Of a stretch of 64,000 nt of DNA, positions 1 to 64,000 are shown in pieces; the first letter of the stretch is position 1; each line of letters opens with the position of its first letter. Below the pieces are notes generated by a model. That model saw only the letters and a program-made list of their open reading frames with translations. It did not search any database and had not been told where the DNA came from. A program made the position numbers and the translations under genes. The stretch is from Streptosporangiales bacterium. GTDB lineage: Bacteria; Actinomycetota; Actinomycetes; Streptosporangiales; WHSR01. The DNA lies in NCBI GenBank assembly GCA_009379995.1, contig WHSR01000017.1, positions 1 through 64,000 of the forward strand, written 5' to 3'.

Positions 1-122
1 GGCTGGCCAGAGAGCACCACGAAGCCCGGGTGATCTCGGCGCTCCGTCGAGGTGCCACCACCTTGGACCTCTTCGGGCTCCCCGGCCATACACCGCCCAC
101 CGAACCGGAGCCGTCAATCTGA
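1..122 (+). CDS. C-terminal end of an RraA-like family protein (partial)
   Basis: An open frame enters from the left edge and ends at a TGA at 120-122. The last 39 residues contain a helix-like stretch followed by ALRRGATTLDLFGLPG. This resembles, from memory, the C-terminal ending of RraA-like/4-hydroxy-4-methyl-2-oxoglutarate aldolase proteins (pattern L-x-x-G-x-T-T-x-D-L-x-G-L). The active site lies outside the window, so the function cannot be verified. It lies just upstream of the broken integrase and could be the gene bordering the old insertion or cargo of the element. Family assignment is tentative. Confidence 0.4.
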   Translation, partial: LAREHHEARVISALRRGATTLDLFGLPGHTPPTEPEPSI

Positions 123-404
123 CAGAGGAGCCTGCCACCTGCCTCGTGCGTTCCGTCCACGTATCCCACATCGAGGCGGCTAAGGCCAACTACTCGCTTT
201 CGCCGACTCACTCGCTGGTCCCAAGATCAGCCTGGCCGCGGCGGGATCGACCCCTTGTCGAGGATGTTCCTAGGTACAGTCGGCAGCCTGGAGACTACTC
301 GGCAGAAGGTATGCCAGTAGAGCATCGGCGATCTCGCGCACCAGATCGCGGACTCGGAGAAAGCCGGGCTCAGCGCCCAGGACGCACAGCTGCGCACGCA
401 GCAT
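123..404. other. Intergenic/decayed sequence upstream of integrase remnant
   Basis: No reading frame here has recognisable protein similarity. Several short frames are open on both strands, as expected at this GC content. The part next to 405 is probably the eroded N-terminal and core-binding region of the integrase, but it cannot be translated into a recognisable domain. No tRNA or clear inverted repeat was seen. Confidence 0.5.
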
Positions 405-958
405 GACCAGGTCGAACCGCTTAGCGTCTGCCTGCTCTGCGGTATCCGTACCGAAGAAGCACGGGCGCTCAAATGGTCCGAGGTGGATCTCACCGCGGGC
501 ACGGTGGCCGTGTACCGCTCCGTACGCGTCAAGGGCGACACGAAGACCCCCGCCAGTCCCGGCGGGTCCTCAAGATGCCCAAGCGGGCGACTCAGGCGCT
601 CCGCGAACTGCACCGACAGCAGGCCGCCGAACGGCTCGCGGCGGGCCAGACCTGGCAGGACAACGACCTCGTGTTCTGCCGCGAGGACGGCTCCCCCATG
701 GATCGGTGGCAGGTACGCCGCGAGTTCCGCAAGATCGCAAAAGCAGCCGGCATCGGCGAGGACTGGACACCACGCGAGCTGCGCCACAGCTTCGTGTCCC
801 TGCTGTCCGCACACGATGTTGCGCTCGAAGAGATCTCCCGCCTCGTCGGCCACAGCGGGACGACCGTAACCGAGACGGTCTACCGGCACGAGATCAGGCC
901 GGCGCTCACCAAGGGCGCCGTGGCGATGAACAAGGTATTCAAGCCCAAATCCGCATAG
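405..958 (+). pseudogene. Tyrosine recombinase/phage-type integrase, truncated and frameshifted
   Basis: The first segment, from about 405, reads LCGIRTEEARALKWSEVDL, the catalytic-domain start with the first Arg of tyrosine recombinases. At about 550-570 the similarity moves to another frame (SRRVLKMPKRATQALRELH) and then carries ELRHSF (H-x-x-R type box), LVGHSG and the terminal region with the nucleophilic Tyr (TVYRHEIRP), ending at 958. The roughly 200-residue N-terminal DNA-binding part of such proteins is missing. The shift lies in the CCCCGCCAGTCCCGGCGG stretch. The remnant ends 63 bp from the 3' end of tRNA-Pro, the usual place for an integrase whose element inserted in that tRNA gene. 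It cannot be active as it stands. Confidence 0.8.
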
Positions 959-1021
959 CGAGTGGCTCCCGTTTTGGCTCCCGAAGGCCTATCAGGAAGC
1001 CCTTACACCCCTTCTGACCTG

Positions 1022-1095
<74 letters not shown>

Positions 1096-1185
1096 ATGCC
1101 CGCTCCTCGCGGGGCGGGTTCAACCTTAGCGTAAACGGCGCGCTCAGCGTTCCGCGCGGTCCCGTGTCACCCAACGCGGCGCGGG

Positions 1186-2604
1186 TCAGCCGGTCTTCCG
1201 CGGGCCGGCGGCCTGACCGCCCTTGGCCCGCCGGTCGCGGGTACGTACGGAGATGTTGATTGGGCTGCCGGTGAACCCGTAGGTCTCGCGCAGCCGCCGC
1301 TCCAGGAACCGCCGGTAGTTCGCCTCGAGGAACCCGGTCGCGAAGACCACGAACCGCGGCGGCCGAACGTCGGACTGGGTGATGAACAGCACCTTGGGCT
1401 GCTTGCCGCCGCGAACCGGATGCGGCCTGGCGGCGACCACGTCGGCGACCCAGCCGTTCAGGGCGGCGGTCGGCACCCGGGTACCCCAGCCCTCCAGCGC
1501 CTGTTCCATCGCGGGCACCAGCCTGTCGAGATGCCGGCCCGTCTTCGCGGAGACGTTCACGCGAGGCGCCCACCACACGCGCGCGAGCTGTCGGTCGATC
1601 TCCCTGTCCAGGTAGTAGCGGCGTTCGCCGTCGACGAGATCCCACTTGTTGAACGCCAGCACGAGTGCCCGGCCCGCGTCGATCACCATCGAGATGATCC
1701 GCAGGTCCTGTTCGGTGAGCGGCTCGCTCGCGTCGATCAGGACCACGACGACCTCGGCGCTCTGCACCGCGCCGGCCGTACGCAGGCTGGAGTAGTAGTC
1801 AGCCCCCTGCAGGCCCTGCAGCCGCCGGCGGATGCCCGCGGTGTCCACGAACCGCCACTGCTTCCCGCCGAGCTCGACGAGCTCGTCCACCGGGTCGCGC
1901 GTGGTGCCGCCGACCTCGTCGACGAGCGCCCGCTGCTGGCCGGCGAGCTGGTTCAGCAGGGAGGACTTGCCGACGTTCGGGCGGCCGACCAGGGCCACCC
2001 GGCGGGGCCCGCCCTCCTCGCCGATCACCTCGCGCGGCGCCGGCGGCAGCGCCGCGAGCACCGCGTCGAGAAGGTCGCCGCTCCCCCGCCCGTGCAGCGC
2101 GCTCACCGGGACGGGCTCGCCCACCCCCAGCGACCACAGCGCCGCCGCGTCGGCCTCGGCGCGGACGTCGTCGACCTTGTTCGCGGCCAGCACGACCGGC
2201 TTGTCGGAGCGCTGCAGCACGCCCGCGACCGCCTGGTCAGCGTCGGTGGGTCCGACGGCCGCGTCCACCACGAAGAGCACGGCGTCGGCCGCCTCGACGG
2301 CGATCTGGGCCTGTTCGGTGATCTGACCGACCAGGCCGCGGGCACCCGGCTGCCAGCCGCCGGTGTCGACCACGGTGAACCGGCGTCCCCTCCAGTTGGC
2401 GTCGTACGTGACACGATCGCGGGTGACGCCCGGCACGTCCTCCACGACCGCGGCCCGGCGCCCGAGGATCCGGTTGACCAGGGTGGACTTGCCCACGTTG
2501 GGCCCGCCCACCACCGCCACGACCGGCGAGAAACCGCCATCGTCGGCGGCCGGAAGGTCTCCGTCGGCGGAAAGCCCCTGCTGGTACTCGTCTACGTGGT
2601 TCAC
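1186..2604 (-). CDS. der: Ribosome biogenesis GTPase Der (EngA)
   Basis: Der is a tandem GTPase that binds the 50S subunit during its maturation. The 472-residue product has two G domains. The first has [16 protein letters not shown] (about 34-49), DTGG and NKVDD. The second has [16 protein letters not shown] (about 207-222), DTAGIRR and NKWD. A C-terminal KH-like domain ends in a Lys/Arg-rich tail ([17 protein letters not shown]). Length matches the family. The ATG overlaps the cmk stop by 4 bp, which suggests translational coupling. It is the last gene of the long minus-strand core operon before tRNA-Pro. Confidence 0.97.
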
Positions 2605-3368
2605 GACGCTCCCGCCCGCTCGATCGCGAGCTTGCAGACGAGCTCGATCACCTCGTCGAGCCCGATAAGCGTGGAATCGATCTCCACCGCGTCCCCGGCC
2701 TTGGTCAACGGCGAGGCCGCACGGGTGGAGTCGAGCCGGTCCCGGCGGGCAAGCTCGGCCTGGGTCACATTGAGGGTCGCGCCCTGGTCGGCGACGAGGT
2801 CTCGGGTACGGCGTTGGGCGCGTTCCTCGGCGCTCGCGATGAGGAAGACCTTCATCTGCGCGTCGGGAGCGACCACGGTACCGATGTCCCGCCCCTCCAC
2901 CACGATGCCGCCGGAGCCGATGATCTCCCGCTGCAGCGCGACGAGCCGCCTGCGCACCTCGGGCACCGCGCTCACCGCGCTCACCGCGTTCGACACCTCT
3001 CGGGTCCGAATCGGCTCGGAGACGTCGACGTCGTCGACGCTCACCGACGGCTGCTCCGGGTCCGCGCCCACCCGTAGCACCGGCCCTCCCGCGTGCGCGG
3101 CCACCGCTACCGCGTCGCCGACGTCGACGTCATGGCGCAGCATCCACCAGGTCACCGCGCGGTACATCGCGCCGGTGTCCAGATAGCGCAGGCCCAGCCG
3201 ACGGGCGACGCCCCGGGCGGTGCTGGACTTCCCCGACCCGGATGGGCCGTCCACGGCGACGACCAGCGTGGACAGCGCCCCCGGCGCGGGACGGTTCGGG
3301 CGCGGCGCCACGATGTCTGCTTCTCCTAGTGCTCTCACGCTGACGGAGATTACCGGTGCACCGACCAT
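2601..3368 (-). CDS. cmk: Cytidylate kinase
   Basis: This enzyme phosphorylates CMP/dCMP with ATP in pyrimidine nucleotide supply. The P-loop [16 protein letters not shown] is followed by the substrate-binding [11 protein letters not shown] segment, the [11 protein letters not shown] motif and a lid region with [10 protein letters not shown], ending VIELV. The open frame allows 255 residues, about 25-30 more than usual at the N-terminus. The true start is probably one of several GTG codons at about 3310-3345, because the ORF start overlaps the tyrA stop by 19 bp. It sits between tyrA and der, overlapping der by 4 bp. Confidence 0.95.
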
Positions 3369-4465
3369 CCTTGAGCACCCAGCCTGCGAACCAGCTCGTC
3401 GGCATCATCGGGGCGTACGCTCAGCTCGGCGACGCCGACCGGCAATCCGGGCGAATGTTCGATCGCGACGTCCTCGATGTTGATACCCGCCTCCCCCACG
3501 GCGTCGAACAGCCGCGCCAGTTCGCCGGGCCGGTCGCTGATCACCACCGGGACGATCGCGTACGACGGCGCCGGCCCGCCACGCTTGCCCGGTATGTGCG
3601 AGCGGCCGGCGTTTCCGCGACGCAGCAGCTCGGTGACAATGCCGGCGGCTTCCGCGTCTCCGCCCTCGGCACCCTCGGCACCCCCGGCCGACCGAAGCGC
3701 CGCGGCCGCCGCGACCAGGTCCGCGGCGATCCGGTCCAGCACGTCGGCGACGGGGCCGACGTTCGCCGCGAGGATGCCGGTCCACAGCTCGGCGTCGCCG
3801 GCGGCGATGCGCGTCACGTCCCGCAGCCCCTGACCGGAAAGGGCCAGCGCGGCCGGATCGGCGTCGCTCAGCTGCGCCGCCATCGCGCTGGCCACCGCGT
3901 GCGGGGCGTGCGACACCAACGCCACCGCGCGGTCATGGTCCTCGGAGCTGAGCACGACAGGTTCGGCGCCGCAGGCACGGGCCAGGCTCATGGCCGCGTC
4001 GGTCGCGTCGCTCTTGGTGGTGGGCGTCGGGCACAGGGCCCACGGCCGGCCGAGGAACAGGTCGGCTCGCCCCGCGGCCGGGCCGGAGCGTTCCCGCCCG
4101 CCGAGTGGATGGCCGCCGACGAACGTGGCGAGATCGCACCCCAGGGCCTCCGCGCCGGCGATCGGCTGCATCTTCACGCTTGCCACGTCGGTGTACCCGC
4201 GCGCCAGGTCGGCGCGCTGGGCGTCGAGCAGTGCCGCGGGCACCGCGCTCGGCGGCACCGCGAGGACCGCCAGGTCGAGGTGGTCCTCGCCGTTCCACGG
4301 CACGCCAGCACCCAGCTCCGCGGCCAGCCGTACCGCTGCCGCGTCCCGATCGCGCAGGTAGACGTCGATGCCCCGGTCACGAAGCGCGAGGGCGACCGAC
4401 GTGCCGATCAGACCGGCGCCTACGACGAGGACCCGGCCGAGATCTCCGGACGAACCAGCGTTCAT
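3350..4465 (-). CDS. tyrA: Prephenate dehydrogenase with C-terminal ACT domain
   Basis: This enzyme oxidatively decarboxylates prephenate to 4-hydroxyphenylpyruvate with NAD(P), for tyrosine synthesis. An N-terminal Rossmann motif (RVLVVGAGLIGTSVALAL) is followed by VASVKMQP and GGHPLGGRERSGPAAG, which carries the conserved His of the family. A C-terminal ACT-like domain (VVISDRPGELARLFDAVGEAGINIEDV) probably binds an amino acid for feedback control. The frame is open further upstream, but the ATG at 4465 overlaps the aroH TGA by 4 bp and starts right before the Rossmann fold, giving 371 residues. aroH, supplying the prior step, lies directly upstream. Confidence 0.95.
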   Translation of the reverse strand: MNAGSSGDLGRVLVVGAGLIGTSVALALRDRGIDVYLRDRDAAAVRLAAELGAGVPWNGEDHLDLAVLAVPPSAVPAALLDAQRADLARGYTDVASVKMQPIAGAEALGCDLATFVGGHPLGGRERSGPAAGRADLFLGRPWALCPTPTTKSDATDAAMSLARACGAEPVVLSSEDHDRAVALVSHAPHAVASAMAAQLSDADPAALALSGQGLRDVTRIAAGDAELWTGILAANVGPVADVLDRIAADLVAAAAALRSAGGAEGAEGGDAEAAGIVTELLRRGNAGRSHIPGKRGGPAPSYAIVPVVISDRPGELARLFDAVGEAGINIEDVAIEHSPGLPVGVAELSVRPDDADELVRRLGAQGWSVHR

Positions 4466-4824
4466 TGGGCGATGTCCTGGCGAAGTGCCGCCGCGCCGTG
4501 CAGGTAGACGTGTCGCAGCTCGGTACGGGGACGGTCGGTTTCCACGTGCGCGAGCAGGCGTATCACCCGGGGCAGCCCACCCGGAACGTCGATCTCGGCC
4601 GCGCACATCAACGGGACCTCGCCGAAGCCGAGCCGACGGGCCGCCAGGGCCGGGAACTCCGCGGTGAGGTCCGGCGTCGCCGTGAAGATCACGCTGATGA
4701 AGTCGTCGACGTCCAGCTCGTTGCGCTTCAACAGCTCGGTCACCAGCTCGGTCACCCCGTCGAGGATGTCATCGCGCTCGTTGCGATCGACCTGTGTCGC
4801 CCCACGCAACGCCCTGACCGCCAC
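4462..4824 (-). CDS. aroH: Chorismate mutase, AroH type
   Basis: This 120-residue protein fits the AroH (trimeric Bacillus-type) chorismate mutase, which converts chorismate to prephenate. Family features include the N-terminal MAVRALRGATQVDRNERDDI region with its conserved Arg, the segment DDFISVIFTATPDL, and VPLMCAAEIDVPGGLPRVIRLLAHVET with a catalytic-type Arg. The length is typical. It precedes and overlaps tyrA by 4 bp, so two consecutive steps of tyrosine synthesis are coupled in the chromosome-maintenance operon. Confidence 0.94.
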   Translation of the reverse strand: MAVRALRGATQVDRNERDDILDGVTELVTELLKRNELDVDDFISVIFTATPDLTAEFPALAARRLGFGEVPLMCAAEIDVPGGLPRVIRLLAHVETDRPRTELRHVYLHGAAALRQDIAQ

Positions 4825-4875
4825 GCCGACCTCCTCCCGCTTCTTCGACCTACTGACCCGTGATGTCGTGCAACG

Positions 4876-5634
4876 TTACAGCCCGACCGCCCGGTACAGC
4901 TCCATGACCTCCTGCGGGGTGAGGGTCCGGGCGGTGCCGGGGCGCAGCGAGCCCAGCCGGATCGGACCGAACTGGGTACGGACGAGATGCTGGACCGGAT
5001 GCCCGACCGCGGCGAGCAGCCTCCGCACGACGTGCTTGCGTCCCTCGTGCAGGGTGACCTCCACCAGGGCACGGGGGCCGGCGCGGTCCAGAACCCGGAA
5101 ACCGTCGACCCGTACGGTCCCGTCGGCCAGCCGGACGCCCGCGCGGAGCCTGCGGCCGACGTCGCGGCGGAGCTGGCCGCGCACCTCTGCCACGTACACC
5201 TTGGACAGGCCGAAGCTCGGATGCGCGAGGCGGTGGGCGAGGTCGCCGTCGTTGGTGAGGAGGATGAGTCCCTCGGTGTCGGTGTCGAGCCTGCCCACGT
5301 GGAAGAGCCGCGTCTCGTAGTCGGCGACGTAGTCGGCGAGGGACCGCCGTCCCCGCTCGTCGGACATGGTGCTGACGACGCTGCGCGGCTTGTTGAGCGC
5401 CACGTGCACCAGCCCGGGGGCGGTGGGGATGCGCGCGCCGTCCACGCGTACGACGTCCTGCCGTTGGTCGACGCGGGTACCCAAGACGGCGACCTGCCCG
5501 TTCACCTCGACGCGCCCGGCGGCGATGAGGTCCTCGCAACGCCGCCGGCTGCCCAGGCCGGCCTGCGCCATGAGCCGCTGGAGCCGGATCTCGCCGGTCT
5601 CGTCCGGTGCCGGGTCCGGTGCCGGGTGACTCAA
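4876..5634 (-). CDS. rluB: 23S rRNA pseudouridine synthase, RluB/RsuA family
   Basis: The product (252 residues) makes pseudouridine in large-subunit rRNA. An N-terminal S4 RNA-binding domain (IRLQRLMAQAGLGSRRRCEDLIAAGRVEVNG) is followed by the catalytic domain with the RLDTDTEGLILLTNDGDLAHRLAHP motif; the Asp of GRLDTDTEG is the nucleophile. The family tail includes EGRKHVVRRLLAAVGHPVQHLVRTQFGPI. It overlaps the end of scpB by 4 bp, the usual actinobacterial arrangement. RluB rather than RsuA is inferred from this position. Confidence 0.93.
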   Translation of the reverse strand: MSHPAPDPAPDETGEIRLQRLMAQAGLGSRRRCEDLIAAGRVEVNGQVAVLGTRVDQRQDVVRVDGARIPTAPGLVHVALNKPRSVVSTMSDERGRRSLADYVADYETRLFHVGRLDTDTEGLILLTNDGDLAHRLAHPSFGLSKVYVAEVRGQLRRDVGRRLRAGVRLADGTVRVDGFRVLDRAGPRALVEVTLHEGRKHVVRRLLAAVGHPVQHLVRTQFGPIRLGSLRPGTARTLTPQEVMELYRAVGL

Positions 5635-6185
5635 CGGCCGTCCTCGATGTTCTCCACGTCGTCCGGCAGGAACGGCGCGAGTTCCGGAAGCTCGTCGAGA
5701 TCGCGAAGACCGAGCCGTTCCAGGAAGTAGGAGGTGGTGCGGTACAGCGTGGCTCCCGTCTCCTGCTCGGTGCCCATCTCCTCGACCAGGCCACGCAGCA
5801 CCAGCGTTCGCATCACCCCGTCGCAGTTCACGCCGCGTACCGCGGAGACCCGCGCCCGGGTGACCGGCTGGCGGTACGCGACGACGGCCATGGTCTCCAG
5901 CGCGGCCTGGGTGAGGCGGGTTTGCTGACCGTCCAGTACGAACCGCTCCACCACCGCCGCACAGTTATCCCGGGTGTAGAAACGCCATCCCCCGGCGACC
6001 TCGCGCAGGTCGAAGCCCCTGCCCTGCTCGGTGTACTCCGCCGACAGCTCCCGCAGCGCCGCGCCGACCTCCTCCCGCGGTCTCTCCAGCACCTGCGCGA
6101 GCGTCACCTCGGCGATCGGCTCGTCGACGACCAGCAGGATGGCCTCGATGGCGGCGCGCAGGGGCGGCAGCTCGTCGTCACTCAT
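5631..6185 (-). CDS. scpB: Segregation and condensation protein B
   Basis: ScpB (184 residues) is a winged-helix kleisin-binding subunit of the SMC-ScpAB condensin that compacts and separates chromosomes. Typical parts are the start LRAAIEAILLVVDEPI, the middle LTQAALETMAVVAYRQPVTRA(R)V with RGVNCDGVMRTLVLRGLVEE, and the second wing region ETGATLYRTTSYFLERLGL. It overlaps scpA by 8 bp and rluB by 4 bp, consistent with coupled translation and a fixed subunit ratio. Confidence 0.95.
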   Translation of the reverse strand: MSDDELPPLRAAIEAILLVVDEPIAEVTLAQVLERPREEVGAALRELSAEYTEQGRGFDLREVAGGWRFYTRDNCAAVVERFVLDGQQTRLTQAALETMAVVAYRQPVTRARVSAVRGVNCDGVMRTLVLRGLVEEMGTEQETGATLYRTTSYFLERLGLRDLDELPELAPFLPDDVENIEDGR

Positions 6186-7077
6186 CCGCGGTGGCCTCCT
6201 CGGCCTCGTAGTCGTCGTAGTCCTCGTAGTCCTCGTAGTCCTCGTGGTCGTCGTCAGCGACCTCGGCCTCGTCGGTGTCGCTCCAGCTCACGTACAGCTC
6301 ACCCAGGGGCTGGATCTGCTCGAAGGAGACCGCGCCCTCCCGGTACAGCTCGAGGAGCGCGAGAAAGCGCGCCACGATCTCGTACATCCCCGCGCAGTCC
6401 GACGTCAACGAACGGAACGTGGCGCGCCCTATCCGGCGTAGCCGGCCGACCAGCAGGGTCGCCTGTTCCCGGACGCTCGCCCGCGGTGTGTAGATGTGCT
6501 CGATGGGCACAATGGGCGGCTGCTTCGGGGTGAGCACCCGGCCGGCGAGCCGGGCGAATTCCGTCGCACCGAGCCCGAGGATGACCTCGGGCAGCAGCTC
6601 GGCGAAGCGCGGCTCCATCGGCACGATCCTGGGATAGCGTCGCGCCTGCTCCGCCATCCTGGCGGCCAGCAGGCCCGCGACCTCCTTGTAGGCGCGGTAC
6701 TGCAGCAGCCGGGCGAACAGCAGGTCGCGGGCCTCGAGCAGGGCCAGGTCCTCCTCGTCCTCGACCTCACCCGAGGGCAGCAGCCGAGCGGCCTTGAGGT
6801 CGAGGAGGGTGGCCGCCACCACCAGAAAGTGGCTCGCCTGGTCGAGATCCCACTCCGGCCCATACGACTGGATGTAGGCGATGAACTCGTCGGTGACCTT
6901 GTGCAGCGCGACCTCGGTGATGTCCAGCTTGTGCTTGGCGATCAGGCCGAGTAGCAGGTCGAACGGCCCCTCGAACACCTCGAGGTGGACCTCGAACCCA
7001 CCCGAGCCCGAGGTTTTGGGAGCCGACTGCTCGATCACGTCCCTGACGTTAGCCGACTTGAGCCGTTTCCTCGCCAC
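6178..7077 (-). CDS. scpA: Segregation and condensation protein A
   Basis: ScpA (299 residues) is the kleisin that bridges SMC heads. The N-terminal FEVHLEVFEGPFDLLLGLIAKHKLDITEVALHKVTDEFIAYI is diagnostic and the C-terminal winged helix (TFRSLTSDCAGMYEIVARFLALLELYREGAVSFEQ) is present. The tail after about residue 272 is extremely acidic (repeated D-Y-E triplets) and is encoded by tandem 9-bp units. In other actinobacteria scpA lies directly beside parA; here about 15.5 kb of accessory genes separate them, so scpA probably needs its own promoter in 7078-7280. Confidence 0.95.
   Translation of the reverse strand: MARKRLKSANVRDVIEQSAPKTSGSGGFEVHLEVFEGPFDLLLGLIAKHKLDITEVALHKVTDEFIAYIQSYGPEWDLDQASHFLVVAATLLDLKAARLLPSGEVEDEEDLALLEARDLLFARLLQYRAYKEVAGLLAARMAEQARRYPRIVPMEPRFAELLPEVILGLGATEFARLAGRVLTPKQPPIVPIEHIYTPRASVREQATLLVGRLRRIGRATFRSLTSDCAGMYEIVARFLALLELYREGAVSFEQIQPLGELYVSWSDTDEAEVADDDHEDYEDYEDYDDYEAEEATADE
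6206..6250. repeat. Five tandem 9-bp units coding for the acidic ScpA tail
   Basis: The units are TCGTAGTCG, three copies of TCGTAGTCC and TCGTGGTCG. On the minus strand each encodes an acidic-aromatic-acidic triplet (DYD, DYE, DHE). Because the unit is a multiple of three, slippage would change tail length without breaking the frame. Confidence 0.85.
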
Positions 7078-7125
7078 GCCGCCCCGCTACGCTGGCCGGC
7101 CAACCGAGGTAGCCGACAGCGGCCG

Positions 7126-7265
7126 AGGTTCCGGGACGCCTACAACGCCAAGCTGGACGAGATCAAGAAGTCCGGCGAGTTCGCCCGCATCCTCGACCGG
7201 TGGGGTTCTCCGCGAAGCTGGCCAACAGCGTCACCACCGAGGGGCTCTGCCGACAGGGCGCCTAA
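7126..7265 (+). pseudogene. C-terminal fragment of an EhuB-like solute-binding protein
   Basis: The plus strand reads RFRDAYNAKLDEIKKSGEFA and on to RW. After a one-base deletion at the GGGG run (7202-7205) it continues GFSAKLANSVTTEGLCRQGA and stops at 7263-7265. This aligns with the C-terminus of the intact EhuB encoded at 9090-9998 (RDAFNRELAKLRDSG..., VTTQQLCNR). No N-terminal part remains. It marks the left border of the accessory island and suggests a second ehu copy once lay here. Confidence 0.75.
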
Positions 7266-7280
7266 CCCCTTTGGGGAGCA

Positions 7281-7955
7281 TCAGGACTCCGGGGCCGCAT
7301 CCGTCGACAGCCGGGCCACCGCGTCCGCCATGTGCGCGTCCAGGACTTCCAGCAGCCGCTCCTCGTCCGCGGCTTGGATCGCGTCCACGATCGCGCGATG
7401 CTCCCCTACCAGGTCGACCGGGTCGCGGTACTTCTTCTCCAGCGCCGTCATGCACATCCGGGTCTCGATGAGCAGCGTACGGGCCATGCGTTCGAGGCGG
7501 GCGCTGCCCGCCAGCTCGACGAGGGTCTCGTGGAACACGAGGTCCGCGTTGCCGAGCGCCCGGAGGTCGCCGATTCCGGCCGCGCCGACCATGCGCGCGT
7601 GCACCTCGCCGAGCCGCTCGGCGGCCTCCTTCGGGTCGGTACGGAGGATGAGCAGGCACGCCGCGCGCTCCACGCCGGTGCGTGCCATGTAGATGTCGTG
7701 CACGTCGTCGACGTCCAGCGTGGTCACGAACAGACCACGGTGGCGTTCGCTGTGCAGCAGCCCCTCCTGGACAAGGCGTTGCATGGCCTCCCGGAGCGGG
7801 CCCCTGCTCACGCCGAACTTGCCGGCGAGCTCGGCCTCGGCCATCTGGGTGCCCGGCGGAAACGTTCCGTACATGATGGCCGAGCGGAGCTGGTCGGCGA
7901 TGATGGCCGCGGTCGACTCCCTGTTGACCGGTTCGAGCTCACCCGGCTGCCCCAC
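7281..7955 (-). CDS. GntR-family transcriptional regulator, FCD type
   Basis: The N-terminal winged helix (IADQLRSAIMYGTFPPGTQMAEAELAGKFGVSRGPLREAMQRLVQEGLL) is classic GntR. The rest is an all-helical FCD ligand domain with the metal-binding His pattern (FHETLVELAG, EHRAIVDAI, HMADAV). GTG at 7955 is preferred over GTG at 7964 because GGGAGGT then has normal spacing. It follows the EutA-like gene with a gap of about 16 bp, so the two are probably co-transcribed. Its likely operator is the palindrome at 8729-8740, and it may also act at 22436-22447. Repression of the island relieved by a pathway metabolite is inferred. Confidence 0.9.
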   Translation of the reverse strand: MGQPGELEPVNRESTAAIIADQLRSAIMYGTFPPGTQMAEAELAGKFGVSRGPLREAMQRLVQEGLLHSERHRGLFVTTLDVDDVHDIYMARTGVERAACLLILRTDPKEAAERLGEVHARMVGAAGIGDLRALGNADLVFHETLVELAGSARLERMARTLLIETRMCMTALEKKYRDPVDLVGEHRAIVDAIQAADEERLLEVLDAHMADAVARLSTDAAPES

Positions 7956-7971
7956 GGCACGCACCTCCCAT

Positions 7972-8706
7972 TCATCGACTGCGGCGGAACAGAGCGCCCG
8001 CCCCGGGCCTCGGCGTATCGTCCCCGGCGAGGCGCAGCCCCCACCACACGCTCACCTGGTTAGCGGTCAGCACCGGCTTGCCGGCCCGATTCTCCAGCTC
8101 GTCCAGCCAGGCGACCGTGCGCAGCGCGGTGTCCGGCACCAGGACCGCCTCGGCGTCGGGGTGGTCCCCCTCGGCGACGAGGTCGAACACCGCGTCCCGT
8201 CCGTGGCCTCCGACCTCGTCAGCGGTGACGATGTCGCCGACGGACAAGTGCACCACGTCCAGTCCGCCGCGGCGCAGGAACTCGACGAAGTATCCCGCAA
8301 CATCGCGGGGGTAGGTTGCCGCAACCCCCACCCTGCGAACGTCGAGCCGGCGGGCCGCCTCGACGAAGGCGAACGATGTGCTGGAGGCCGGGGCGTCCAG
8401 GAGCTTGCCGAGATCTTCCACCTGCTCGCGGGCACCGTCCCAGCCGAACACGAAGCTCCCGCTCGTGCACGCCCACATGGCCGCGTCCACGTTCAGCGTA
8501 CGCAGCTGCTCGGCCCCTTCGGCGAGTAGGTCCGCGCGCCCGAGGTCGAGGAGCGCATCGAGGCGGTGGGCGTCCTCGGGCACCGCGGTGTGCACCACGC
8601 GCAGCGCGACGGAGCCGGCGAGGATGCGCTCCATGAGCGGATAGTCGCCCTCCGCCGCGTACCCGGGATAGAGGAAGCCCACGGCCGTCGACACAGCCAC
8701 CGCCAC
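7972..8706 (-). CDS. Maleate isomerase/EutA-like Asp-Glu racemase superfamily protein
   Basis: This roughly 244-residue protein fits the maleate cis-trans isomerase/arylmalonate decarboxylase branch of the Asp/Glu racemase superfamily. Visible are VGFLYPGYAAEGDYPLMERIL, the first catalytic Cys region MWACTSGSFVFGWDGA, ASSTSFAFVEAARRLDVRRVGVAATYP, and VLVPDTALRTVAWLDELE. The second Cys expected near the C-terminal motif is replaced (PDTALRT), so some reactions of the family may not be possible. EutA of ectoine-degradation clusters belongs to this superfamily, and the neighbouring Ehu transporter supports that link. The start is uncertain: GTG at 8706, 8700 or 8694 is more plausible than the longest frame, whose start lies inside the operator. 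Confidence 0.7.
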   Translation of the reverse strand: MAVAVSTAVGFLYPGYAAEGDYPLMERILAGSVALRVVHTAVPEDAHRLDALLDLGRADLLAEGAEQLRTLNVDAAMWACTSGSFVFGWDGAREQVEDLGKLLDAPASSTSFAFVEAARRLDVRRVGVAATYPRDVAGYFVEFLRRGGLDVVHLSVGDIVTADEVGGHGRDAVFDLVAEGDHPDAEAVLVPDTALRTVAWLDELENRAGKPVLTANQVSVWWGLRLAGDDTPRPGAGALFRRSR

Positions 8707-8728
8707 TCCCGGACCGATCTGACTACAA

Positions 8729-8740
8729 ATTGTCAACAAT
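8729..8740. promoter_or_regulatory. Candidate GntR/FCD operator (ATTGTCAACAAT)
   Basis: This is a perfect 5-2-5 palindrome between the divergent EutA-like/GntR and ehuBCDA transcription units. The T-x-G-T...A-C-x-A form matches the general pattern of FCD-type GntR sites. A near copy (two differences) lies at 22436-22447 in front of the M24 gene. Binding is inferred. Confidence 0.6.
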
Positions 8741-9089
8741 CATACACAAGAAGTACGCGCCTTGCGCCGGCGGCCCGCAGCGAGGGGAAGCACCCAACTC
8801 GGCGGCGCTTCGGCCGCCGACGGCAATCCGGCCGTCCCGACACTGATCGACTCCGGTCAATGACGACGGAAAAATCGGGAGATCTTTACCACCAGATCAG
8901 CTACCGGTGCAAGTCGGACGATAACGAAGTATCAACGTTCTGTTAACGAGCACACGACCCTTGACGCCGAGCCCTCGGAGTGGATTGATTACACGGTTTA
9001 AGATCTTGGCTAGTCTCTTGCGGCGAGCATCGGCATGCGACAGGCTCGCCCGACGTAACCCCGAACCATCGATCGAAGGATTCACAGCT
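8741..9089. other. Divergent intergenic region before ehuB
   Basis: This holds no convincing gene. It includes an imperfectly placed GC hairpin (CGGCGGC 8800-8806 with GCCGCCG 8813-8819) lacking a T tract, an AT-richer stretch at about 8870-9030 likely to hold the ehuB promoter, and the ribosome-binding sequence GAAGGA at 9075-9080. No riboswitch was recognised. Confidence 0.5.
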
Positions 9090-9998
9090 GTGATTGACGG
9101 TACCTGGTCCCGACGGGACCTTCTCAAGCGAGGGGCCGCGGCCGGCGGGCTCCTGGCAGTCCCCGGCATCCTGGTCGCGTGCCAGCGCACCCAGCCCGGC
9201 ACCGGCGAGTCGGTCCAGAACACCCTGGACAAGATCAAGGAAGACGGCAAGGTCAGGATCGGCTTCGCCAACGAGGGCCCCTATTCCTACAAGGACGCAA
9301 ACGGCGAGCTGGTCGGCGAGGCGCCGGCCGTACACGCGGAGGTCTTCAAGGCGCTCGGCGTGCCGGAGCTGGAGCCGTTCCTCACCGACTTCGGCTCGCT
9401 CATTCCCGGTCTGGTGGCCAACCGCTGGGATGTCGTCACCGCCGGCATGTTCATCTTGCCGGACCGATGCCAACAGGCCCTCTTCTCCGAGCCCGAGTAC
9501 CGAGGCGACTCCGCCTTCCTGGTAAAGGAGGGCAACCCGAAGAAGATCACCACATACGAGGACGTTGCCCAGAAGAAGGCCACCATCGGCGTGCTTTCCG
9601 GCGCTGTCGAGGCCGACTACGCCGAGAGCGCGGGGGCATCAACGTCGCAGCTCAAGACGTTCGAAAGTCAACAGGACGGTCTGGAGGCGGTGGTCGCGGG
9701 GCGGATCGACGCGTTCGCGCTGACCAGTCCTTCGCTGAAGTACACGGCCGAGACCAACGCTGACGCCCCGGTCGAGGTGACCAAGCCGTTCATCCCCACG
9801 GTCGACGGCAAGCCGCTTCCCGACTACGGCGGTGCGGCCTTCCGGCGCCGGGACACGGAACTGCGCGACGCGTTCAACCGCGAACTCGCCAAGCTCCGCG
9901 ACTCCGGCCGGCTGCTCGAACTGATCAAGCCGTACGGATTCACCGAACTAAACGTTCCGGAGAGCGACGTCACAACCCAGCAGCTCTGCAACCGTTAA
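9090..9998 (+). CDS. ehuB: Ectoine/hydroxyectoine-type ABC transporter solute-binding protein EhuB
   Basis: The 302-residue product is an extracellular amino-acid-type binding protein (SBP family 3). Its N-terminus has a twin-arginine motif (SRRDLLKRG) followed by a hydrophobic stretch and a lipobox-like LVAC, so Tat export and lipid anchoring are likely. The mature part begins VRIGFANEGPYSYKDANGELVGEAP and includes FGSLIPGLVANRWDVVTAGMFILPDRC, strongly like characterised EhuB. GTG at 9090 is chosen because it immediately precedes the Tat motif and has GAAGGA at a good distance; the frame is open further upstream without signal-like features. The permeases and ATPase follow in order. Exact ligand is inferred from family. 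Confidence 0.88.
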   Translation: MIDGTWSRRDLLKRGAAAGGLLAVPGILVACQRTQPGTGESVQNTLDKIKEDGKVRIGFANEGPYSYKDANGELVGEAPAVHAEVFKALGVPELEPFLTDFGSLIPGLVANRWDVVTAGMFILPDRCQQALFSEPEYRGDSAFLVKEGNPKKITTYEDVAQKKATIGVLSGAVEADYAESAGASTSQLKTFESQQDGLEAVVAGRIDAFALTSPSLKYTAETNADAPVEVTKPFIPTVDGKPLPDYGGAAFRRRDTELRDAFNRELAKLRDSGRLLELIKPYGFTELNVPESDVTTQQLCNR

Positions 9999-10016
9999 CC
10001 GGCGGCGAACTCTTCT

Positions 10017-10739
10017 ATGAGCGGCTTTCTTTCCCAGTTCGGCGAGGCCCTGCCGTTTTTCGCGCAGGGGGTCGTCATCACCCTGGAGCTCACCATCCTC
10101 GGGGCGGCGCTGTCGGTGGTGATCTCGTTCATCTTCGGGCTGATGGCACTGTCGCAGTCGGTGGGTGTGCGGTTCGTCTCCCGGGTGTTCGTCGAGTTCT
10201 TCCGCGGGACCTCGTTGCTGGTGCAGATGTTCTGGTTGTTCTTCGCGCTGCCGCTGGCAGGCATCCAGCTGGTGCCCGTCGCGACGGGCGTCATCGCCCT
10301 GGGGCTGAACTACGGTGCCTACGGCTCCGAGGTCGTCCGGGGTGGCATCAACGCGATTCCCCGGGCGCAGTGGGAGGCGACCATCGCCCTCAACATGGGC
10401 CGAGTCCAGCGGATGCGGCGGGTGATCCTGCCACAGGCAGTGGTGGGGATGATTCCGCCGTTCGGCAACTGGCTCATCCAGCTCCTCAAGGGCACCGCGC
10501 TGGTATCGCTGATTGGCTTGGCGGACCTGACCTTCGAGACCCAGGCGTTCCGGGACGCCACCGGGAACACCGTCGTGGCGTTCACCGGCGCGCTCATCAT
10601 CTACTTCATCCTCGCTCAGATCTTCGCGGTCTTGATGAGCCTGCTGGAGCGCCGCTCCAAGGCATCGATCGGCCAGCCGATGGAGCGGCGGGCCCTCGGG
10701 GGTCTGGGGTGGAGGCTCGGTGGGAGTGAAGCCGCATGA
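10017..10739 (+). CDS. ehuC: Ectoine-type ABC transporter permease EhuC
   Basis: This 240-residue inner-membrane protein is a polar-amino-acid (HisM/GlnP-like) permease. It has several transmembrane helices and the cytoplasmic EAA-type loop (INAIPRAQWEATIALNMGRVQRMRRVILPQAVVGMIPPFGN) that contacts the ATPase. It lies 18 bp after ehuB and its end overlaps ehuD by 4 bp. It probably pairs with EhuD as a heterodimeric channel. Confidence 0.88.
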   Translation: MSGFLSQFGEALPFFAQGVVITLELTILGAALSVVISFIFGLMALSQSVGVRFVSRVFVEFFRGTSLLVQMFWLFFALPLAGIQLVPVATGVIALGLNYGAYGSEVVRGGINAIPRAQWEATIALNMGRVQRMRRVILPQAVVGMIPPFGNWLIQLLKGTALVSLIGLADLTFETQAFRDATGNTVVAFTGALIIYFILAQIFAVLMSLLERRSKASIGQPMERRALGGLGWRLGGSEAA

Positions 10740-11392
10740 TCTGGGACTGGAACTTCGCCCTCAACGAGGCCCTGCCACAGATGCTCGGCGCTTTCCTGAA
10801 GGTCACCCTGCTGGCCACCATTCTGGGGTCGGTGGTGGCGATGGTGCTGGGCTTGATCCTCGCACTGCTGCGCCGGTCGCGGATTCAGCTGATCAGCCGG
10901 CCGACCGGATGGTTCATCGAGTTCGTGCGCAGCACCCCATTGCTGGTGCAGCTCCTCTTCCTCTTCCTGGTGCTGCCACGGGTCGGGATCACGCTGCCGG
11001 CGTTCACGATCGGCATCATCGGCCTCGGCGTGCACTATGCGACGTACACTTCGGAGGTGTACCGAGCTGGCATCGACGGCGTACCGAAGGGCCAGTGGGA
11101 GGCGGCCACCGCGCTGTCGCTGCCTCCCCGGAGGAAGTGGCAGGATGTGATCCTCCCGCAGGCGATCCGCAACGTGTTGCCGGCCCTCGGCAACTACGTG
11201 ATCTCCATGTTCAAGGAGACGCCGTACCTTCTCGCGATTACCGTGCTTGACATGGTGGCCATCGCCAAGAACATCGGCTCGTTGAACTTCAAGTACCTGG
11301 AAACGTTCACGATCGCCGGGCTCATCTTCCTCGCGGCGAGCTATCCCGCCGCAGTACTCATGAGAAAGCTGGAGATTCGCCTTGGTCACTGA
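10736..11392 (+). CDS. ehuD: Ectoine-type ABC transporter permease EhuD
   Basis: This 218-residue permease of the same family carries the EAA loop IDGVPKGQWEAATALSLPPRRKWQDVILPQAIRNVLPALGN. FIEFVRSTPLLVQLLFLFLVLP is the typical N-terminal motif of HisMQ-type permeases. Start and stop overlap ehuC and ehuA, so the four transporter genes form one coupled operon. Confidence 0.88.
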   Translation: MIWDWNFALNEALPQMLGAFLKVTLLATILGSVVAMVLGLILALLRRSRIQLISRPTGWFIEFVRSTPLLVQLLFLFLVLPRVGITLPAFTIGIIGLGVHYATYTSEVYRAGIDGVPKGQWEAATALSLPPRRKWQDVILPQAIRNVLPALGNYVISMFKETPYLLAITVLDMVAIAKNIGSLNFKYLETFTIAGLIFLAASYPAAVLMRKLEIRLGH

Positions 11393-12209
11393 ACCGACGA
11401 CGAACGGGAACACGACCGGCAAGGGCCAGTCGGCGCCGGACAAGATGGTCCGCTTCGACAAGGTAGTGAAGCGCTTCGGCGACCTCGTGGTGCTGCGGGA
11501 GCTCGACTTCGAGGTGGCGCCGGCCGAGCACGTGACGCTCATCGGCCCCAGCGGCTCGGGCAAAACGACGATCCTGCGGCTGCTGATGACGCTGGAGAAG
11601 ATCAACGACGGCTACATCTGGGTGGACGGGGAGCCGTTGTGGCACATGGACCAGGGCGGCAAGCTGGTGCCCGCGAACGAGAAGTACCTCCGCCGGATGC
11701 GCCCGAAGATGGGCATGGTGTTCCAGCAGTTCAACCTTTTCCCCAACATGAAGGTGCTGCGGAACGTCACCGAGGCGCCGATCTACTCGCTGGGCATGTC
11801 GAAGGACGAGGCGGTCCAGCGGGGGCGCGAGATCCTGGAACTGGTCGGCCTCTCCGACAAGGTCGACTCCTACCCGTCCCAGCTGTCCGGTGGGCAGCAG
11901 CAGCGGGTCGCCATCGCCCGGGCGCTCGCGATGAACCCGAAGATCCTTCTCCTCGACGAGGTCACCTCCGCGCTCGACCCCGAGCTCGTGGCCGAGGTCC
12001 TCAACGTCCTGCGGGACATCGCACACACCACGGAGATCACCATCCTGTGCGTCACCCACGAGATGCAGTTCGCCAAGGACATCTCGCACCGGGTGATGAT
12101 GTTCGACCACGGCCAAATCGTCGAGTATGGGCCACCGGAAAAGATCTTCAGCGATCCGGAGCACGATCGTACGAAGTCGTTCCTGCGGGCCGTCCTCGAG
12201 GCGCGGTGA
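11382..12209 (+). CDS. ehuA: Ectoine-type ABC transporter ATP-binding protein EhuA
   Basis: The product powers the importer. It has Walker A GPSGSGKTT, Q-loop VFQQFNLFPNM, signature LSGGQQQRVAIARALAM, Walker B ILLLDEVTSALDPE and H-loop CVTHEMQFAKD, as in GlnQ/HisP ATPases. The 275-residue frame begins with TTG at 11382, overlapping ehuD by 11 bp. An internal ATG at about 11445 (MVRFDKVVKRFG) is the alternative and would remove a low-complexity N-terminus. Confidence 0.9.
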   Translation: MVTEPTTNGNTTGKGQSAPDKMVRFDKVVKRFGDLVVLRELDFEVAPAEHVTLIGPSGSGKTTILRLLMTLEKINDGYIWVDGEPLWHMDQGGKLVPANEKYLRRMRPKMGMVFQQFNLFPNMKVLRNVTEAPIYSLGMSKDEAVQRGREILELVGLSDKVDSYPSQLSGGQQQRVAIARALAMNPKILLLDEVTSALDPELVAEVLNVLRDIAHTTEITILCVTHEMQFAKDISHRVMMFDHGQIVEYGPPEKIFSDPEHDRTKSFLRAVLEAR

Positions 12210-12246
12210 CGGGAAAACCGGCCGCAACGTGCTCGAGAGGTAGCAG

Positions 12247-13206
12247 GTGATCACGGCCGTCCTGTGCGACGAGTCGGGAGCGCCGGACCTGTCCGAGGTC
12301 GAAGACCTCACCGAGCTGCGCCTGGCCACCGGTCATGATCTGGCCAGCGTCCTGCCGGGGGCCCAGGCGCTGTTCGTGTGGGACTTCACCTCTGCCGCGC
12401 TGGCCGACGTATGGCCCTCGGCCAGCACCCTGCGCTGGGTACACACGGCCAGTGCCGGCGTGGACAGGCTGCTGTTCCCCGGGCTGGTCGGCAGCGACGT
12501 CGTGGTGACGAACTCCCGCGGTGTCTTCGAGCAGGCGATAGCCGAGTACGTCCTCGGCTGCATCCTGGCCTTCGCCAAGGATCTGACCGGGACCGTAACC
12601 CTGCAGGCCGAACGCCGGTGGCGGCACCGCGAGTCGGAGCGGATCGCGGGGCGCCGCGCCCTCATCATCGGAACCGGCCCGATCGGGCGGGCGACCGCAC
12701 GGTTGCTGGCAGCGGCCGACATGCGGGTCGCCGGCCTGGGGCGCCGCTCCCGTACCGGGGATCCGGACTTCGGCCGGGTACATGCCCAGGGGGACCTCCT
12801 CGAGGTGCTCGGCTGGGCCGACTACGTGGTCATGGCCGCTCCGCTCACCGAGCAGACCTGCGGCATGCTGGACCGGACCGCCTTCCGGAGCATGAAGCCC
12901 TCGGCCCGCCTGGTGAACGTGGGACGCGGCCCGACAGTCGTCGAGGACGACCTCGTCGACGCGCTGCGGAACGGTGAGATCGCGGGTGCCGCGCTCGACG
13001 TGTTCACCGAGGAGCCGCTGCCCGCCACCTCCGCTCTGTGGGACATGCCGGGGTTGATCGTGTCACCGCACATGTCCGGCGATGCGGAAGGCTGGGAGGA
13101 CGAACTCGTCCGGCTGTTCGCCGAGAACCTGCGGCATTGGCAAACCGGTCAGCCGTTGCGCAACGTCGTCGACAAGCAGCTGGGCTACGTGCCGACATCG
13201 GGATAG
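12247..13206 (+). CDS. D-isomer-specific 2-hydroxyacid dehydrogenase
   Basis: This NAD(P)-dependent oxidoreductase (319 residues) has the catalytic-domain segment VWPSASTLRWVHTASAGVDRLLFPGL, a nucleotide-binding motif ALIIGTGPIGRATARLLAAADM (G-x-G-x-x-G), and the catalytic Arg region NVGRGPTVVEDDLVDALRNGEIAGAALDVFTEEPLP. The general-base His lies in PHMSG near the end. It probably reduces a 2-oxoacid made in the island's pathway; the substrate cannot be read from sequence. It sits 37 bp after ehuA and 9 bp before the amidase. Confidence 0.88.
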   Translation: MITAVLCDESGAPDLSEVEDLTELRLATGHDLASVLPGAQALFVWDFTSAALADVWPSASTLRWVHTASAGVDRLLFPGLVGSDVVVTNSRGVFEQAIAEYVLGCILAFAKDLTGTVTLQAERRWRHRESERIAGRRALIIGTGPIGRATARLLAAADMRVAGLGRRSRTGDPDFGRVHAQGDLLEVLGWADYVVMAAPLTEQTCGMLDRTAFRSMKPSARLVNVGRGPTVVEDDLVDALRNGEIAGAALDVFTEEPLPATSALWDMPGLIVSPHMSGDAEGWEDELVRLFAENLRHWQTGQPLRNVVDKQLGYVPTSG

Positions 13207-13215
13207 GAGCGCCGC

Positions 13216-14625
13216 GTGTCAGACGACATCGCCTTCCGCACGGCCACCGATCTGGTCGCCGCCTACTCCCGGGGTGAGCTCTCCCCCGTGGAGGCAACAC
13301 GCGCGGTGCTCGACCGGATCGAGCGTCTGAACCCCGCGGTCAACGCGTTCTGTCTGGTCGACGCCGAGCGTGCGGCGCAGGGAGCGCGGGACGCGGAACG
13401 ACGCTGGCACCGTGGGCAGCCGAGCGGGCTCCTCGACGGCGTACCGGTATCGATCAAGGACGTGTTCCTCACCCTCGGCTGGCCGACGCTGCGCGGCTCC
13501 CGGGCCATCGATCCGGACCAGCCGTGGCAGGAGGACGCGCCGGCGGTGGCCCGGCTGCGGGAGCAGGGCGCGGTGCTGGTCGGCAAGACAACCACCCCGG
13601 AGATCGGCTGGAAGGGCGTGACCGACAGCCCGCTCACCGGCGTCACCCGCAACCCGTGGGAAACCGGCCGTACCCCCGGCGGCTCCAGCGGCGGCAGCGC
13701 GGCAGCGATCGCCCTGGGCATGGCGCCCCTTACGGTCGGCACCGACGGTGGCGGCTCGGTCCGCATCCCCGCGGCGTTCTGCGGCGTCTTCGGGTTCAAG
13801 CCCACCTACGGACGCATCCCGCTCTATCCGGCCAGCCCGTTCGGCACCCTTGCACACGCCGGCCCGCTGACCCGGACCGTCGGAGACGCCGCACTCATGC
13901 TGGACGTGCTCAGCCGCCCGGACAGCCGGGACTGGTCAGCGCTCGAGCCGCCGGCGTCGTCCTACGTGGGCCGCCTGAACGACGGCGTGTCCGGGCTGCG
14001 CGTCGCCTACAGCCCCACGTTGGGGGGTGCCTCCGTCGACAAGGAGGTGGCGGCGCTGGTACAGGAGGGCGTACGGGCGCTCGCCGAGCTCGGCGCGCAC
14101 GTCGACGAGGTCGACCCGGGTTTCCAGGACCCGGTCGACGCCCTGCACGTGCTGTGGTTCTCCGGCGCCGCCAAGTCGGTCGCTTCGTTTCCTCCGGAGC
14201 GGCGCACGGACCTCGACCCGGGTCTCGCGGAGATCTGCGAGGTCGGCGCGCGAGCGTCGGCGATGGAGTACCTGGACGCGACGGTTCGGCGGATGGACCT
14301 CGGCCGGCACATGGGTGTCTTCCACGAGACGTACGACCTTCTGGTGACGCCGGCGATGCCGATCCTCCCGTTCACCGCCGGGCAGGAGGTGCCCGGCGGA
14401 TGGCCGAGCCGGCGGTGGACGAGCTGGGCCCCGTTCAGCTACCCGTTCAACCTCACCCAGCAGCCCGCTGCCAGCCTTCCGTGCGGCCTCACCGGCGGGA
14501 GTCTGCCGGTCGGGCTGCAGATCGTGGGACCGCGGCACGCCGACGCGCGGGTGCTGGCGGCCAGCCGGGCGCTGGAGGAGGCACGCCCCTGGGCCCACCT
14601 GCGCCCGCCCCTCGCGGCTGGCTGA
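13216..14625 (+). CDS. Amidase-signature family amidohydrolase
   Basis: This 469-residue enzyme has the Ser-Ser-Lys triad regions of the amidase signature family: the Lys in LLDGVPVSIKDVF and the Gly/Ser-rich TPGGSSGGSAAAIALGMAPLTVGTDGGGSVRIPAAFCGVFGFKPTYGRIP. It hydrolyses a carboxamide or carbamoyl bond. Next to an importer for N-containing solutes, a role in deamidating a ring-opened intermediate is plausible. GatA is unlikely because no gatB or gatC is adjacent. GTG at 13216 follows GGAGCG. Confidence 0.88.
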   Translation: MSDDIAFRTATDLVAAYSRGELSPVEATRAVLDRIERLNPAVNAFCLVDAERAAQGARDAERRWHRGQPSGLLDGVPVSIKDVFLTLGWPTLRGSRAIDPDQPWQEDAPAVARLREQGAVLVGKTTTPEIGWKGVTDSPLTGVTRNPWETGRTPGGSSGGSAAAIALGMAPLTVGTDGGGSVRIPAAFCGVFGFKPTYGRIPLYPASPFGTLAHAGPLTRTVGDAALMLDVLSRPDSRDWSALEPPASSYVGRLNDGVSGLRVAYSPTLGGASVDKEVAALVQEGVRALAELGAHVDEVDPGFQDPVDALHVLWFSGAAKSVASFPPERRTDLDPGLAEICEVGARASAMEYLDATVRRMDLGRHMGVFHETYDLLVTPAMPILPFTAGQEVPGGWPSRRWTSWAPFSYPFNLTQQPAASLPCGLTGGSLPVGLQIVGPRHADARVLAASRALEEARPWAHLRPPLAAG

Positions 14626-14667
14626 GGTGGCCCACGCTCGGTCCGCTGGATCCACGAAAACTCGGGG

Positions 14668-15147
14668 TCACACCCTTGTGACGAACCGCACCACTGCGTC
14701 ATCGAGAGTGCCGGTTACCATCCAGCAACCACGCTCGGGAAAGTTGATCACGGTGGGCCAGAATTGAACGCCCCGGCTTGCGGTGGCATAACCCCCGTGG
14801 GTGGCTTCGGCTTCTCCCGGCGCGTCGAGGCGTTTCGCGCTTACGGAGGGCGGCCCCTCGCGCGAGGTGAACTTCCCATCGTCGAGGGTGAACCACGGAT
14901 GCTTGAACCGGAAGCCGTCTTCGCGCCTGGGTAGGCGCTGGTCGGCAGGCAACCCCGCCCACAAGTCTCCATTCCCGTACCAGCGGGTATCTCCGTCCGA
15001 GCGTCGCACCGACACGGGGACGGCGGCGGGTTCCCTGGGCACGGTTTCGCGGCAGGTTGTGTTACCGGCTGACGTACTGCCCCCCTGTGGCGAGCAGGCG
15101 ACGGCGAGGAGAAGAGGAATCGCCAGCATCACCGGCCACCGACCCAT
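14668..15147 (-). CDS. Putative lipoprotein of unknown function (Mau-like cluster)
   Basis: Starting at ATG 15147 the 159-residue product has a short basic N-terminus, a hydrophobic segment (MLAIPLLLAVAC) and a lipobox Cys followed by a Ser/Gly-rich linker. It therefore looks like an exported lipoprotein. The mature domain has FRFKHPWFTLDDGKFTSREG and a Cys near the end. I recognise no family. The frame is open further upstream into the preceding gene, but the signal peptide decides the start. It is the last gene of the six-gene minus-strand unit and converges on the amidase. Confidence 0.7.
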   Translation of the reverse strand: MGRWPVMLAIPLLLAVACSPQGGSTSAGNTTCRETVPREPAAVPVSVRRSDGDTRWYGNGDLWAGLPADQRLPRREDGFRFKHPWFTLDDGKFTSREGPPSVSAKRLDAPGEAEATHGGYATASRGVQFWPTVINFPERGCWMVTGTLDDAVVRFVTRV

Positions 15148-15188
15148 CCGGACGACAACGGGTCCGGAGTGCGGTCGGTGACGCGTAT

Positions 15189-15818
15189 CTACCATGTGAC
15201 TCCCAGCAACGCGGTGGTCAGGAGGGCGGTGGTCGCGGTGATCGCCACGAGACCGCCCGTTTGCACAACATGTACCCGGCGTTGGAGCAGCCGCGGAATC
15301 CACCGGGGCTCACGTCTCGTTCCATCCTCCGCGTCCGGTCGCCATCGGGGCACGAGTATGGCGGCCATGATGGGTAGCGCGAACCCGAGGCCATACGAGA
15401 TGCCCGTCCACACCGGAGCGATGTGCAACGCGGTCAGCCCCAGGGCCGCCCAGGTCGTGGCCGACACCCGATACGTGGTGACCGACAGCCCCGTGTCCAA
15501 GCCCCAGACGAACGCGCCAATGCGGGGACCGCGGGAGTAGTAGAGCCGCTTGGACGTCTGCCGAGGCAGCGCGAGCGTGCACGTACGGCCGCGGCGTACC
15601 CCCCACGCATCGACGAGGAACAGCAACACGCAGACCACCGCAGCGGTTCCCTGCCTGGCCGCGAGCGGGACGCGCTCCACACCGAACGCGTCGCTCAGGA
15701 GATACAGCACGGCGAACGCCACAGTGGCGGACGCCACGAATCCGACGCCCAAGAGGAGCACCGGCTGCTGCCGAGTGAACCGCCGGGTTGCGCCTCCCTG
15801 GACCAAGGAGGGCGGCAC
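15189..15818 (-). CDS. Integral membrane protein of unknown function (about 5 TM)
   Basis: The 209-residue product has hydrophobic segments at about 19-45, 53-75, 113-131, 133-155 and 185-209. Between helices two and three lies a charged loop with RRGRTCTLALPRQTSKRLYY followed by RGPRIGAFVWGLDTG. I cannot assign a family with certainty. The gene follows the Cys-rich protein and the MauD/MauE-like pair, so a role in maturation or export of that protein is an inference. Only two cysteines are visible, so it is not an obvious thiol-disulfide carrier. Confidence 0.65.
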   Translation of the reverse strand: MPPSLVQGGATRRFTRQQPVLLLGVGFVASATVAFAVLYLLSDAFGVERVPLAARQGTAAVVCVLLFLVDAWGVRRGRTCTLALPRQTSKRLYYSRGPRIGAFVWGLDTGLSVTTYRVSATTWAALGLTALHIAPVWTGISYGLGFALPIMAAILVPRWRPDAEDGTRREPRWIPRLLQRRVHVVQTGGLVAITATTALLTTALLGVTW

Positions 15819-15997
15819 GCTCTTCGCCCGGGGCCGCAGCGTGCCGATAAAGGAGAGACCTCAAGGGCTGAACAGCTGTGCAAACCCGGCCACCGCAGCA
15901 AGGAGGACGACCGAAATCGCGGGCCCAGTGAGATCCATACCCCGCCCTCAAATGTCTCCCCGGCGAATTCAACCTCGAAATTCGAAAGATATTTGCG

Positions 15998-16393
15998 CTA
16001 GTTACAGCTGGATGAGTGCCTGGCCTGAGAGCAATGGACGTCCGTGGTCCAGCATGTGTTGACGTTTTGCCTTGTGCATTCGTAGCATATGTAGTAACCG
16101 CCCGAACCATCCGGGCATTGCCAGGACTCCAGGTAGCCAGAGCAGTTCACCTGCTCGCAGGCCGGACCATAGACACCGCAGGTATTGCACTCGACCAAGT
16201 CGCAGCAGCCATCGGAGCAGCCCGCAGCGGCCGACGCCTCTTCCCTTCTGGTCTGCGTGGCCGCCAGCGCTCCGACCAGGGCCAATCCGCTGAGGGAAAC
16301 CCGTCGAAGGATGTGCCGGCGAGATGTCTCTTCGTGGCTCGGTGTCACCGGTGCCTCTAGCTGCGGCTGGGCCGTCGTCGTCGGTGTCGTCAT
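15998..16393 (-). CDS. Small Tat-exported cysteine-rich protein (13 Cys)
   Basis: This 131-residue protein has a twin-arginine leader (SRRHILRRVSLSGLALVGALA, split here from the following AATQ) ending near an Ala-rich cleavage region at about 53-57. The mature part of about 75 residues has Cys at 59, 63, 64, 69, 72, 79, 84, 93, 103, 106, 114, 121 and 130, and only two Trp (91 and 115). Cys-rich small subunits served by MauD and MauE are known for methylamine dehydrogenase (MauA, which carries a cross-linked Trp-Trp cofactor). Here the genes for MauD-like and MauE-like proteins lie directly upstream. Direct homology to MauA is not evident to me. It may be a new Mau-type product or a disulfide-rich structural or metal-binding protein. 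Confidence 0.75.
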   Translation of the reverse strand: MTTPTTTAQPQLEAPVTPSHEETSRRHILRRVSLSGLALVGALAATQTRREEASAAAGCSDGCCDLVECNTCGVYGPACEQVNCSGYLESWQCPDGSGGYYICYECTRQNVNTCWTTDVHCSQARHSSSCN

Positions 16394-16394
16394 G

Positions 16395-16964
16395 TCAGGC
16401 TCCTTTCGACTTTACAAGTAGCTTCGGCTGTTGCCTGGTGATCGGACGGGCGGCCCCCAGGAACTCGTACAATTGTCGCGACGAAGGGATAGTCGCGGCG
16501 CGGGACAGGCGCCCGTTCTCCACGACGACTCCCAACGGAGTCGCCTCTATCCCAATCCGGTGTGTGATCTCTCTACCCCAGTCGATGATCACGTCATCCG
16601 GATCGAAGCCCAGCTCTTGGGACAGTTCGGCATCCCTGGGGGCGGTGCCGGGCTCGAGAACAAGCCAGAGGCCACGGGGAATCGTTCCGTCGAGCGAGGC
16701 TGCGATCGAGCGGCATACAACGCACTTGTCCGACAGGAACAGCACTACCGCACTGATCTCCGTGTCAAGGGTGGCCGGCAGACCGACCTCGCTCGGTGCA
16801 AGACCGCGGACCTTGCCCAGGTCCACGGGAGTGACCCGGTCGATCAGCCCCGCCTGTTCGCGGACCTGCTCAAGGCCGCGGAACATCTCCACCTGCGCGC
16901 CGAGGAGAAGGAAGAGCAGCACACCCAGGCAAGTCCCCAGGACGAGTGCAACGACTGCCATCAA
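16395..16964 (-). CDS. MauD/TlpA-like membrane-anchored thiol-disulfide protein
   Basis: The 189-residue product has one N-terminal transmembrane helix (about 3-22) and an extracytoplasmic thioredoxin-like domain with LFLSDKCVVCRSIAASLDG, a C-x-x-C at 81-84. Later the cis-Pro region of thioredoxins is seen in IGIEATPLGVVVENG. This layout matches MauD, which is needed for disulfide formation in MauA. It overlaps the MauE-like gene by 4 bp and lies 1 bp before the Cys-rich gene, strong evidence that the three work together. Confidence 0.8.
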   Translation of the reverse strand: MMAVVALVLGTCLGVLLFLLLGAQVEMFRGLEQVREQAGLIDRVTPVDLGKVRGLAPSEVGLPATLDTEISAVVLFLSDKCVVCRSIAASLDGTIPRGLWLVLEPGTAPRDAELSQELGFDPDDVIIDWGREITHRIGIEATPLGVVVENGRLSRAATIPSSRQLYEFLGAARPITRQQPKLLVKSKGA

Positions 16965-17542
16965 CGACCTCCATCAGGGGCGACGAACATCCGAGCGCGT
17001 CGCGGGTAAAGGACCTCTCCCACGGCACGGCGGTTGTCGGCGGCTCGCCGCCATGCCGAGACAAGGACGGCCGCCCGAAGCCCGCACAGCACTCCCACGA
17101 CGACGGCGAGGTGTGCGACCGCCTGCCGCGGTGGCCAGGCGGAACCCATCCGGTCCAAGGCGACGACGGCGGCCAGCCAGATGGGGAAGGCATAGAGTTG
17201 ACGCCACCCCAGCACCGCATTTCCCGTAGCTCCGAAGCACGAGCATGTGACGGGCCGATCGGCTCGAAGCCCTCGCAGGCCGGCCGCGGCGAAACCCGCC
17301 GCGAGACCAGCGACAGCCAACCGTGGCCACGTTTGCCCGGGCAGGAGCACGACACCGAGCGCCGTAATGATCTCGGCGAACGGCACCCCGAGTCCGACGG
17401 CCCTGCGCAGACCACGCGGCAGTCCGAGGGCCGCCAGGGTGGTGTCGAACGCAGCGAACGCTCGGAGCTTCTCCAGTCCCGCCCACAGCAGGACACCAGA
17501 CACGCCGTAGGTCAAGACGAGCGCGGCTGCCTGTACCAGCAT
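16961..17542 (-). CDS. MauE/DoxX-family redox-associated membrane protein
   Basis: This 193-residue protein begins with about four helices in DoxX/MauE order (TYGVSGVLLWAGLEKLRAF, VPFAEIITALGVVLLPG, LAVAGLAAGFAAAG) and has the family C-x-C-F-G motif (PVTCSCFGATG, Cys100 and Cys102), followed by further helices and a cytosolic Arg-rich tail. MauE proteins partner with MauD in oxidative folding of Cys-rich proteins outside the membrane. It is translationally coupled to the MauD-like gene. Confidence 0.82.
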   Translation of the reverse strand: MLVQAAALVLTYGVSGVLLWAGLEKLRAFAAFDTTLAALGLPRGLRRAVGLGVPFAEIITALGVVLLPGQTWPRLAVAGLAAGFAAAGLRGLRADRPVTCSCFGATGNAVLGWRQLYAFPIWLAAVVALDRMGSAWPPRQAVAHLAVVVGVLCGLRAAVLVSAWRRAADNRRAVGEVLYPRRARMFVAPDGGR

Positions 17543-17593
17543 GCGTCATCACCCCGTTGCCGGATGTGCCGGTCAGCTGTTGCCAGCGACGCC

Positions 17594-18109
17594 CTACGAG
17601 CTGCGCCTAGGCTTCAACGCGACACACGACAGCGGGCGACCACGCACGTTTTCGATGCAGTCCGCCACGTAGGCCACGGAGGCGTCGGAACGATCAGCGC
17701 CCCCCACGACTACTGTCTCCTCGCCGATCACCACGTTCTGCCCGGCCATCTTGAGGGACCGACCGGCGGTCGGCTGTCCTTCGATGACGCCCTCGACCGG
17801 CCGCACCCAGGGCGTGGCTTGCTTCTTACCGGCCGTCTCCCGCAAGAAGACCCGGTCTCCGGGGCGAAGCCGCCATCCGGCGGGAAAGCCCTTCACCGGG
17901 ACGGTCATCGTGCTCTCGGCCTCGTCAACTGCCACCTGCGCAACAGATCCCATGTGACGACGCACCGTCGCAAGAGGCAGACTCCGCCGGGGCGAAGCGG
18001 CCGCGGTAGCGGCCGACCCGCTCCCCAAGACGCCGCCCGCGGCGACCCCTGCCGCCATCACCCCGACGGCCTTAGTGATTACTTCGCGCCGTCCGTACCG
18101 TTTCTCCAT
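17594..18109 (-). CDS. Tat-signal secreted protein of unknown function
   Basis: The 171-residue product starts with a twin-arginine signal (GRREVITKAVGVMAAGVAAGGVLG) and an Ala-rich cleavage region near 35-40. The mature part has WRLRPGDRVFLRETAG and two Cys (ADCIENVRGRPLSCVAL) that could form one disulfide. It is the first gene of the six-gene unit, opposite the HxlR regulator. No family is recognised; a beta-rich small domain is suggested only by the alternating pattern. Confidence 0.65.
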   Translation of the reverse strand: MEKRYGRREVITKAVGVMAAGVAAGGVLGSGSAATAAASPRRSLPLATVRRHMGSVAQVAVDEAESTMTVPVKGFPAGWRLRPGDRVFLRETAGKKQATPWVRPVEGVIEGQPTAGRSLKMAGQNVVIGEETVVVGGADRSDASVAYVADCIENVRGRPLSCVALKPRRSS

Positions 18110-18260
18110 GGCTTCTCCCGGTTTTCCCCAGCCAGCTTTCCGGGCCCCGGAACGTCTTCTGGTGTTTCTTCCTTACGTCCCGAAGCCGCTTCACGATGCG
18201 AAATAACGAGACCCAGCGTCAAGAGGCACGAACGCCTCCTAGAGACATTTATGCCTTCAG

Positions 18261-18276
18261 GAGACAAAGTAGTCTC
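18261..18276. promoter_or_regulatory. Inverted repeat GAGAC-N6-GTCTC between divergent units
   Basis: The palindrome lies between the Tat-protein gene and the HxlR gene, with an extra GAGAC half-site at 18242-18246. Its position suits an operator for the HxlR regulator controlling the Mau-like unit and itself. Binding is inferred. Confidence 0.4.
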
Positions 18277-18380
18277 TTCTGTTCGATGACACGTACGGTC
18301 GGCACTTGGTCACGAAGAGCGCTGGCAACTTGCGGGGTACCCGGTCTACTCTGAGCGTCCGTGGCCTTCGGGGGACACTC

Positions 18381-18704
18381 ATGATCGATAGTGACGCCGC
18401 GCGGGCGGCCGTCGAAGTAATCTCCGGGAAGTGGGTCCTAGTAGTGCTGGTCGAGCTGGCCAAAGGTCCCAAGAGACACAACGAGCTGGCGCGGGAGACG
18501 GGGCTAGAGCAGAAGCCTCTCGACAGGGCGTTGCGTCGGCTGGAGGAAGCCGGGTTAGTTGCCCGTAACGTGTCAACGACGGAGTCGCCCCCTCGGGTGC
18601 GCTATCGCCTCACCTCCCAGGCAGAGGAGCTGCTAGGGCCGCTCGGCGAACTCGCCGGCTGGTGGCATCGAGAGATGGCGGGGCGCCTCGACACGCGAAC
18701 TTGA
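18381..18704 (+). CDS. HxlR-family helix-turn-helix regulator
   Basis: The 107-residue protein starts at the ATG after GGGGGA. It reads SGKWVLVVLVELAKGPKRHNELARE, LEQKPLDRALRRLEEAGLVAR and PPRVRYRLTSQAEELLGPLGELAGWW, the standard HxlR winged-helix plan. The usual N-terminal Cys of redox- or electrophile-sensing members is absent, so its signal is unknown. It is divergent to the Mau-like operon and co-directional with the sugar dehydrogenase. Confidence 0.87.
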   Translation: MIDSDAARAAVEVISGKWVLVVLVELAKGPKRHNELARETGLEQKPLDRALRRLEEAGLVARNVSTTESPPRVRYRLTSQAEELLGPLGELAGWWHREMAGRLDTRT

Positions 18705-18836
18705 TTTCCAATTCGCGACATCGAGTTCCCTGGCCGATTGTGGTCCCATGCTTGGCGTGGTCTTGCTTCGGTCGTGGCCCGAGCGGGAACACTGGGCGCT
18801 GCCGGAAGGCTGGGCTTTATCGGGGAGACGAGGGAC

Positions 18837-19958
18837 ATGGGCTTGCTGGATCAGCCGCATCGGCCATTGCGGCGTCGGAGTCTTTTCGCCGCAGCCCTGG
18901 CTGGTGTCGCGGGATCGGTGGTGTCTGGACGCGGCGCCCGGGCGGCGGTCGAGACAGCGGATTCGCCCTCCGCCGAGGGCGGGGTGCCGACGCCGGTGGT
19001 GACGGGCACGGTCGTCGATGGACTTCAGGTTCCCTGGGGCGTCGCGCCATTGCCCGGCGGCGGCGCGTTGGTCGGTGAACGCGACACAGCCCGGCTGCTG
19101 CAGGTCGACACCGACGGCGCGATCCATGAGGTGGGGCGAGTTCCCGGGGTGGAACCCGATGGAGAGGGCGGTCTGCTCGGTCTCGCCACCTCCCCGCACT
19201 TCGCCTCCGACCACCACGTGTTCGCGTACTACTCCACCCCACGGGACAACCGGATCGCGCGATTGAGCTTCCGGGGCGGACGCCTCGACGGACCTAGTCC
19301 GATCGTGACCGGTATCCCGCACGCTTCCTTCCACAACGGCGGCCGGATCGTCTTTGGCCCCGACGAGATGCTGTACGTCGCCAGCGGGGACGCCACCGTC
19401 GGCGACCGCGCGCAAGACCTAGGGTCGCTGGGCGGGAAGATCCTGCGCATGACCCCGGCGGGGAATCCCGCCCCCGGCAACCCGTTCCGGGATTCTCTCA
19501 TCTACAGCATGGGCCACCGCAACGTCGAAGGACTCGCGTTCGACTCCCGCGGCCGGCTGTGGGCCTCTGAGTTCGGCGAGGACACTTGGGACGAGCTCAA
19601 CCTCATTCGGGCGGGCGGCAATTACGGCTGGCCGGACGTCGAAGGCCGCGGCGACAACCCCGACTACATCAACCCGGCGGCGCAATGGCGGCCCGCAGAG
19701 GCGTCCCCGTCCGGCATCGCGATCGTCAATGACGTCATCTATCTCGCCAACCTGCGCGGTGAGCGGGTGTGGCAGGTCCCCATCCGCGGCGATCACGTCG
19801 GTACGCCGCGGAGGTACCTCACCGGCGGATACGGGCGCCTGCGCAGCATCCAGCCCGTCGGGGAGGGCTCACTGTGGGTGACCACCAGCAACCGTGACGG
19901 CCGCGGTGAACCCCGCGCCGGCGACGATCGCATCCTCCACATCGCCCTGCGGAGGTGA
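18837..19958 (+). CDS. PQQ-dependent sugar dehydrogenase-like beta-propeller, Tat-exported
   Basis: The 373-residue product has a Tat-like leader (RRRSLFAAALAGVAGSVVSG) and a soluble glucose/sorbosone dehydrogenase propeller. Motifs include VPWGVAPLPGGGALVGERD, GEGGLLGLATSPHF, the calcium/PQQ-site pattern FHNGGRIVFGPDEMLYVASGD, MGHRNVEGLAFDSRGRLWASEFGEDTWDELNLI, and GGNYGWPDVEG. The ATG at 18837 is preferred to an upstream start because it directly precedes the leader. It may oxidise a sugar or aldose outside the cell. Whether it uses PQQ cannot be told, as no pqq genes are in the window. Its position beside the Mau-like cluster suggests an extracytoplasmic redox function. Confidence 0.87.
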   Translation: MGLLDQPHRPLRRRSLFAAALAGVAGSVVSGRGARAAVETADSPSAEGGVPTPVVTGTVVDGLQVPWGVAPLPGGGALVGERDTARLLQVDTDGAIHEVGRVPGVEPDGEGGLLGLATSPHFASDHHVFAYYSTPRDNRIARLSFRGGRLDGPSPIVTGIPHASFHNGGRIVFGPDEMLYVASGDATVGDRAQDLGSLGGKILRMTPAGNPAPGNPFRDSLIYSMGHRNVEGLAFDSRGRLWASEFGEDTWDELNLIRAGGNYGWPDVEGRGDNPDYINPAAQWRPAEASPSGIAIVNDVIYLANLRGERVWQVPIRGDHVGTPRRYLTGGYGRLRSIQPVGEGSLWVTTSNRDGRGEPRAGDDRILHIALRR

Positions 19959-19996
19959 CACCAGCGGGTGACACGGCCAGGCAGCCGCCGACGACC

Positions 19997-21172
19997 TCAA
20001 CGTTTGGGCAGCACCGGGGTGCTGGCGAGCCCCGCGGCGTCGCTGAACGCGAAGGCGTGTCCCTCCCGTTGGTAGAGCTCGGCGTAGCGGGCCACCCGCT
20101 CGGTGTCCAGCCGCACCCCGATGCCGGGCCCCTCCGGCACCGCGAGGGTGCCGTCGGCGTACTGGGGCACCCCACTCTCGACGACGTCGTCGGCCAGCAA
20201 CGACGCGTACGACTGGTTGGCGTAGAGGAAGTTGGGCGTCGCGGCCATGACGTGAACGGCGGCGTACCCGGCGACGCCGAGCTCGCCGAGGCTGTGCTTG
20301 AGCACGGGCAGCCCAGCGGCCTCGCACATGCCCGCGGACCGCTTGAGGTTGAGCAGGCCGCTGTCCATCTGGTTGTCCACCGACAACACGTCCGCCGCGC
20401 CGTGCCGGATCACCTCTAGCTGGTCGTAGCGGGTCCAGGACGCCTCGTTGGCGAGCAGCGGGGTGCCGATGCGTCCGCGCACGTACGCCATCTCGGTGAG
20501 GTTGCGCCCGGAGACGGGCTGCTCGACCAGCTCGAGGTCGTACCGCTCCATGGACCGTACGATGCGGATCGCCTCCCCGGCCGACCACGCCTCGTTCGCG
20601 TCGACCCGGATCCGAGCATCCGGCCCCGCCGCGTCACGTACGGCCTCGATCCGCTCGATGTCCTCGGCGGGATCGTCCGAGCCCACCTTCAGGTAGAAGG
20701 TGCGGAAGCCGCCGTCGTGGCCGCGCCGCACGTCGTCGGCCATCTTCCCGGGCGGACGGCGGGAGAGATAGTAGAAGAACTCCACCCGGTCACGGACCCG
20801 CCCGCCGAAGAGGTTCACCAACGGCTGGCCGCACACCCTGCCGACGACGTCCCAGCACGCCATCTCGACGGCGGCGATGGCCGGGCTGGTCGCCTTGACG
20901 TGGTGCCAGGTTCCGGCGACGTTGATCCGCTTCATGATGCGTTCGACCGCGAACGGGTCCTCGCCGATCACGAACGGCTCGATGGAACGCAGGACGGCCA
21001 TCACCACGTCGGCCGAGGGGTAGGCCGACGCCTCCCCGAGCCCGGTGACCCCCTCGTCCGTCGTCATCTCGAGCAGGATCGCCACCAGCCCACGTCGGCC
21101 GCCGAACGCCCACAGCTCGTCTTCGTGAAACGGAACGGCCACCGGCGTGGCGGTCAGCCCGGTGATGCGCAA
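19997..21172 (-). CDS. Enolase-superfamily enzyme (mandelate racemase/muconate lactonizing type)
   Basis: The 391-residue protein has the capping-domain start MRITGLTATPVAVPFHEDELWAFGG and a barrel with the general-base Lys region TFYLKVGSD, the metal ligands in RIRVDANEAWS, LVEQPV and LLANEA, and a C-terminal LPVLKHSLGELGVAGYAAVH. It abstracts a proton alpha to a carboxylate; racemase, dehydratase or cycloisomerase activity cannot be separated by eye. It follows the M24 hydrolase gene by 21 bp, so the two probably form one operon. Confidence 0.88.
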   Translation of the reverse strand: MRITGLTATPVAVPFHEDELWAFGGRRGLVAILLEMTTDEGVTGLGEASAYPSADVVMAVLRSIEPFVIGEDPFAVERIMKRINVAGTWHHVKATSPAIAAVEMACWDVVGRVCGQPLVNLFGGRVRDRVEFFYYLSRRPPGKMADDVRRGHDGGFRTFYLKVGSDDPAEDIERIEAVRDAAGPDARIRVDANEAWSAGEAIRIVRSMERYDLELVEQPVSGRNLTEMAYVRGRIGTPLLANEASWTRYDQLEVIRHGAADVLSVDNQMDSGLLNLKRSAGMCEAAGLPVLKHSLGELGVAGYAAVHVMAATPNFLYANQSYASLLADDVVESGVPQYADGTLAVPEGPGIGVRLDTERVARYAELYQREGHAFAFSDAAGLASTPVLPKR

Positions 21173-21193
21173 CAGCTCCTCCTCGGGACGGGT

Positions 21194-22363
21194 TCACACG
21201 ATCAAGGGCTCGCGGGGGGTCGCGGTGAGCAACTCGCAGCCCTCCGCGGTCACCACCGCGGTGTCGGACACCACGTAGTCCGCGGGCTCCTGGCCGATGA
21301 TCCAGGACAGCACATGAAAGACCATTCCCTCACGCACCACGAAGTGCCCACCGCGGCGGATGCCGACAACCGTACTGCCGCCCACCCAGCTCGGTGGATA
21401 GCCGATGCCCACCGCGTAGCCGCAGTGGTGACGTCGGTAGAGCTTGTGGCCCAGCCCTTCGTCGACGATCCGCTGCCAGGCATCGTAGACGTCGCCCACC
21501 ACGGCGCCCGGCCGCAGGTTCTGCCGGATCTCCTCCAGCCCGGCAAGCGCGATCTCCGCGACGTCGGAGGTACGCGGAGGCAGCTTGTCGAAATGCACCA
21601 TACGGGTCAGTGGCGCGTGGTATCGCCGGACCGAGGCGGACAGCTCAAGGAACAACATGTCACCGGAGGCGAGCCTACGCCCGCTCCAGGTCACGTGCTC
21701 CTGGAGCAGGTTTCCGTTGGACCGGATCAGCGGAGCGAACCCGGGATACTCACTACCCGACCGCACGAGTTGGTGGTAGACGGCGGCCGCTATCTCCCGC
21801 TCCGACACGCCGGGACGCGCTGCCTCGATGCCGGCCCTCATCGCCTCGTCCGAGGCCAGCGCCGCGGCTCGTACCCAGGTGAGCTCCGTTGGGGACTTCA
21901 CCGCACGAAGCTGCTCGACGAGACCGGACGCGTCGGCCCACTCGACGTTGTGGACCTCCTCCATGAGGCCGCGCACGATCCTGGGCGGGAAGAACATCGT
22001 GTCCAGCTCGATGCCGACACGGCTACCCGCGGGGACGCTGCTGTTGACGGCGCGGATCGCCGCGGCGGTCGGATCCTCGTCGTCCTCGAACGCCTCGTGT
22101 ACGCAGCCGGGTACCTGGGCCGCCACAGTCGAACGCTCCATCGCGCGGCTGACCAGCACCGGCTCGCTCTCGACGTGCAGGATCAACATCGTGAACGCGA
22201 AGTAGCCCTGGTGGTCGAGACCAACTAGGTAGTAGATGTTCTCCGGGCTCACGATGAGCATGGCGTCGAGTCCGCGCTCGGCCATCGCCCTTTGCGTCGA
22301 GCGCACGCGCTCAGCGTGTTCTGCGAGCGGGACGCTCGCAGACTCTTGTGCCAGGCGAACCAT
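21194..22363 (-). CDS. M24-family hydrolase (creatinase/aminopeptidase P fold), DoeA/EutD-like
   Basis: The 389-residue product has the creatinase-like N-domain (RAMAERGLDAMLIVSPENIYYLVGLDHQGYFA) and the pita-bread domain (RAVKSPTELTWVRAAALASDEAMRAGIEAARPGVSEREIAAAVYHQLVRSGSEYPGFAPLIRSNGN). Ligand positions of metal-dependent M24 enzymes look altered (LFLELSASVRRYHAPLTRM instead of D...D), as in creatinase and ectoine hydrolase, so metal-free amidinohydrolase-like chemistry is plausible. ATG at 22363 has GAGGAG at ideal spacing; the open frame upstream is ignored. With the Ehu importer in the same island, ectoine ring opening is the leading hypothesis. Confidence 0.8.
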   Translation of the reverse strand: MVRLAQESASVPLAEHAERVRSTQRAMAERGLDAMLIVSPENIYYLVGLDHQGYFAFTMLILHVESEPVLVSRAMERSTVAAQVPGCVHEAFEDDEDPTAAAIRAVNSSVPAGSRVGIELDTMFFPPRIVRGLMEEVHNVEWADASGLVEQLRAVKSPTELTWVRAAALASDEAMRAGIEAARPGVSEREIAAAVYHQLVRSGSEYPGFAPLIRSNGNLLQEHVTWSGRRLASGDMLFLELSASVRRYHAPLTRMVHFDKLPPRTSDVAEIALAGLEEIRQNLRPGAVVGDVYDAWQRIVDEGLGHKLYRRHHCGYAVGIGYPPSWVGGSTVVGIRRGGHFVVREGMVFHVLSWIIGQEPADYVVSDTAVVTAEGCELLTATPREPLIV

Positions 22364-22435
22364 CCTCTCCTCTTCGTGCGCGCTCGTAGTGGACGGACGG
22401 ACGGCACGGGCCCTAGACACAGAGTAGATCGTCGG

Positions 22436-22447
22436 ATCGTCGACAAT
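22436..22447. promoter_or_regulatory. Second candidate GntR operator (ATTGTCGACGAT on the minus strand)
   Basis: The site lies about 73 bp upstream of the M24 start and differs from the perfect palindrome at 8729-8740 at two positions, both on the right half. It suggests that the GntR regulator also controls the M24/enolase unit. Confidence 0.5.
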
Positions 22448-22528
22448 CCTGCGACACGGGCACCATTCAGGTGACGCGTCACGCGGGCGGATGGTTTGCG
22501 GCCGGTTCTAGCTCTCCGCGGCACAAGC

Positions 22529-22592
22529 CTTGGCCGTGATCTTGCAGGAATTTCACGACAGGTCTTGAAATTCCTGCAAGATCACGGCCAAG
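22529..22592. terminator. 27-bp perfect hairpin 3' of parA (palindrome copy 1)
   Basis: Left arm 22529-22555, right arm 22566-22592, loop of 10 bases. It starts 19 bp after the parA stop. The outer arm (GGCCGTGATCTTGCAGGAAT) is shared with two other hairpins in the window. There is no U tract on either side, so termination would rely on hairpin strength or Rho. It also marks the right border of the accessory island. Confidence 0.8.
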
Positions 22593-22610
22593 AGAGGGAA
22601 CTCTAGCTCA

Positions 22611-23552
22611 CTACCCGGTGTTCCACCGCCCGAGCACCTCTTTGGCGAGCTCGCGGTAGGCGTTGGCGCCGGCGGACGACGTGTCGAACTTGGTGATCGG
22701 CTCGCCGGCGACCGTCGCGTCCGGGAACCGCACAGTCCGGCTGATCACCGTATGGAAGACACGGTCGCTGAAGGCCTCGACGATGCGGCTGAGCACCTCA
22801 CGCGCGTGCAGAGTCCGGGCGTCGTACATCGTCGCGAGGAGGCCCTCGATCTCCAACTGCGGGTTCAACCGCTCCTGCACCTTCTGGATGGTGTCCATGA
22901 GCAGGGCCACCCCCCGCAGCGCGAAGAACTCGCACTCGAGCGGAATGATCGCACCATGGCTCGCGGTGAGGGCGTTGACGACGAGTAGGCCGAGAGACGG
23001 CTGGCAGTCGATGAGCACCACGTCGTACTCGGGAATCACCGGTACGAGGGCCCGGCCGAGCATCTGCTCCCGGGCTACCTCGCCGACGAGCTGCACCTCG
23101 GCCGCCGACAGGTCGATGTTGCTCGGCAGCAGATCCATCCCGTCGACATTGGTCTTGAGCAGGATGTCCTGGGCGTCGACGCCACGATCCATGAGGACGT
23201 TGTAGATGGTGAGATCGAGCTGGAGCGGGTTGATGCCGAGCCCAACCGACAACGCGCCCTGCGGATCGAAGTCGACGAGCAACACCCGGCGCCCGAAGTC
23301 GGCGATCGCCGCGCCCAGGTTGATGGCGGTGGTGGTCTTGCCCACGCCGCCCTTCTGATTGCACATGGCCACGACCCGAGCCGGGCCGTGCTGTGAGACC
23401 GGAGGCGGATCGGGGAACCGCGGCCGCGAGCGCCGAGCGAGGCTCCTGTCGCCACCCGACGTGCTCGACGACGTAGTCGTGCCCCACGGGTTGTCGGTCG
23501 TACGCCCCGCCGCAGCCTGCGGTTGCCGGTCCTCGGATTTCGACCTAGTCAC
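22611..23552 (-). CDS. ParA/Soj-family ATPase without adjacent parB
   Basis: The 313-residue protein has a disordered Ser/Arg-rich N-terminus (about 1-50) and then the deviant Walker A CNQKGGVGKTTTAINLG, LLVDFDPQGALSVGLGI, and VLIDCQPSLGLLVVNALTAS. This is the second chromosomal ParA of actinobacteria that accompanies scpAB and xerD, not the oriC parAB pair. A role in chromosome or protein positioning is inferred. Start at 23552 leaves the usual variable N-terminal tail. Confidence 0.92.
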   Translation of the reverse strand: MTRSKSEDRQPQAAAGRTTDNPWGTTTSSSTSGGDRSLARRSRPRFPDPPPVSQHGPARVVAMCNQKGGVGKTTTAINLGAAIADFGRRVLLVDFDPQGALSVGLGINPLQLDLTIYNVLMDRGVDAQDILLKTNVDGMDLLPSNIDLSAAEVQLVGEVAREQMLGRALVPVIPEYDVVLIDCQPSLGLLVVNALTASHGAIIPLECEFFALRGVALLMDTIQKVQERLNPQLEIEGLLATMYDARTLHAREVLSRIVEAFSDRVFHTVISRTVRFPDATVAGEPITKFDTSSAGANAYRELAKEVLGRWNTG

Positions 23553-23644
23553 AAAGTCCCTAACCTCCCTGACGGCAAAAAAGAGGCCGTCGGAACGGGG
23601 ACTTTAGGCCGCCCACCGTCCCACTGCAAGGCGACTCACCCGAC

Positions 23645-24667
23645 TCACCCAGACCGGCGGAAAGTACCCGTCCTTCGCTCCTCCGTTCCGAGGGCTCGAG
23701 GGTGCGCCGCGACGTAGACCTCCCGCAGGGTCTCCACCGTCACCAAAGTGTAGACCTGCGTCGTCGTCACCGAGGCATGTCCGAGTAGTTCCTGTACGAC
23801 GCGGACGTCCGCGCCCCCGTCCAGCAGGTGGGTGGCGAACGAATGCCGCAGCGTGTGCGGAGACATCGCGGGCAGGCCCGCGCGTTCGGCCGCGGCGCGC
23901 AGCACCGACCACGCGCTCTGCCGGGACAGCCGTCCACCGCGCGCGTTCAGGAAAAGCGCGGCGCCGTGGCCGGACCCCCGCGCGGTTCCTTGGCCGGACC
24001 CACGGGCTCCCCGTGCGCCCGCGAAGAGCGCGGGGCGGGCCCGCACCAGATACGCCTCCAGCGCCTCCCGCGCGTAGCGCCCGATCGGCACCACCCGATC
24101 CCGGCCGCCCTTGCCGTGCAGCCTCGCCACCCCGTCCCCCAGATCGATGTCGTCGACGGCCAGGCCGACGGCCTCCGAGATCCGCGCCCCGGTCCCGTAC
24201 AGCACCTCGAGGAGCGCCCGGTCGCGGATGCCCAGCGGCGAGTCGGCCGGCCCTGTGGCACCCAGCAGGCGCTCGACGTCGGTGACGGAGATCGCCTTGG
24301 GGAGCCGCCGCGGTGGCGTCGGCGGGCGTACGTCGCGCGCCGGATCGGCGGTGGTCAGTCCCTCGCGGAGGGCGAAGCGGTGCAGCCCTCGTACCGCCAC
24401 CACCGCCCGGGCAGCCGAGCCCGCACCCAGCGGCGGGTGCTCCTGGTCGCCTTCCCGAAGCCCGATCAGGAAGGAGACGACATCCTCCTCGGTGACCTCG
24501 TCGAGGGACGTGCGGCCCCGTCCGGCCAGCACGTCCTGGTAGCGACGCAGGTCCCGACGGTACGAGGCGAGGGTGTTCGCGGCGAGCCCGCGCTCGACGG
24601 CGAGGTGGTCGAGGTAGCCGCGCACGGCGACCTCGACGGTCACCTCGCGCGGAACACCCACCTTCAC
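23645..24667 (-). CDS. xerD: Site-specific tyrosine recombinase XerD
   Basis: The product resolves chromosome dimers at dif. GTG at 24667, preceded by GGAGGTG, gives 340 residues. The SAM-like core-binding domain ([23 protein letters not shown]) precedes the catalytic domain with Arg in [13 protein letters not shown], Lys in HGKGGRDR, the box [21 protein letters not shown] and the nucleophile Tyr in TTQVYTLV. Between ARPALFAGA and ALFLNARGG there is a Gly/Ser/Arg-rich insertion (about 20 residues) with two near-identical halves, not usual in XerD. Confidence 0.94.
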
Positions 24668-24775
24668 TGTGCCACCTCCGCCGCGCAGGGTCGCACGGTC
24701 CCGTTGCCGTGCGAGACCGCGCCCACGCAAGTCCACCGACCATCCCGGCGCCGGCCGGGTCGAGCTATGCCGGGA

Positions 24776-25392
24776 TCACTCCGGCGCGTCGGCCGAGCGC
24801 AGATCGCCGTATCCGGCCGCCCGGACGACGTACGCGGCGAGGATACCCATGACAGCCGTCGGGTTGTGGATCTCTCCGGCGAGCACCTTCGCCGCGGCCT
24901 CGTCCAGCTTCACCCAGGCGAGCGGAAGATGAGTCTCCTCGTGGATGCCCTGGAAGTCCCGCTGCTCCTCGGGCACCTCGACCACCCCTCGGGCGAGGAA
25001 GATCCGGATCCGCTCGTCGCACATGCCCGGGGAGGTGAAGGCGTCGACGAGCGTGTGCCACTCCTTCGCCCGGTAGCCGGCCTCCTCCAGCAGCTCCCGC
25101 TCGGCCGTGTCCCGCAGCTCCTCGCCGTCGACGTCTCGCAGGCCGGCCGGCGCCTCCCACAGCTGGTGGCCGGCCGGGTGGCGGTACTGTCGGATCAGCA
25201 GCACCCGGTCCTCCTCGTCGAGGGCGAGGACCGCCACCGACCCGGGATGCTCGACCACCTCGCGCGCGGCGACGTCACCCGCGGGCATCCGGACGAGGTC
25301 CGTACGCAGCCCGATCACCCGCCCCCGGAAGCGCCGCTGGGACTCCGTGACCTCCCAGCGCTCCACGGCGTCGCGCACCTGTGAGGCCTCCA

Positions 25393-25393
<1 letters not shown>
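24776..25393 (-). CDS. NUDIX hydrolase, ADP-ribose pyrophosphatase type
   Basis: The 205-residue enzyme carries the NUDIX box within GLRDVDGEELRDTAERELLEEAGYRA (the pattern G-x5-E-x7-R-E-x-x-E-E-x-G with a slightly longer spacing), preceded by LLIRQYRHPAGHQLWEAPAG. It probably cleaves ADP-ribose to AMP and ribose 5-phosphate. Its ATG overlaps the pyrG stop within TGATG, so it is coupled to pyrG, as in other actinobacteria. Confidence 0.93.
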
Positions 25394-27360
<1,967 letters not shown>

Positions 27361-28206
27361 ATGGTGGAGGCGCTGCTCGAAGCCAGGAACGTGGTCAAGC
27401 AGTACGGAACCGTGCGCGCGCTGCAGGGCACGGACTTCAGTGCGTACGCCGGCACGGTGACGGCGCTCATCGGGGACAACGGTGCCGGCAAGAGCACCTT
27501 GGTGAAGTGCCTGTCCGGCGTGGCGATGCCCGACGGCGGCGAGATCTTCCTCGACGGCCAACGGATCCTGCTCGACTCACCGACGAGCGCGCAGAGGCTC
27601 GGTATCGAGACCGTCTACCAGGACCTCGCGCTCGCCTACGACCTCGACGCCGCCGCCAACCTGTACCTCGGCCGGGAGCTGCGCCGTCCGGGCCTGCTGG
27701 GCATGCTCGGCGTCCTCGACAAGGCGGCGATGCGCAACGGGGGCGCTGGCGCGCTCGCGAACCTGGGAGTGCGGCTCCCGGCGGCGGACGCGCCGGTCGG
27801 CTCGCTGTCCGGCGGGCAGCGGCAGAGCATCGCCGTGGCCCGCGCGGTCGCCTGGGCGTCCAGGGTGATCTTCATGGACGAGCCCACCGCGGCGCTCGGC
27901 GTCGTGCAGCGGGAGCGGGTCCTCGAGGTGATTCGTCGGGTCCGGGACAGCGGGGTGGCGGTCGTGCTCATCAGCCACAACATGCCCGAGGTGCTCGCGG
28001 TGGCCGACCGCATCGAGGTGCTGCGGCTGGGCCGGCGGGTGGCGCGGTTCGCGGCCGGGGACGTGGACGTCGAGGACCTCGTCGGCGCGATGACGGGCGC
28101 CCTAGAGGCGAGCGCCTTGGGGGCGAACGACGTGGAGGCGAACGACGTGGAGGCGGGGGCGCAGACGGGGGGCGAAGGGAACACCAACGGCGGGAACGGG
28201 CGGTGA
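27361..28206 (+). CDS. Sugar ABC transporter ATP-binding protein
   Basis: The 281-residue ATPase has Walker A GDNGAGKST, signature LSGGQRQSIAVARAV, Walker B VIFMDEPTAALG and H-loop LISHNMPEV, matching the RbsA/XylG/FrcA family but with a single ATPase domain (two-domain RbsA has about 500 residues), so it likely acts as a homodimer. The C-terminus after about residue 250 is a low-complexity Ala/Asn/Gly tail with a duplicated block (GANDVEANDVEAG). ATG 27361 is chosen for its Shine-Dalgarno and position before the conserved domain. Confidence 0.9.
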   Translation: MVEALLEARNVVKQYGTVRALQGTDFSAYAGTVTALIGDNGAGKSTLVKCLSGVAMPDGGEIFLDGQRILLDSPTSAQRLGIETVYQDLALAYDLDAAANLYLGRELRRPGLLGMLGVLDKAAMRNGGAGALANLGVRLPAADAPVGSLSGGQRQSIAVARAVAWASRVIFMDEPTAALGVVQRERVLEVIRRVRDSGVAVVLISHNMPEVLAVADRIEVLRLGRRVARFAAGDVDVEDLVGAMTGALEASALGANDVEANDVEAGAQTGGEGNTNGGNGR

Positions 28207-28208
28207 GG

Positions 28209-29270
28209 ATGGACCGGCCAGCGGAAACCGACCCCAGGCCCGTGGCGGCTCGGGCCGACCTCGAGGGGGAACCGGAAGCGGGTGCCGGCGAGACGCTGCT
28301 GAGCCGGACGCTGCGGGCGAACTCACTGTGGATCTTCTTGGTGCTCGTCGTCCTGGTGTTGGGGTTCTCCGTCGCGCGCCCGCAGGCGTTCCTCTCCCCG
28401 TTCAACATCCAGAGCATCTTCACCAACGCGGCCACACTGCTCGTCGTCAGCGTGGGAATGACCTACGTCATCGTCTCGGCCGGCATCGACCTGTCGGTGG
28501 GCTCGGTGCTGGTCTTCTCCGGCGTCGTCGCGGCGAAGACCATGACGGGGATCGGCGGGCAGGACTCCGGTTGGGGTCCCATCGTGATCGGTCTGGTCGT
28601 CGGGCTGCTGGGCGGGCTGGCGTGGGGTATCACCAACGGCATCCTCGTCGCCAAGGCCCACATCCCGCCGCTCATCGTGACGCTCGGCACCCTCGGCATG
28701 GCGCTGGGCTCCGCCCAGATCATCACCGGGGGCACCGACGTGCGCAACGTGCCCGTACAGCTCACCGCGGTGCTCGGGCAGGGTCGGCTCCTCGGGGTGA
28801 TTCCCTGGCTCGTCGTCATCGCCGTGGTCGTCACGATCGTCGGCGGTCTGGTCCTCGCGACGACGCGGTTCGGCAGGTACACCTACGCGATCGGCTCCAA
28901 CACCGAGGCCGCCCGCCGCGCCGGCATCGCCGTCGACCGGCACCTGCTCAAGGTGTACGCGCTGAGCGGCCTGCTCGCCGGGCTGGCCGGCGACCTCTCC
29001 CTGGCGTACTTCACCACTACCACGATCGGCGGGCACACGACCGACAACCTCAGCGCCATCGCTGCGGTCGTCCTCGGCGGCACGAGCCTCTTCGGCGGCG
29101 TGGGGACGATGTTCGGAACGGTCGTCGGGGTGTTCATCCCCGCTGTGCTGGGAAGCGGCTTCGTCATCATCGGCGTCCAGCCGTTTTGGCAGTCCGTCGC
29201 CGTTGGCGCGGTGCTCGTCGCGGCGGTGTTCGTGGACCAGTGGCGCCGACGGGCACGCGAAAACAGGTAA
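28209..29270 (+). CDS. Sugar ABC transporter permease (RbsC family)
   Basis: The product (353 residues from ATG 28209; GTG 28203 is also possible) has a polar N-terminus and about 9-10 membrane helices. Motifs include VSVGMTYVIVSAGIDLSVGSVLVFSGVVAA, HIPPLIVTLGTLGMALGSAQIITGG, and the ATPase-contact region TRFGRYTYAIGSNTEAARRAGIAVDRHLLKVYALSGLLAGLAG, typical of RbsC-like permeases. The start overlaps the ATPase stop. Confidence 0.92.
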   Translation: MDRPAETDPRPVAARADLEGEPEAGAGETLLSRTLRANSLWIFLVLVVLVLGFSVARPQAFLSPFNIQSIFTNAATLLVVSVGMTYVIVSAGIDLSVGSVLVFSGVVAAKTMTGIGGQDSGWGPIVIGLVVGLLGGLAWGITNGILVAKAHIPPLIVTLGTLGMALGSAQIITGGTDVRNVPVQLTAVLGQGRLLGVIPWLVVIAVVVTIVGGLVLATTRFGRYTYAIGSNTEAARRAGIAVDRHLLKVYALSGLLAGLAGDLSLAYFTTTTIGGHTTDNLSAIAAVVLGGTSLFGGVGTMFGTVVGVFIPAVLGSGFVIIGVQPFWQSVAVGAVLVAAVFVDQWRRRARENR

Positions 29271-29309
29271 GAGCGCGGTTGACATCCGCGCGCCGACAGG
29301 AGGTGGCAG

Positions 29310-30323
29310 GTGACACCGAGACCGATCAGAGCAGCGGCAGGGTTAACGAAAATGAAGTCCTCACGCCCGATAGCTCTTCTCGCCGCCGTGCTTCTCGCCG
29401 CCGCCTGCGGCGGAGCCGGGGAGACCGGCGCGGGCCCCGGTCAGGAAGGCGAACGGCGCCAGCTGACGCTGATCACCGGGCTGAAGAGCGACGAGTTCTA
29501 CATCACGATGGGCTGCGGCGCCATGGCCGAGGCGAAGAAGCTCGGGGTCGACCTGGACGTCCAGGGTCCCGAGGACTTCAGCGCCCCGCTGCAGATACCC
29601 ATCGTCAACTCGGTGACGGCGCAGCAACCCGACGCCGTACTCATCGCTCCCACCGACCGCAACGCCCTGATCCAGCCCATGCGGCAGATGAAGAGCGCCG
29701 GGATCACCACCGTCCAGGTCGACACGACGATCGACGACCCGTCGATAGCGGTGTCCTCGATCGCGTCGAACAACGAACAGGGCGGCCAGGTCGCGGCGCA
29801 GACGTTGGCGGAACTCGTCGGCGACAAGGGGAAGGTCTACGTCATCAACGTCAAGCCCGGCATCTCCACTACCGACGCCAGGGCCGAGGGGTTCATCAAC
29901 GAGATGAAGAAGCACCCGGACATCGCGTTCGTGGGCCAGGACTACGACGAAGACCAGGCCGACATCGCCACCCAGAAGGTCAGCGCCACCCTGGCCAAGC
30001 ACCCCGACCTCGCCGGCATCTTCGCCACCAACCTCATCGCCGCGGAGGGGGCAGCAACGGCGCTGAAGGCAGCGGGCAAGACCGGTGACGTCAAGCTCGT
30101 CGGCTTCGACGCAGGCCCCAAGCAGGTCGAGGACCTCCGCAACGGCTCCCTGCAGGCGGTAGTCGCGCAGGAGCCGTACGCCATCGGCCAGATCGGCGTG
30201 CAGCAGGCGGTCAAGGCCCTGAACGGCGAGCCGACCCGGAAACAGATCCAGACCAACCTCGTCCCGATCACCGCCAAGGAATTGGAGAGCAAGTCGCGGT
30301 ACCTGTACAAGAGCGAGTGCTGA
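29310..30323 (+). CDS. Sugar ABC transporter substrate-binding lipoprotein
   Basis: The 337-residue product has a hydrophobic signal (PIALLAAVLLAAAC) with lipobox Cys. A type I periplasmic-binding fold follows: LTLITGLKSDEFYITMGCGAMAEAKKLGVDLDVQGP, PDAVLIAPTDRNALIQPMRQMKSAGITTVQVDTTI, and LAGIFATNLIAAEGAATALKAAG. The ligand is a pentose- or hexose-like sugar by family; identity unknown. GTG 29310 has GGAGGTGG upstream; ATG 29352 would also retain the signal. Confidence 0.9.
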   Translation: MTPRPIRAAAGLTKMKSSRPIALLAAVLLAAACGGAGETGAGPGQEGERRQLTLITGLKSDEFYITMGCGAMAEAKKLGVDLDVQGPEDFSAPLQIPIVNSVTAQQPDAVLIAPTDRNALIQPMRQMKSAGITTVQVDTTIDDPSIAVSSIASNNEQGGQVAAQTLAELVGDKGKVYVINVKPGISTTDARAEGFINEMKKHPDIAFVGQDYDEDQADIATQKVSATLAKHPDLAGIFATNLIAAEGAATALKAAGKTGDVKLVGFDAGPKQVEDLRNGSLQAVVAQEPYAIGQIGVQQAVKALNGEPTRKQIQTNLVPITAKELESKSRYLYKSEC

Positions 30324-30402
30324 GCACGTCCGAAGATCGACTTGAGGGCGGCGCCCCCGCACAAGGACCGCAGGTGCGTGAGCCGGCACTGAGGAGACAG
30401 GT

Positions 30403-30858
30403 ATGCCGGGTTGCGACGATATGACCTTCTCGGGTGATCGCCCTCCGTACGCCCTCGTGGACCGCGAGGCGCCGACGTGCGCTGAGGCGATGGTCTCGGC
30501 GATCCGCAACATCGAGTCGGTCGGCGACCTCCGTGTCGTCAAGGTCGAGGCCGATCCCCTCGTGTCGACCCTCGACATCGCCGAGCGACTCGGGATCACC
30601 CGGGAGGCCGTCCGGCTCGCGACCAACGGCAAGGTCCGCGGCGGCGGCTTCCCGGTCTCGGCACTGTCCCCGAACGGACGGCACCGGCTGTGGCGCTGGT
30701 CGGACGTTGCCGCCTGGTACGGCGTGGACACCCCGCGGCTGCTGGAGACGATCCGGGCGGCACGCGCCGTCAACGCCTGGCTCGAGCTTCGCGCGGTCGT
30801 GCCTTCGGTCGCCCCGGATCTGGGTGCGGTCGCGGAGGCCCTGCAGACCGCCGCTTGA
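30403..30858 (+). CDS. HTH DNA-binding protein of actinobacterial type, possibly N-terminally short
   Basis: The 151-residue product has a helix-turn-helix (LVSTLDIAERLGITREAVRLATNGKVRGGGFP) followed by RLWRWSDVAAWYGV and a helical C-terminus. From memory, related actinobacterial proteins start about 20 residues earlier with a small beta-alpha domain before the (A)GCDDATFSG motif, which here begins immediately after the ATG (MPGCDDMTFSG). GAGGAGAC precedes the ATG, so this start may be functional, but 5' truncation is possible. Targets are unknown. Confidence 0.7.
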   Translation: MPGCDDMTFSGDRPPYALVDREAPTCAEAMVSAIRNIESVGDLRVVKVEADPLVSTLDIAERLGITREAVRLATNGKVRGGGFPVSALSPNGRHRLWRWSDVAAWYGVDTPRLLETIRAARAVNAWLELRAVVPSVAPDLGAVAEALQTAA

Positions 30859-30951
30859 TCCATCTGGCGCGTTCCGTCACTTTACTGGAAATATGTCGTT
30901 GACCAGCCTGGAGATGGGAAGCCGGTTTTCGTCGGACTCGGGAGGGGTCAG

Positions 30952-31785
30952 ATGCGTGGACAGCGCAACCTTGGCCGCGCCGGCATGGTGTCCGTTGGCA
31001 CTCTGGCGCTCGTGCTCGCCGGTGCGGCCTCACCCGCCGCCGCGGCTGAGGCCAACGAGGACCAGAAGTGCAAGGACGGCGACGGGCTGCTGTCCACCGT
31101 GACGGGTGTGGTCTGCGACACCACCAACACGCTCACCGGTACCACCAAGAGAGTTCTCGACGGAGGTACGGGTGGGGCGACGAACGACCTCACCGGTGGG
31201 GTGAAGAACACCGCCGACGGCGCCGCGGGCGGCCTGAACGACACGATCCGCGGGAGCGAAGGCGGCGGGGACGATGCCGACTCTCCCGACTCCCCTCCGT
31301 CCACCGAGCCGGGCGGCTCCGGCAACGACTCCCCCGGCGGTGCTTCCGGCGCGGGAGGCGGCGGCGGTTCCGGAGCCGGCGACGTCGCTCGAGGCAGGGT
31401 GGTGGGCGCCGGCGGCTCACCCGCCGGCGCACGAGGTGAAGCCCTGGAGGCCGGGGGCAGCGGTGGTAGCGGTAGCGGCAGCTCCCCTCACCTGCAGCCG
31501 CTGAGCCCGATGGCCGGGCTGCACCCGGACCGCTCGCTGGACAGCGGTACCCGAGAGGCCGAACCGCAGCTTCCCGAGATCGCGCCCTCCCCCATCCCGA
31601 ACCCGGCGCCGCCCGCCGTCGACGTGCCGAAGCAGTACGCCGAACCGGCCAGCCAGGCGCAGGCCGATAGGGGCGAGGCGAGTCCGGCGCTCATGGTCAT
31701 CTTCGCGATCATCGCGGCCGGAGTGGTGACCGGAGGCCACGTGGCAGTTGCCCAGGCGCGCCTGCGCAGCCGCCGGGTGGACTAG
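30952..31785 (+). CDS. Secreted, C-terminally membrane-anchored low-complexity protein
   Basis: The 277-residue product has a Sec signal (MVSVGTLALVLAGAASPAAAAEA), a short region with two Cys (QKCKDGDGLLSTVTGVVC), repeats of T-N-x-L-T/V-G-x-x-K, a long Gly/Ser-rich stretch, a Pro-rich stretch and one C-terminal helix (ALMVIFAIIAAGVVTGGHVAVAQA) ending in RSRRVD. It looks like a cell-surface spacer or anchored protein of actinomycetes. GGGAGGGG precedes the ATG. No catalytic motif is visible. Confidence 0.75.
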   Translation: MRGQRNLGRAGMVSVGTLALVLAGAASPAAAAEANEDQKCKDGDGLLSTVTGVVCDTTNTLTGTTKRVLDGGTGGATNDLTGGVKNTADGAAGGLNDTIRGSEGGGDDADSPDSPPSTEPGGSGNDSPGGASGAGGGGGSGAGDVARGRVVGAGGSPAGARGEALEAGGSGGSGSGSSPHLQPLSPMAGLHPDRSLDSGTREAEPQLPEIAPSPIPNPAPPAVDVPKQYAEPASQAQADRGEASPALMVIFAIIAAGVVTGGHVAVAQARLRSRRVD

Positions 31786-31796
31786 GCCCCTCTCTT

Positions 31797-31856
31797 TGGC
31801 CGTGATCTTGCAGAAATTTCAAGATAGGTCTTGAAATTTCTGCAAGATCACGGCCA
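31797..31856. terminator. 28-bp perfect hairpin between convergent genes (palindrome copy 2)
   Basis: Left arm 31797-31824, right arm 31829-31856, 4-base loop. It lies 11 bp after the stop at 31785 and 12 bp from the fabI stop, so it can act in both directions. The outer arm TGGCCGTGATCTTGCAG is shared with the copies at 22529 and 36391. Confidence 0.85.
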
Positions 31857-31868
31857 TACGAGGAGGGC

Positions 31869-32639
31869 TCAGCCGCCCATGGCGTGGACGCCGCCGTCGA
31901 CGTGCACGATCTCCCCGGTGGTGGCCGGGAACCAGTCCGACAGCAACGCGACGCACGCCCGACCGGCGGGCTCGGTGTCGGTGACGTTCCAGCCGAGCGG
32001 GGCCCGTTCCGCCCATACACTTTCGATCCGCTCGGAGCCGGGGATCGACTTCATCGCCATGGTGCGCAGCGGGCCCGCGGCCACCAGGTTCACCCGTACC
32101 CCCTGGGGACCGAGATCTCGGGCGACGTACCGGGCACACGACTCCAGGGCCGCCTTGGCCACGCCCATCCATCCGTAGAGCGGCCACGCCACGGTCGCGT
32201 CGAAGTCCAGCCCGACCACGCTCGCCCGCTCCCCGAACAGCGGCAGGCACGCCCGCGTCAGCCCGGCCAGAGACCAGGCGGACACTCGGAGCGCCACCGA
32301 CGCGTCGTCCCACCGGACCTCGCTGAACCCGTGGTCTCCCATGGTGTTCTGGGGCGCGAAGGCGATCGCGTGGACCACGCCGTCCAGCCCGTCGACGTGC
32401 TCACGGAGCCGGTCGGCGAGCGAGTCGAGGTGTGCGGCGTCGGTGACGTCGAGCTCGACGACCGGCGCCTTTTCCGGCAGCCGGGTGGCGATGCGCTGCG
32501 TGATCGAGTACGCCCGCCCGAAGCTGGACAGCACGACCCGCGCCCCCTCCTCCTGGGCGAGCCGGGCCGCGGCGAAGGCGATCGAGGCGTCGGTGAGAAC
32601 CCCCGTCACCAGAATCCGTTTGCCGTCGAGAAGACCCAT
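31869..32639 (-). CDS. fabI: Enoyl-[acyl-carrier-protein] reductase, FabI/InhA-like
   Basis: The 256-residue SDR enzyme reduces trans-2-enoyl-ACP with NADH in fatty acid elongation. LLDGKRILVTGVLTDASIAFAAARLAQEEGARVVL is the FabI/InhA nucleotide-binding pattern. The active-site Tyr and Lys lie in PLYGWMGVAKAALES, as in InhA, and the substrate loop follows (AAGPLRTMAMKSIPG). It lies 4 bp after fabG. Confidence 0.95.
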   Translation of the reverse strand: MGLLDGKRILVTGVLTDASIAFAAARLAQEEGARVVLSSFGRAYSITQRIATRLPEKAPVVELDVTDAAHLDSLADRLREHVDGLDGVVHAIAFAPQNTMGDHGFSEVRWDDASVALRVSAWSLAGLTRACLPLFGERASVVGLDFDATVAWPLYGWMGVAKAALESCARYVARDLGPQGVRVNLVAAGPLRTMAMKSIPGSERIESVWAERAPLGWNVTDTEPAGRACVALLSDWFPATTGEIVHVDGGVHAMGG

Positions 32640-32643
32640 CGGT

Positions 32644-34986
<2,343 letters not shown>

Positions 34987-34990
<4 letters not shown>

Positions 34991-36381
34991 CCCCACAGGA
35001 AATGGTGGAGCGTGCCCTCGCCGTCGCACGGTCCGACGACTGCATCGCCATCGCCGACGAGTCGAGCACCGCGAATCTGCGCTGGGCCAACAACACCCTG
35101 ACCACCAACGGGGTGGCCCGCTCCCGGCAGCTCACGGTGATCGCGATCTCCCGCCGCTCCGACGGCACGGCGGCCGGTGTGGTTTCCCGCGCCGGGGTAC
35201 GGCCCGACCAGGTCGAGGACGTGGTTCGGGCCGCCGAACAGGCGGCGAGGGACGGCTCGACCGCCGAGGACGCGCGCCCGCTGGTGGACTCCTCCGGTGC
35301 CCCGGCCGATGGGTCCGGCAACTGGGAGGACCCTCCGAACGAGACGACGATCGGGGTGTTCGAGGGCTTCGCTCCCTCGCTCGGCGAGGCGTTCCGGGCG
35401 GCCGCGGCCGCCGATCGCAGGCTGTTCGGTTTCGCCCAGCACGAGGTGGTCTCCACCTACGTCGCCACGACCAGCGGGCTGCGGCTGCGTCACGACCAGC
35501 CGAGCGGCAAGGTGGAGATCAACGCGAAGTCGGAGGACTTCGCCCGGTCGGCCTGGACCGGCGTGGCCACCAGGAACTTCGGCGACGTCGACGTGGCAGC
35601 GCTGGACGCGCAGCTCACCCAGCGGCTGGAGTGGGCGCGGCGACGCGTCGACCTTCCGGCCGGCCGGTACGAGACGATCCTCCCGCCCTCGTCCGTCGCC
35701 GACCTCATGACCTACATGTACTGGTCCGCCGGAGGGCGTGACGCACACGAGGGCCAGACCGTGTTCAGCAGGCCGGGCGGCGAGACGCGGGTCGGCGAGT
35801 CGCTGGCCGCCGTCCCGGTCACCCTGCGCAGCGATCCCGCGGCCCCCGGCATGGAGTGCGCGCCGTTCGTGGTCGCTCACGCGTCGGGACGCGATTCCTC
35901 GGTCTTCGACAACGGGCTGCGGCTGGGCGCCACGGAATGGATCAAGGACGGGCGGCTCGCCGCGCTCCTGCAGACCCGACACTCCGCGGCGCTGACCGGC
36001 CTGCCGGTCACCCCCGCGATCGACAACCTCGTCCTCGAGGCGCCCGGCCAGCGGCCGTCGCTGGAGGAGATGATCGCGCAGACGGATCGAGGGCTCCTGC
36101 TCACCTGCCTGTGGTACATCCGCGAGGTCGATCCGCAGACCCTGCTGCTCACCGGGCTCACCCGGGACGGCGTGTACCTCGTGGAGCGGGGCGAGGTGGT
36201 GGGCGCCGTCAACAACTTCCGGTTCAACGAAAGCCCGGTCAGCCTGCTCGGCCGGCTCGCCGAGGTTGGGCGAACCCAGCCGACGCTGCCCCGGGAGTGG
36301 AGCGACTTCTTCACCCGCGCGGCGATGCCGCCCCTGCGCATCCCCGACTTCAACATGAGCACCGTCAGCCAGGCGTCGTGA
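34987..36381 (+). CDS. tldE: Metalloprotease partner TldE (PmbA)
   Basis: The 464-residue TldE lacks the HExxxH zinc motif and has the PmbA/TldE fold (LRWANNTLTTNGVARSRQLTVIAISRR; RYETILPPSSVADLMTYMYWSAGGRDAHEGQTVF; LLTCLWYIREVDPQTLLLTGLTRDGVYLVERGEVVGAVNNFRFNESPV). It is coupled to tldD by an ATGA overlap. The gene is followed after 9 bp by palindrome copy 3. Confidence 0.94.
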
Positions 36382-36390
36382 CCCACCCCG

Positions 36391-36447
36391 GCCGTGATCT
36401 TGCAGAAATGTTCGAATCTGATTCGAACATTTCTGCAAGATCACGGC
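36391..36447. terminator. 27-bp perfect hairpin 3' of tldE (palindrome copy 3)
   Basis: Left arm 36391-36417, right arm 36421-36447, loop CTG. The outer arm GCCGTGATCTTGCAGAAAT is shared with copies 1 and 2 while the inner arm (GTTCGAAT) is unique and self-complementary. The reading frame of the following methyltransferase runs through it. Confidence 0.85.
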
Positions 36448-37229
36448 TATTCAGGCGACGGATAGGGGCGGCCGAGACGTCGCGGGCGAACCGCAGCTGG
36501 TGGGACGCCGCTGCCGACGCTTACCAGGAGGAACACGGCGAGTTCCTTCGCGACGTGGGGTTCGTGTGGTGCCCGGAAGGCCTCGACGAGGCGGAGGCAC
36601 AGCTGCTCGGTGACGTCGCACGGCGGCGGGTGCTCGAGGTCGGCTGCGGCGCCGGGCAGTGCGGGCGCTGGCTGGTCTCCCGCGGCGCACGGGTCGTCGG
36701 CGTCGACCTGTCCTGGCGCCAGCTTCGGCATGCCCGCCGCATCGACGCCCGCACCGGCATTCGGCTGCCCGTGGTACACGCCGACGCCCAGCATCTGCCC
36801 TTCGCCGACGCCTCGTTCGATATCGCCTGCTCGGCGTACGGCGCGCTGCCGTTCGTCGCGGACTCGGCCGGCGTCCTCGCCGAGGTGAGCCGGGTGCTCA
36901 CACCCGGAGGACTGTTCGTCTTCTCGGTTACCCACCCCATCCGGTGGTGTTTCCCCGACGACCCGGGGCCGGCGGGTCTCCACGCCCAGCGTTCCTACTT
37001 CGACCAGCAGGCGTACGCGGAGCGCGACGACTCCGGACGTCTCACCTACGCCGAGCATCACCGCACGCTGGGCGAGCGGGTACGCGAGATCGTCAACGCC
37101 GGACTGCGGCTGGTCGACCTCGTCGAGCCGGAATGGCCGGACGGACACGAGCGGATTTGGGGCCCCTGGAGCCCGCTGCGCGGCCGGATCCTCCCCGGCA
37201 CAGCCATCTTCGTCTGCGCCAAGCCGTAG
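36408..37229 (+). CDS. Class I SAM-dependent methyltransferase
   Basis: The methyltransferase domain has RRVLEVGCGAGQCGRWLVSRGARVVGVDLSWRQL (SAM motif I), VVHADAQHLPFADASFDIACSAYGALPFV (motifs II-III) and LTPGGLFVFSVTHPIRWCFPDDPG. The only in-frame ATG before ETSRANRSWWDAAADAY is at 36408, inside palindrome copy 3, so the first ~16 residues would be hairpin-encoded (273 residues in all). No Shine-Dalgarno is visible. The native 5' end was possibly replaced by the palindrome. The substrate is unknown. Confidence 0.8.
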   Translation: MFESDSNISARSRLFRRRIGAAETSRANRSWWDAAADAYQEEHGEFLRDVGFVWCPEGLDEAEAQLLGDVARRRVLEVGCGAGQCGRWLVSRGARVVGVDLSWRQLRHARRIDARTGIRLPVVHADAQHLPFADASFDIACSAYGALPFVADSAGVLAEVSRVLTPGGLFVFSVTHPIRWCFPDDPGPAGLHAQRSYFDQQAYAERDDSGRLTYAEHHRTLGERVREIVNAGLRLVDLVEPEWPDGHERIWGPWSPLRGRILPGTAIFVCAKP

Positions 37230-37337
37230 GCCGGCGCCCTCCCCCTCCTGCCCGCGAAGTTGCTGGTTGACCTGCCCGCTGTGCGGAGAGATCGTCGGGT
37301 CGAGGGGACGAAACGCGCGAAGGGGGTTGAGGGTGAG

Positions 37338-38372
37338 ATGAAGGCCGTTCGCCTCCACGCCTACGACGAAAGGCCCGTCGTCGAGGACGTCCCGGACCCG
37401 CGGATCTCCGGGCCGTTCGACGTGATCGTCGAGATCGGCGGGTCTGGCCTGTGCCGCACGGATCTGCACATCGTCGAAGGCCAGTGGGCAGAGAAGACCG
37501 GCGTGTCCCTTCCGTACACGCTCGGTCACGAGAACGCGGGTTGGGTCCGGGAGGTGGGACCCGCGGTCACCAACGTCGCGCCGGGCGACACCGTGATCCT
37601 GCATCCGCTGGTGAGCTGCGGCCTGTGTCGGTCATGCCGGGCCGGCGACGACATGCACTGCGGCAACTCCCGCTTTCCCGGCATCGACAGCGACGGCGGG
37701 ATGGCGGAGTACCTGGTCACGGGCGCTCGCTCGGTCGTCAAGCTCGACCCCAGCCTGCAGCCCGTCGACGTCGCGGCGCTCGCCGACGCCGGGCTCACCG
37801 CCTACCACGCGGCGAAGAAGGCCATCCCGCTGCTGTACCCCGGCACCTTCTGTGCGGTCGTCGGTTCCGGCGGGCTCGGCCACATCGGGATCCAGTGCCT
37901 GGCGGCGCTGACCGCGGCGGAGATCATCGTGGTGGACCGGTCCACTGCCGCCCTGGAGTTGGCCAAACAGCTCGGCGCCCACCACACGGTGGCCGCAACC
38001 GCCGATCCGGTCCCCGAGGTGCTGCAGCTCACCGACGGTCAGGGGGCGCACGTCGTCCTGGACTTCGTGGGAGAGAAGGGCACCGAGGCCCAGGGCGTAC
38101 GGATGCTGCGCCGGGCCGGATCGTACTTCGTCGTGGGGTACGGCGGAGCCGTCAACATCCCCACCATCGACATCATCTCGACCGAGATCAACGTCGTCGG
38201 GAACCTCGTCGGCACCTACAACGACCTCGACGAGCTCATGACGCTCGCCGCCCAGGGCAAGGTTCGGCTGCACACCCGCACCTATCCGCTCGACGCGGCG
38301 GGCTCCGCCATGGAGGACCTGGACGGCGGGCGGCTTCAGGGGCGCGGGATCCTCGTGCCGGCCGGACGATGA
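37338..38372 (+). CDS. Zinc-dependent alcohol dehydrogenase (propane-cluster type)
   Basis: The 344-residue MDR enzyme has the catalytic zinc site (GGSGLCRTDLH, GHENAGW), the structural zinc loop (CGLCRSCRAGDDMHC) and the Rossmann motif GSGGLGHIGIQCLAAL followed by an acidic residue (VVDRS) favouring NAD. ATG 37338 follows GAGGGTGAG. From memory it is close to the alcohol dehydrogenase encoded beside actinobacterial propane monooxygenase (prm/mim) genes, where it oxidises propanols. It is followed within 15 bp by an amidohydrolase of the same clusters. Confidence 0.9.
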   Translation: MKAVRLHAYDERPVVEDVPDPRISGPFDVIVEIGGSGLCRTDLHIVEGQWAEKTGVSLPYTLGHENAGWVREVGPAVTNVAPGDTVILHPLVSCGLCRSCRAGDDMHCGNSRFPGIDSDGGMAEYLVTGARSVVKLDPSLQPVDVAALADAGLTAYHAAKKAIPLLYPGTFCAVVGSGGLGHIGIQCLAALTAAEIIVVDRSTAALELAKQLGAHHTVAATADPVPEVLQLTDGQGAHVVLDFVGEKGTEAQGVRMLRRAGSYFVVGYGGAVNIPTIDIISTEINVVGNLVGTYNDLDELMTLAAQGKVRLHTRTYPLDAAGSAMEDLDGGRLQGRGILVPAGR

Positions 38373-38387
38373 GGCAGAGGAGAGGAC

Positions 38388-39398
38388 ATGTACCAGAAAA
38401 ACGGCGACAGGTACTTCGTCGTCGACGGCCACGTCCACTTCTGGGACGGTAGCCCGGCCAACCAGCGCAACAAGTACGGCGAGGGCTTCATCGGCTGCTT
38501 CTACGACTACCACCGGAACCTGAGCCCGGAGGAGTACGTCTGGCCGCGGGAGAAGTTCGAGCGCTACGCCGAGGACGACCTTATGTCGGACCTGTTCGAC
38601 AGGGGGCACGTCGACGTCGCGATCTTCCTGCCCACCTACCTGACCGACTTCTACGTGAACGGTTTCAACACCACCGAGCAGGACGGCGCGGTCGCCGAGC
38701 GGCATCCGGGGAAATTCATCGTCAACGGATCGTGGGACCCGCGGGACGGCGAGGACGGGCTGCGCGCGCTGGAGGCTCTCGCGAAACGGTGGAACCTCAA
38801 GGGCGCCAAGCTCTACACGGCCGAGTGGAAGGGAAACTCGAAGGGCTGGAAGCTGTCCGACCCGTGGTCGTACCGGTACCTGGAGAAGTGCCAGGAGCTG
38901 GGGATCACCAACATCCACGTACACAAGGGCCCGACGATCTGGCCACTCAACCGCGACGCCTTCGACGTCGCCGACGTCGACGACGCGGCCACGATGTTCC
39001 CGGACCTCAATTTCATAGTCGAGCACTGCGGCCTGCCGCGGCTGGAGGACTTCTGCTGGATCGCCGCCCAGGAGCCGAACGTCTACGGCGGCCTCGCCGT
39101 GGTGATGCCGTTCATCCACAGCCGGCCGCGGTACTTCGCCCAAGTGATGGGCGAGCTGCTGTACTGGCTCGGCGAGGACCGGCTGTTGTTCGCGAGTGAC
39201 TACGCGCTGTGGCACCCCAAGTGGCTCATCGAGCGGTTCGTCGACTTCCAGCTGCCGCAGGACATGCAGGAGGAGTACGGCGCGCTCACCCCGGACATGA
39301 AGAGCAAGATCCTGGGGCTCAACGCGGCACGCCTGTACGGCCTCGAGGTGCCGGAGGGCACGGCCGCCGCCGAGGAAGAACGCCTGCAGCCGACGTAG
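38388..39398 (+). CDS. Amidohydrolase-2 family protein of propane-monooxygenase clusters
   Basis: The 336-residue TIM-barrel protein has the metal-binding HxH (VDGHVHFWDG), ITNIHVHKGPTIWPLNRDAFDVADVDDAATMFPDLNFIVEHCGLPRLEDFCW, and LLFASDYALWHPKW. I recall the same motifs (e.g. NGSWDPRDGEDGLRALEAL, KLYTAEWKGNSKGWKLSDP) in the amidohydrolase encoded in mim/prm propane monooxygenase operons, where it is thought to help maturation. Its enzymatic substrate is unknown. It lies between the alcohol dehydrogenase and the DUF59 protein. Confidence 0.9.
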   Translation: MYQKNGDRYFVVDGHVHFWDGSPANQRNKYGEGFIGCFYDYHRNLSPEEYVWPREKFERYAEDDLMSDLFDRGHVDVAIFLPTYLTDFYVNGFNTTEQDGAVAERHPGKFIVNGSWDPRDGEDGLRALEALAKRWNLKGAKLYTAEWKGNSKGWKLSDPWSYRYLEKCQELGITNIHVHKGPTIWPLNRDAFDVADVDDAATMFPDLNFIVEHCGLPRLEDFCWIAAQEPNVYGGLAVVMPFIHSRPRYFAQVMGELLYWLGEDRLLFASDYALWHPKWLIERFVDFQLPQDMQEEYGALTPDMKSKILGLNAARLYGLEVPEGTAAAEEERLQPT

Positions 39399-39407
39399 GG
39401 GTGTCCG

Positions 39408-40079
39408 ATGGATCTTTGCTCGGCCGTACGGGACGCGCTCGGCACGGTCCGCGATCCCGAGCTCGACGAACCCGTCACCGACCTCGGCTTCGTCGCCGAG
39501 ATCACCGCCGACCGCGGCGCGGTCCGGGTGCTGCTACGGCTGCCCACGTACTTCTGTGCGCCGAACTTCGCCTACCTGATGGTCGCCGATGCCCGTGACG
39601 CCGTCGCGGGCATCCCGGAGGTGCGGCAGGCCGACATACGGCTTGTCGACCACTTCATGGCCGACGAGATCAACGCCGGGGTCGCCGGGGCCCGTGGATT
39701 CGAGCTGTCGTTTCCGGGCCTGGCCGACGGGGAGCTCGCCGAGCTGCGGCTGAGCTTCCTGCGTAAGGCACACCGCGCCGCGCAGCACCGGCTGTGTCGT
39801 GCCGTGCTCCGGAAGGGAGAGGGCGAGTCGGGGCTGACCCGACTGCGCCTCCGCGACGTACCCGAGTGCGACGAACTCAGGTCGCTGCGGCGGCGCCGCA
39901 GCGACCTGAACCTTCCGGCCGGACCGGACGCTCCCCTGCTGGTCCACGACGACGGCCGTCCCGTCGCCGCGGACGAGCAGGGTTCCTACCTTCGGCTCGC
40001 TCGGGCCACCCGGGTCAGCATCGACGGCAACGCCGACCTCTGCCGAGGCCTTCTCGCGACGAGGTACGCCGGCCGCTGA
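39408..40079 (+). CDS. MIP18/DUF59-family metal-cluster assembly-like protein
   Basis: The N-terminal ~100 residues form a DUF59/PaaD-like domain (VRDPELDEPVTDLGFVAEI, RLPTYFCAPNFAYLMVADARDAVAGIPEVRQADIRLVDHFMADEINAGV). A C-terminal extension (120-223) with DELRSLRRRRSDLNLPAGPDAPLLVHDDG is characteristic of the version found in propane monooxygenase operons, longer than ordinary 100-residue DUF59 proteins. It may help load iron into a diiron enzyme. ATG 39408 lies 10 bp after the amidohydrolase. Confidence 0.87.
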   Translation: MDLCSAVRDALGTVRDPELDEPVTDLGFVAEITADRGAVRVLLRLPTYFCAPNFAYLMVADARDAVAGIPEVRQADIRLVDHFMADEINAGVAGARGFELSFPGLADGELAELRLSFLRKAHRAAQHRLCRAVLRKGEGESGLTRLRLRDVPECDELRSLRRRRSDLNLPAGPDAPLLVHDDGRPVAADEQGSYLRLARATRVSIDGNADLCRGLLATRYAGR

Positions 40080-40097
40080 CCGGCACTGGCGCATTAG

Positions 40098-40126
40098 AGG
40101 TCCCGGCAATAGGGCTGCCGGGACCT
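40098..40126. terminator. Bidirectional hairpin between convergent DUF59 and dodecin genes
   Basis: AGGTCCCGGCA (40098-40108) pairs perfectly with TGCCGGGACCT (40116-40126) around a 7-base loop. It lies between two converging stop codons. There is only a weak T-containing tail (GTTAGT), as usual in high-GC actinobacteria. Confidence 0.75.
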
Positions 40127-40139
40127 GTTAGTCGGCGTC

Positions 40140-40355
40140 CTAGTCGGTGTCCTCGAGACGGAAGCCGACCTTCAGCCCGACCTGGAAGTGCGCGATCTGG
40201 TCGTTCTCGATGTGACCACGGATCTCGGTGACCTCGAACCAGTCGAGATGGCGCAGCGTCCTCGAAGCACGGTCGATGCCGTTGCGGATGGCGTGCGCCA
40301 CGCTGTCGGTCGAGGTCCCGACGATCTCGGTCACGCGGTAGGTGCGGTCGGTCAT
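40140..40355 (-). CDS. Dodecin family flavin-binding protein
   Basis: The 71-residue protein matches dodecins, which form hollow dodecamers storing flavins. It reads YRVTEIVGTSTDSVAHAIRNGIDRASRTLRHLDWFEVTEIRGHIENDQIAHFQVGLKVGFRLED, with the Trp (DWFEV) and the Gln (HFQVG) that sandwich flavin. ATG 40355 follows GGAGGCACC; the open frame upstream is discarded. Confidence 0.95.
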   Translation of the reverse strand: MTDRTYRVTEIVGTSTDSVAHAIRNGIDRASRTLRHLDWFEVTEIRGHIENDQIAHFQVGLKVGFRLEDTD

Positions 40356-40459
40356 GGTGCCTCCTTGTCGTCGCCGGTCGAATCCGGAGAACGCTACCTG
40401 TGGCATTTCCGCGAGACGCGGGGAGGAATCCGCCGCGATTCGGCGGGTACCGTGGGAGG

Positions 40460-40846
40460 GTGCGTCTGCGGAGGACGAATGTCCATACGATCACCGACGC
40501 TCGCCGGTCCATGTCGGACGACATCCGGTATCGGCAGAAGCGTTACGTGATTCACATGGGCATCCGGACCGTGTGCATCATCCTCGCGGTCGCCGTGCCG
40601 ATGCCGCTGCCCCTGCGCGTCGTCGTCATCGCGGCCGCGATCGGACTGCCGTACCTGGCGGTGGTTTTCGCTAACGGCGGACGCGAGCCGGAGCGGTCAC
40701 AATTCGACCCCCGCGAGCCGCCGAAGAAGCCCAGATCGCGCCGGTCACCCGACGCACCCGACGAGGTTCCGACCCACCGACACGAGATCGGGTCCCGAGG
40801 CCCTCGCCGGCCCGAAGACGAGGACTTCCCCAGCGCGAAACCGTGA
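40460..40846 (+). CDS. DUF3099 family membrane protein
   Basis: The conserved block ITDARRSMSDDIRYRQKRYVIHMGIRTVCIILAVAV is followed by two short helices and PYLAVVFANGGREP and then a basic-acidic disordered tail, as in actinobacterial DUF3099. GTG 40460 is the closest start that keeps the ITDARRS motif (128 residues); the frame is open further upstream. The function is unknown. It lies directly upstream of the C-loop RNA. Confidence 0.8.
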   Translation: MRLRRTNVHTITDARRSMSDDIRYRQKRYVIHMGIRTVCIILAVAVPMPLPLRVVVIAAAIGLPYLAVVFANGGREPERSQFDPREPPKKPRSRRSPDAPDEVPTHRHEIGSRGPRRPEDEDFPSAKP

Positions 40847-40889
40847 CTTACTCTTGACGTTGACCATCAAGAAGCGGTGTACATTGTTA

Positions 40890-40997
40890 ATGGCGCTCTG
40901 GTCCCCCGTCGGAGCGCCCGTGCCAGCGTTCCGGGCCCCCGCTGGAACGCTGATGTTGCGACGCCGGGTGGTTGCCCCCGTACCACCCGGCGTCGCC
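40890..40997 (+). ncRNA. Three-hairpin RNA with C-rich loops (6C-like sRNA or leader)
   Basis: Three successive perfect hairpins occur in 105 bp. H1: 7 bp, arms 40892-40898/40912-40918. H2: 9 bp, arms 40924-40932/40944-40952. H3: 15 bp, arms 40958-40972/40982-40996. Each loop carries CCCCCG (40903-40908, 40936-40941, 40975-40980). A TTGACC -35-like element (40860-40865) and an AT-rich -10 region (40880-40890) precede H1. The 6C family of actinobacterial small RNAs is defined by stem-loops with C-rich loops, so this is a strong candidate, though classic 6C has two such loops and six or more Cs. It could alternatively be the leader of the gene at 41011. Confidence 0.65.
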
Positions 40998-41010
40998 TCT
41001 TCGTAGAGCC

Positions 41011-41226
41011 ATGAACGAAACCGAACCTGACCTCCCCATCTGCTCCGCCAAGGGCTGTCGCAGCGAGGCGACCTGGGTACTGGTCTGGAACAATCCGAAG
41101 ATCCATTCGCCGGAGCGGCGCAAGACCTGGCTCGCCTGCGACGAGCACCGGACCTACCTGAGCGATTTCCTCTCCCTCCGCAACTTCCTGCGGGAGGTCG
41201 TGGCCCGCGCGGATTTCACCGGCTAG
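41011..41226 (+). CDS. Small conserved actinobacterial Cys/His protein
   Basis: The 71-residue product reads LPICSAKGCRSEATWVLVWNNPKIHSPERRKTWLACDEHRTYLSDFLSLRNFLREV. Cys and His in C-x4-C...C-x-x-H spacing look like a small zinc site. Related short proteins are widespread in actinobacteria; their function is unknown to me. ATG 41011 lies 14 bp after hairpin H3 of the C-loop RNA, so its translation may be controlled by that structure. Confidence 0.75.
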   Translation: MNETEPDLPICSAKGCRSEATWVLVWNNPKIHSPERRKTWLACDEHRTYLSDFLSLRNFLREVVARADFTG

Positions 41227-41342
41227 TACTCCAGCCGCACTTTGAGACCGGCCTGGTCGGGGGCGGTGACCGCTGCACCGTCGAGCTTGACGGGGTCACC
41301 CGTGAAGTTCCCGTGAGCCAGCAGTGAGGCCCCGTGTTCCGA
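41223..41342 (-). pseudogene. C-terminal fragment of an unidentified protein
   Basis: The minus strand reads SEHGASLLAHGNFTGDPVKL and on through DGAAVTAPDQAGLKVRLEY to a TAG at 41223-41225. The pattern resembles the C-terminal beta domain of glycoside hydrolases, but 40 residues are too few to be sure. It ends abruptly at the merR stop at 41345, with no frame continuing upstream. It is probably the tail of a gene removed when the merR/methyltransferase pair arrived. Confidence 0.35.
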
Positions 41343-41344
41343 CG

Positions 41345-41779
41345 TCAAGGTCCGTGAGGATGAGCCTCACGAAGGGACGATCCGGCTAGGCGCGCCGCGA
41401 CCACGCTGCCGAAGTTGGGGCAGTCGAGGATATCTTCGTGCGGGCAGGCCAAGGCGTGGGCGATAGCGGCGCGCGCCGCCTGGGCCTGGGCAATCCGTTG
41501 GTCCAGCTCGATGAGCTTGCGTTGGGCCAGCTCCCGCCAACCGTCGACGGCTGACGAACGAGACGCGACGAGCGCTTTGAGGTCGCGCAGCGTGAAGCCG
41601 ACGTCTCGCAGGAGCAGGATCACGCCGACCAGCCCAACCGCGGACGGCGGATAACGCCGCTGGCCCGAGACCCGGGCCGGCGCCGGTAGCAGGCCGAGCT
41701 CCTCCCAGTAGCGCAGGGCGGAGGTGGCGACACCGGTGCGGTTCGCCAACTCACCGATCGTCAACTGATCGTCGGGCAT
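41345..41779 (-). CDS. MerR-family transcriptional regulator
   Basis: From ATG 41779 the 144-residue product begins with the MerR winged helix (LTIGELANRTGVATSALRYWEELGLLPAPARVSGQRRYPPSAVGLVGVILLLRDVGFTLRDLKALV), then a dimerisation helix and a short C-terminus with Cys (ACPHEDILDCPNFGSV). The C-x7-C spacing could bind a metal or thiol ligand. The longer open frame upstream would cross the operator and the methyltransferase and is rejected. It is divergent to the methyltransferase at 41819. Confidence 0.9.
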   Translation of the reverse strand: MPDDQLTIGELANRTGVATSALRYWEELGLLPAPARVSGQRRYPPSAVGLVGVILLLRDVGFTLRDLKALVASRSSAVDGWRELAQRKLIELDQRIAQAQAARAAIAHALACPHEDILDCPNFGSVVAARLAGSSLREAHPHGP

Positions 41780-41784
41780 CTTGA

Positions 41785-41802
41785 CTTCAAGCGTACTTGA
41801 AG
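41785..41802. promoter_or_regulatory. MerR-type operator CTTCAAG-CGTA-CTTGAAG
   Basis: A perfect 7-4-7 palindrome sits 6 bp before the merR ATG and 17 bp before the methyltransferase start. This form (CTTCAAG/CTTGAAG) is typical of MerR/SoxR family spacers. TTGAC at 41781-41785 may be the -35 box. Confidence 0.75.
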
Positions 41803-41818
41803 CCGTTGACTGGCGATC

Positions 41819-42472
41819 GTGAAAACAGCGGGTGCAGCTCTCAAGCGGCGTGCGATCAGCAAAGTGGTGCGCCAGTTCGGTCACCCCCGGGGCATCGCCG
41901 GACGCATGGCCGGTTGGGTCATGGCTCATCGCCGCTCCAACCAGCAGCGCAACGGCTGGGCGGTGTCGTTGCTGGACGTGCAGCCCACGGACCGAGTGTT
42001 CGAGGTCGGCTTCGGCCCCGGCGTCGCCATCGCCGAGCTCGCCGGCCGTGCCACCCGAGGGCAGGTGTATGGCATCGACCACTCCGAGGTCATGGTCCAG
42101 CAGGCCAGCGGGCGCAACGCCGCCGCCATCCGCGCCCACCGCGTTCACCTCGCTCACGCCTCTGTGGACCAGTTGCCAAGCTTCGACGATCCGCTCGACG
42201 CCATCCTCGCCGTCAACTCCGTGGGGTTCTGGCCCAACCCGGTGGAACGGCTCCACGATCTACGGCGCCTGCTCCGCCCCGGAGGACGCATCGCGCTCGC
42301 CACCCAGCCCCGCTGCCCCGGCGCGACCCAAGACACCACGGCCCGAGCCGCCCAAGACCTCCACGACCTGCTCACCCAGGCAGGCTTCACCCAGATCCGG
42401 GCCGAAACCCTCGGTCTCGACCCGCCGGTTGCCTGTGTCCTCGCCACCAACCCGACCGACGAGCCGTCCTGA
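41819..42472 (+). CDS. Class I SAM-dependent methyltransferase
   Basis: The 217-residue protein has VSLLDVQPTDRVFEVGFGPGVAIAELAGRATRGQVYGIDHSEVMVQQASGRNAAAI (motif I and acidic loop), DAILAVNSVGFWPNPVERLHDLRRLLRPGGRIALATQPRCPG and a C-terminal LTQAGFTQIRAETLGL. It belongs to the broad UbiE-like group. Translation starts at GTG 41819. Its position across the MerR operator indicates MerR-controlled expression, perhaps against a toxic small molecule. Confidence 0.85.
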   Translation: MKTAGAALKRRAISKVVRQFGHPRGIAGRMAGWVMAHRRSNQQRNGWAVSLLDVQPTDRVFEVGFGPGVAIAELAGRATRGQVYGIDHSEVMVQQASGRNAAAIRAHRVHLAHASVDQLPSFDDPLDAILAVNSVGFWPNPVERLHDLRRLLRPGGRIALATQPRCPGATQDTTARAAQDLHDLLTQAGFTQIRAETLGLDPPVACVLATNPTDEPS

Positions 42473-42567
42473 CCAGCGGTGGGCCAGCGCGACTGGCGCG
42501 GACCACGAACGGGTGCCGGCTGATCGCCAGCCCTACCCGCGCGAGCTCTAGCCTCGATCAAGAGGTA

Positions 42568-43731
42568 TCACCGCGGAAGAGGGAGCACCTCGACCTCGTT
42601 CCCGCGACGCGCGTCCCACCCACCCGGCGGTACTACCGCAAGCGCGTCGGCGCCCGCCGCCCCCCACAGCACCGCTGGACTGTCGTGCCCCACCGGAAAC
42701 GCCGATCCGCCGCGACAGGACACCGGGACCAGCCTGGTGTCGCGGGGATGCGGGCTCACCCGCTCGACCAGCCTGGCGAGCTCGGCCGGCGTCGGCGAGC
42801 GGCCACACAGGGCCGCGAGCAGCGGTACGAGCAGGGTGAGGGCGGCCGCCAGCGCGGCAAAGGGGTTGCCGGGCAGCCCGACCACGAAGCGGCCGTCCGG
42901 CAGCCGGCCGAGGGTCTGCGGATGTCCCGGCCGGCAGGCCACCCCGTCGACGAGAGTCCGGGCACCCAGGGTGTCCAGCACGCCGCGCAGGTGATCGGCG
43001 GGGCCGGCCGAGGAAGCACCGCAGACGACCACCACGTCGGCCTCGTCCTCCCCTTTCACCGTCCCGGCCAGCGCGTGCGGATCGTCGGGGAGACAGACCA
43101 GCTGCGCCGCGGTGCCGCCGGCCCAGCGCACCAAGCCGGGCAGGAGCGGGCCGACCGCGTCCCGTACCCGGCCGCGGCCGGGTGTCCCGGAGTGCAGGAG
43201 TTCGTTGCCGGTGACGACGGGGGCGACACGGGGAACACGCCGCACGCGCAGGACGTCGTGGCCGGTGCTCGCGGCCAGGCCGAGTACGGCCGGGGTCACC
43301 ACGCGGCCGGCCGGCAGCAGCTCGACGCCGGCCGGGCACTCCTCGCCGGCGCGGCGGATGTGCGGACGCGGGCCGAGCTCCCCGGTGAGCCTGCTTCCCT
43401 CCCGGCGGCCATCCTCGTACGGCAACACGGCCTCGCTGCCCGCGGGGACCGGCGCGCCGGTGGCGATCTCCAGGGCCTCGCCGGTACGCAGCGCCGGCAC
43501 GCGCGACTCGCCGGCCAGCACCCGTCCCACGACCGTCCACGGCGAGCTCCCCGCGACCGCGTAGCCGTCCATCGCCGCGGTGTCGAACGGCGGCAGCGGG
43601 ACGAGGGCCCGCAGCGGCTCGCCGAGCGTCGCGGCCAGGGCGTCGTCCAGCGCGACCGTCACCGTCTCGAGCGGGTCGGCCGCGCGGTAGGCCGCGGCTC
43701 GGGCGTCCGGCCACGGGGTGTGCCCGGTCAC
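42568..43731 (-). CDS. moeA: Molybdopterin molybdenumtransferase MoeA
   Basis: The 387-residue enzyme inserts molybdate into adenylylated molybdopterin. LPPFDTAAMDGYAVAG, EIATGAPVPAGSEAVLPYE and VVTGNELLHSG mark the MoeA N-terminal domains. The MoCF-binding domain follows (DVVVVCGASSAGPADHLRGVLDTLG, FVVGLPGNPFAALAAALTLLVPLL). Its ATG overlaps the DUF6457 gene by 4 bp. Confidence 0.93.
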   Translation of the reverse strand: MTGHTPWPDARAAAYRAADPLETVTVALDDALAATLGEPLRALVPLPPFDTAAMDGYAVAGSSPWTVVGRVLAGESRVPALRTGEALEIATGAPVPAGSEAVLPYEDGRREGSRLTGELGPRPHIRRAGEECPAGVELLPAGRVVTPAVLGLAASTGHDVLRVRRVPRVAPVVTGNELLHSGTPGRGRVRDAVGPLLPGLVRWAGGTAAQLVCLPDDPHALAGTVKGEDEADVVVVCGASSAGPADHLRGVLDTLGARTLVDGVACRPGHPQTLGRLPDGRFVVGLPGNPFAALAAALTLLVPLLAALCGRSPTPAELARLVERVSPHPRDTRLVPVSCRGGSAFPVGHDSPAVLWGAAGADALAVVPPGGWDARRGNEVEVLPLPR

Positions 43732-43997
43732 TCCCGGTCGGCGCCTCCCTCGGCGGTCGCGTCACTCGGACTCGCCCAGTGCAGCGCGAGCTCGGTGACG
43801 CGGTCGGCGACGGCGCGGCGGTCGGCGCCGCGGCCAACTGCCAGCCCGATCAGGTACGCCGTGAGCGGCGCGGCCGGGCGCGCAACGGAGTGCGCGACGT
43901 CGCGCGACAGATCCAGCACCAGGTCGCGGTCGACCTCGGCAGCGTCCAGGTTCAGCTCGAGGCAGATCGCTTCGGTCCAGTCCCGCAGTGTGTTCAC
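43728..43997 (-). CDS. DUF6457-type small protein in Mo-cofactor operon
   Basis: The 89-residue protein begins VNTLRDWTEAICLELNLDAAEVDRDLVLDLSRDVAHSVARPAAPLTAYLIGLAVGRG, a helical protein regularly found between mobA and moeA in actinobacteria. GTG 43997 overlaps the mobA stop by 4 bp. It may assist cofactor transfer; the molecular role is unknown. Confidence 0.85.
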   Translation of the reverse strand: MNTLRDWTEAICLELNLDAAEVDRDLVLDLSRDVAHSVARPAAPLTAYLIGLAVGRGADRRAVADRVTELALHWASPSDATAEGGADRE

Positions 43998-44578
43998 ATC
44001 CAACCTTTCGCGCTCGTGACATCCCCTATCGTGTCGCAATCCAGCCACGGAGGAGGGGCACCCTCCGACACGCGGAGCGCCAACCGCTCGGGGCGCAGCG
44101 GGCCGAGCAGTCCACGCAGCGAGACGCCGTCGTAGGCATCCAAGGCGGCACGCAACGCCGCCGTCCGCCATACCCCGGTGAGCCACTGCTCGCGACCGGA
44201 GCCATCGAGGAGTACGGCACCGGCGTGCTCGCGCGCGGCCGTACGAAGCGCATCGATGTGGGCAGCGACCAGGAACGGCAGATCCGCCGCCAGCACGGCG
44301 ACCCACGCGGCCTGCACGTGGGCCAGCCCGGCCCGCAGCGCCGGCACCGGCCCCGCGCCCGGCGGCCGCTCACGGGTGACGATCGCTCGGCTCAACCGGG
44401 GGCGGGACGGACCCACCAGGATGAGCCGGCGCGCGCCGGCCGCCGCCTCGGCCACGCGCTCGACGAGCGTGCGCCCACCCAGCTCCAAGCCGGGCTTGTC
44501 GACGCCGCCGAGGCGCTTCGCCCCGCCTCCGGCCAGCAGCACGGCGTCGTACTCCTCAAGGGAGCCGGTGCCGGCCAC
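43994..44578 (-). CDS. mobA: Molybdenum cofactor guanylyltransferase MobA-like
   Basis: The nucleotidyltransferase signature AVLLAGGGAKRLGGVDKPGLELGGRTLVERV is at the N-terminus and the metal Asp lies in LAADLPFLVAAHIDAL. It couples GMP to molybdopterin. GTG 44578 gives 194 residues and lies 11 bp from the moaA stop; GGAGGTT precedes it at a slightly long distance. The C-terminus (DCDTIGDVTSAKGWM) matches the family. Confidence 0.9.
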   Translation of the reverse strand: MAGTGSLEEYDAVLLAGGGAKRLGGVDKPGLELGGRTLVERVAEAAAGARRLILVGPSRPRLSRAIVTRERPPGAGPVPALRAGLAHVQAAWVAVLAADLPFLVAAHIDALRTAAREHAGAVLLDGSGREQWLTGVWRTAALRAALDAYDGVSLRGLLGPLRPERLALRVSEGAPPPWLDCDTIGDVTSAKGWM

Positions 44579-44588
44579 GAGACGTCCC

Positions 44589-45578
44589 CTAACCTCCAAT
44601 CGCCGACATCGGCCGCGTGGGCTGCAGGAAGCCCGGGTCGTCGATGCCGTGGCCCGGCTTCTTCGCCCAGACGGCCGCGCGCCAGCGATCGGCGAGGTCG
44701 TCGTCGCTCGTCCCGGCACGCATCGCCCCGCGCAGGTCCGACTCCTCGCGGGCGAACAGGCAGTTGCGTACCTGGCCGTCGGCGGTGAGCCGCACCCGGT
44801 CGCAGGCGCCGCAGAACGGCCGCGTCACCGAGCCGATGATGCCCACCCGCTCCGGTCCGCCGTTGACGATGAAGGTCTCGGCCGGGGCACTACCCCGCTT
44901 CTCGGGGTCGTCCGGGGTGAGATCGAAGCTGCGAGACAGCCGATCGAGGATCTCGTCCGCGGTGATCATGTCGTCCCGGCTCCACCCGTGCTGGGCGTCG
45001 AGCGGCATCTGCTCGATGAATCGCAGCTCGTAGGAGTGGTCCAGGCAGAACTGCAGCAACTGTTCGCCCTCGTCGTCGTTCACGCCCCGCATGAGCACCG
45101 CGTTGACCTTGACCGGCCGCAGCCCCGCCCGGTGGGCGGCCGCCAGCCCGGCGAGCACGTCGTTCAGCCGGTCGCGGTGCGCCAGCCGTACAAAGGTGTC
45201 CGGCCGCACCGTGTCGAGCGAGATGTTGATGCGGTCCAGCCCGGCGTCGCGGAGCGGCTCCGCGAGCCGCGCAAGGCCGATGCCGTTGCTGGTCAAAGTG
45301 ATCTGTGGGCTCGGGCTGAGTTGCGCGGTCCGGCGCACGATCTCGGTCAGCCCGCGACGCAGCAGCGGTTCGCCTCCGGTGTAGCGGACCTCCTCGATGC
45401 CCAGCATGGTGACCCCGATTCGAACGAGCCGAACCACCTCGTCGTCGGTGAGGATCTCCGGCCGCGGGAGCCAGTCGAGGCCCTCCGGCGGCATGCAGTA
45501 GCTGCACCGCAGATTACATCGGTCGGTGAGGGACACCCGAAGATCCGTCGCGACGCGGCCAAAGGGATCGATCAGCAT
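44589..45578 (-). CDS. moaA: GTP 3',8-cyclase MoaA
   Basis: This radical-SAM enzyme makes the first pterin intermediate. The 4Fe-4S motif is in DRCNLRCSYCMPPEG and the second cluster in FCGACDRVRLTADGQVRNCLF. YTGGEPLLRRGL is typical. The C-terminus ends in GG, needed for activity. ATG 45578 follows GGAGGTG; the long upstream extension overlaps selB and is discarded (329 residues). Confidence 0.95.
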   Translation of the reverse strand: MLIDPFGRVATDLRVSLTDRCNLRCSYCMPPEGLDWLPRPEILTDDEVVRLVRIGVTMLGIEEVRYTGGEPLLRRGLTEIVRRTAQLSPSPQITLTSNGIGLARLAEPLRDAGLDRINISLDTVRPDTFVRLAHRDRLNDVLAGLAAAHRAGLRPVKVNAVLMRGVNDDEGEQLLQFCLDHSYELRFIEQMPLDAQHGWSRDDMITADEILDRLSRSFDLTPDDPEKRGSAPAETFIVNGGPERVGIIGSVTRPFCGACDRVRLTADGQVRNCLFAREESDLRGAMRAGTSDDDLADRWRAAVWAKKPGHGIDDPGFLQPTRPMSAIGG

Positions 45579-45657
45579 GGGCGTCACCTCCTTGGTCACA
45601 ACGCCAACCCTAAGCGCTTCACCGACCCAAGATGTCGACCGACTTTTTCGGTCATAC

Positions 45658-47442
45658 TCATCGGTCGACGTCCGGGTCTCGGCATCTCCGGTGCGTGGTA
45701 TCGATGCGCCGGGTGATGCCCTTTCGGTCGAGGTGCTCCAGCAGCGGGATCGCCACCCGCCTCGTGGTGTCCAGCGCCTGCCGTGCCTCGCTCGCGGTGA
45801 ACGGCTGCTCGAGCCGGGCAAGGGTTCGGGCCGCCTGTAGATCCGCGCCCGGCAGCAGCACGATGTCGTCGCCGATCCGCAGCAGCGCGCCGGCGCGTAC
45901 CGCCGCCGCGAGCAGCTTCGACGTCAGGCCGAGCTCGGCCAGCCTGCCCGCATCCGGCGCACGGTACGGCGAGGCGGTCAGCTCCTTTCGGACCGCCTCG
46001 ACGGCCGCCGCGACCTCGGGCGGCAGGACGGGGTCACGCTGTGCGCCGTACACCCGCCCTTCCCGGATCCGCAGCGGCGGCTCCACCAGCGCCTCGACGA
46101 GCCGACGATCGGGCAGGCCGAGAAGGCTCCGGGCCGCCTCCATCGGGATACCCGGATCCAGCGGGTCGGTGGCCGACCTGCGTTTCACGGCGTCGGCGAG
46201 CTTGTCCCGCAGCCGGGCCCAGTACTCGGCGTCCACGTGCCACTCGCCGGCGACGGGTTCGTTCGGCGGTACGCAGCCCATCGCGACAAGGTCGGCACCT
46301 CGAAGGAAGCCGAACCTGCGCAGCAGGGCGGTGCCGTCGCCGGCGCCGTCCCCGGTGCCGTCGAGCCGTGCGAGCTCGCGGGCGCGCGCCGCGGCGGCAC
46401 CGCGACGCCGCAGCGGCGGCGGCCGCACGTCGAGGATGGTCACGCCCGCCGGGATCCGGTGGCGGCCGGGGTCGCGCAGCAGCGCACGGTCCCCGATGTG
46501 CAGCGGGAGCGGGGAGGCGAGGACCAGTCGAGCGCTGTCCGGCCCGAGCGGACGTACGTTCGCCGCCACGCCCGCGGCACCGATGTGGAAGATCAGCTCC
46601 CGGGGCAGCGACGAGGGCTCGTCCCCGCGCAGCCGTACGTCGACGACGTTGGTCATGTACCAACGTCCGGGGGTGACGAGTGCCATGCCCCGGCCCACCT
46701 CGGTGCGACCGAGCCCTCGGATGTTCACGGCGACCCGCGCCACCGCCGACGCCTCCTCGGCGGACTCCTTGAGCGATTGCAGCGCCCGGATGCGGGCCCG
46801 CCGGCCGGTCGGGGCGAGCACGAGCTCGTCACCGACGCGGAGCCGGCCGCCCGGCAGGGTGCCGGTGACCACGGTGCCGCTGCCGCGGATGGTGAACGAC
46901 CGATCGATCCAGAAACGTACCGGTGCGTCCGTTTTCGGCTCCGGCAACCCCGCGGCCAGTCGTTCGAGCGCCGCCCACAGCAGGTCGATTCCCTGACCGG
47001 TGAGCCCGCTCACCACCACCGACTCGACGTCTCCCAGGCTGGTGTCTCGGATCTCGGCCAGGGCCTGCCGGCGGGCCTCCTCCGGGTCGCAGATGTCCGC
47101 TCGGCTGACGACGAGGAGACCGTGCCGCACGCCCAGCGCGTCGATCGCAGCGAGGTGTTCCGCGGACTGCGGCTTCCAGCCCTCGTCCGCGGCGACCACC
47201 ATCATCACCGCGGGTACCGGGCCGACGCCGGCGAGCATGTTGGTGACGAAGCGCTCGTGGCCCGGTACGTCGACGAACGCGAGGCGTTCGCCGGAGGGCA
47301 GCGTGGTCCACGCGTAGCCGAGGTCGATGGTCAGGCCGCGTCGCCGCTCCTCCGCCCACCTGTCGGGTTCCATCCCGCTCAACGCGCGCACCAGCGTGGA
47401 CTTCCCGTGGTCGACGTGCCCGGCCGTGGCGATGACGTGCAT
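45658..47442 (-). CDS. selB: Selenocysteine-specific elongation factor SelB
   Basis: The 594-residue GTPase delivers Sec-tRNA to UGA codons with a SECIS element. The EF-Tu-like part has TAGHVDHGKSTLVRALSG, RRRGLTIDLGYA, DVPGHERFV and VVSRADICDP. The beta-barrel domain has FTIRGSGTVVTGTLPGGRLRVGDEL. C-terminal winged helices include FTASEARQALDTTRRVAIPLLEHLDRKGITRR, which read the SECIS RNA. ATG 47442 overlaps the selA stop. Confidence 0.95.
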   Translation of the reverse strand: MHVIATAGHVDHGKSTLVRALSGMEPDRWAEERRRGLTIDLGYAWTTLPSGERLAFVDVPGHERFVTNMLAGVGPVPAVMMVVAADEGWKPQSAEHLAAIDALGVRHGLLVVSRADICDPEEARRQALAEIRDTSLGDVESVVVSGLTGQGIDLLWAALERLAAGLPEPKTDAPVRFWIDRSFTIRGSGTVVTGTLPGGRLRVGDELVLAPTGRRARIRALQSLKESAEEASAVARVAVNIRGLGRTEVGRGMALVTPGRWYMTNVVDVRLRGDEPSSLPRELIFHIGAAGVAANVRPLGPDSARLVLASPLPLHIGDRALLRDPGRHRIPAGVTILDVRPPPLRRRGAAAARARELARLDGTGDGAGDGTALLRRFGFLRGADLVAMGCVPPNEPVAGEWHVDAEYWARLRDKLADAVKRRSATDPLDPGIPMEAARSLLGLPDRRLVEALVEPPLRIREGRVYGAQRDPVLPPEVAAAVEAVRKELTASPYRAPDAGRLAELGLTSKLLAAAVRAGALLRIGDDIVLLPGADLQAARTLARLEQPFTASEARQALDTTRRVAIPLLEHLDRKGITRRIDTTHRRCRDPDVDR

Positions 47443-48776
47443 CACCGCTCACCCTCTCCGGCGGTCCCCGCCCGCACACCGGGTGCCAGGGCAAGGACCG
47501 CGTCGCGTAGCGCCTCGTCCATGTGCTGCGGTACACACCGTAGATCGAGCAGGCAGCGCCCTCGCTCGACGCGGCCGACCAGGGCGGGGTCGCCGCGGCG
47601 CAGCGGTTCCGCGTACGCCCCGGGCAGGCTCACCGCCGCGCTCGGCAGAACCAGCCCCGGCGCTCCCCCGCCGCCGACGGTTGCGTCGGAGCGCACGGCC
47701 TGCGCGGCGACGCCACGCGCGACGAGGTCGCCCGCGACGTCCTCGGCGCGGCGCAGCAGCTCGTCGGGATCCGCGTGCAGCGCCTCGGCGGTGGGCGTCG
47801 CCGGGCCGCGCAGCGTGGCCCCCAGCGCGGCCAGGGCGAGCTTGTCGACCCGCAGCGCGCGGGTCAGCGGGTGCCGGCGCAGCCGCTGCACAACGGAGGC
47901 GCGCCCGAGCAGCAGCCCGGCCTGCGGTCCGCCGAGGAGCTTGTCGCCGCTGGCGGTGACCAGATCGGCGCCCTCGCGCAGCACGGTGGCGGCGTCCGGC
48001 TCCTCGGGCAGCAGCGGCTCCGGAGCGAGCAGTCCGGAGCCGATGTCGACCACCAGCGGCACGCCGAGCCCGGCGAGCTCGCCCACCCCCACGCTGGACG
48101 TGAACCCCTCTATCCGGAAGTTGGACGGGTGCACCTTGAGCACGAACCCGGTCTCACCGGTGATCGCCTCGGCATAGTCACGCAGCGTCGTGCGGTTGGT
48201 GGTACCGACCTCGCGCAGCCGCGCGCCGGTGGAGGTCAGCAGCTCGGGTATCCGAAAACCATCGCCGATCTCCACCATCTCTCCCCGGCTCACCACGATC
48301 TCCCGCCCGAAGGCCATGGCCGTGGCGGCCAGGACGAGGCCCGCCGCGTTGTTGTTCACCACATGCACGTCCTCGGCGGCGGGAACCGCTGCCGCGAGGG
48401 CCGCGAGCGCGGTACGCCCGCGCCTGCCGCGGCGGCCGGTCTTGAGCTCGAATTCGATGTCGGTGCAGCCCGCGGCGTCGAGAACCGCCTCCCGAGCCGC
48501 CGCGGACAGCGGGGCGCGGCCCAGGTTGGTGTGCAGGATGACCCCTGTGGCGTTGACGACCGGACGCAGGCCGCCGGCGCCCGCCGGCAGGGCGGCCAGC
48601 ACGGCGTCGGCGACGGCCTCGGGTGGGATCTGGCCCGCGCGGGCCCGCTCCTGCGCGGCCACGATGGCGGCCTTGACCAGGGCCTTGCCGAGCCGGGTCT
48701 GCGCGTCAACGAGACGCGGATCGGCCAGGAGAGCGTCGGTGCGAGGAACACGTCGACGCGGATCCACCACGGACAC
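47442..48776 (-). CDS. selA: L-seryl-tRNA(Sec) selenium transferase SelA
   Basis: The 444-residue PLP enzyme converts Ser-tRNA(Sec) to Sec-tRNA(Sec) with selenophosphate. It has the N-terminal RVPRTDALLADPRLVDAQTRLGKALV, NATGVILHTNLGRAPLS, HVVNNNAAGLVLA, and the PLP-Lys in VTASGDKLLGGPQAGLLLG. It is followed by selB with overlap. No selC or selD is seen nearby. Confidence 0.95.
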   Translation of the reverse strand: MSVVDPRRRVPRTDALLADPRLVDAQTRLGKALVKAAIVAAQERARAGQIPPEAVADAVLAALPAGAGGLRPVVNATGVILHTNLGRAPLSAAAREAVLDAAGCTDIEFELKTGRRGRRGRTALAALAAAVPAAEDVHVVNNNAAGLVLAATAMAFGREIVVSRGEMVEIGDGFRIPELLTSTGARLREVGTTNRTTLRDYAEAITGETGFVLKVHPSNFRIEGFTSSVGVGELAGLGVPLVVDIGSGLLAPEPLLPEEPDAATVLREGADLVTASGDKLLGGPQAGLLLGRASVVQRLRRHPLTRALRVDKLALAALGATLRGPATPTAEALHADPDELLRRAEDVAGDLVARGVAAQAVRSDATVGGGGAPGLVLPSAAVSLPGAYAEPLRRGDPALVGRVERGRCLLDLRCVPQHMDEALRDAVLALAPGVRAGTAGEGER

Positions 48777-48779
48777 CTT

Positions 48780-49673
48780 CTAACCCGGTGCAGCCTCGTC
48801 GAAGCCGCCGCGGACGTGCGGTGCCCGGTGGGCAAGCGCGGCGATCCCGCCAGCCATCACGCCGAGCGCGAGCACCTCGGCAAGCACCGCGAACGCCGAC
48901 GCGTCGATCTGTTCGCCCAGCCACAGCAGCCCGATCCCGATGCTCACCAGCGGGTCGGTGGTGATGATGACCGCGAGCGCCGGCGCGACGATCGCCCCGG
49001 CCTGGAAGGCGCTCTGGTTGAGCAGGAAGCCGAGCGGTCCGATCACGCACACAATGTACAGCGCCCAGCCCTGGAACGGCTCGGTCAGCCCGCGCTCGAG
49101 GTCCCGGGCAACCACCTTGATCAGGCCGGCGGTCACCCCGTACAGGACACCGGTCGCGAGCGCGAGGGCGAGAGACCGGGGCAGCCCGGTGAACCGCAGC
49201 GCCAACGTGATGCATGCCCCCAGGGCGAACGCCAGGCCTGCGGCCAGCGGGACCACCTCTGTGAGGGTGAGCTGCCCCTCCCCACGGGAGGGCCTCGCGG
49301 CGAGGAGGAAGGCGGCAAGTCCGACGACGCAGCATCCGGCACCCGCCAGCAGGACACGGTCCGGGCGCTGCCTCTGCAGCGCCGCGCCGAAGACGACAGC
49401 GAAGAGCAGGCCGGTGACCAGCATCGGCTGCACGAGGACGAGCGGAGCGTAGCTGAGCGCCACGACCTGGGCGCTGATCCCGACGAGCATGGCCGCCATC
49501 GACGCCATCCACAGCGGCTGCCGGGCAAGGTCAACCAGCAGCCGCGGACGGGCCGGACCCTGCCAGGGCACCCGTCTCGTCGCGCGGTACTGCATCACGC
49601 CGGCCAGCCCGAAGCTGGCGGCGGCGACGACGGAAGCCGGCATGGCCAGAAGCAGATTCGCCGCAGCCACCAC
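48780..49673 (-). CDS. DMT/EamA-type integral membrane transporter
   Basis: The 297-residue product has about ten hydrophobic helices in two repeats and no soluble domain, the layout of drug/metabolite transporters. Typical segments are ASFGLAGVMQYRATRRVP at the N-terminus and APALAVIITTDPLVSIGIGLLWLGEQIDASAFAVLAEVLALGVMAGGI near the end. It starts at GTG 49673, 3 bp after the glycosyltransferase gene, so it is probably co-expressed with the glycolipid genes and could move a lipid precursor or drug. The substrate is unknown. Confidence 0.83.
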   Translation of the reverse strand: MVAAANLLLAMPASVVAAASFGLAGVMQYRATRRVPWQGPARPRLLVDLARQPLWMASMAAMLVGISAQVVALSYAPLVLVQPMLVTGLLFAVVFGAALQRQRPDRVLLAGAGCCVVGLAAFLLAARPSRGEGQLTLTEVVPLAAGLAFALGACITLALRFTGLPRSLALALATGVLYGVTAGLIKVVARDLERGLTEPFQGWALYIVCVIGPLGFLLNQSAFQAGAIVAPALAVIITTDPLVSIGIGLLWLGEQIDASAFAVLAEVLALGVMAGGIAALAHRAPHVRGGFDEAAPG

Positions 49674-49676
49674 ACC

Positions 49677-50912
49677 TCATCCCTTCACGGGAACACCGCC
49701 GACACCCAGCGCGGCAACGGCGCGAAGATCCTCCTCACGGGTCCGGGCCCGTACGTGTGCGAGGGCGGACCTCTCCAGACGTGCCCGTGCCCGCGGCTCC
49801 TCGACCAATCGCCGGACCTCCCGGGCAAGATCGTCCGAGCTGGGGCACAGCAACGCCAGACCGCAGTCGGCCATGAGGGCGGCACTCGCCCGACCGTGGG
49901 CCGCGATCGGGTCGAACATCACGACTGCCCGACCGCAGCTCAGTGCCTCCATAGCCGTCACACCGCCGTTGTTTGTGACGAAGGCGTCGGAGGCGACCAT
50001 GTAGGACGGCATCTCGTCGGTCCAGCCTAGAACGAGCAGGCGGCGCGGCGGGCAATCCCACGCCGCGAGCCGCTCCCGTAGCTGCTCGTTGCGGCCGCAG
50101 ACGGCGACGACCTGGATCCCCGGGTCGACGCTGAGCAGGATCCGTACCGCCTCATCCACCGCCCCGAAACCGAGCGATCCACAGGACAGCAGTGCGACGA
50201 AGGCATCCTCGGCAAGACCGAGGCGACGGCGTGCCGCCCTTCGGTCACCCGGCGCGTACGCGTCGGTCACCGGAGGAGCGCAGACCGCTACGGACGCGCC
50301 CGGCTCCGCGGCCTTCGCCACCGGAACACCGCTGTCGTGCATGACGTAGTAGAGGTCGAGGTCGGGGTAGAGCCAGAACGGATGCGGCGCGAAGTCCGCC
50401 ACCCACGCCGCCACCGGCACGTTCAGACCACGATGGCGACGAAGCCACTGCAGGCCGGCGTTCCCGAGCGGATAGGTGGAGACGATCAGGTCGGGGTCGT
50501 ACTCCTCGATGGCCGGGGCGAGGCCACGGCCACTCCATGCCGCCACCACCTGCTTGGACGCGCTGGAGAACCAGCGGCGCCGCCACAGGGATCCGTAGAA
50601 CAGCTCGTACAACGGCGGGGTCGTCTGGACATTCGTCACAAAGATCCACCGGAACGTCGGACCCACCCCGCGGCCCATGGCCTCCAGCGCGTCCACCCAG
50701 CGGATTCCGCAGTCCGGCCACAGCCGGCGGGCGGCCTGCTCGATCGCGCGGGCCGTGGCGTTGTGCCCCTCCCCCATGTCGGCGGTGACGATGAGCAGCC
50801 TCTTCGGGCTGGTGTCACGGTCCTGCGACGACACGGTCACCGGGCTCGACACACCGGCCATGTACCCCGGGAAAGGTTCGGTGTCACTGTGACGTCGGTC
50901 GCTCACGCTCAT
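49677..50912 (-). CDS. MGDG synthase-like glycosyltransferase (GT28 type)
   Basis: The 411-residue protein starts with a disordered region and then LLIVTADMGEGHNATARAIEQAARRLWPDCGI, the N-terminal motif of the monogalactosyldiacylglycerol synthase-like family (binding the lipid acceptor). The C-terminal nucleotide-sugar domain has VCGRNEQLRERLAAW, LGWTDEMPSYMVASDAFVTNNGGVTAMEALSCGRAVVMFDPIAAHG. A sugar from a UDP donor is transferred to a lipid. It is paralogous to the N-terminal half of the next gene and overlaps it by 4 bp. Confidence 0.9.
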   Translation of the reverse strand: MSVSDRRHSDTEPFPGYMAGVSSPVTVSSQDRDTSPKRLLIVTADMGEGHNATARAIEQAARRLWPDCGIRWVDALEAMGRGVGPTFRWIFVTNVQTTPPLYELFYGSLWRRRWFSSASKQVVAAWSGRGLAPAIEEYDPDLIVSTYPLGNAGLQWLRRHRGLNVPVAAWVADFAPHPFWLYPDLDLYYVMHDSGVPVAKAAEPGASVAVCAPPVTDAYAPGDRRAARRRLGLAEDAFVALLSCGSLGFGAVDEAVRILLSVDPGIQVVAVCGRNEQLRERLAAWDCPPRRLLVLGWTDEMPSYMVASDAFVTNNGGVTAMEALSCGRAVVMFDPIAAHGRASAALMADCGLALLCPSSDDLAREVRRLVEEPRARARLERSALAHVRARTREEDLRAVAALGVGGVPVKG

Positions 50913-53530
50913 CTCAAGGCGACCTGGTGCAGGGCGACGAACGACTCGCGCACGCCGTCGACCAGCCGGTCCGCGTCGGACACCAGGGTGACGTCAGCGG
51001 TGATGCCGACGGTGAAGGAGTCCCCCCAGGACAGTACGCCCACCGAGAGCCCCACCTCCTCGGCCAGCGGAAGCACCGGGTAGACCTCTTCCAGCCGTAC
51101 TCCCACGAAGGAGTACGGCTGGCGCGGCCCCGGGATGACCGACACGATGAGGTTGAACCAGCGACTGCGGTAGGTCCACCGCGCCAACCACGCCTCGAAG
51201 GGGGCGGGGAGCACGCCCATCGCGCGCATGAGGAACCTCGCCGCCTCGGGCTCGCCGTGCCGCAATCCCCGCCGAAGGCGCGCCTGGGTTTCCTGGAGAC
51301 GGGACAGCGGGTCCATCGGCCCGACGGGTAGGTTCACCCGCACCCCGCCCGTCCAGTTACCCGACATCATGCGGCCGTCCATGGTGCGCATGGTGCGGGG
51401 AACGATCGCGCGAAGGGAGCGCTCCGGCTCGCCGCGCTCGGCGAGCAGCCGGTGTACCGCGTCCGCCACGATGGCCAACAGGAGTTCGCTGCTGGTCACC
51501 TTGAGGTTGCGGGCCGCCTCGCGGATCTCCCCGGCCGGCAGGGAAACGGACACGTAGTGCCGGGACGGTGTGCCCATGGGCCCGTTGAGGCTGCTGATAG
51601 GCGCCCGTCCGGCCCGTGCCAGGCTCCAGAACCCACTGACGACGAGCGCGGCGTCCCGTATCTTCGTCCGGGCGGGCCCGAGCCGCTTGCCGTTCACCGA
51701 GCCCTGCGGCTTCGGAGGCGGTTCGGCGGCCCGGTCGTTGGGATGGCGCGCGTCGTCCAGCAGCCCACTCAAGGTGTCGATGACGGCGAATCCGTCGCCC
51801 ATCGCGTGATGCAACTTCACGACCAGGGCGGAGCCACCGTGGTCGAGACCGCGGACGAAGTGCATCTCCCAGGGTGCCCGGTCCAGGTTGACGGGGGTGG
51901 AGAAGAAGTCGTCGACCAGCTCGGCGAAGGTTTGCGGCTGGCCGACCGCCCCGATCACCCGCTCTTTGAGGTGCTCCGACAGGTCGATCGACTCGTCGAC
52001 GATCCAGGACGGGCGGCCCCACCGCCGCCTCGGTGGGATAAGCCGGCGGCGCAGGTTCGGCAACCCGTCCATCCGGCGCTCCATGTCCGCCATCACCTCG
52101 GGGAAGGTGAGCGAGGAGCGCTCCAGTATGGCGATCCCACCCACCTGCTGTGCGACGGCAGGAGTCTGGGTGTACAGGAAGAACGCGTCCTCGGGACGCA
52201 CGACCTCGCGACGGGGCTTGCCCTGTCGCGGTCCGCCACCGGTTGGCCGATGCCCGTTTCGATGCGGCCGAAATCGGCGGGACCGTGGTCGCAGTGGGCC
52301 TCGCCGCTGTGCCCGGGCCGTCGCGAGCGGAACCAGCGCGCGCAGGTCATCCGTGCGGTTGCGACGCCGGGCAAAGGCGAGCGACCGTTCCTCCTGCTCC
52401 GACCGCCGGCTTGGATCATCCATCAGCTGCCTGACCACACGAGTGAGCTCCCTAGGACTGCTGCACAAGAGGGCGAGCCCGGTGCCCGCCATGATTTCGG
52501 TGTTGGCGCGGCCGTGCGCTGCGATGGGCTCGAACAGGACGAGCGTGCGGCCGCAGCACAGCGTTTCCAGCGCAGTGGCGCCCCCGGCATTGGTGACGAC
52601 CAGGTCGGACGCGACGATATTGGAAGCCATGTCATCGATCCATCCCAAAAGGAGCAAGCGCGCCGGAGAGAGCCCACGCGCCGCGAGCCTCCTCCGCAGC
52701 CGCTCGTTTCGGCCACATATCGCAACCACCTGGACCCGCGGATCGATGTCGAGCAGGGTGTCGACCGCCCTCTCCACCGTCCCGAAGCCAAAGTACCCAC
52801 AGGAGAGCAAGACAACGAAGGACTCGGAGGCGAGCCCGAGCCGGCTCCTCGCCGCCGCGCGATCGCCCGACCGGAAAGCGTCGCCGACCGTGGGCGCTCC
52901 CACCCGGAGCGAGATCCCGGGCTCCGCCGCGCGGGCGATCTCCGCACAGCTCTCGTGCATGACGACGTGAAGGCCCAACCCGCGATAGAGCCAGAACGGA
53001 TGGGTAGCGAAGTCCAACACCCAGACGCCGACCGGCACCTCGAGGCCGCGGTGTCGGCGCAGCCAGTCGAGCCCGGCCGAGGCGATGGGGTGCGTCGAGA
53101 CGACGAGGTCGGGATCGTACGCCTCGATGTACGTGGCAAGCTGGCGTCCGCTCCAGGAACCGACCAGACGCTTGGATGCCTTGGCAGCCCAGCGGTACGC
53201 CCAGAGCGCACCATAGAAGAACTCATAGAACCACGGGGTGAGCTGAACGTTAACCACGTAGAGCCACCGCAGGATGCCGCCCACGCCGCGACCCATCACG
53301 TCCAGAACGTCCAGACGGCGCAGGTCGCTTTGCCGCCATAGCCACCGTGCGGTCTGCTGGATACTGCGTGCCGCCGCGTTGTGGCCGGCGCCAATCGTGG
53401 CGCTGATCACGAGAACTCGCCGAGGAGGCCGACCATCCTGGCCACTCGGAGGCTCGACCGAGCCGGTCGGGACGGACACGATCAGCACTCTAGCGACGCT
53501 ACGGAACACCGGGCGCGATAAGGTCACCAC
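50909..53530 (-). CDS. Fusion: MGDG synthase-like glycosyltransferase + wax ester synthase/DGAT
   Basis: The 873-residue protein has two enzymes. Residues about 38-405 are a glycosyltransferase (VLVISATIGAGHNAAARSIQQTARWL; ICGRNERLRRRLAARG; GWIDDMASNIVASDLVVTNAGGATALETLCCGRTLVLFEPIAAHG). Residues about 408-445 are a very basic linker. Residues about 445-873 are a WS/DGAT acyltransferase with the active-site motif HHAMGDG (574-580), a PLW-like segment PVNLDRAPWEMHFVRGLDHG, and a conserved C-terminal NLIVSVIPGPRQPYSFVG. The frame is continuous. It suggests that one polypeptide both glycosylates and acylates a lipid. The first ~30 residues are uncertain. Confidence 0.9.
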   Translation of the reverse strand: MVTLSRPVFRSVARVLIVSVPTGSVEPPSGQDGRPPRRVLVISATIGAGHNAAARSIQQTARWLWRQSDLRRLDVLDVMGRGVGGILRWLYVVNVQLTPWFYEFFYGALWAYRWAAKASKRLVGSWSGRQLATYIEAYDPDLVVSTHPIASAGLDWLRRHRGLEVPVGVWVLDFATHPFWLYRGLGLHVVMHESCAEIARAAEPGISLRVGAPTVGDAFRSGDRAAARSRLGLASESFVVLLSCGYFGFGTVERAVDTLLDIDPRVQVVAICGRNERLRRRLAARGLSPARLLLLGWIDDMASNIVASDLVVTNAGGATALETLCCGRTLVLFEPIAAHGRANTEIMAGTGLALLCSSPRELTRVVRQLMDDPSRRSEQEERSLAFARRRNRTDDLRALVPLATARAQRRGPLRPRSRRFRPHRNGHRPTGGGPRQGKPRREVVRPEDAFFLYTQTPAVAQQVGGIAILERSSLTFPEVMADMERRMDGLPNLRRRLIPPRRRWGRPSWIVDESIDLSEHLKERVIGAVGQPQTFAELVDDFFSTPVNLDRAPWEMHFVRGLDHGGSALVVKLHHAMGDGFAVIDTLSGLLDDARHPNDRAAEPPPKPQGSVNGKRLGPARTKIRDAALVVSGFWSLARAGRAPISSLNGPMGTPSRHYVSVSLPAGEIREAARNLKVTSSELLLAIVADAVHRLLAERGEPERSLRAIVPRTMRTMDGRMMSGNWTGGVRVNLPVGPMDPLSRLQETQARLRRGLRHGEPEAARFLMRAMGVLPAPFEAWLARWTYRSRWFNLIVSVIPGPRQPYSFVGVRLEEVYPVLPLAEEVGLSVGVLSWGDSFTVGITADVTLVSDADRLVDGVRESFVALHQVALR

Positions 53531-53570
53531 TCAACCCGTGTCGCAATATGCTTTTTGGCACTCTTGGCCT

Positions 53571-53589
53571 GTATACCCTGCCGGGGTAG
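53571..53589. promoter_or_regulatory. CsoR-like copper operator upstream of copZ
   Basis: GTATACCCTGCCGGGGTAG contains TACCC facing GGGGTA around a short GC spacer, the shape of CsoR/RcnR-type operators. It lies about 58 bp before the copZ start. Copper-responsive derepression is inferred. Confidence 0.6.
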
Positions 53590-53646
53590 AGTATTTCAAT
53601 GATCACGTACGGCTCGAGCGACCGCAGGGAGCCGGAAGGAGGAGGT

Positions 53647-53853
53647 ATGCCCACGAGCGCCTACACCGTCAAGGGCATGACGTGCGACCACTGCGTCAAC
53701 GCGGTCAGGTCCGAGGTTGCACAGATCCCCGGGGTCACCGACGTCGCCGTTCACCTGGAGACCGGTCGGGTGACCGTGACCAGCAGTGAGCCGCTCGACG
53801 ACGCCCGCCTCGCCGAGGCCGTAGATGAGGCCGGCTACGAGCTGGTGGGCTGA
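53647..53853 (+). CDS. copZ: Copper chaperone CopZ-type heavy-metal-associated domain
   Basis: The 68-residue product is one HMA domain: YTVKGMTCDHCVNAVRSEVAQIPGVTDVAVHLETGRVTVTSSEPLDDARLAEAVDEAGYELVG. The metal site is M-T-C-D-H-C (Cu(I)). ATG 53647 follows GGAGGAGG. It stands alone: no copA or csoR gene lies nearby in the window. Confidence 0.92.
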   Translation: MPTSAYTVKGMTCDHCVNAVRSEVAQIPGVTDVAVHLETGRVTVTSSEPLDDARLAEAVDEAGYELVG

Positions 53854-53950
53854 TCAAACCCGCCACGAGCCCCTGGCCGGGGAGGCCCGCCGATGAGAGG
53901 CTGGTTATGGAGGCCGTGACGGGCGACGACGGAGAGGCGTTGGGGACGCT

Positions 53951-54583
53951 ATGACTCAGACCACGGGGCTCGTGGAGATCACCTCTGAGGCCGAACTACG
54001 GGAGTTGGTCGGCGAGCCGATGCCCCGGGCGGTCGCCAAGGTACGCACCCGTCTGCACGAACGAGACAGGGAATGGCTCGCGGCCTCGCCGTTCTGCTTG
54101 ATAGCCACCGCGGACGCGACCGGAGCGTGCGACGTCTCACCCAAGGGCGACCCGTCCGGCTTCGCCCACGTCGTCGACGACGCGACGATCGCCATCCCGG
54201 ACCGCCCCGGAAACCGGCGCGTCGACGGTTTCCGCAACGTGCTGGCCAACCCCCAGGTCGGCCTGATGTTCCTGGTCCCCGGACGCGGCGACACCCTGCG
54301 CATCAACGGCAGGGCCCGACTGGTGCGCGACGCCCCCTTCTTCGACGAGATGGTCGTCAAGGGACACCGGCCCAGCCTGGCCCTTCTCGTCCACATCGAG
54401 CAGATCTTCTTCCACTGCGCCAAGGCCTTTATGCGCTCGTCCCTCTGGGAGCCGCAGACCTGGAACCCGGACGCCCTGCCGTCGACCGCCCGCATCGTCA
54501 AGAGCGTCCAACAGACCGAGGAGACGCTGGAGGAACTCGAGCGCCACTACGGCCCCGATTTCGCCAAGCGCCTCTACGGCTGA
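53951..54583 (+). CDS. Pyridoxamine 5'-phosphate oxidase-like FMN-binding protein
   Basis: The 210-residue protein has a split-barrel flavin fold: FCLIATADATGACDVSPKGDPSGFAHVVDDATIAIPDRPGNRRVDGFRNVLANPQVGLMFLVPGRGDTLRINGRARLV and KAFMRSSLWEPQTWNPDALPSTARIVK. It resembles the subgroup acting on unknown substrates (possibly F420- or FMN-dependent), not true PdxH. It precedes a P450, so the two could be functionally linked, but this is inference. Confidence 0.85.
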   Translation: MTQTTGLVEITSEAELRELVGEPMPRAVAKVRTRLHERDREWLAASPFCLIATADATGACDVSPKGDPSGFAHVVDDATIAIPDRPGNRRVDGFRNVLANPQVGLMFLVPGRGDTLRINGRARLVRDAPFFDEMVVKGHRPSLALLVHIEQIFFHCAKAFMRSSLWEPQTWNPDALPSTARIVKSVQQTEETLEELERHYGPDFAKRLYG

Positions 54584-54606
54584 CCTGGTCTTTCTGCCCG
54601 GAGAAC

Positions 54607-55831
54607 GTGGAGCTTCTCGGCCCAGGGTTCGACGCCGATCCCTATCCCGCCTACACCCGGCTTCGTGACTCGGGCCGGGTACCTCTGCTGACGGTCCGCG
54701 ACGGTCTCTACGGCCGGCTGGTGTCGCGGTACGACGAGGCCCGCGCCGCGCTGGCCGGCCGACGGCTGAGCAAGGACCCGCGTCACGCGCCGCCGGACTG
54801 GCAGGCCGCCGGCCGTGGCCGCCCGCTGGAAGACCGTTCGGGGCTGGGGGCTCATCTGCTCACGGCCGATCCGCCCGATCACACCAGGCTGCGCCGGTTG
54901 GTCTCCCGGGCGTTCACGTCGCGCCGGATAGAAGGTCTGCGCGGACGCGTACAGGAGATCACCGACTCGCTCGTCGACGCCATGGCGGTGAAGGGCACCG
55001 CCGATCTCATCGCCGAGTTCGCGGTCCCGCTGCCGATCACGGTGATCTGCGAGCTGCTAGGTATTCCGGTCGCGGATCGCGGTAACTTCCGGCGATGGTC
55101 GACGGACGTCGTCTCCTCCACACCCCGCCGAAGCGGACGCGCGACCGGACGCGCGACCGGACGCCCTGCGGAGCCTCAGCACCTACATCGCCGATCTTCT
55201 CGCCGCGAAGCGCCGCGCGCCGGGCGATGACCTGGTCAGCGCGCTCGTGGCGGCCGGCGACGAGGATGGCCTGCTCAGCGAGGACGAGCTGGTCGCGATG
55301 ATCTTCCTGCTGCTGATCGCGGGCCACGAGACGACCGTCAACCTCATCGGCAACTGCGTGCTCGCCCTGTTGCGCCACCCCGACCAGCTCGCACTCCTAC
55401 GACGTCGTCCCGAGCTGCGCGGCGCGGCGGTGGAGGAAGTCTTGCGGTACGACGGGCCGGTCGAGATGGCGACCTGGCGATTCGCCACAGAGTCCCTGGA
55501 CATCGGCGGGACCCGCGTTGCCGCCGGCGACCCGGTGCTCGTCGTTCTGGCGGCGGCGGACCGGGATCCCCGCCGGTTCGTCGGTCCCGACCGGTTCGAC
55601 ATCGCCCGCGCGAACAATCCGCACCTGGCGTTCGGGCACGGAATCCACTACTGCCTCGGCGCCCAGCTCGCCCGCCTCGAGGGCCAGATCGCCCTCGAGA
55701 CGCTCGTGCGTCGGTCGCCCAGCCTCGCCCTTGCCGTACCTCCGCACCGGCTTCGCTGGCGGCACAGCCTCACAATCCGTGGCCTGCACGAGCTCCCCGT
55801 CATACTCACGCCGCCGCGCAGATCCGGCTGA
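54607..55831 (+). pseudogene. Cytochrome P450, split by a one-base insertion
   Basis: The N-terminal half (GFDADPYPAYTRLRDSGRVPLLTV, LLTADPPDHTRLRRLVSRAFTSRRIEGL) is in one frame and the C-terminal half (LLLIAGHETTVNLIGN, VEEVLRYDGPVEMATWR with ExxR, FGHGIHYCLGAQLARLE with the heme Cys) in the next. The join at 55118-55130 (ACACCCCGCC) reads correctly if one C of the CCCC run is removed. All motifs are otherwise intact, so the lesion is recent or a sequence error. GTG 54607 follows CGGAGA. The family is CYP107-like bacterial class I by motif style only. Confidence 0.8.
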
Positions 55832-55861
55832 CCGCAAGCCAGGGGTGTACTTTCGTTGGCC

Positions 55862-56716
55862 ATGCGGCTTGGCTTCAGCATCGATCCCCGACAGGCCCTC
55901 TCCGAACCGGACGAGCTCACGCTGGTGGAGCTCGGGGCGCGGCTGGGCTACGAATCGGCGTGGACACCCTCAGGGCCGGACGCGGCGGCCTTCGACCGCT
56001 GCCTCCGCTGGTACCGGGCATCCGGCCTGCCCACCGGGATCTCGGTAGTCCCGGCCTCGGGGCAGCCGCCAGCGTTCTACGCCGAGCAAGCGAGACGGGT
56101 ATGGGAGGAGACCGGGGGGCGGTTCACGCTCGGCGTGGGAAGCGGGCAGATGCCGAACGCGGCGGCCGGGATGCGCCGGTACGTCACGGAGCTGCGGGCG
56201 CTGCTTCCGGACGGTCCGCCGATCTACCTGGCCGCGCTGGGGCCGCTGATGCTGGGCGTTGCCGGCGAGCTGGCCGACGGCGTGGCGCTCAACTGGTGCT
56301 CGCCCGAGCAGGCGGCCACGTCACGGGACCTCGTAGAGTGCGCCGCGCGCGACGCCGGCCGTCCCGACCCCGTCGTGGCCGCCTACATACGCACCAGCGT
56401 CGACCCGAACCCGGCGGCCGCCCGCTCGGCTCTGGGCACCGCCGCACTGCGGTACGCGCTGGGCCCGGGCCACTACCGCCGGCACTTCGCGCGCATGGGT
56501 TTCGAGGAGGAGCTTCGCCGACTCGAGGCGGGCGACGGCGAACCCAGCGACACGCTGCTCGCCGAGGCGGGCGCGGCCGGCGCGCCCGGCGAGGTGCGGC
56601 CACAGCTCCAGCGCCTGGCCGAAAGGCTCGACCTGGCAATCGTGCGGGTGCTGGTGACGCCGGCGGGGGACGCCGAGTCGGCGCGCCTCACGCTGGAGGA
56701 ATGCCGCCCCGCATAG
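55862..56716 (+). CDS. Luciferase-like, F420-type oxidoreductase
   Basis: The 284-residue protein fits the luciferase-like monooxygenase TIM barrel: MRLGFSIDPRQALSEPDELTLVELGARLGYESAWTPSGPDAAAF, GISVVPASGQPPAFYAEQARRVWEETGGRFTLGVGSG, and PPIYLAALGPLMLGVAGELADGVALNW. In actinobacteria such proteins usually use coenzyme F420. The substrate is unknown. It starts at ATG 55862 shortly after the P450. Confidence 0.85.
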   Translation: MRLGFSIDPRQALSEPDELTLVELGARLGYESAWTPSGPDAAAFDRCLRWYRASGLPTGISVVPASGQPPAFYAEQARRVWEETGGRFTLGVGSGQMPNAAAGMRRYVTELRALLPDGPPIYLAALGPLMLGVAGELADGVALNWCSPEQAATSRDLVECAARDAGRPDPVVAAYIRTSVDPNPAAARSALGTAALRYALGPGHYRRHFARMGFEEELRRLEAGDGEPSDTLLAEAGAAGAPGEVRPQLQRLAERLDLAIVRVLVTPAGDAESARLTLEECRPA

Positions 56717-56747
56717 GCCGCGACAGGGCGGCCGGCAGGTCACATCG

Positions 56748-57012
56748 GTGCCGCCACCACCCACGTCAGCGGAGGGGGCGAAAGAACCTGCGTACGGCGA
56801 CAAGGAGCCGCTCTTCCTGTCGGTGATCGAGGACACCAGCGCCGCTCAGGCCGCGGCGTTCGACGAGATGTTGAACCGCACCCTGGGCGAGGTCCACGAC
56901 CCGCAGGCCGCCCTGCTCACCTTCGGCCGCGAGTTCGCCACGGCCGTCGCCCGCTCACCCCAGCGGTCAGCGGTCATGCGGCTGCTGATCTCCGAGGCGG
57001 CCCACGGCCAGT
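56748..57012 (+). pseudogene. TetR-family regulator fragment (middle part)
   Basis: Plus-strand reading gives GDKEPLFLSVIEDTSAAQAAAFDEMLNRTLG, and DPQAALLTFGREFATAVARSPQRSAVMRLLISEAA, typical of TetR/AcrR proteins between the HTH and the ligand domain (GDKEALFRAV... RLVIAEA). The HTH is absent upstream and the similarity stops at about 57012, where the opposite-strand DUF899 gene ends. It is a decayed regulator. Confidence 0.65.
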
Positions 57013-57023
57013 CGGCTAGTCGG

Positions 57024-57707
57024 CTAGTCGGTGTACTTGTCGTGGTGACGGACCCAGTTCATGATCCCCTCCTCTTCCTGCCGGCCGAGTGGCGTCAGGT
57101 CGAGGTAGTTGAATGTGCCGAGAAGAATGTCGCCGCCGCGGGCGTACGAGGAATAGGTATGGAAGATGCGGTCGCCGTCGCGCAGGAAGACGCTCGTGCC
57201 GGGAACCTCACCCTCGTAGTCGGCGGATTCGTAGTTGTACTCCATGGGCGCGACGTTCTTGTCCAGCGTGACGTGGAAATCGTAATTGAAGTCGCTGCCG
57301 TACGAGGAGTAAAAGGGAACGGTCCAGCCCATTCGGGCCTTGAAGCCCTGGAGCTTCGACCACGGTCCACGGGAGACGACCGCGAGCGTCGTGTTGGCCG
57401 CGTGCAGGTGCGAGAGGTGGCCGATGCTGTCGACCAGGAACGAGCAGCTCGGGCACCCTGCGTCCAGGTCCCACCTCCACATGAAGTGGTAGACGATGAG
57501 CTGGCGGCGCCCCTCGAACAGGTCCGGCAGACTCACTTTCCCATCCGGACCCTCGAAGACGTACTCCTTCTCGACCTCGACCATCGGCAGGTTGCGGCGC
57601 TCGGCGTTCACCGCGTCGCGCGCACGGGTGGCTTCCTTTTCCTTGGTGAGCAGCCCCTTACGGGCAACTAGCCATTCGTCTCGGGACACGATCTTCGGGA
57701 GGTTCAT
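57024..57707 (-). CDS. DUF899-family thioredoxin-like protein
   Basis: The 227-residue protein has FVEG-type regions of DUF899: VSRDEWLVARKGLLTKEKEATRARDAVNAERRNLPMVEVEKEYVF, LFEGRRQLIVYHFMWRWDLDAGCPSCSFLVDSIGHLSHLHAANTTLAVVSRGP and SVFLRDGDRIFHTYSSYARGGDILLGTFNYLDLTPLGRQEE. The C-x-x-C site (CPSC) lies in a thioredoxin-like fold. Function is unknown; likely redox. It is flanked by gene fragments on both sides. Confidence 0.9.
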   Translation of the reverse strand: MNLPKIVSRDEWLVARKGLLTKEKEATRARDAVNAERRNLPMVEVEKEYVFEGPDGKVSLPDLFEGRRQLIVYHFMWRWDLDAGCPSCSFLVDSIGHLSHLHAANTTLAVVSRGPWSKLQGFKARMGWTVPFYSSYGSDFNYDFHVTLDKNVAPMEYNYESADYEGEVPGTSVFLRDGDRIFHTYSSYARGGDILLGTFNYLDLTPLGRQEEEGIMNWVRHHDKYTD

Positions 57708-57760
57708 CTTTCACTCCTTTGGTTGATCCTCTGAACGGCGCATCGGCGCCACGGTGGGTA

Positions 57761-57829
57761 CGGCTCACCCTCGCCCCGCTCGTCGTACCAGGTGCGCACG
57801 CCGCCGGGAGGTTCCACGTAGCCCGCCAT
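57761..57829 (-). pseudogene. N-terminal stub of an alpha/beta hydrolase
   Basis: The ATG at 57829 (preceded by GAGGTGAG) gives MAGYVEPPGGVRTWYDERGE followed by GEP and then unrelated sequence to a stop near 57710. It matches the first 22-23 residues of alpha/beta hydrolases (YVE-PGG-R-WYDERGEGEP-VLLHGG); the oxyanion-hole HGG and everything after are missing. The junction lies immediately upstream of the DUF899 gene. Confidence 0.6.
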
Positions 57830-58203
57830 CTCACTCACCTCGCCTCGGTAGATAGGACTCCGATGCGCGACGAAAGTCATCGGTGCGGAGGCGACGGGAA
57901 AGGTCGGCCGTATGCGCGCTGCGTCTCGACCGGCAACAGATCTGGTTTACGGTCGGCCTATGGCCGGCATCTCCGGCCGAGGAGCGATAGGGAGCTTCCG
58001 CAACCTCGGCCCAGGACGCCTCGAGCTGGTCTGCATCCACGCGGCCGAACGCGTGGTCACCGAGTGGCTGACCGCCCCAGAAGCCAAGACAGACGAGACA
58101 GAAGAGTCCGCGAAACCCGTACAGAGCGCACCCTGACCTTGCAGGTCATGCCTTTGTCCCCCTGCCCGGCCAAGGAAGGGCGCCTGGAGCGGTCAGGGCA
58201 CTC
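57830..58203. other. Intergenic/decayed DNA, no supported gene
   Basis: Short open frames exist on both strands (for example 57912-58136 plus) but none has family-like motifs or a convincing ribosome-binding site. This belongs to the debris zone between the TetR fragment and the coiled protein at 58204. Confidence 0.5.
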
Positions 58204-58752
58204 TCATCGGTTGGGTTGCGATGACGTGGCGTCTTCCAGGAGTGAGTCGACCAGCGCGCGGTACGACGTCACCGCACGGCGCAGGTCTTCGGTCTCGGCT
58301 TGTCCGCGTTCATGCGCGACGACCACGGCGTGCGCGGCGCGATAGTGCTCGACGATGTCGGGGTGCTCGACCGAGATGTCGGCGGCGCGCTGCTCGAAGT
58401 TATCCATCGGATAGCCGACCTCACGCATGATCTGGGTGGTCAGCTGGTCGGCATCGTGTACCGCCGACCCTGGCGTATCCACGAAGCGCTCTTGGACGCT
58501 GTTCCACTCCTTCTGGTACCGGGCGCGGGACTCCGCCGGCAGCGGGCGCAACGTCAGCTCTTCATGGCGCTTCTCCCGTTCCCGAAGACGGGCCTCGTCC
58601 GAACGTCGGTCGCCCGCCTCGGAAACAGTGTGTTCGTACTCGGGGCCGAACTGCCGTTGCAGCCGCGCGGAACGCCGCCGCCTGGCCATCACGGCAAGGC
58701 CACCTGCGACCACGACGGCCGCGACGATGATGACAATCGTTGTGGTATTCAT
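58204..58752 (-). CDS. Membrane-anchored helical protein of unknown function
   Basis: The 182-residue protein has an N-terminal transmembrane helix (TIVIIVAAVVVAGGLAVMA) with RRRR on the inner side, then a cytosolic helical domain: RQFGPEYEHTVSEAGDRRSDEARLREREKRHEELTLRPLPAESRARYQKEWNSVQERFVDTPGSAVHDADQLTTQIMREVGYPMDNFEQRAADISVEHP. I recall similar uncharacterised proteins in many actinobacteria and other soil bacteria; the function is unknown. Confidence 0.8.
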   Translation of the reverse strand: MNTTTIVIIVAAVVVAGGLAVMARRRRSARLQRQFGPEYEHTVSEAGDRRSDEARLREREKRHEELTLRPLPAESRARYQKEWNSVQERFVDTPGSAVHDADQLTTQIMREVGYPMDNFEQRAADISVEHPDIVEHYRAAHAVVVAHERGQAETEDLRRAVTSYRALVDSLLEDATSSQPNR

Positions 58753-59072
58753 ACGTGAGCCCTACCCAGCCGGGCCGCAGCCTCACATCCTCGGTGCGGA
58801 CGCACCAGGTTGCGTGGATCCCCGTGCCACCGTTCCCCGAGAGAGCGCCCGTGCCGGAGGCCTGGCGGCCTGGGCGGTGATTTCGTGGAGGCCGAGGGGA
58901 CTGGTAGCGGCGGCGGGCCGCATGTTGCCAGAGGACTCGCGAATGGCGACATTTGCCGCTCCCCTGGGGGTGCGCCGCTACCATTTGAGCTCGAACCTGC
59001 GGGGAGTGAAGCGCCACGAGCAGGTCGGCGGGCCTGTTACGGCTTCGAGAGGGACGGAAGGCCGAATAGCTC
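58753..59072. other. Intergenic region before sulfotransferase-like gene
   Basis: No gene is supported. The stretch is GC-rich with several short open frames. GAGAGGGA at about 59049-59056 is too far from the ATG at 59073 to be a good Shine-Dalgarno. No tRNA or strong hairpin was found. Confidence 0.45.
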
Positions 59073-60374
59073 ATGCAACGCGTATCGGGGTACGCCGACG
59101 GAGAGACCGACGACCGTTCGGTCGTCTTTCTGCACGTCGGCGCTCCCAAGACCGGGACCACGTTTCTCCAGACCGTGCTCTGGAAAAACCGTGAAGCCCT
59201 CCGGGAGGACGGGGTCCTTTACCCGGGACACCTGTTCGCGGCTCACCTCCACGCGGCCTTCGACCTCCGGAGAGCGGGGTTTCACGGGTACGCGGACCCG
59301 TACGTGCCGGGTGCATGGGACCGCATCGTCGACGAGGCGCGTGACTGGCGCGGCACGGTGATCATCTCTCAGGAGGCGTTCAGCCCGGCGACCCGCGACC
59401 AGATCGCCCAGGCCATGGCCGCACTGAGTTTTGCCGAGGTGCACCTCATCTATACGGCCCGCGACCTTGTGCGGCAGATTCCGGCGGTATGGCAGGAGGA
59501 GATCAAGAACCGTTTCACGCTCGGGTTCTCGGACTTGATAGAGACCTTGCGCGCTCCAACGGAGGAGAGGCATCCCCTGGGGACGATGTTCTGGCGCACC
59601 CAGGATGCCGTGGAGGTCCTCGATCGATGGGCACATGACCTGCCCCCCGAGCGGGTGCACGTGGTGACCGTTCCCGCTCAGGGATCTTCCTCGGGTCTGC
59701 TGTGGCAGCGGTTCGCCGGGGTCGTGGGGCTCGACACCGACCGATACGACACGACGAGCGCCGCCTCCAACCCCTCCCTGGGAGCCGCGGAAGCCGACCT
59801 ACTCCGGCGCGTCAACATCGCGCTCGAAGAGAGCATCCCGTGGCCGGTGTACAACACCTATGTCAAGCACTTCCTCGGGCAGGAGGTGCTCGCCGGACGC
59901 CCCGACCCAGTCAAGATCACGCTGTCGGCGGAGACACATGACTGGGTGGTGGGGAGATCGGCTGAGTTGGTGGACGGGCTGAAGGGTGCTGGCTACGACA
60001 TCGTCGGCGACCTCGCGGAGCTGATCCCCGGGCCGTCGACCGCCACGCCGGGCGGACCCACGTTCGAAGACATCCCCGCCGAACTCCAGCTGAGTGCGGC
60101 GGTCGACGGGATGGTCGGCCTGATCCAGCGCATCGCACGCCTGCCCGACCCGCACGGGCCACTGCCCGAATGGGTCCGGCATCTGGAAGAGGAGTTGGCC
60201 CGGCGAAAGCGCCAGCCGGCTAGGAGCCTTATTCGCGACATCAGCGAACGAAATCGTGCGGTGATGCGGGCGCGGGCGGCGTGGTGGCACAGCGTCGAGC
60301 GGGCCCGGCGCCTCAGGGCTTGGCTGGGCCGTCGCGCTGGCTCGGACACGGCCACTCACCGTGTAGGCCAGTGA
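59073..60374 (+). CDS. Sulfotransferase-like P-loop protein
   Basis: The 433-residue protein starts with a PAPS-binding-like P-loop (VVFLHVGAPKTGTTFLQTVLWKNREAL). VIISQEAF and EVHLIYTARDLVRQIPAVWQEEIKNR (3'-phosphate-binding R...) match actinobacterial sulfotransferase-family proteins. The C-terminal ~130 residues are helical and basic (RHLEEELARRKRQPARSLIRDISERNRAVMRARAAWWHSVERARRLRAWLGRRAG), perhaps coiled coil. It overlaps the following membrane gene by 4 bp, so a sulfated or otherwise modified cell-envelope glycan is a reasonable guess. Confidence 0.8.
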   Translation: MQRVSGYADGETDDRSVVFLHVGAPKTGTTFLQTVLWKNREALREDGVLYPGHLFAAHLHAAFDLRRAGFHGYADPYVPGAWDRIVDEARDWRGTVIISQEAFSPATRDQIAQAMAALSFAEVHLIYTARDLVRQIPAVWQEEIKNRFTLGFSDLIETLRAPTEERHPLGTMFWRTQDAVEVLDRWAHDLPPERVHVVTVPAQGSSSGLLWQRFAGVVGLDTDRYDTTSAASNPSLGAAEADLLRRVNIALEESIPWPVYNTYVKHFLGQEVLAGRPDPVKITLSAETHDWVVGRSAELVDGLKGAGYDIVGDLAELIPGPSTATPGGPTFEDIPAELQLSAAVDGMVGLIQRIARLPDPHGPLPEWVRHLEEELARRKRQPARSLIRDISERNRAVMRARAAWWHSVERARRLRAWLGRRAGSDTATHRVGQ

Positions 60375-61927
60375 GCCGGCAACTGACCCGGCGAAGCGAA
60401 CGCATCGGCCAGCTCGCCGGCCAGCTCGCCGGGCTGGCTGGACGGCATTGGCTGTTCTTGCTGTTCTTCGTCCTCGGCACCGCGTTGCGAGCGATGGTGC
60501 AGCTCACGTACCAACCCGTTCTCTTCGCCTTCTTCGACTCCTTCGCGTACTTCAACCACGTATACGGGCCGCCACCGGACAGCCAGCGCCCGCTCGGATA
60601 CCCGATCGGCTTCATGCGGCCCCTGTTGCTCACCGGCCAGGTCGCGGTCATCCCCCTCGTACAGCACCTGCTGGGTCTCGGGATGGCTCTGGCCATCTAC
60701 GCGATGCTCGTCCGCCGCGGTGTCCGAGGATGGCTGTCCGCCCTCGCTGTGGCCCCTGTGCTCCTCGACGGGTACCAGCTGCAGATCGAGCAGGCGATCG
60801 CCTCCGACCCGCTCTTCCAGGCGCTCGTCGTCGCCGCGCTCGTGCTGATGGCATGGCGAAGGCGTCCTTCACCCGTCGTGGTGGCGTGCGCCGGTCTGCT
60901 CATCGGAGCGGCCGCGACCGTTCGCTTCGTCGGCCTGCCACTCCTGGTCGTGCCGCTGCTCTACGTGCTCGTCGTCAACCCGGGCTGGTGGCGGCGCGTC
61001 GTCGCGGCCGGGGCCCTCGTCGCGCCGGCGGTGCTTCCGCTGCTTGTCTATTCCAGCTGGACATACGCGCATACCGGCGACTTCCGGCCGGGCGGCGACC
61101 AAATGTCGGCACGGGCTCTTCACGCTCGGGTGTCCCCCTTCGCGGACTGCGGTGCACTCGCCGCTGACGGAGCGCCGGCGTACGTCGTCGGCATCTGCCC
61201 CGACGCGCCGCGCTCGGAGAGGCCGCAGTCACCCAAGTACTACATGCGCCAGACACTGCTCGGCAAGCCGGATGTCGACCTCCCTCCCGGTGTTGACGTG
61301 AACGGCGCGCGGCGCGAGTTCGGCCGCCGCGTCGTGCTCAACCAGCCGGTCGACATGACCAAGGCGGTCGTAGACGACTTTCTGCGTGGCTTCGCGTGGC
61401 AACGCATCCGCAAGCCCGGTGAATACTCGCTCGAGGTCTGGCGGTTCGACGCCCAGGTACGCCCTCCGAAGACCGACCACAAGTGGGCGGTCCTGCGAAA
61501 GTACGGCGAGGAGCCGACCGTCAACCCGTCGGCCGGCAGCTTCCTCCGCGACTACCAGTCGATCGTGTACACGCGGGGGCCCATGTTCGCCGCCGGCCTG
61601 ATCATCCCTCTGCTCGCCGCGATCGGCCTCGGCGGGGCGCGACGTTCGGACCTGCGGACGCCGGCTCTGCTCGTCGCGGGGACCTGTGCGATGTTGCTAC
61701 TCACCGCCGCGGCCTTCACCTTCTCCTGGCGCTACCAACTCCCGTCGATCCCACTGCTACCGTGGTCCGCCGCGCTGGGGCTCGCCGCGCTCTTCCCGGG
61801 AGCGCTGCGGGCACGTCCGACCAACGATGTGGAGAACACGCCTGACCCCGAGAATCGGCCAGGTGAGGATGCTGACGGCGGAGCTCACCACGGGAGGGAG
61901 CGTGCCGAGCATCACGGGCTCAGGTAA
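60371..61927 (+). CDS. Polytopic membrane protein, GT-C glycosyltransferase-like
   Basis: GTG 60371 overlaps the preceding stop, giving 518 residues. About ten hydrophobic helices are visible, with an extracytoplasmic loop after the first containing FFDSFAYFNHVYGPPPDSQRPLGYP, which resembles the Asp-containing first loop of lipid-linked sugar-dependent GT-C enzymes. A soluble segment at about 240-400 has PKYYMRQTLLG and VVLNQPVDMTKAVVDDFLRGFAW. Similar membrane proteins are common in actinomycetes. The sugar and acceptor are unknown. Confidence 0.75.
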   Translation: MSRQLTRRSERIGQLAGQLAGLAGRHWLFLLFFVLGTALRAMVQLTYQPVLFAFFDSFAYFNHVYGPPPDSQRPLGYPIGFMRPLLLTGQVAVIPLVQHLLGLGMALAIYAMLVRRGVRGWLSALAVAPVLLDGYQLQIEQAIASDPLFQALVVAALVLMAWRRRPSPVVVACAGLLIGAAATVRFVGLPLLVVPLLYVLVVNPGWWRRVVAAGALVAPAVLPLLVYSSWTYAHTGDFRPGGDQMSARALHARVSPFADCGALAADGAPAYVVGICPDAPRSERPQSPKYYMRQTLLGKPDVDLPPGVDVNGARREFGRRVVLNQPVDMTKAVVDDFLRGFAWQRIRKPGEYSLEVWRFDAQVRPPKTDHKWAVLRKYGEEPTVNPSAGSFLRDYQSIVYTRGPMFAAGLIIPLLAAIGLGGARRSDLRTPALLVAGTCAMLLLTAAAFTFSWRYQLPSIPLLPWSAALGLAALFPGALRARPTNDVENTPDPENRPGEDADGGAHHGRERAEHHGLR

Positions 61928-61959
61928 TGTTGCCGTCTCCAAGCAGTGGACGTGCCAAG

Positions 61960-62005
61960 GAGGTGAGACCCGTTACCGCCAGATCAGGCCGGGTGCTCTC
62001 ACCTC
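61960..62005. other. Long-loop inverted repeat before HemK-like gene
   Basis: GAGGTGAGA (61960-61968) pairs with TCTCACCTC (61997-62005) across a 28-base loop. It may sequester an AAGGAGGTG sequence (61957-61965) that looks like a ribosome-binding site but has no start codon close behind. Significance is uncertain. Confidence 0.3.
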
Positions 62006-62070
62006 ACGGCCGTGCGGTCCAGCCTGTATAGGTGCCGAGAGAGCGCCCGTCGGCATCCCGAAAGGCGCCT

Positions 62071-62883
62071 ATGTCGGCTTCCCCGTCACCCCGCCCTCGA
62101 TCCGTCATCGTCACCAGGCTTCGGGCCGCCGGCTGTGTCTTCGCCGAGGACGAGGCGCGGTTGCTCGCCTCCGCGGCACGGACGCCGGCCGACCTCGCCG
62201 CGATGGTGGACCAGCGGGCCGCCGGCCTACCCCTCGAACACGTCCTCGGCTGGGCGGAGTTCTGTGGCCTGCGGATAGCCGTGGACCCTGGAATCTTCGT
62301 GCCCCGCCGCCGCACCGAATTCCTCGTCCGCCAGGCCGTCGACCTCGCCCGGCCACGAACTGTCGTCGTCGACCTGTGCTGCGGCTCGGGCGCCGTGGGC
62401 GCCGCTGTGGCCGCGGCCCTGGACCGGGTCGAGTTGTACGCCGTCGACATCGACCCCGCCGCGGTGCGGTGCGCCCGCCGCAACCTCGCCACCGTCGGTG
62501 GCAAGGCATACGTCGGCGACCTCTACGGGCCGCTGCCCGCTACGCTGCGGGGCCGCGTCGACGTCCTGGTCGTCAACGCGCCCTACGTGCCCACCGAGGC
62601 CGTCGGGCTGCTGCCCCCGGAGGCCCGCGTACACGAGCCGCGGGTGGCGCTCGACGGCGGCGCGGACGGGCTCGACGTCCTGCGGCGGGTGATCGCCGCG
62701 GCGCCACCATGGCTGGCACCGGGCGGCCACCTGCTGGTCGAGGCGAGCGAGCGCCAGGTCGCGCAGACCGTCGAAGCCGTCGCCCTGGGCGGGCTGGTCC
62801 CGCAGGTGGCCAGTTCCGACGATCTGAACGCCACGGTCGTCGTCGGAACCAGGCCAGCCCTGCAGGGCGGACCGGATGGCTAG
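62071..62883 (+). CDS. HemK/PrmC-like glutamine-N5 methyltransferase family protein
   Basis: The 270-residue protein has an N-terminal helical domain (VIVTRLRAAGCVFAEDEARLLASAARTPADLAAMVDQRAAGLPLEHVLGWAEFCGLRIAVDPGIFVPRRRTEFLV) and a SAM domain (VVVDLCCGSGAVGAAVAAALDRVELYAVDIDPAAVRCARRNLA). The catalytic NPPY motif is NAPY here (VVNAPYVP). It is the actinobacterial paralogue usually annotated as putative N5-glutamine methyltransferase; the true release-factor PrmC normally lies next to prfA, not here. Confidence 0.87.
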   Translation: MSASPSPRPRSVIVTRLRAAGCVFAEDEARLLASAARTPADLAAMVDQRAAGLPLEHVLGWAEFCGLRIAVDPGIFVPRRRTEFLVRQAVDLARPRTVVVDLCCGSGAVGAAVAAALDRVELYAVDIDPAAVRCARRNLATVGGKAYVGDLYGPLPATLRGRVDVLVVNAPYVPTEAVGLLPPEARVHEPRVALDGGADGLDVLRRVIAAAPPWLAPGGHLLVEASERQVAQTVEAVALGGLVPQVASSDDLNATVVVGTRPALQGGPDG

Positions 62884-62889
62884 GGCCTC

Positions 62890-63369
62890 TTATTTCCCCG
62901 CGTACGCCCTCTGGAGTGCGGCGATGTCGAGCTTGGTCATCGCGAGCATCGCCTCGGTGGCCCGCTTCGCCTTCTCCGGGTCCGGGTCGCTGACCATGTC
63001 GATGAGCACAGCGGGGACGACCTGCCAGGACACGCCGTACTTGTCCTTCAGCCAGCCACAGGCGACTTCCTGCCCACCCTCGGAGAGCCTGCTCCAGTAA
63101 TAGTCCACCTCGTCCTGGTCATCGCAGTCGATCTGGAACGAGATGGCCTCGTTGAACGTGAACTCGGGCCCGCCGTTCAGCGCGACGAACTTCTGGCCGT
63201 TGAGCTCGAACTCCACGGTCACAACCGAGCCGGCGGGACCCGGTCCGGCCTCGGTGTAGCGAACGACGCGTCCGAGCTTGGAGTCCTTGAAGATCGAGAT
63301 GTAGTGGTTCGCCGCCTCTTCGGCCTGCCCGTCGAACCACAGGCACGTGGTGAATCCGTCGGTGGTCAT
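62890..63369 (-). CDS. PhnB-like VOC-superfamily protein
   Basis: The 159-residue product starts at ATG 63369 after GAGGTACC. TTDGFTTCLWFDGQAEEAANHYISIFKDSKLGRVVRYTEAGPGPAGSVVTVEFELNGQKFVALNGGPEFTFNEAISFQIDC and EVDYYWSRLSEGGQEVACGWLKDKYGVSWQVVPAVL are typical of the PhnB/3-demethylubiquinone-like glyoxalase fold. It is often found next to ArsR-SRPBCC genes, as here. Function is unknown. Confidence 0.92.
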   Translation of the reverse strand: MTTDGFTTCLWFDGQAEEAANHYISIFKDSKLGRVVRYTEAGPGPAGSVVTVEFELNGQKFVALNGGPEFTFNEAISFQIDCDDQDEVDYYWSRLSEGGQEVACGWLKDKYGVSWQVVPAVLIDMVSDPDPEKAKRATEAMLAMTKLDIAALQRAYAGK

Positions 63370-63501
63370 CGGTACCTCCTCGCAGGTGAGCATGTCCACC
63401 CGTACCGACTGATCTCGTGCCACAAACTCATCTGTGGCCGGCCAGATGGTCGCGGAGTCTCTCGGAGTTGACATGCAGGCATTCGGCTGCGTATTGTTCA
63501 A

Positions 63502-63517
63502 GCAGCCAAATGGCTGC
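63502..63517. promoter_or_regulatory. Candidate ArsR operator GCAGCCA-AA-TGGCTGC
   Basis: This is a perfect 7-2-7 palindrome 19 bp before the ArsR-SRPBCC start, with another GGCTGC half-site at 63485-63490. It lies in the divergent promoter shared with the PhnB-like gene, so autoregulation and control of both is likely. Confidence 0.55.
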
Positions 63518-63536
63518 ATGTTTGGGATGGCGAGAG

Positions 63537-64000
63537 ATGGACGAGGTGTTCAAGGCGCTGGCCGACGCCAGCCGCCGCCGACTGCTGGACAGCCTGAACG
63601 CCCGGAACGGGCAGAGCCTGCGTGAGCTGTGCGCCGGGCTGGACATGGCCCGGCAGTCGGTCAGCAAGCATCTGGCGGTGTTGGAGGCGGCCAATCTGGT
63701 GACCACGGTGTGGCGTGGCCGGGAGAAGTTGCACTACCTCAACGCGGTGCCGATCAACGCCATCGCCGAGCGCTGGATCAGCCGGTACGACCGCGAGCGG
63801 GCGAGTGCGCTCGCGGATCTGAAGACAGCATTGGAGCAGGAACCGATGGGCAAGCCCGAGTTCGTCTACACGACCTACATCAAGACCACGCCGGAACGGC
63901 TCTGGCAGGCACTGACCGACCCGGCGTTCACCCGTCGCTACTGGGGCGTGACCTTCGAATCGGATTGGACAGTGGGGTCGACGATGACCTGGGAGGAGGC
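63537..64000 (+). CDS. ArsR-type regulator fused to SRPBCC/AHSA1 domain (partial)
   Basis: The open frame starts with MDEVFKALADASRRRLLDSLNARNGQSLRELCAGLDMARQSVSKHLAVLEAANLVTTVWRGREKLHYLNAVPI, an ArsR-like winged helix. A linker follows, then an AHSA1-type SRPBCC domain start (EFVYTTYIKTTPERLWQALTDPAFTRRYWGVTFESDWTVGSTMTWEEA), cut by the window end. The ArsR half lacks the classical metal Cys motif (the Cys in ELCAGL is the only one). The SRPBCC domain could bind a hydrophobic ligand and control DNA binding. Confidence 0.9.
   Translation, partial: MDEVFKALADASRRRLLDSLNARNGQSLRELCAGLDMARQSVSKHLAVLEAANLVTTVWRGREKLHYLNAVPINAIAERWISRYDRERASALADLKTALEQEPMGKPEFVYTTYIKTTPERLWQALTDPAFTRRYWGVTFESDWTVGSTMTWEE

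Follow-up and report, generated by a model that had tools for sequence, protein, structure and literature searches.

Does the frame on the minus strand at positions 50909 to 53530 of the window, the whole 64,000-nucleotide stretch analyzed, encode a single protein, and what might an enzyme of this composition make? The preliminary description, which was silent on the strand and on the second glycosyltransferase gene adjoining the fusion, read it as one continuous 873-codon frame in which a GT28 domain of the MGDG-synthase-like type and a WS/DGAT domain are connected by a very basic linker. The analysis agreed with it on the frame, the domain content and the linker, and the features of the gene are as follows.

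50909..53530, minus strand: GT28 (MGDG-synthase-like)::WS/DGAT-like fusion gene, 873 aa, GTG start (open frame, Pfam, GC3, counterpart in genome G494)
52937..53383, minus strand: MGDG_synth N-domain (acceptor side), aa 50-198 (PF06925, 2e-13, 51.2 bits); aligns with 4wyi and 9wde
53381-53383, minus strand: histidine H50 of GAGH, within the MGDG_synth N-domain
52382..52744, minus strand: Glyco_tran_28_C (nucleotide-sugar) domain, aa 263-383 (PF04101, 5e-5, 23.7 bits); aligns with 9wde and 4wyi
52196..52345, minus strand: basic linker, aa 396-445, with 16 Arg/Lys and 1 acidic residue
52199-52201, minus strand: GTG codon 444, a possible relic start in the linker
51683..52195, minus strand: WS_DGAT_cat domain, aa 446-616 (PF03007, 3.6e-29, 102.8 bits)
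51791-51811, minus strand: HHAMGDG, aa 574-580, intact (motif survey)
51485..51490, minus strand: position of the ND motif, here Ser681-Glu682 (motif survey of WS/DGAT rows)
50930..51361, minus strand: WS_DGAT_C domain, aa 724-867 (PF06974, 5.8e-26, 91.7 bits)

The frame contains no internal stop codon and, with 873 codons, is longer than any open run in 40 Markov simulations of 20 kb with the same composition (at most 565 codons). Its GC3 per 60-codon block ranges from 0.72 to 0.93 along the whole frame and is 0.66 over the linker, and all four Pfam matches exceed the curated cut-offs (gathering scores). The fusion is thus confirmed as one gene. An assembly or annotation artefact, in which a missed stop or a frameshift merges two neighbouring genes, could draw on the GTG codon immediately ahead of the acyltransferase half, a possible start for a stand-alone enzyme; it is, however, extremely improbable and in practice refuted, because the same junction recurs in G494, an independent and unrelated genome, and because the coding signal is continuous and a third genome, G005, carries a decayed form of the fusion.

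G494, which belongs to another order, came up when the class was searched with the acyltransferase half as query. Its complete GT28::WS/DGAT protein is 44% identical to that of the window over its length, and the alignment runs through the junction (DLR-ALVPLATARAQRRGPLRPRSRRFRP versus DLRTGLSRLATPRGRRAPRPRRAWP). In G005, a genome of the order of the window whose contig (JAFMQP010000089.1) is labelled as that of an Acidothermales MAG, we found a 533-aa protein with an acyltransferase half 36% identical to that of the window and an N terminus that is a GT28 remnant, scoring 34.1 bits against the glycosyltransferase profile as compared with 8.4 for the best of 2000 shuffles. The question raised earlier, namely, whether homologues keep the catalytic residues, thus received a divided answer: G494 retains both active sites, whereas the glycosyltransferase half is lost in G005. 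Both genomes additionally contain an ordinary single-domain WS/DGAT.

Further fusions of this type were sought more widely, and as the large genome searches scored few candidates per genome, the resulting counts are lower bounds. Among 299 genomes of the order of the window, an MGDG_synth match in a frame longer than 755 aa was found solely in the window genome; G494 was the single genome with a GT28::WS/DGAT fusion among 166 of its own order, and a sample of 397 genomes of the phylum yielded none besides that of the window. A pattern scan of GTDB contigs with the whole fusion protein gave no match; with query A3, the same scan returned only a pair of distant enzymes besides the contig of G005. 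Among the matches listed from plasmid records there were separate WS/DGATs only, with 25-28% identity, and no record covered 80% of the query. Four long WS/DGAT frames (L097, L098, L142 and L144) were considered as fusions and rejected, their N-terminal extensions having no GT28 or PAP2 match. Judging from the relatives in G494 and G005, this uncommon fusion either dates far back or was passed from one lineage to another, and it can lose its glycosyltransferase half.

GT28 enzymes of the MGDG-synthase kind transfer a hexose onto diacylglycerol (DAG). The nearest solved structures of the fused glycosyltransferase are diacylglycerol glucosyl-/galactosyltransferases (9wde and 4wyi), and it resembles MGD1 and UgtP, to which these structures correspond, in domain order, GxGH, DFxxHPxW and the GG.T..E region; DFATHPFW is read in the MGDG_synth N-domain and NAGGAT...PIAAHGRAN in the GT28 C-terminal domain. 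H50 aligns with H155 of Arabidopsis MGD1, which is reported to be the catalytic base (PMC7419546). The fused enzyme differs from MGD1 and UgtP in the acyltransferase attached at its C terminus and in its score of 106 bits against NF010135 (diglucosyl-DAG synthase UgtP equivalog), which is far below the cut-off of 500.

By its sequence, the C-terminal half is a divergent relative of the WS/DGAT enzymes and not an ordinary member. Like AtfA-type bacterial WS/DGATs (PF03007 plus PF06974; 6chj and 7nxg), it has both Pfam domains and HHxxxDG, and the best fold match of the predicted model is the WS/DGAT family; unlike them, it has SE for ND and APW for PLW, is joined to a GT28 domain, and falls under the TIGR02946 cut-off (277.6 versus 309.95 bits). 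Other members of the fusion clade that were scanned scored 168-256 bits, and eight single-domain relatives 427-507 bits. The earlier assignment to WS/DGAT consequently stands for the domains and HHxxxDG but has to be narrowed to a divergent form. The claim that both motif sets look functional is supported by the intact GAGH and HHAMGDG.

HHxxxDG is common to all clade rows and single-domain enzymes surveyed. Of 75 single-domain WS/DGATs, 74 have the ND motif, which is absent from all 10 fusion-clade rows surveyed; at this position, fusions to a PAP2 domain (see below) retain Asp, and GT28 forms have SE, YE or ST. As cited in PMC4520822, Villa et al. (2014) found the ND motif to be needed for the correct fold of the active site, and its loss could reflect weakened catalysis instead of a new acceptor. 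PLW likewise occurs in 74/75 single-domain enzymes. The Asn of [ST]NVPGP, present in all 75, is kept in the PAP2 fusions and replaced in GT28-fused members alone, as expected if the acceptor changed. Mycobacterial PapA-type acyltransferases of the HHxxxDG kind belong to the same superfamily and are proof that sugars can be acylated by an enzyme of this fold; their likeness to the window enzyme is one of superfamily and motif, and they are not known to carry a GT28 fusion. The structure model of the fusion, obtained from a 5-row alignment with a mean pLDDT of 53.9, is informative solely for the fold of the C-terminal half and says nothing on channelling: its glycosyltransferase half and domain packing are weak, and its low-confidence linker looks flexible.

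The class-wide search also revealed seven PAP2_3::WS/DGAT fusions (L090-L096, in G351, G605, G619, G336, G319, G342 and G024; for example, L091:7299-9818 and L092:1385-3556). Pfam confirms six of them, and the seventh, L090, shares 97% identity with L091 across the PAP2 part; PSLH and NHYxLD motifs are readable in this part of the fusions. A single-domain second WS/DGAT lies near the PAP2 fusion in G605 and G351 (L090 and L091). In acyltransferase-domain trees of 85 and 50 sequences, in which the long end branches of G494 and G005 call for caution, the GT28 fusions formed one clade with the G005 remnant (support 98/96) and the PAP2 fusions a second clade (100/99); the two together made up a clade (100/100) apart from all other single-domain WS/DGATs sampled. 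The two forms belong to sister acyltransferase clades and both have an N-terminal lipid head-group enzyme, whereas the partner in the PAP2 forms is an integral-membrane phosphatase-type domain and not a glycosyltransferase. One clade member, in G571, has an acyltransferase without a recognizable fusion partner. The approximately 100 residues ahead of the acyltransferase in this protein (L149:4906-6597, minus strand), which have no Pfam match, may be what is left of a PAP2 domain. The GT28 and PAP2 forms may or may not stem from a single fusion event, with domain swap, independent fusion and loss as possible routes.

The preliminary description knew of no characterized enzyme with the architecture of the window protein, and in keeping with this we found no paper in the open-access literature that describes a GT28::WS/DGAT or a PAP2_3::WS/DGAT fusion. 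The enzyme class of each half is known; new are their joining, the fusion clade and the altered motifs. Two partners in one clade, both expected to act on DAG, offer in the manner of a Rosetta stone a hint at what substrate is used by a WS/DGAT-like branch whose function is unassigned. In Streptomyces, DAG for triacylglycerol (TAG) synthesis comes from PAP2-type phosphatases (PMC3599759), although the enzymes of that study were not shown to be PAP2_3. As GT28 enzymes glycosylate DAG and the PAP2_3 domain is expected to yield it, DAG is the common denominator of the two partners.

The fusion is followed, all on the minus strand and with very short gaps or overlaps, by GT2, a DMT transporter gene, SelA and SelB. 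Two of these genes bear on its function.

49677..50912, minus strand: GT2, a stand-alone GT28/MGDG-synthase-like gene with a 4-nt overlap with the fusion, 55-59% identical to the fused glycosyltransferase
48780..49673, minus strand: DMT-family transporter (NIPA/EamA-like; PF05653, 7e-8; NF038012 above cut-off)

SelA and SelB, and then a MoaA-type radical SAM gene, occupy window positions 44589-48776 on the minus strand, and a tRNA-Sec was not found in the window. The DMT gene is probably on the same transcript as the fusion and GT2. In a glycosyltransferase tree, the fused domain, GT2 and the fused domain of G494 formed one group (support 99) with no firm branching inside it, and the stand-alone GT28s of the order fell elsewhere in the tree.

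Stand-alone GT28 genes of the order (L150-L166, L054 and L055) are arranged tail-to-tail with one or two DMT genes at 18 of 20 loci, and the pairing is also seen in 29 of 30 shorter loci. A DMT gene lies directly downstream of the fusion in G494 and of four of the seven PAP2 fusions, one of them by a looser match only. At 79 loci with a single WS/DGAT, the majority of them short stretches of 3-4 kb, no DMT gene was found alongside. Some DMT-superfamily proteins are glycolipid transporters (PMC9574504), and by analogy the DMT protein of the window may move the glycolipid. A stand-alone GT28 with its DMT gene is a candidate glycolipid synthase-transporter pair, and through this pairing a possible transporter of glycolipids is indicated for many actinobacteria.

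Taken together, the sequence data are best explained by an enzyme with two activities that would sit at the membrane surface and act in the metabolism of glycerolipid head groups. Of the products that the GT28 fusion might make, we consider an acylated glycosyl-DAG the most probable, a proposal that we make tentatively and at somewhat less than even chances. The N-terminal GT28 domain would transfer a hexose from a UDP-sugar to DAG, and the two halves of this two-step membrane enzyme would share DAG or glycosyl-DAG. The basic linker would serve to anchor the two halves at the anionic inner leaflet; MGD1 has been reported to need anionic lipid (PMC7419546), and by analogy the linker may help to bind it. 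GT2 would either attach a further sugar or produce the lipid in its unacylated form, and transport of the product across the membrane would fall to the DMT protein. The substrates, the order of the steps, the role of the linker and the transport are all inferred. An acylated product is favoured because it is precisely in the GT28-fused lineage that conserved residues of the acyltransferase show additional changes, and because G494 and G005 each have an ordinary WS/DGAT of their own, so that these genomes do not depend on the fused enzyme for storage DGAT activity. The signature motifs in both halves, the shared junction and downstream DMT gene of G494, the nearness of the fused glycosyltransferase to DAG glycosyltransferases of solved structure, the DAG-handling role expected of both fusion partners, and the association of DMT genes with GT28s and not with single WS/DGATs also speak for it. 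Such a product would make the fusion a one-gene route to acylated glycolipids.

Nearly as probable, in our estimation, is that the C-terminal half is a true DGAT that makes TAG while the GT half makes glycosyl-DAG, the fusion partitioning DAG between membrane glycolipid and storage fat. No second WS_DGAT_cat match besides the fusion was found in the 5.8 Mb window genome (168 contigs, 94% complete), so that the fused enzyme, as the only WS/DGAT found there, could be the TAG synthase, which argues against an acylated glycolipid. HHxxxDG is intact, and the sister clade is fused to PAP2_3, an expected DAG supplier, which makes DAG the simplest shared substrate. Against this partitioning stand the TIGR02946 score below the cut-off, the replaced ND and [ST]NVPGP residues and the canonical WS/DGATs of the two relatives; moreover, two competing enzymes gain nothing obvious from being fused. 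If DAG is partitioned, the protein would be a physical node linking membrane and storage lipid. With either activity, the fusion hints at an unstudied route to acylated glycolipids or at a sorting of fat between membrane and store. The preliminary description had put forward these same two functions, and they stay ahead of the other candidates.

The retention of the acyltransferase and the loss of the glycosyltransferase in G005 indicate that the former can work without a GT of its own, which also counts against an acylated glycosyl-DAG. They would fit largely independent halves with different acceptors (for example, polyprenol or another lipid alcohol), in which fusion would do no more than ease co-expression from a lipid operon and the GT half would not be needed, with GT2 as its backup. 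GT2, encoded next door, could indeed supply the GT function, G571 lacks the PAP2 partner, and the modelled linker appears flexible. We nevertheless consider independent halves unlikely, as the motifs of the fused glycosyltransferase are kept in both the window and G494, and the presence within one clade of two distinct partners that should each deal with DAG speaks for a common substrate.

Returning to the acylated glycosyl-DAG, the proposal can be extended to the whole group: an HHxxxDG subfamily mainly fused to DAG-handling GT28 or PAP2_3 partners, the GT28 form being an acyl-glycosyl-DAG synthase that operates with a DMT-type glycolipid flippase. In this full form it is a possibility that we regard as rather less probable than its opposite. 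A different combination was observed in G865 and G954 (L140:8997-11015, minus strand, and L141), where an MGDG_synth-type glycosyltransferase is followed by a hydrophobic segment and then by a weakly matching polysaccharide-deacetylase-like domain (E 0.012, below the cut-off).
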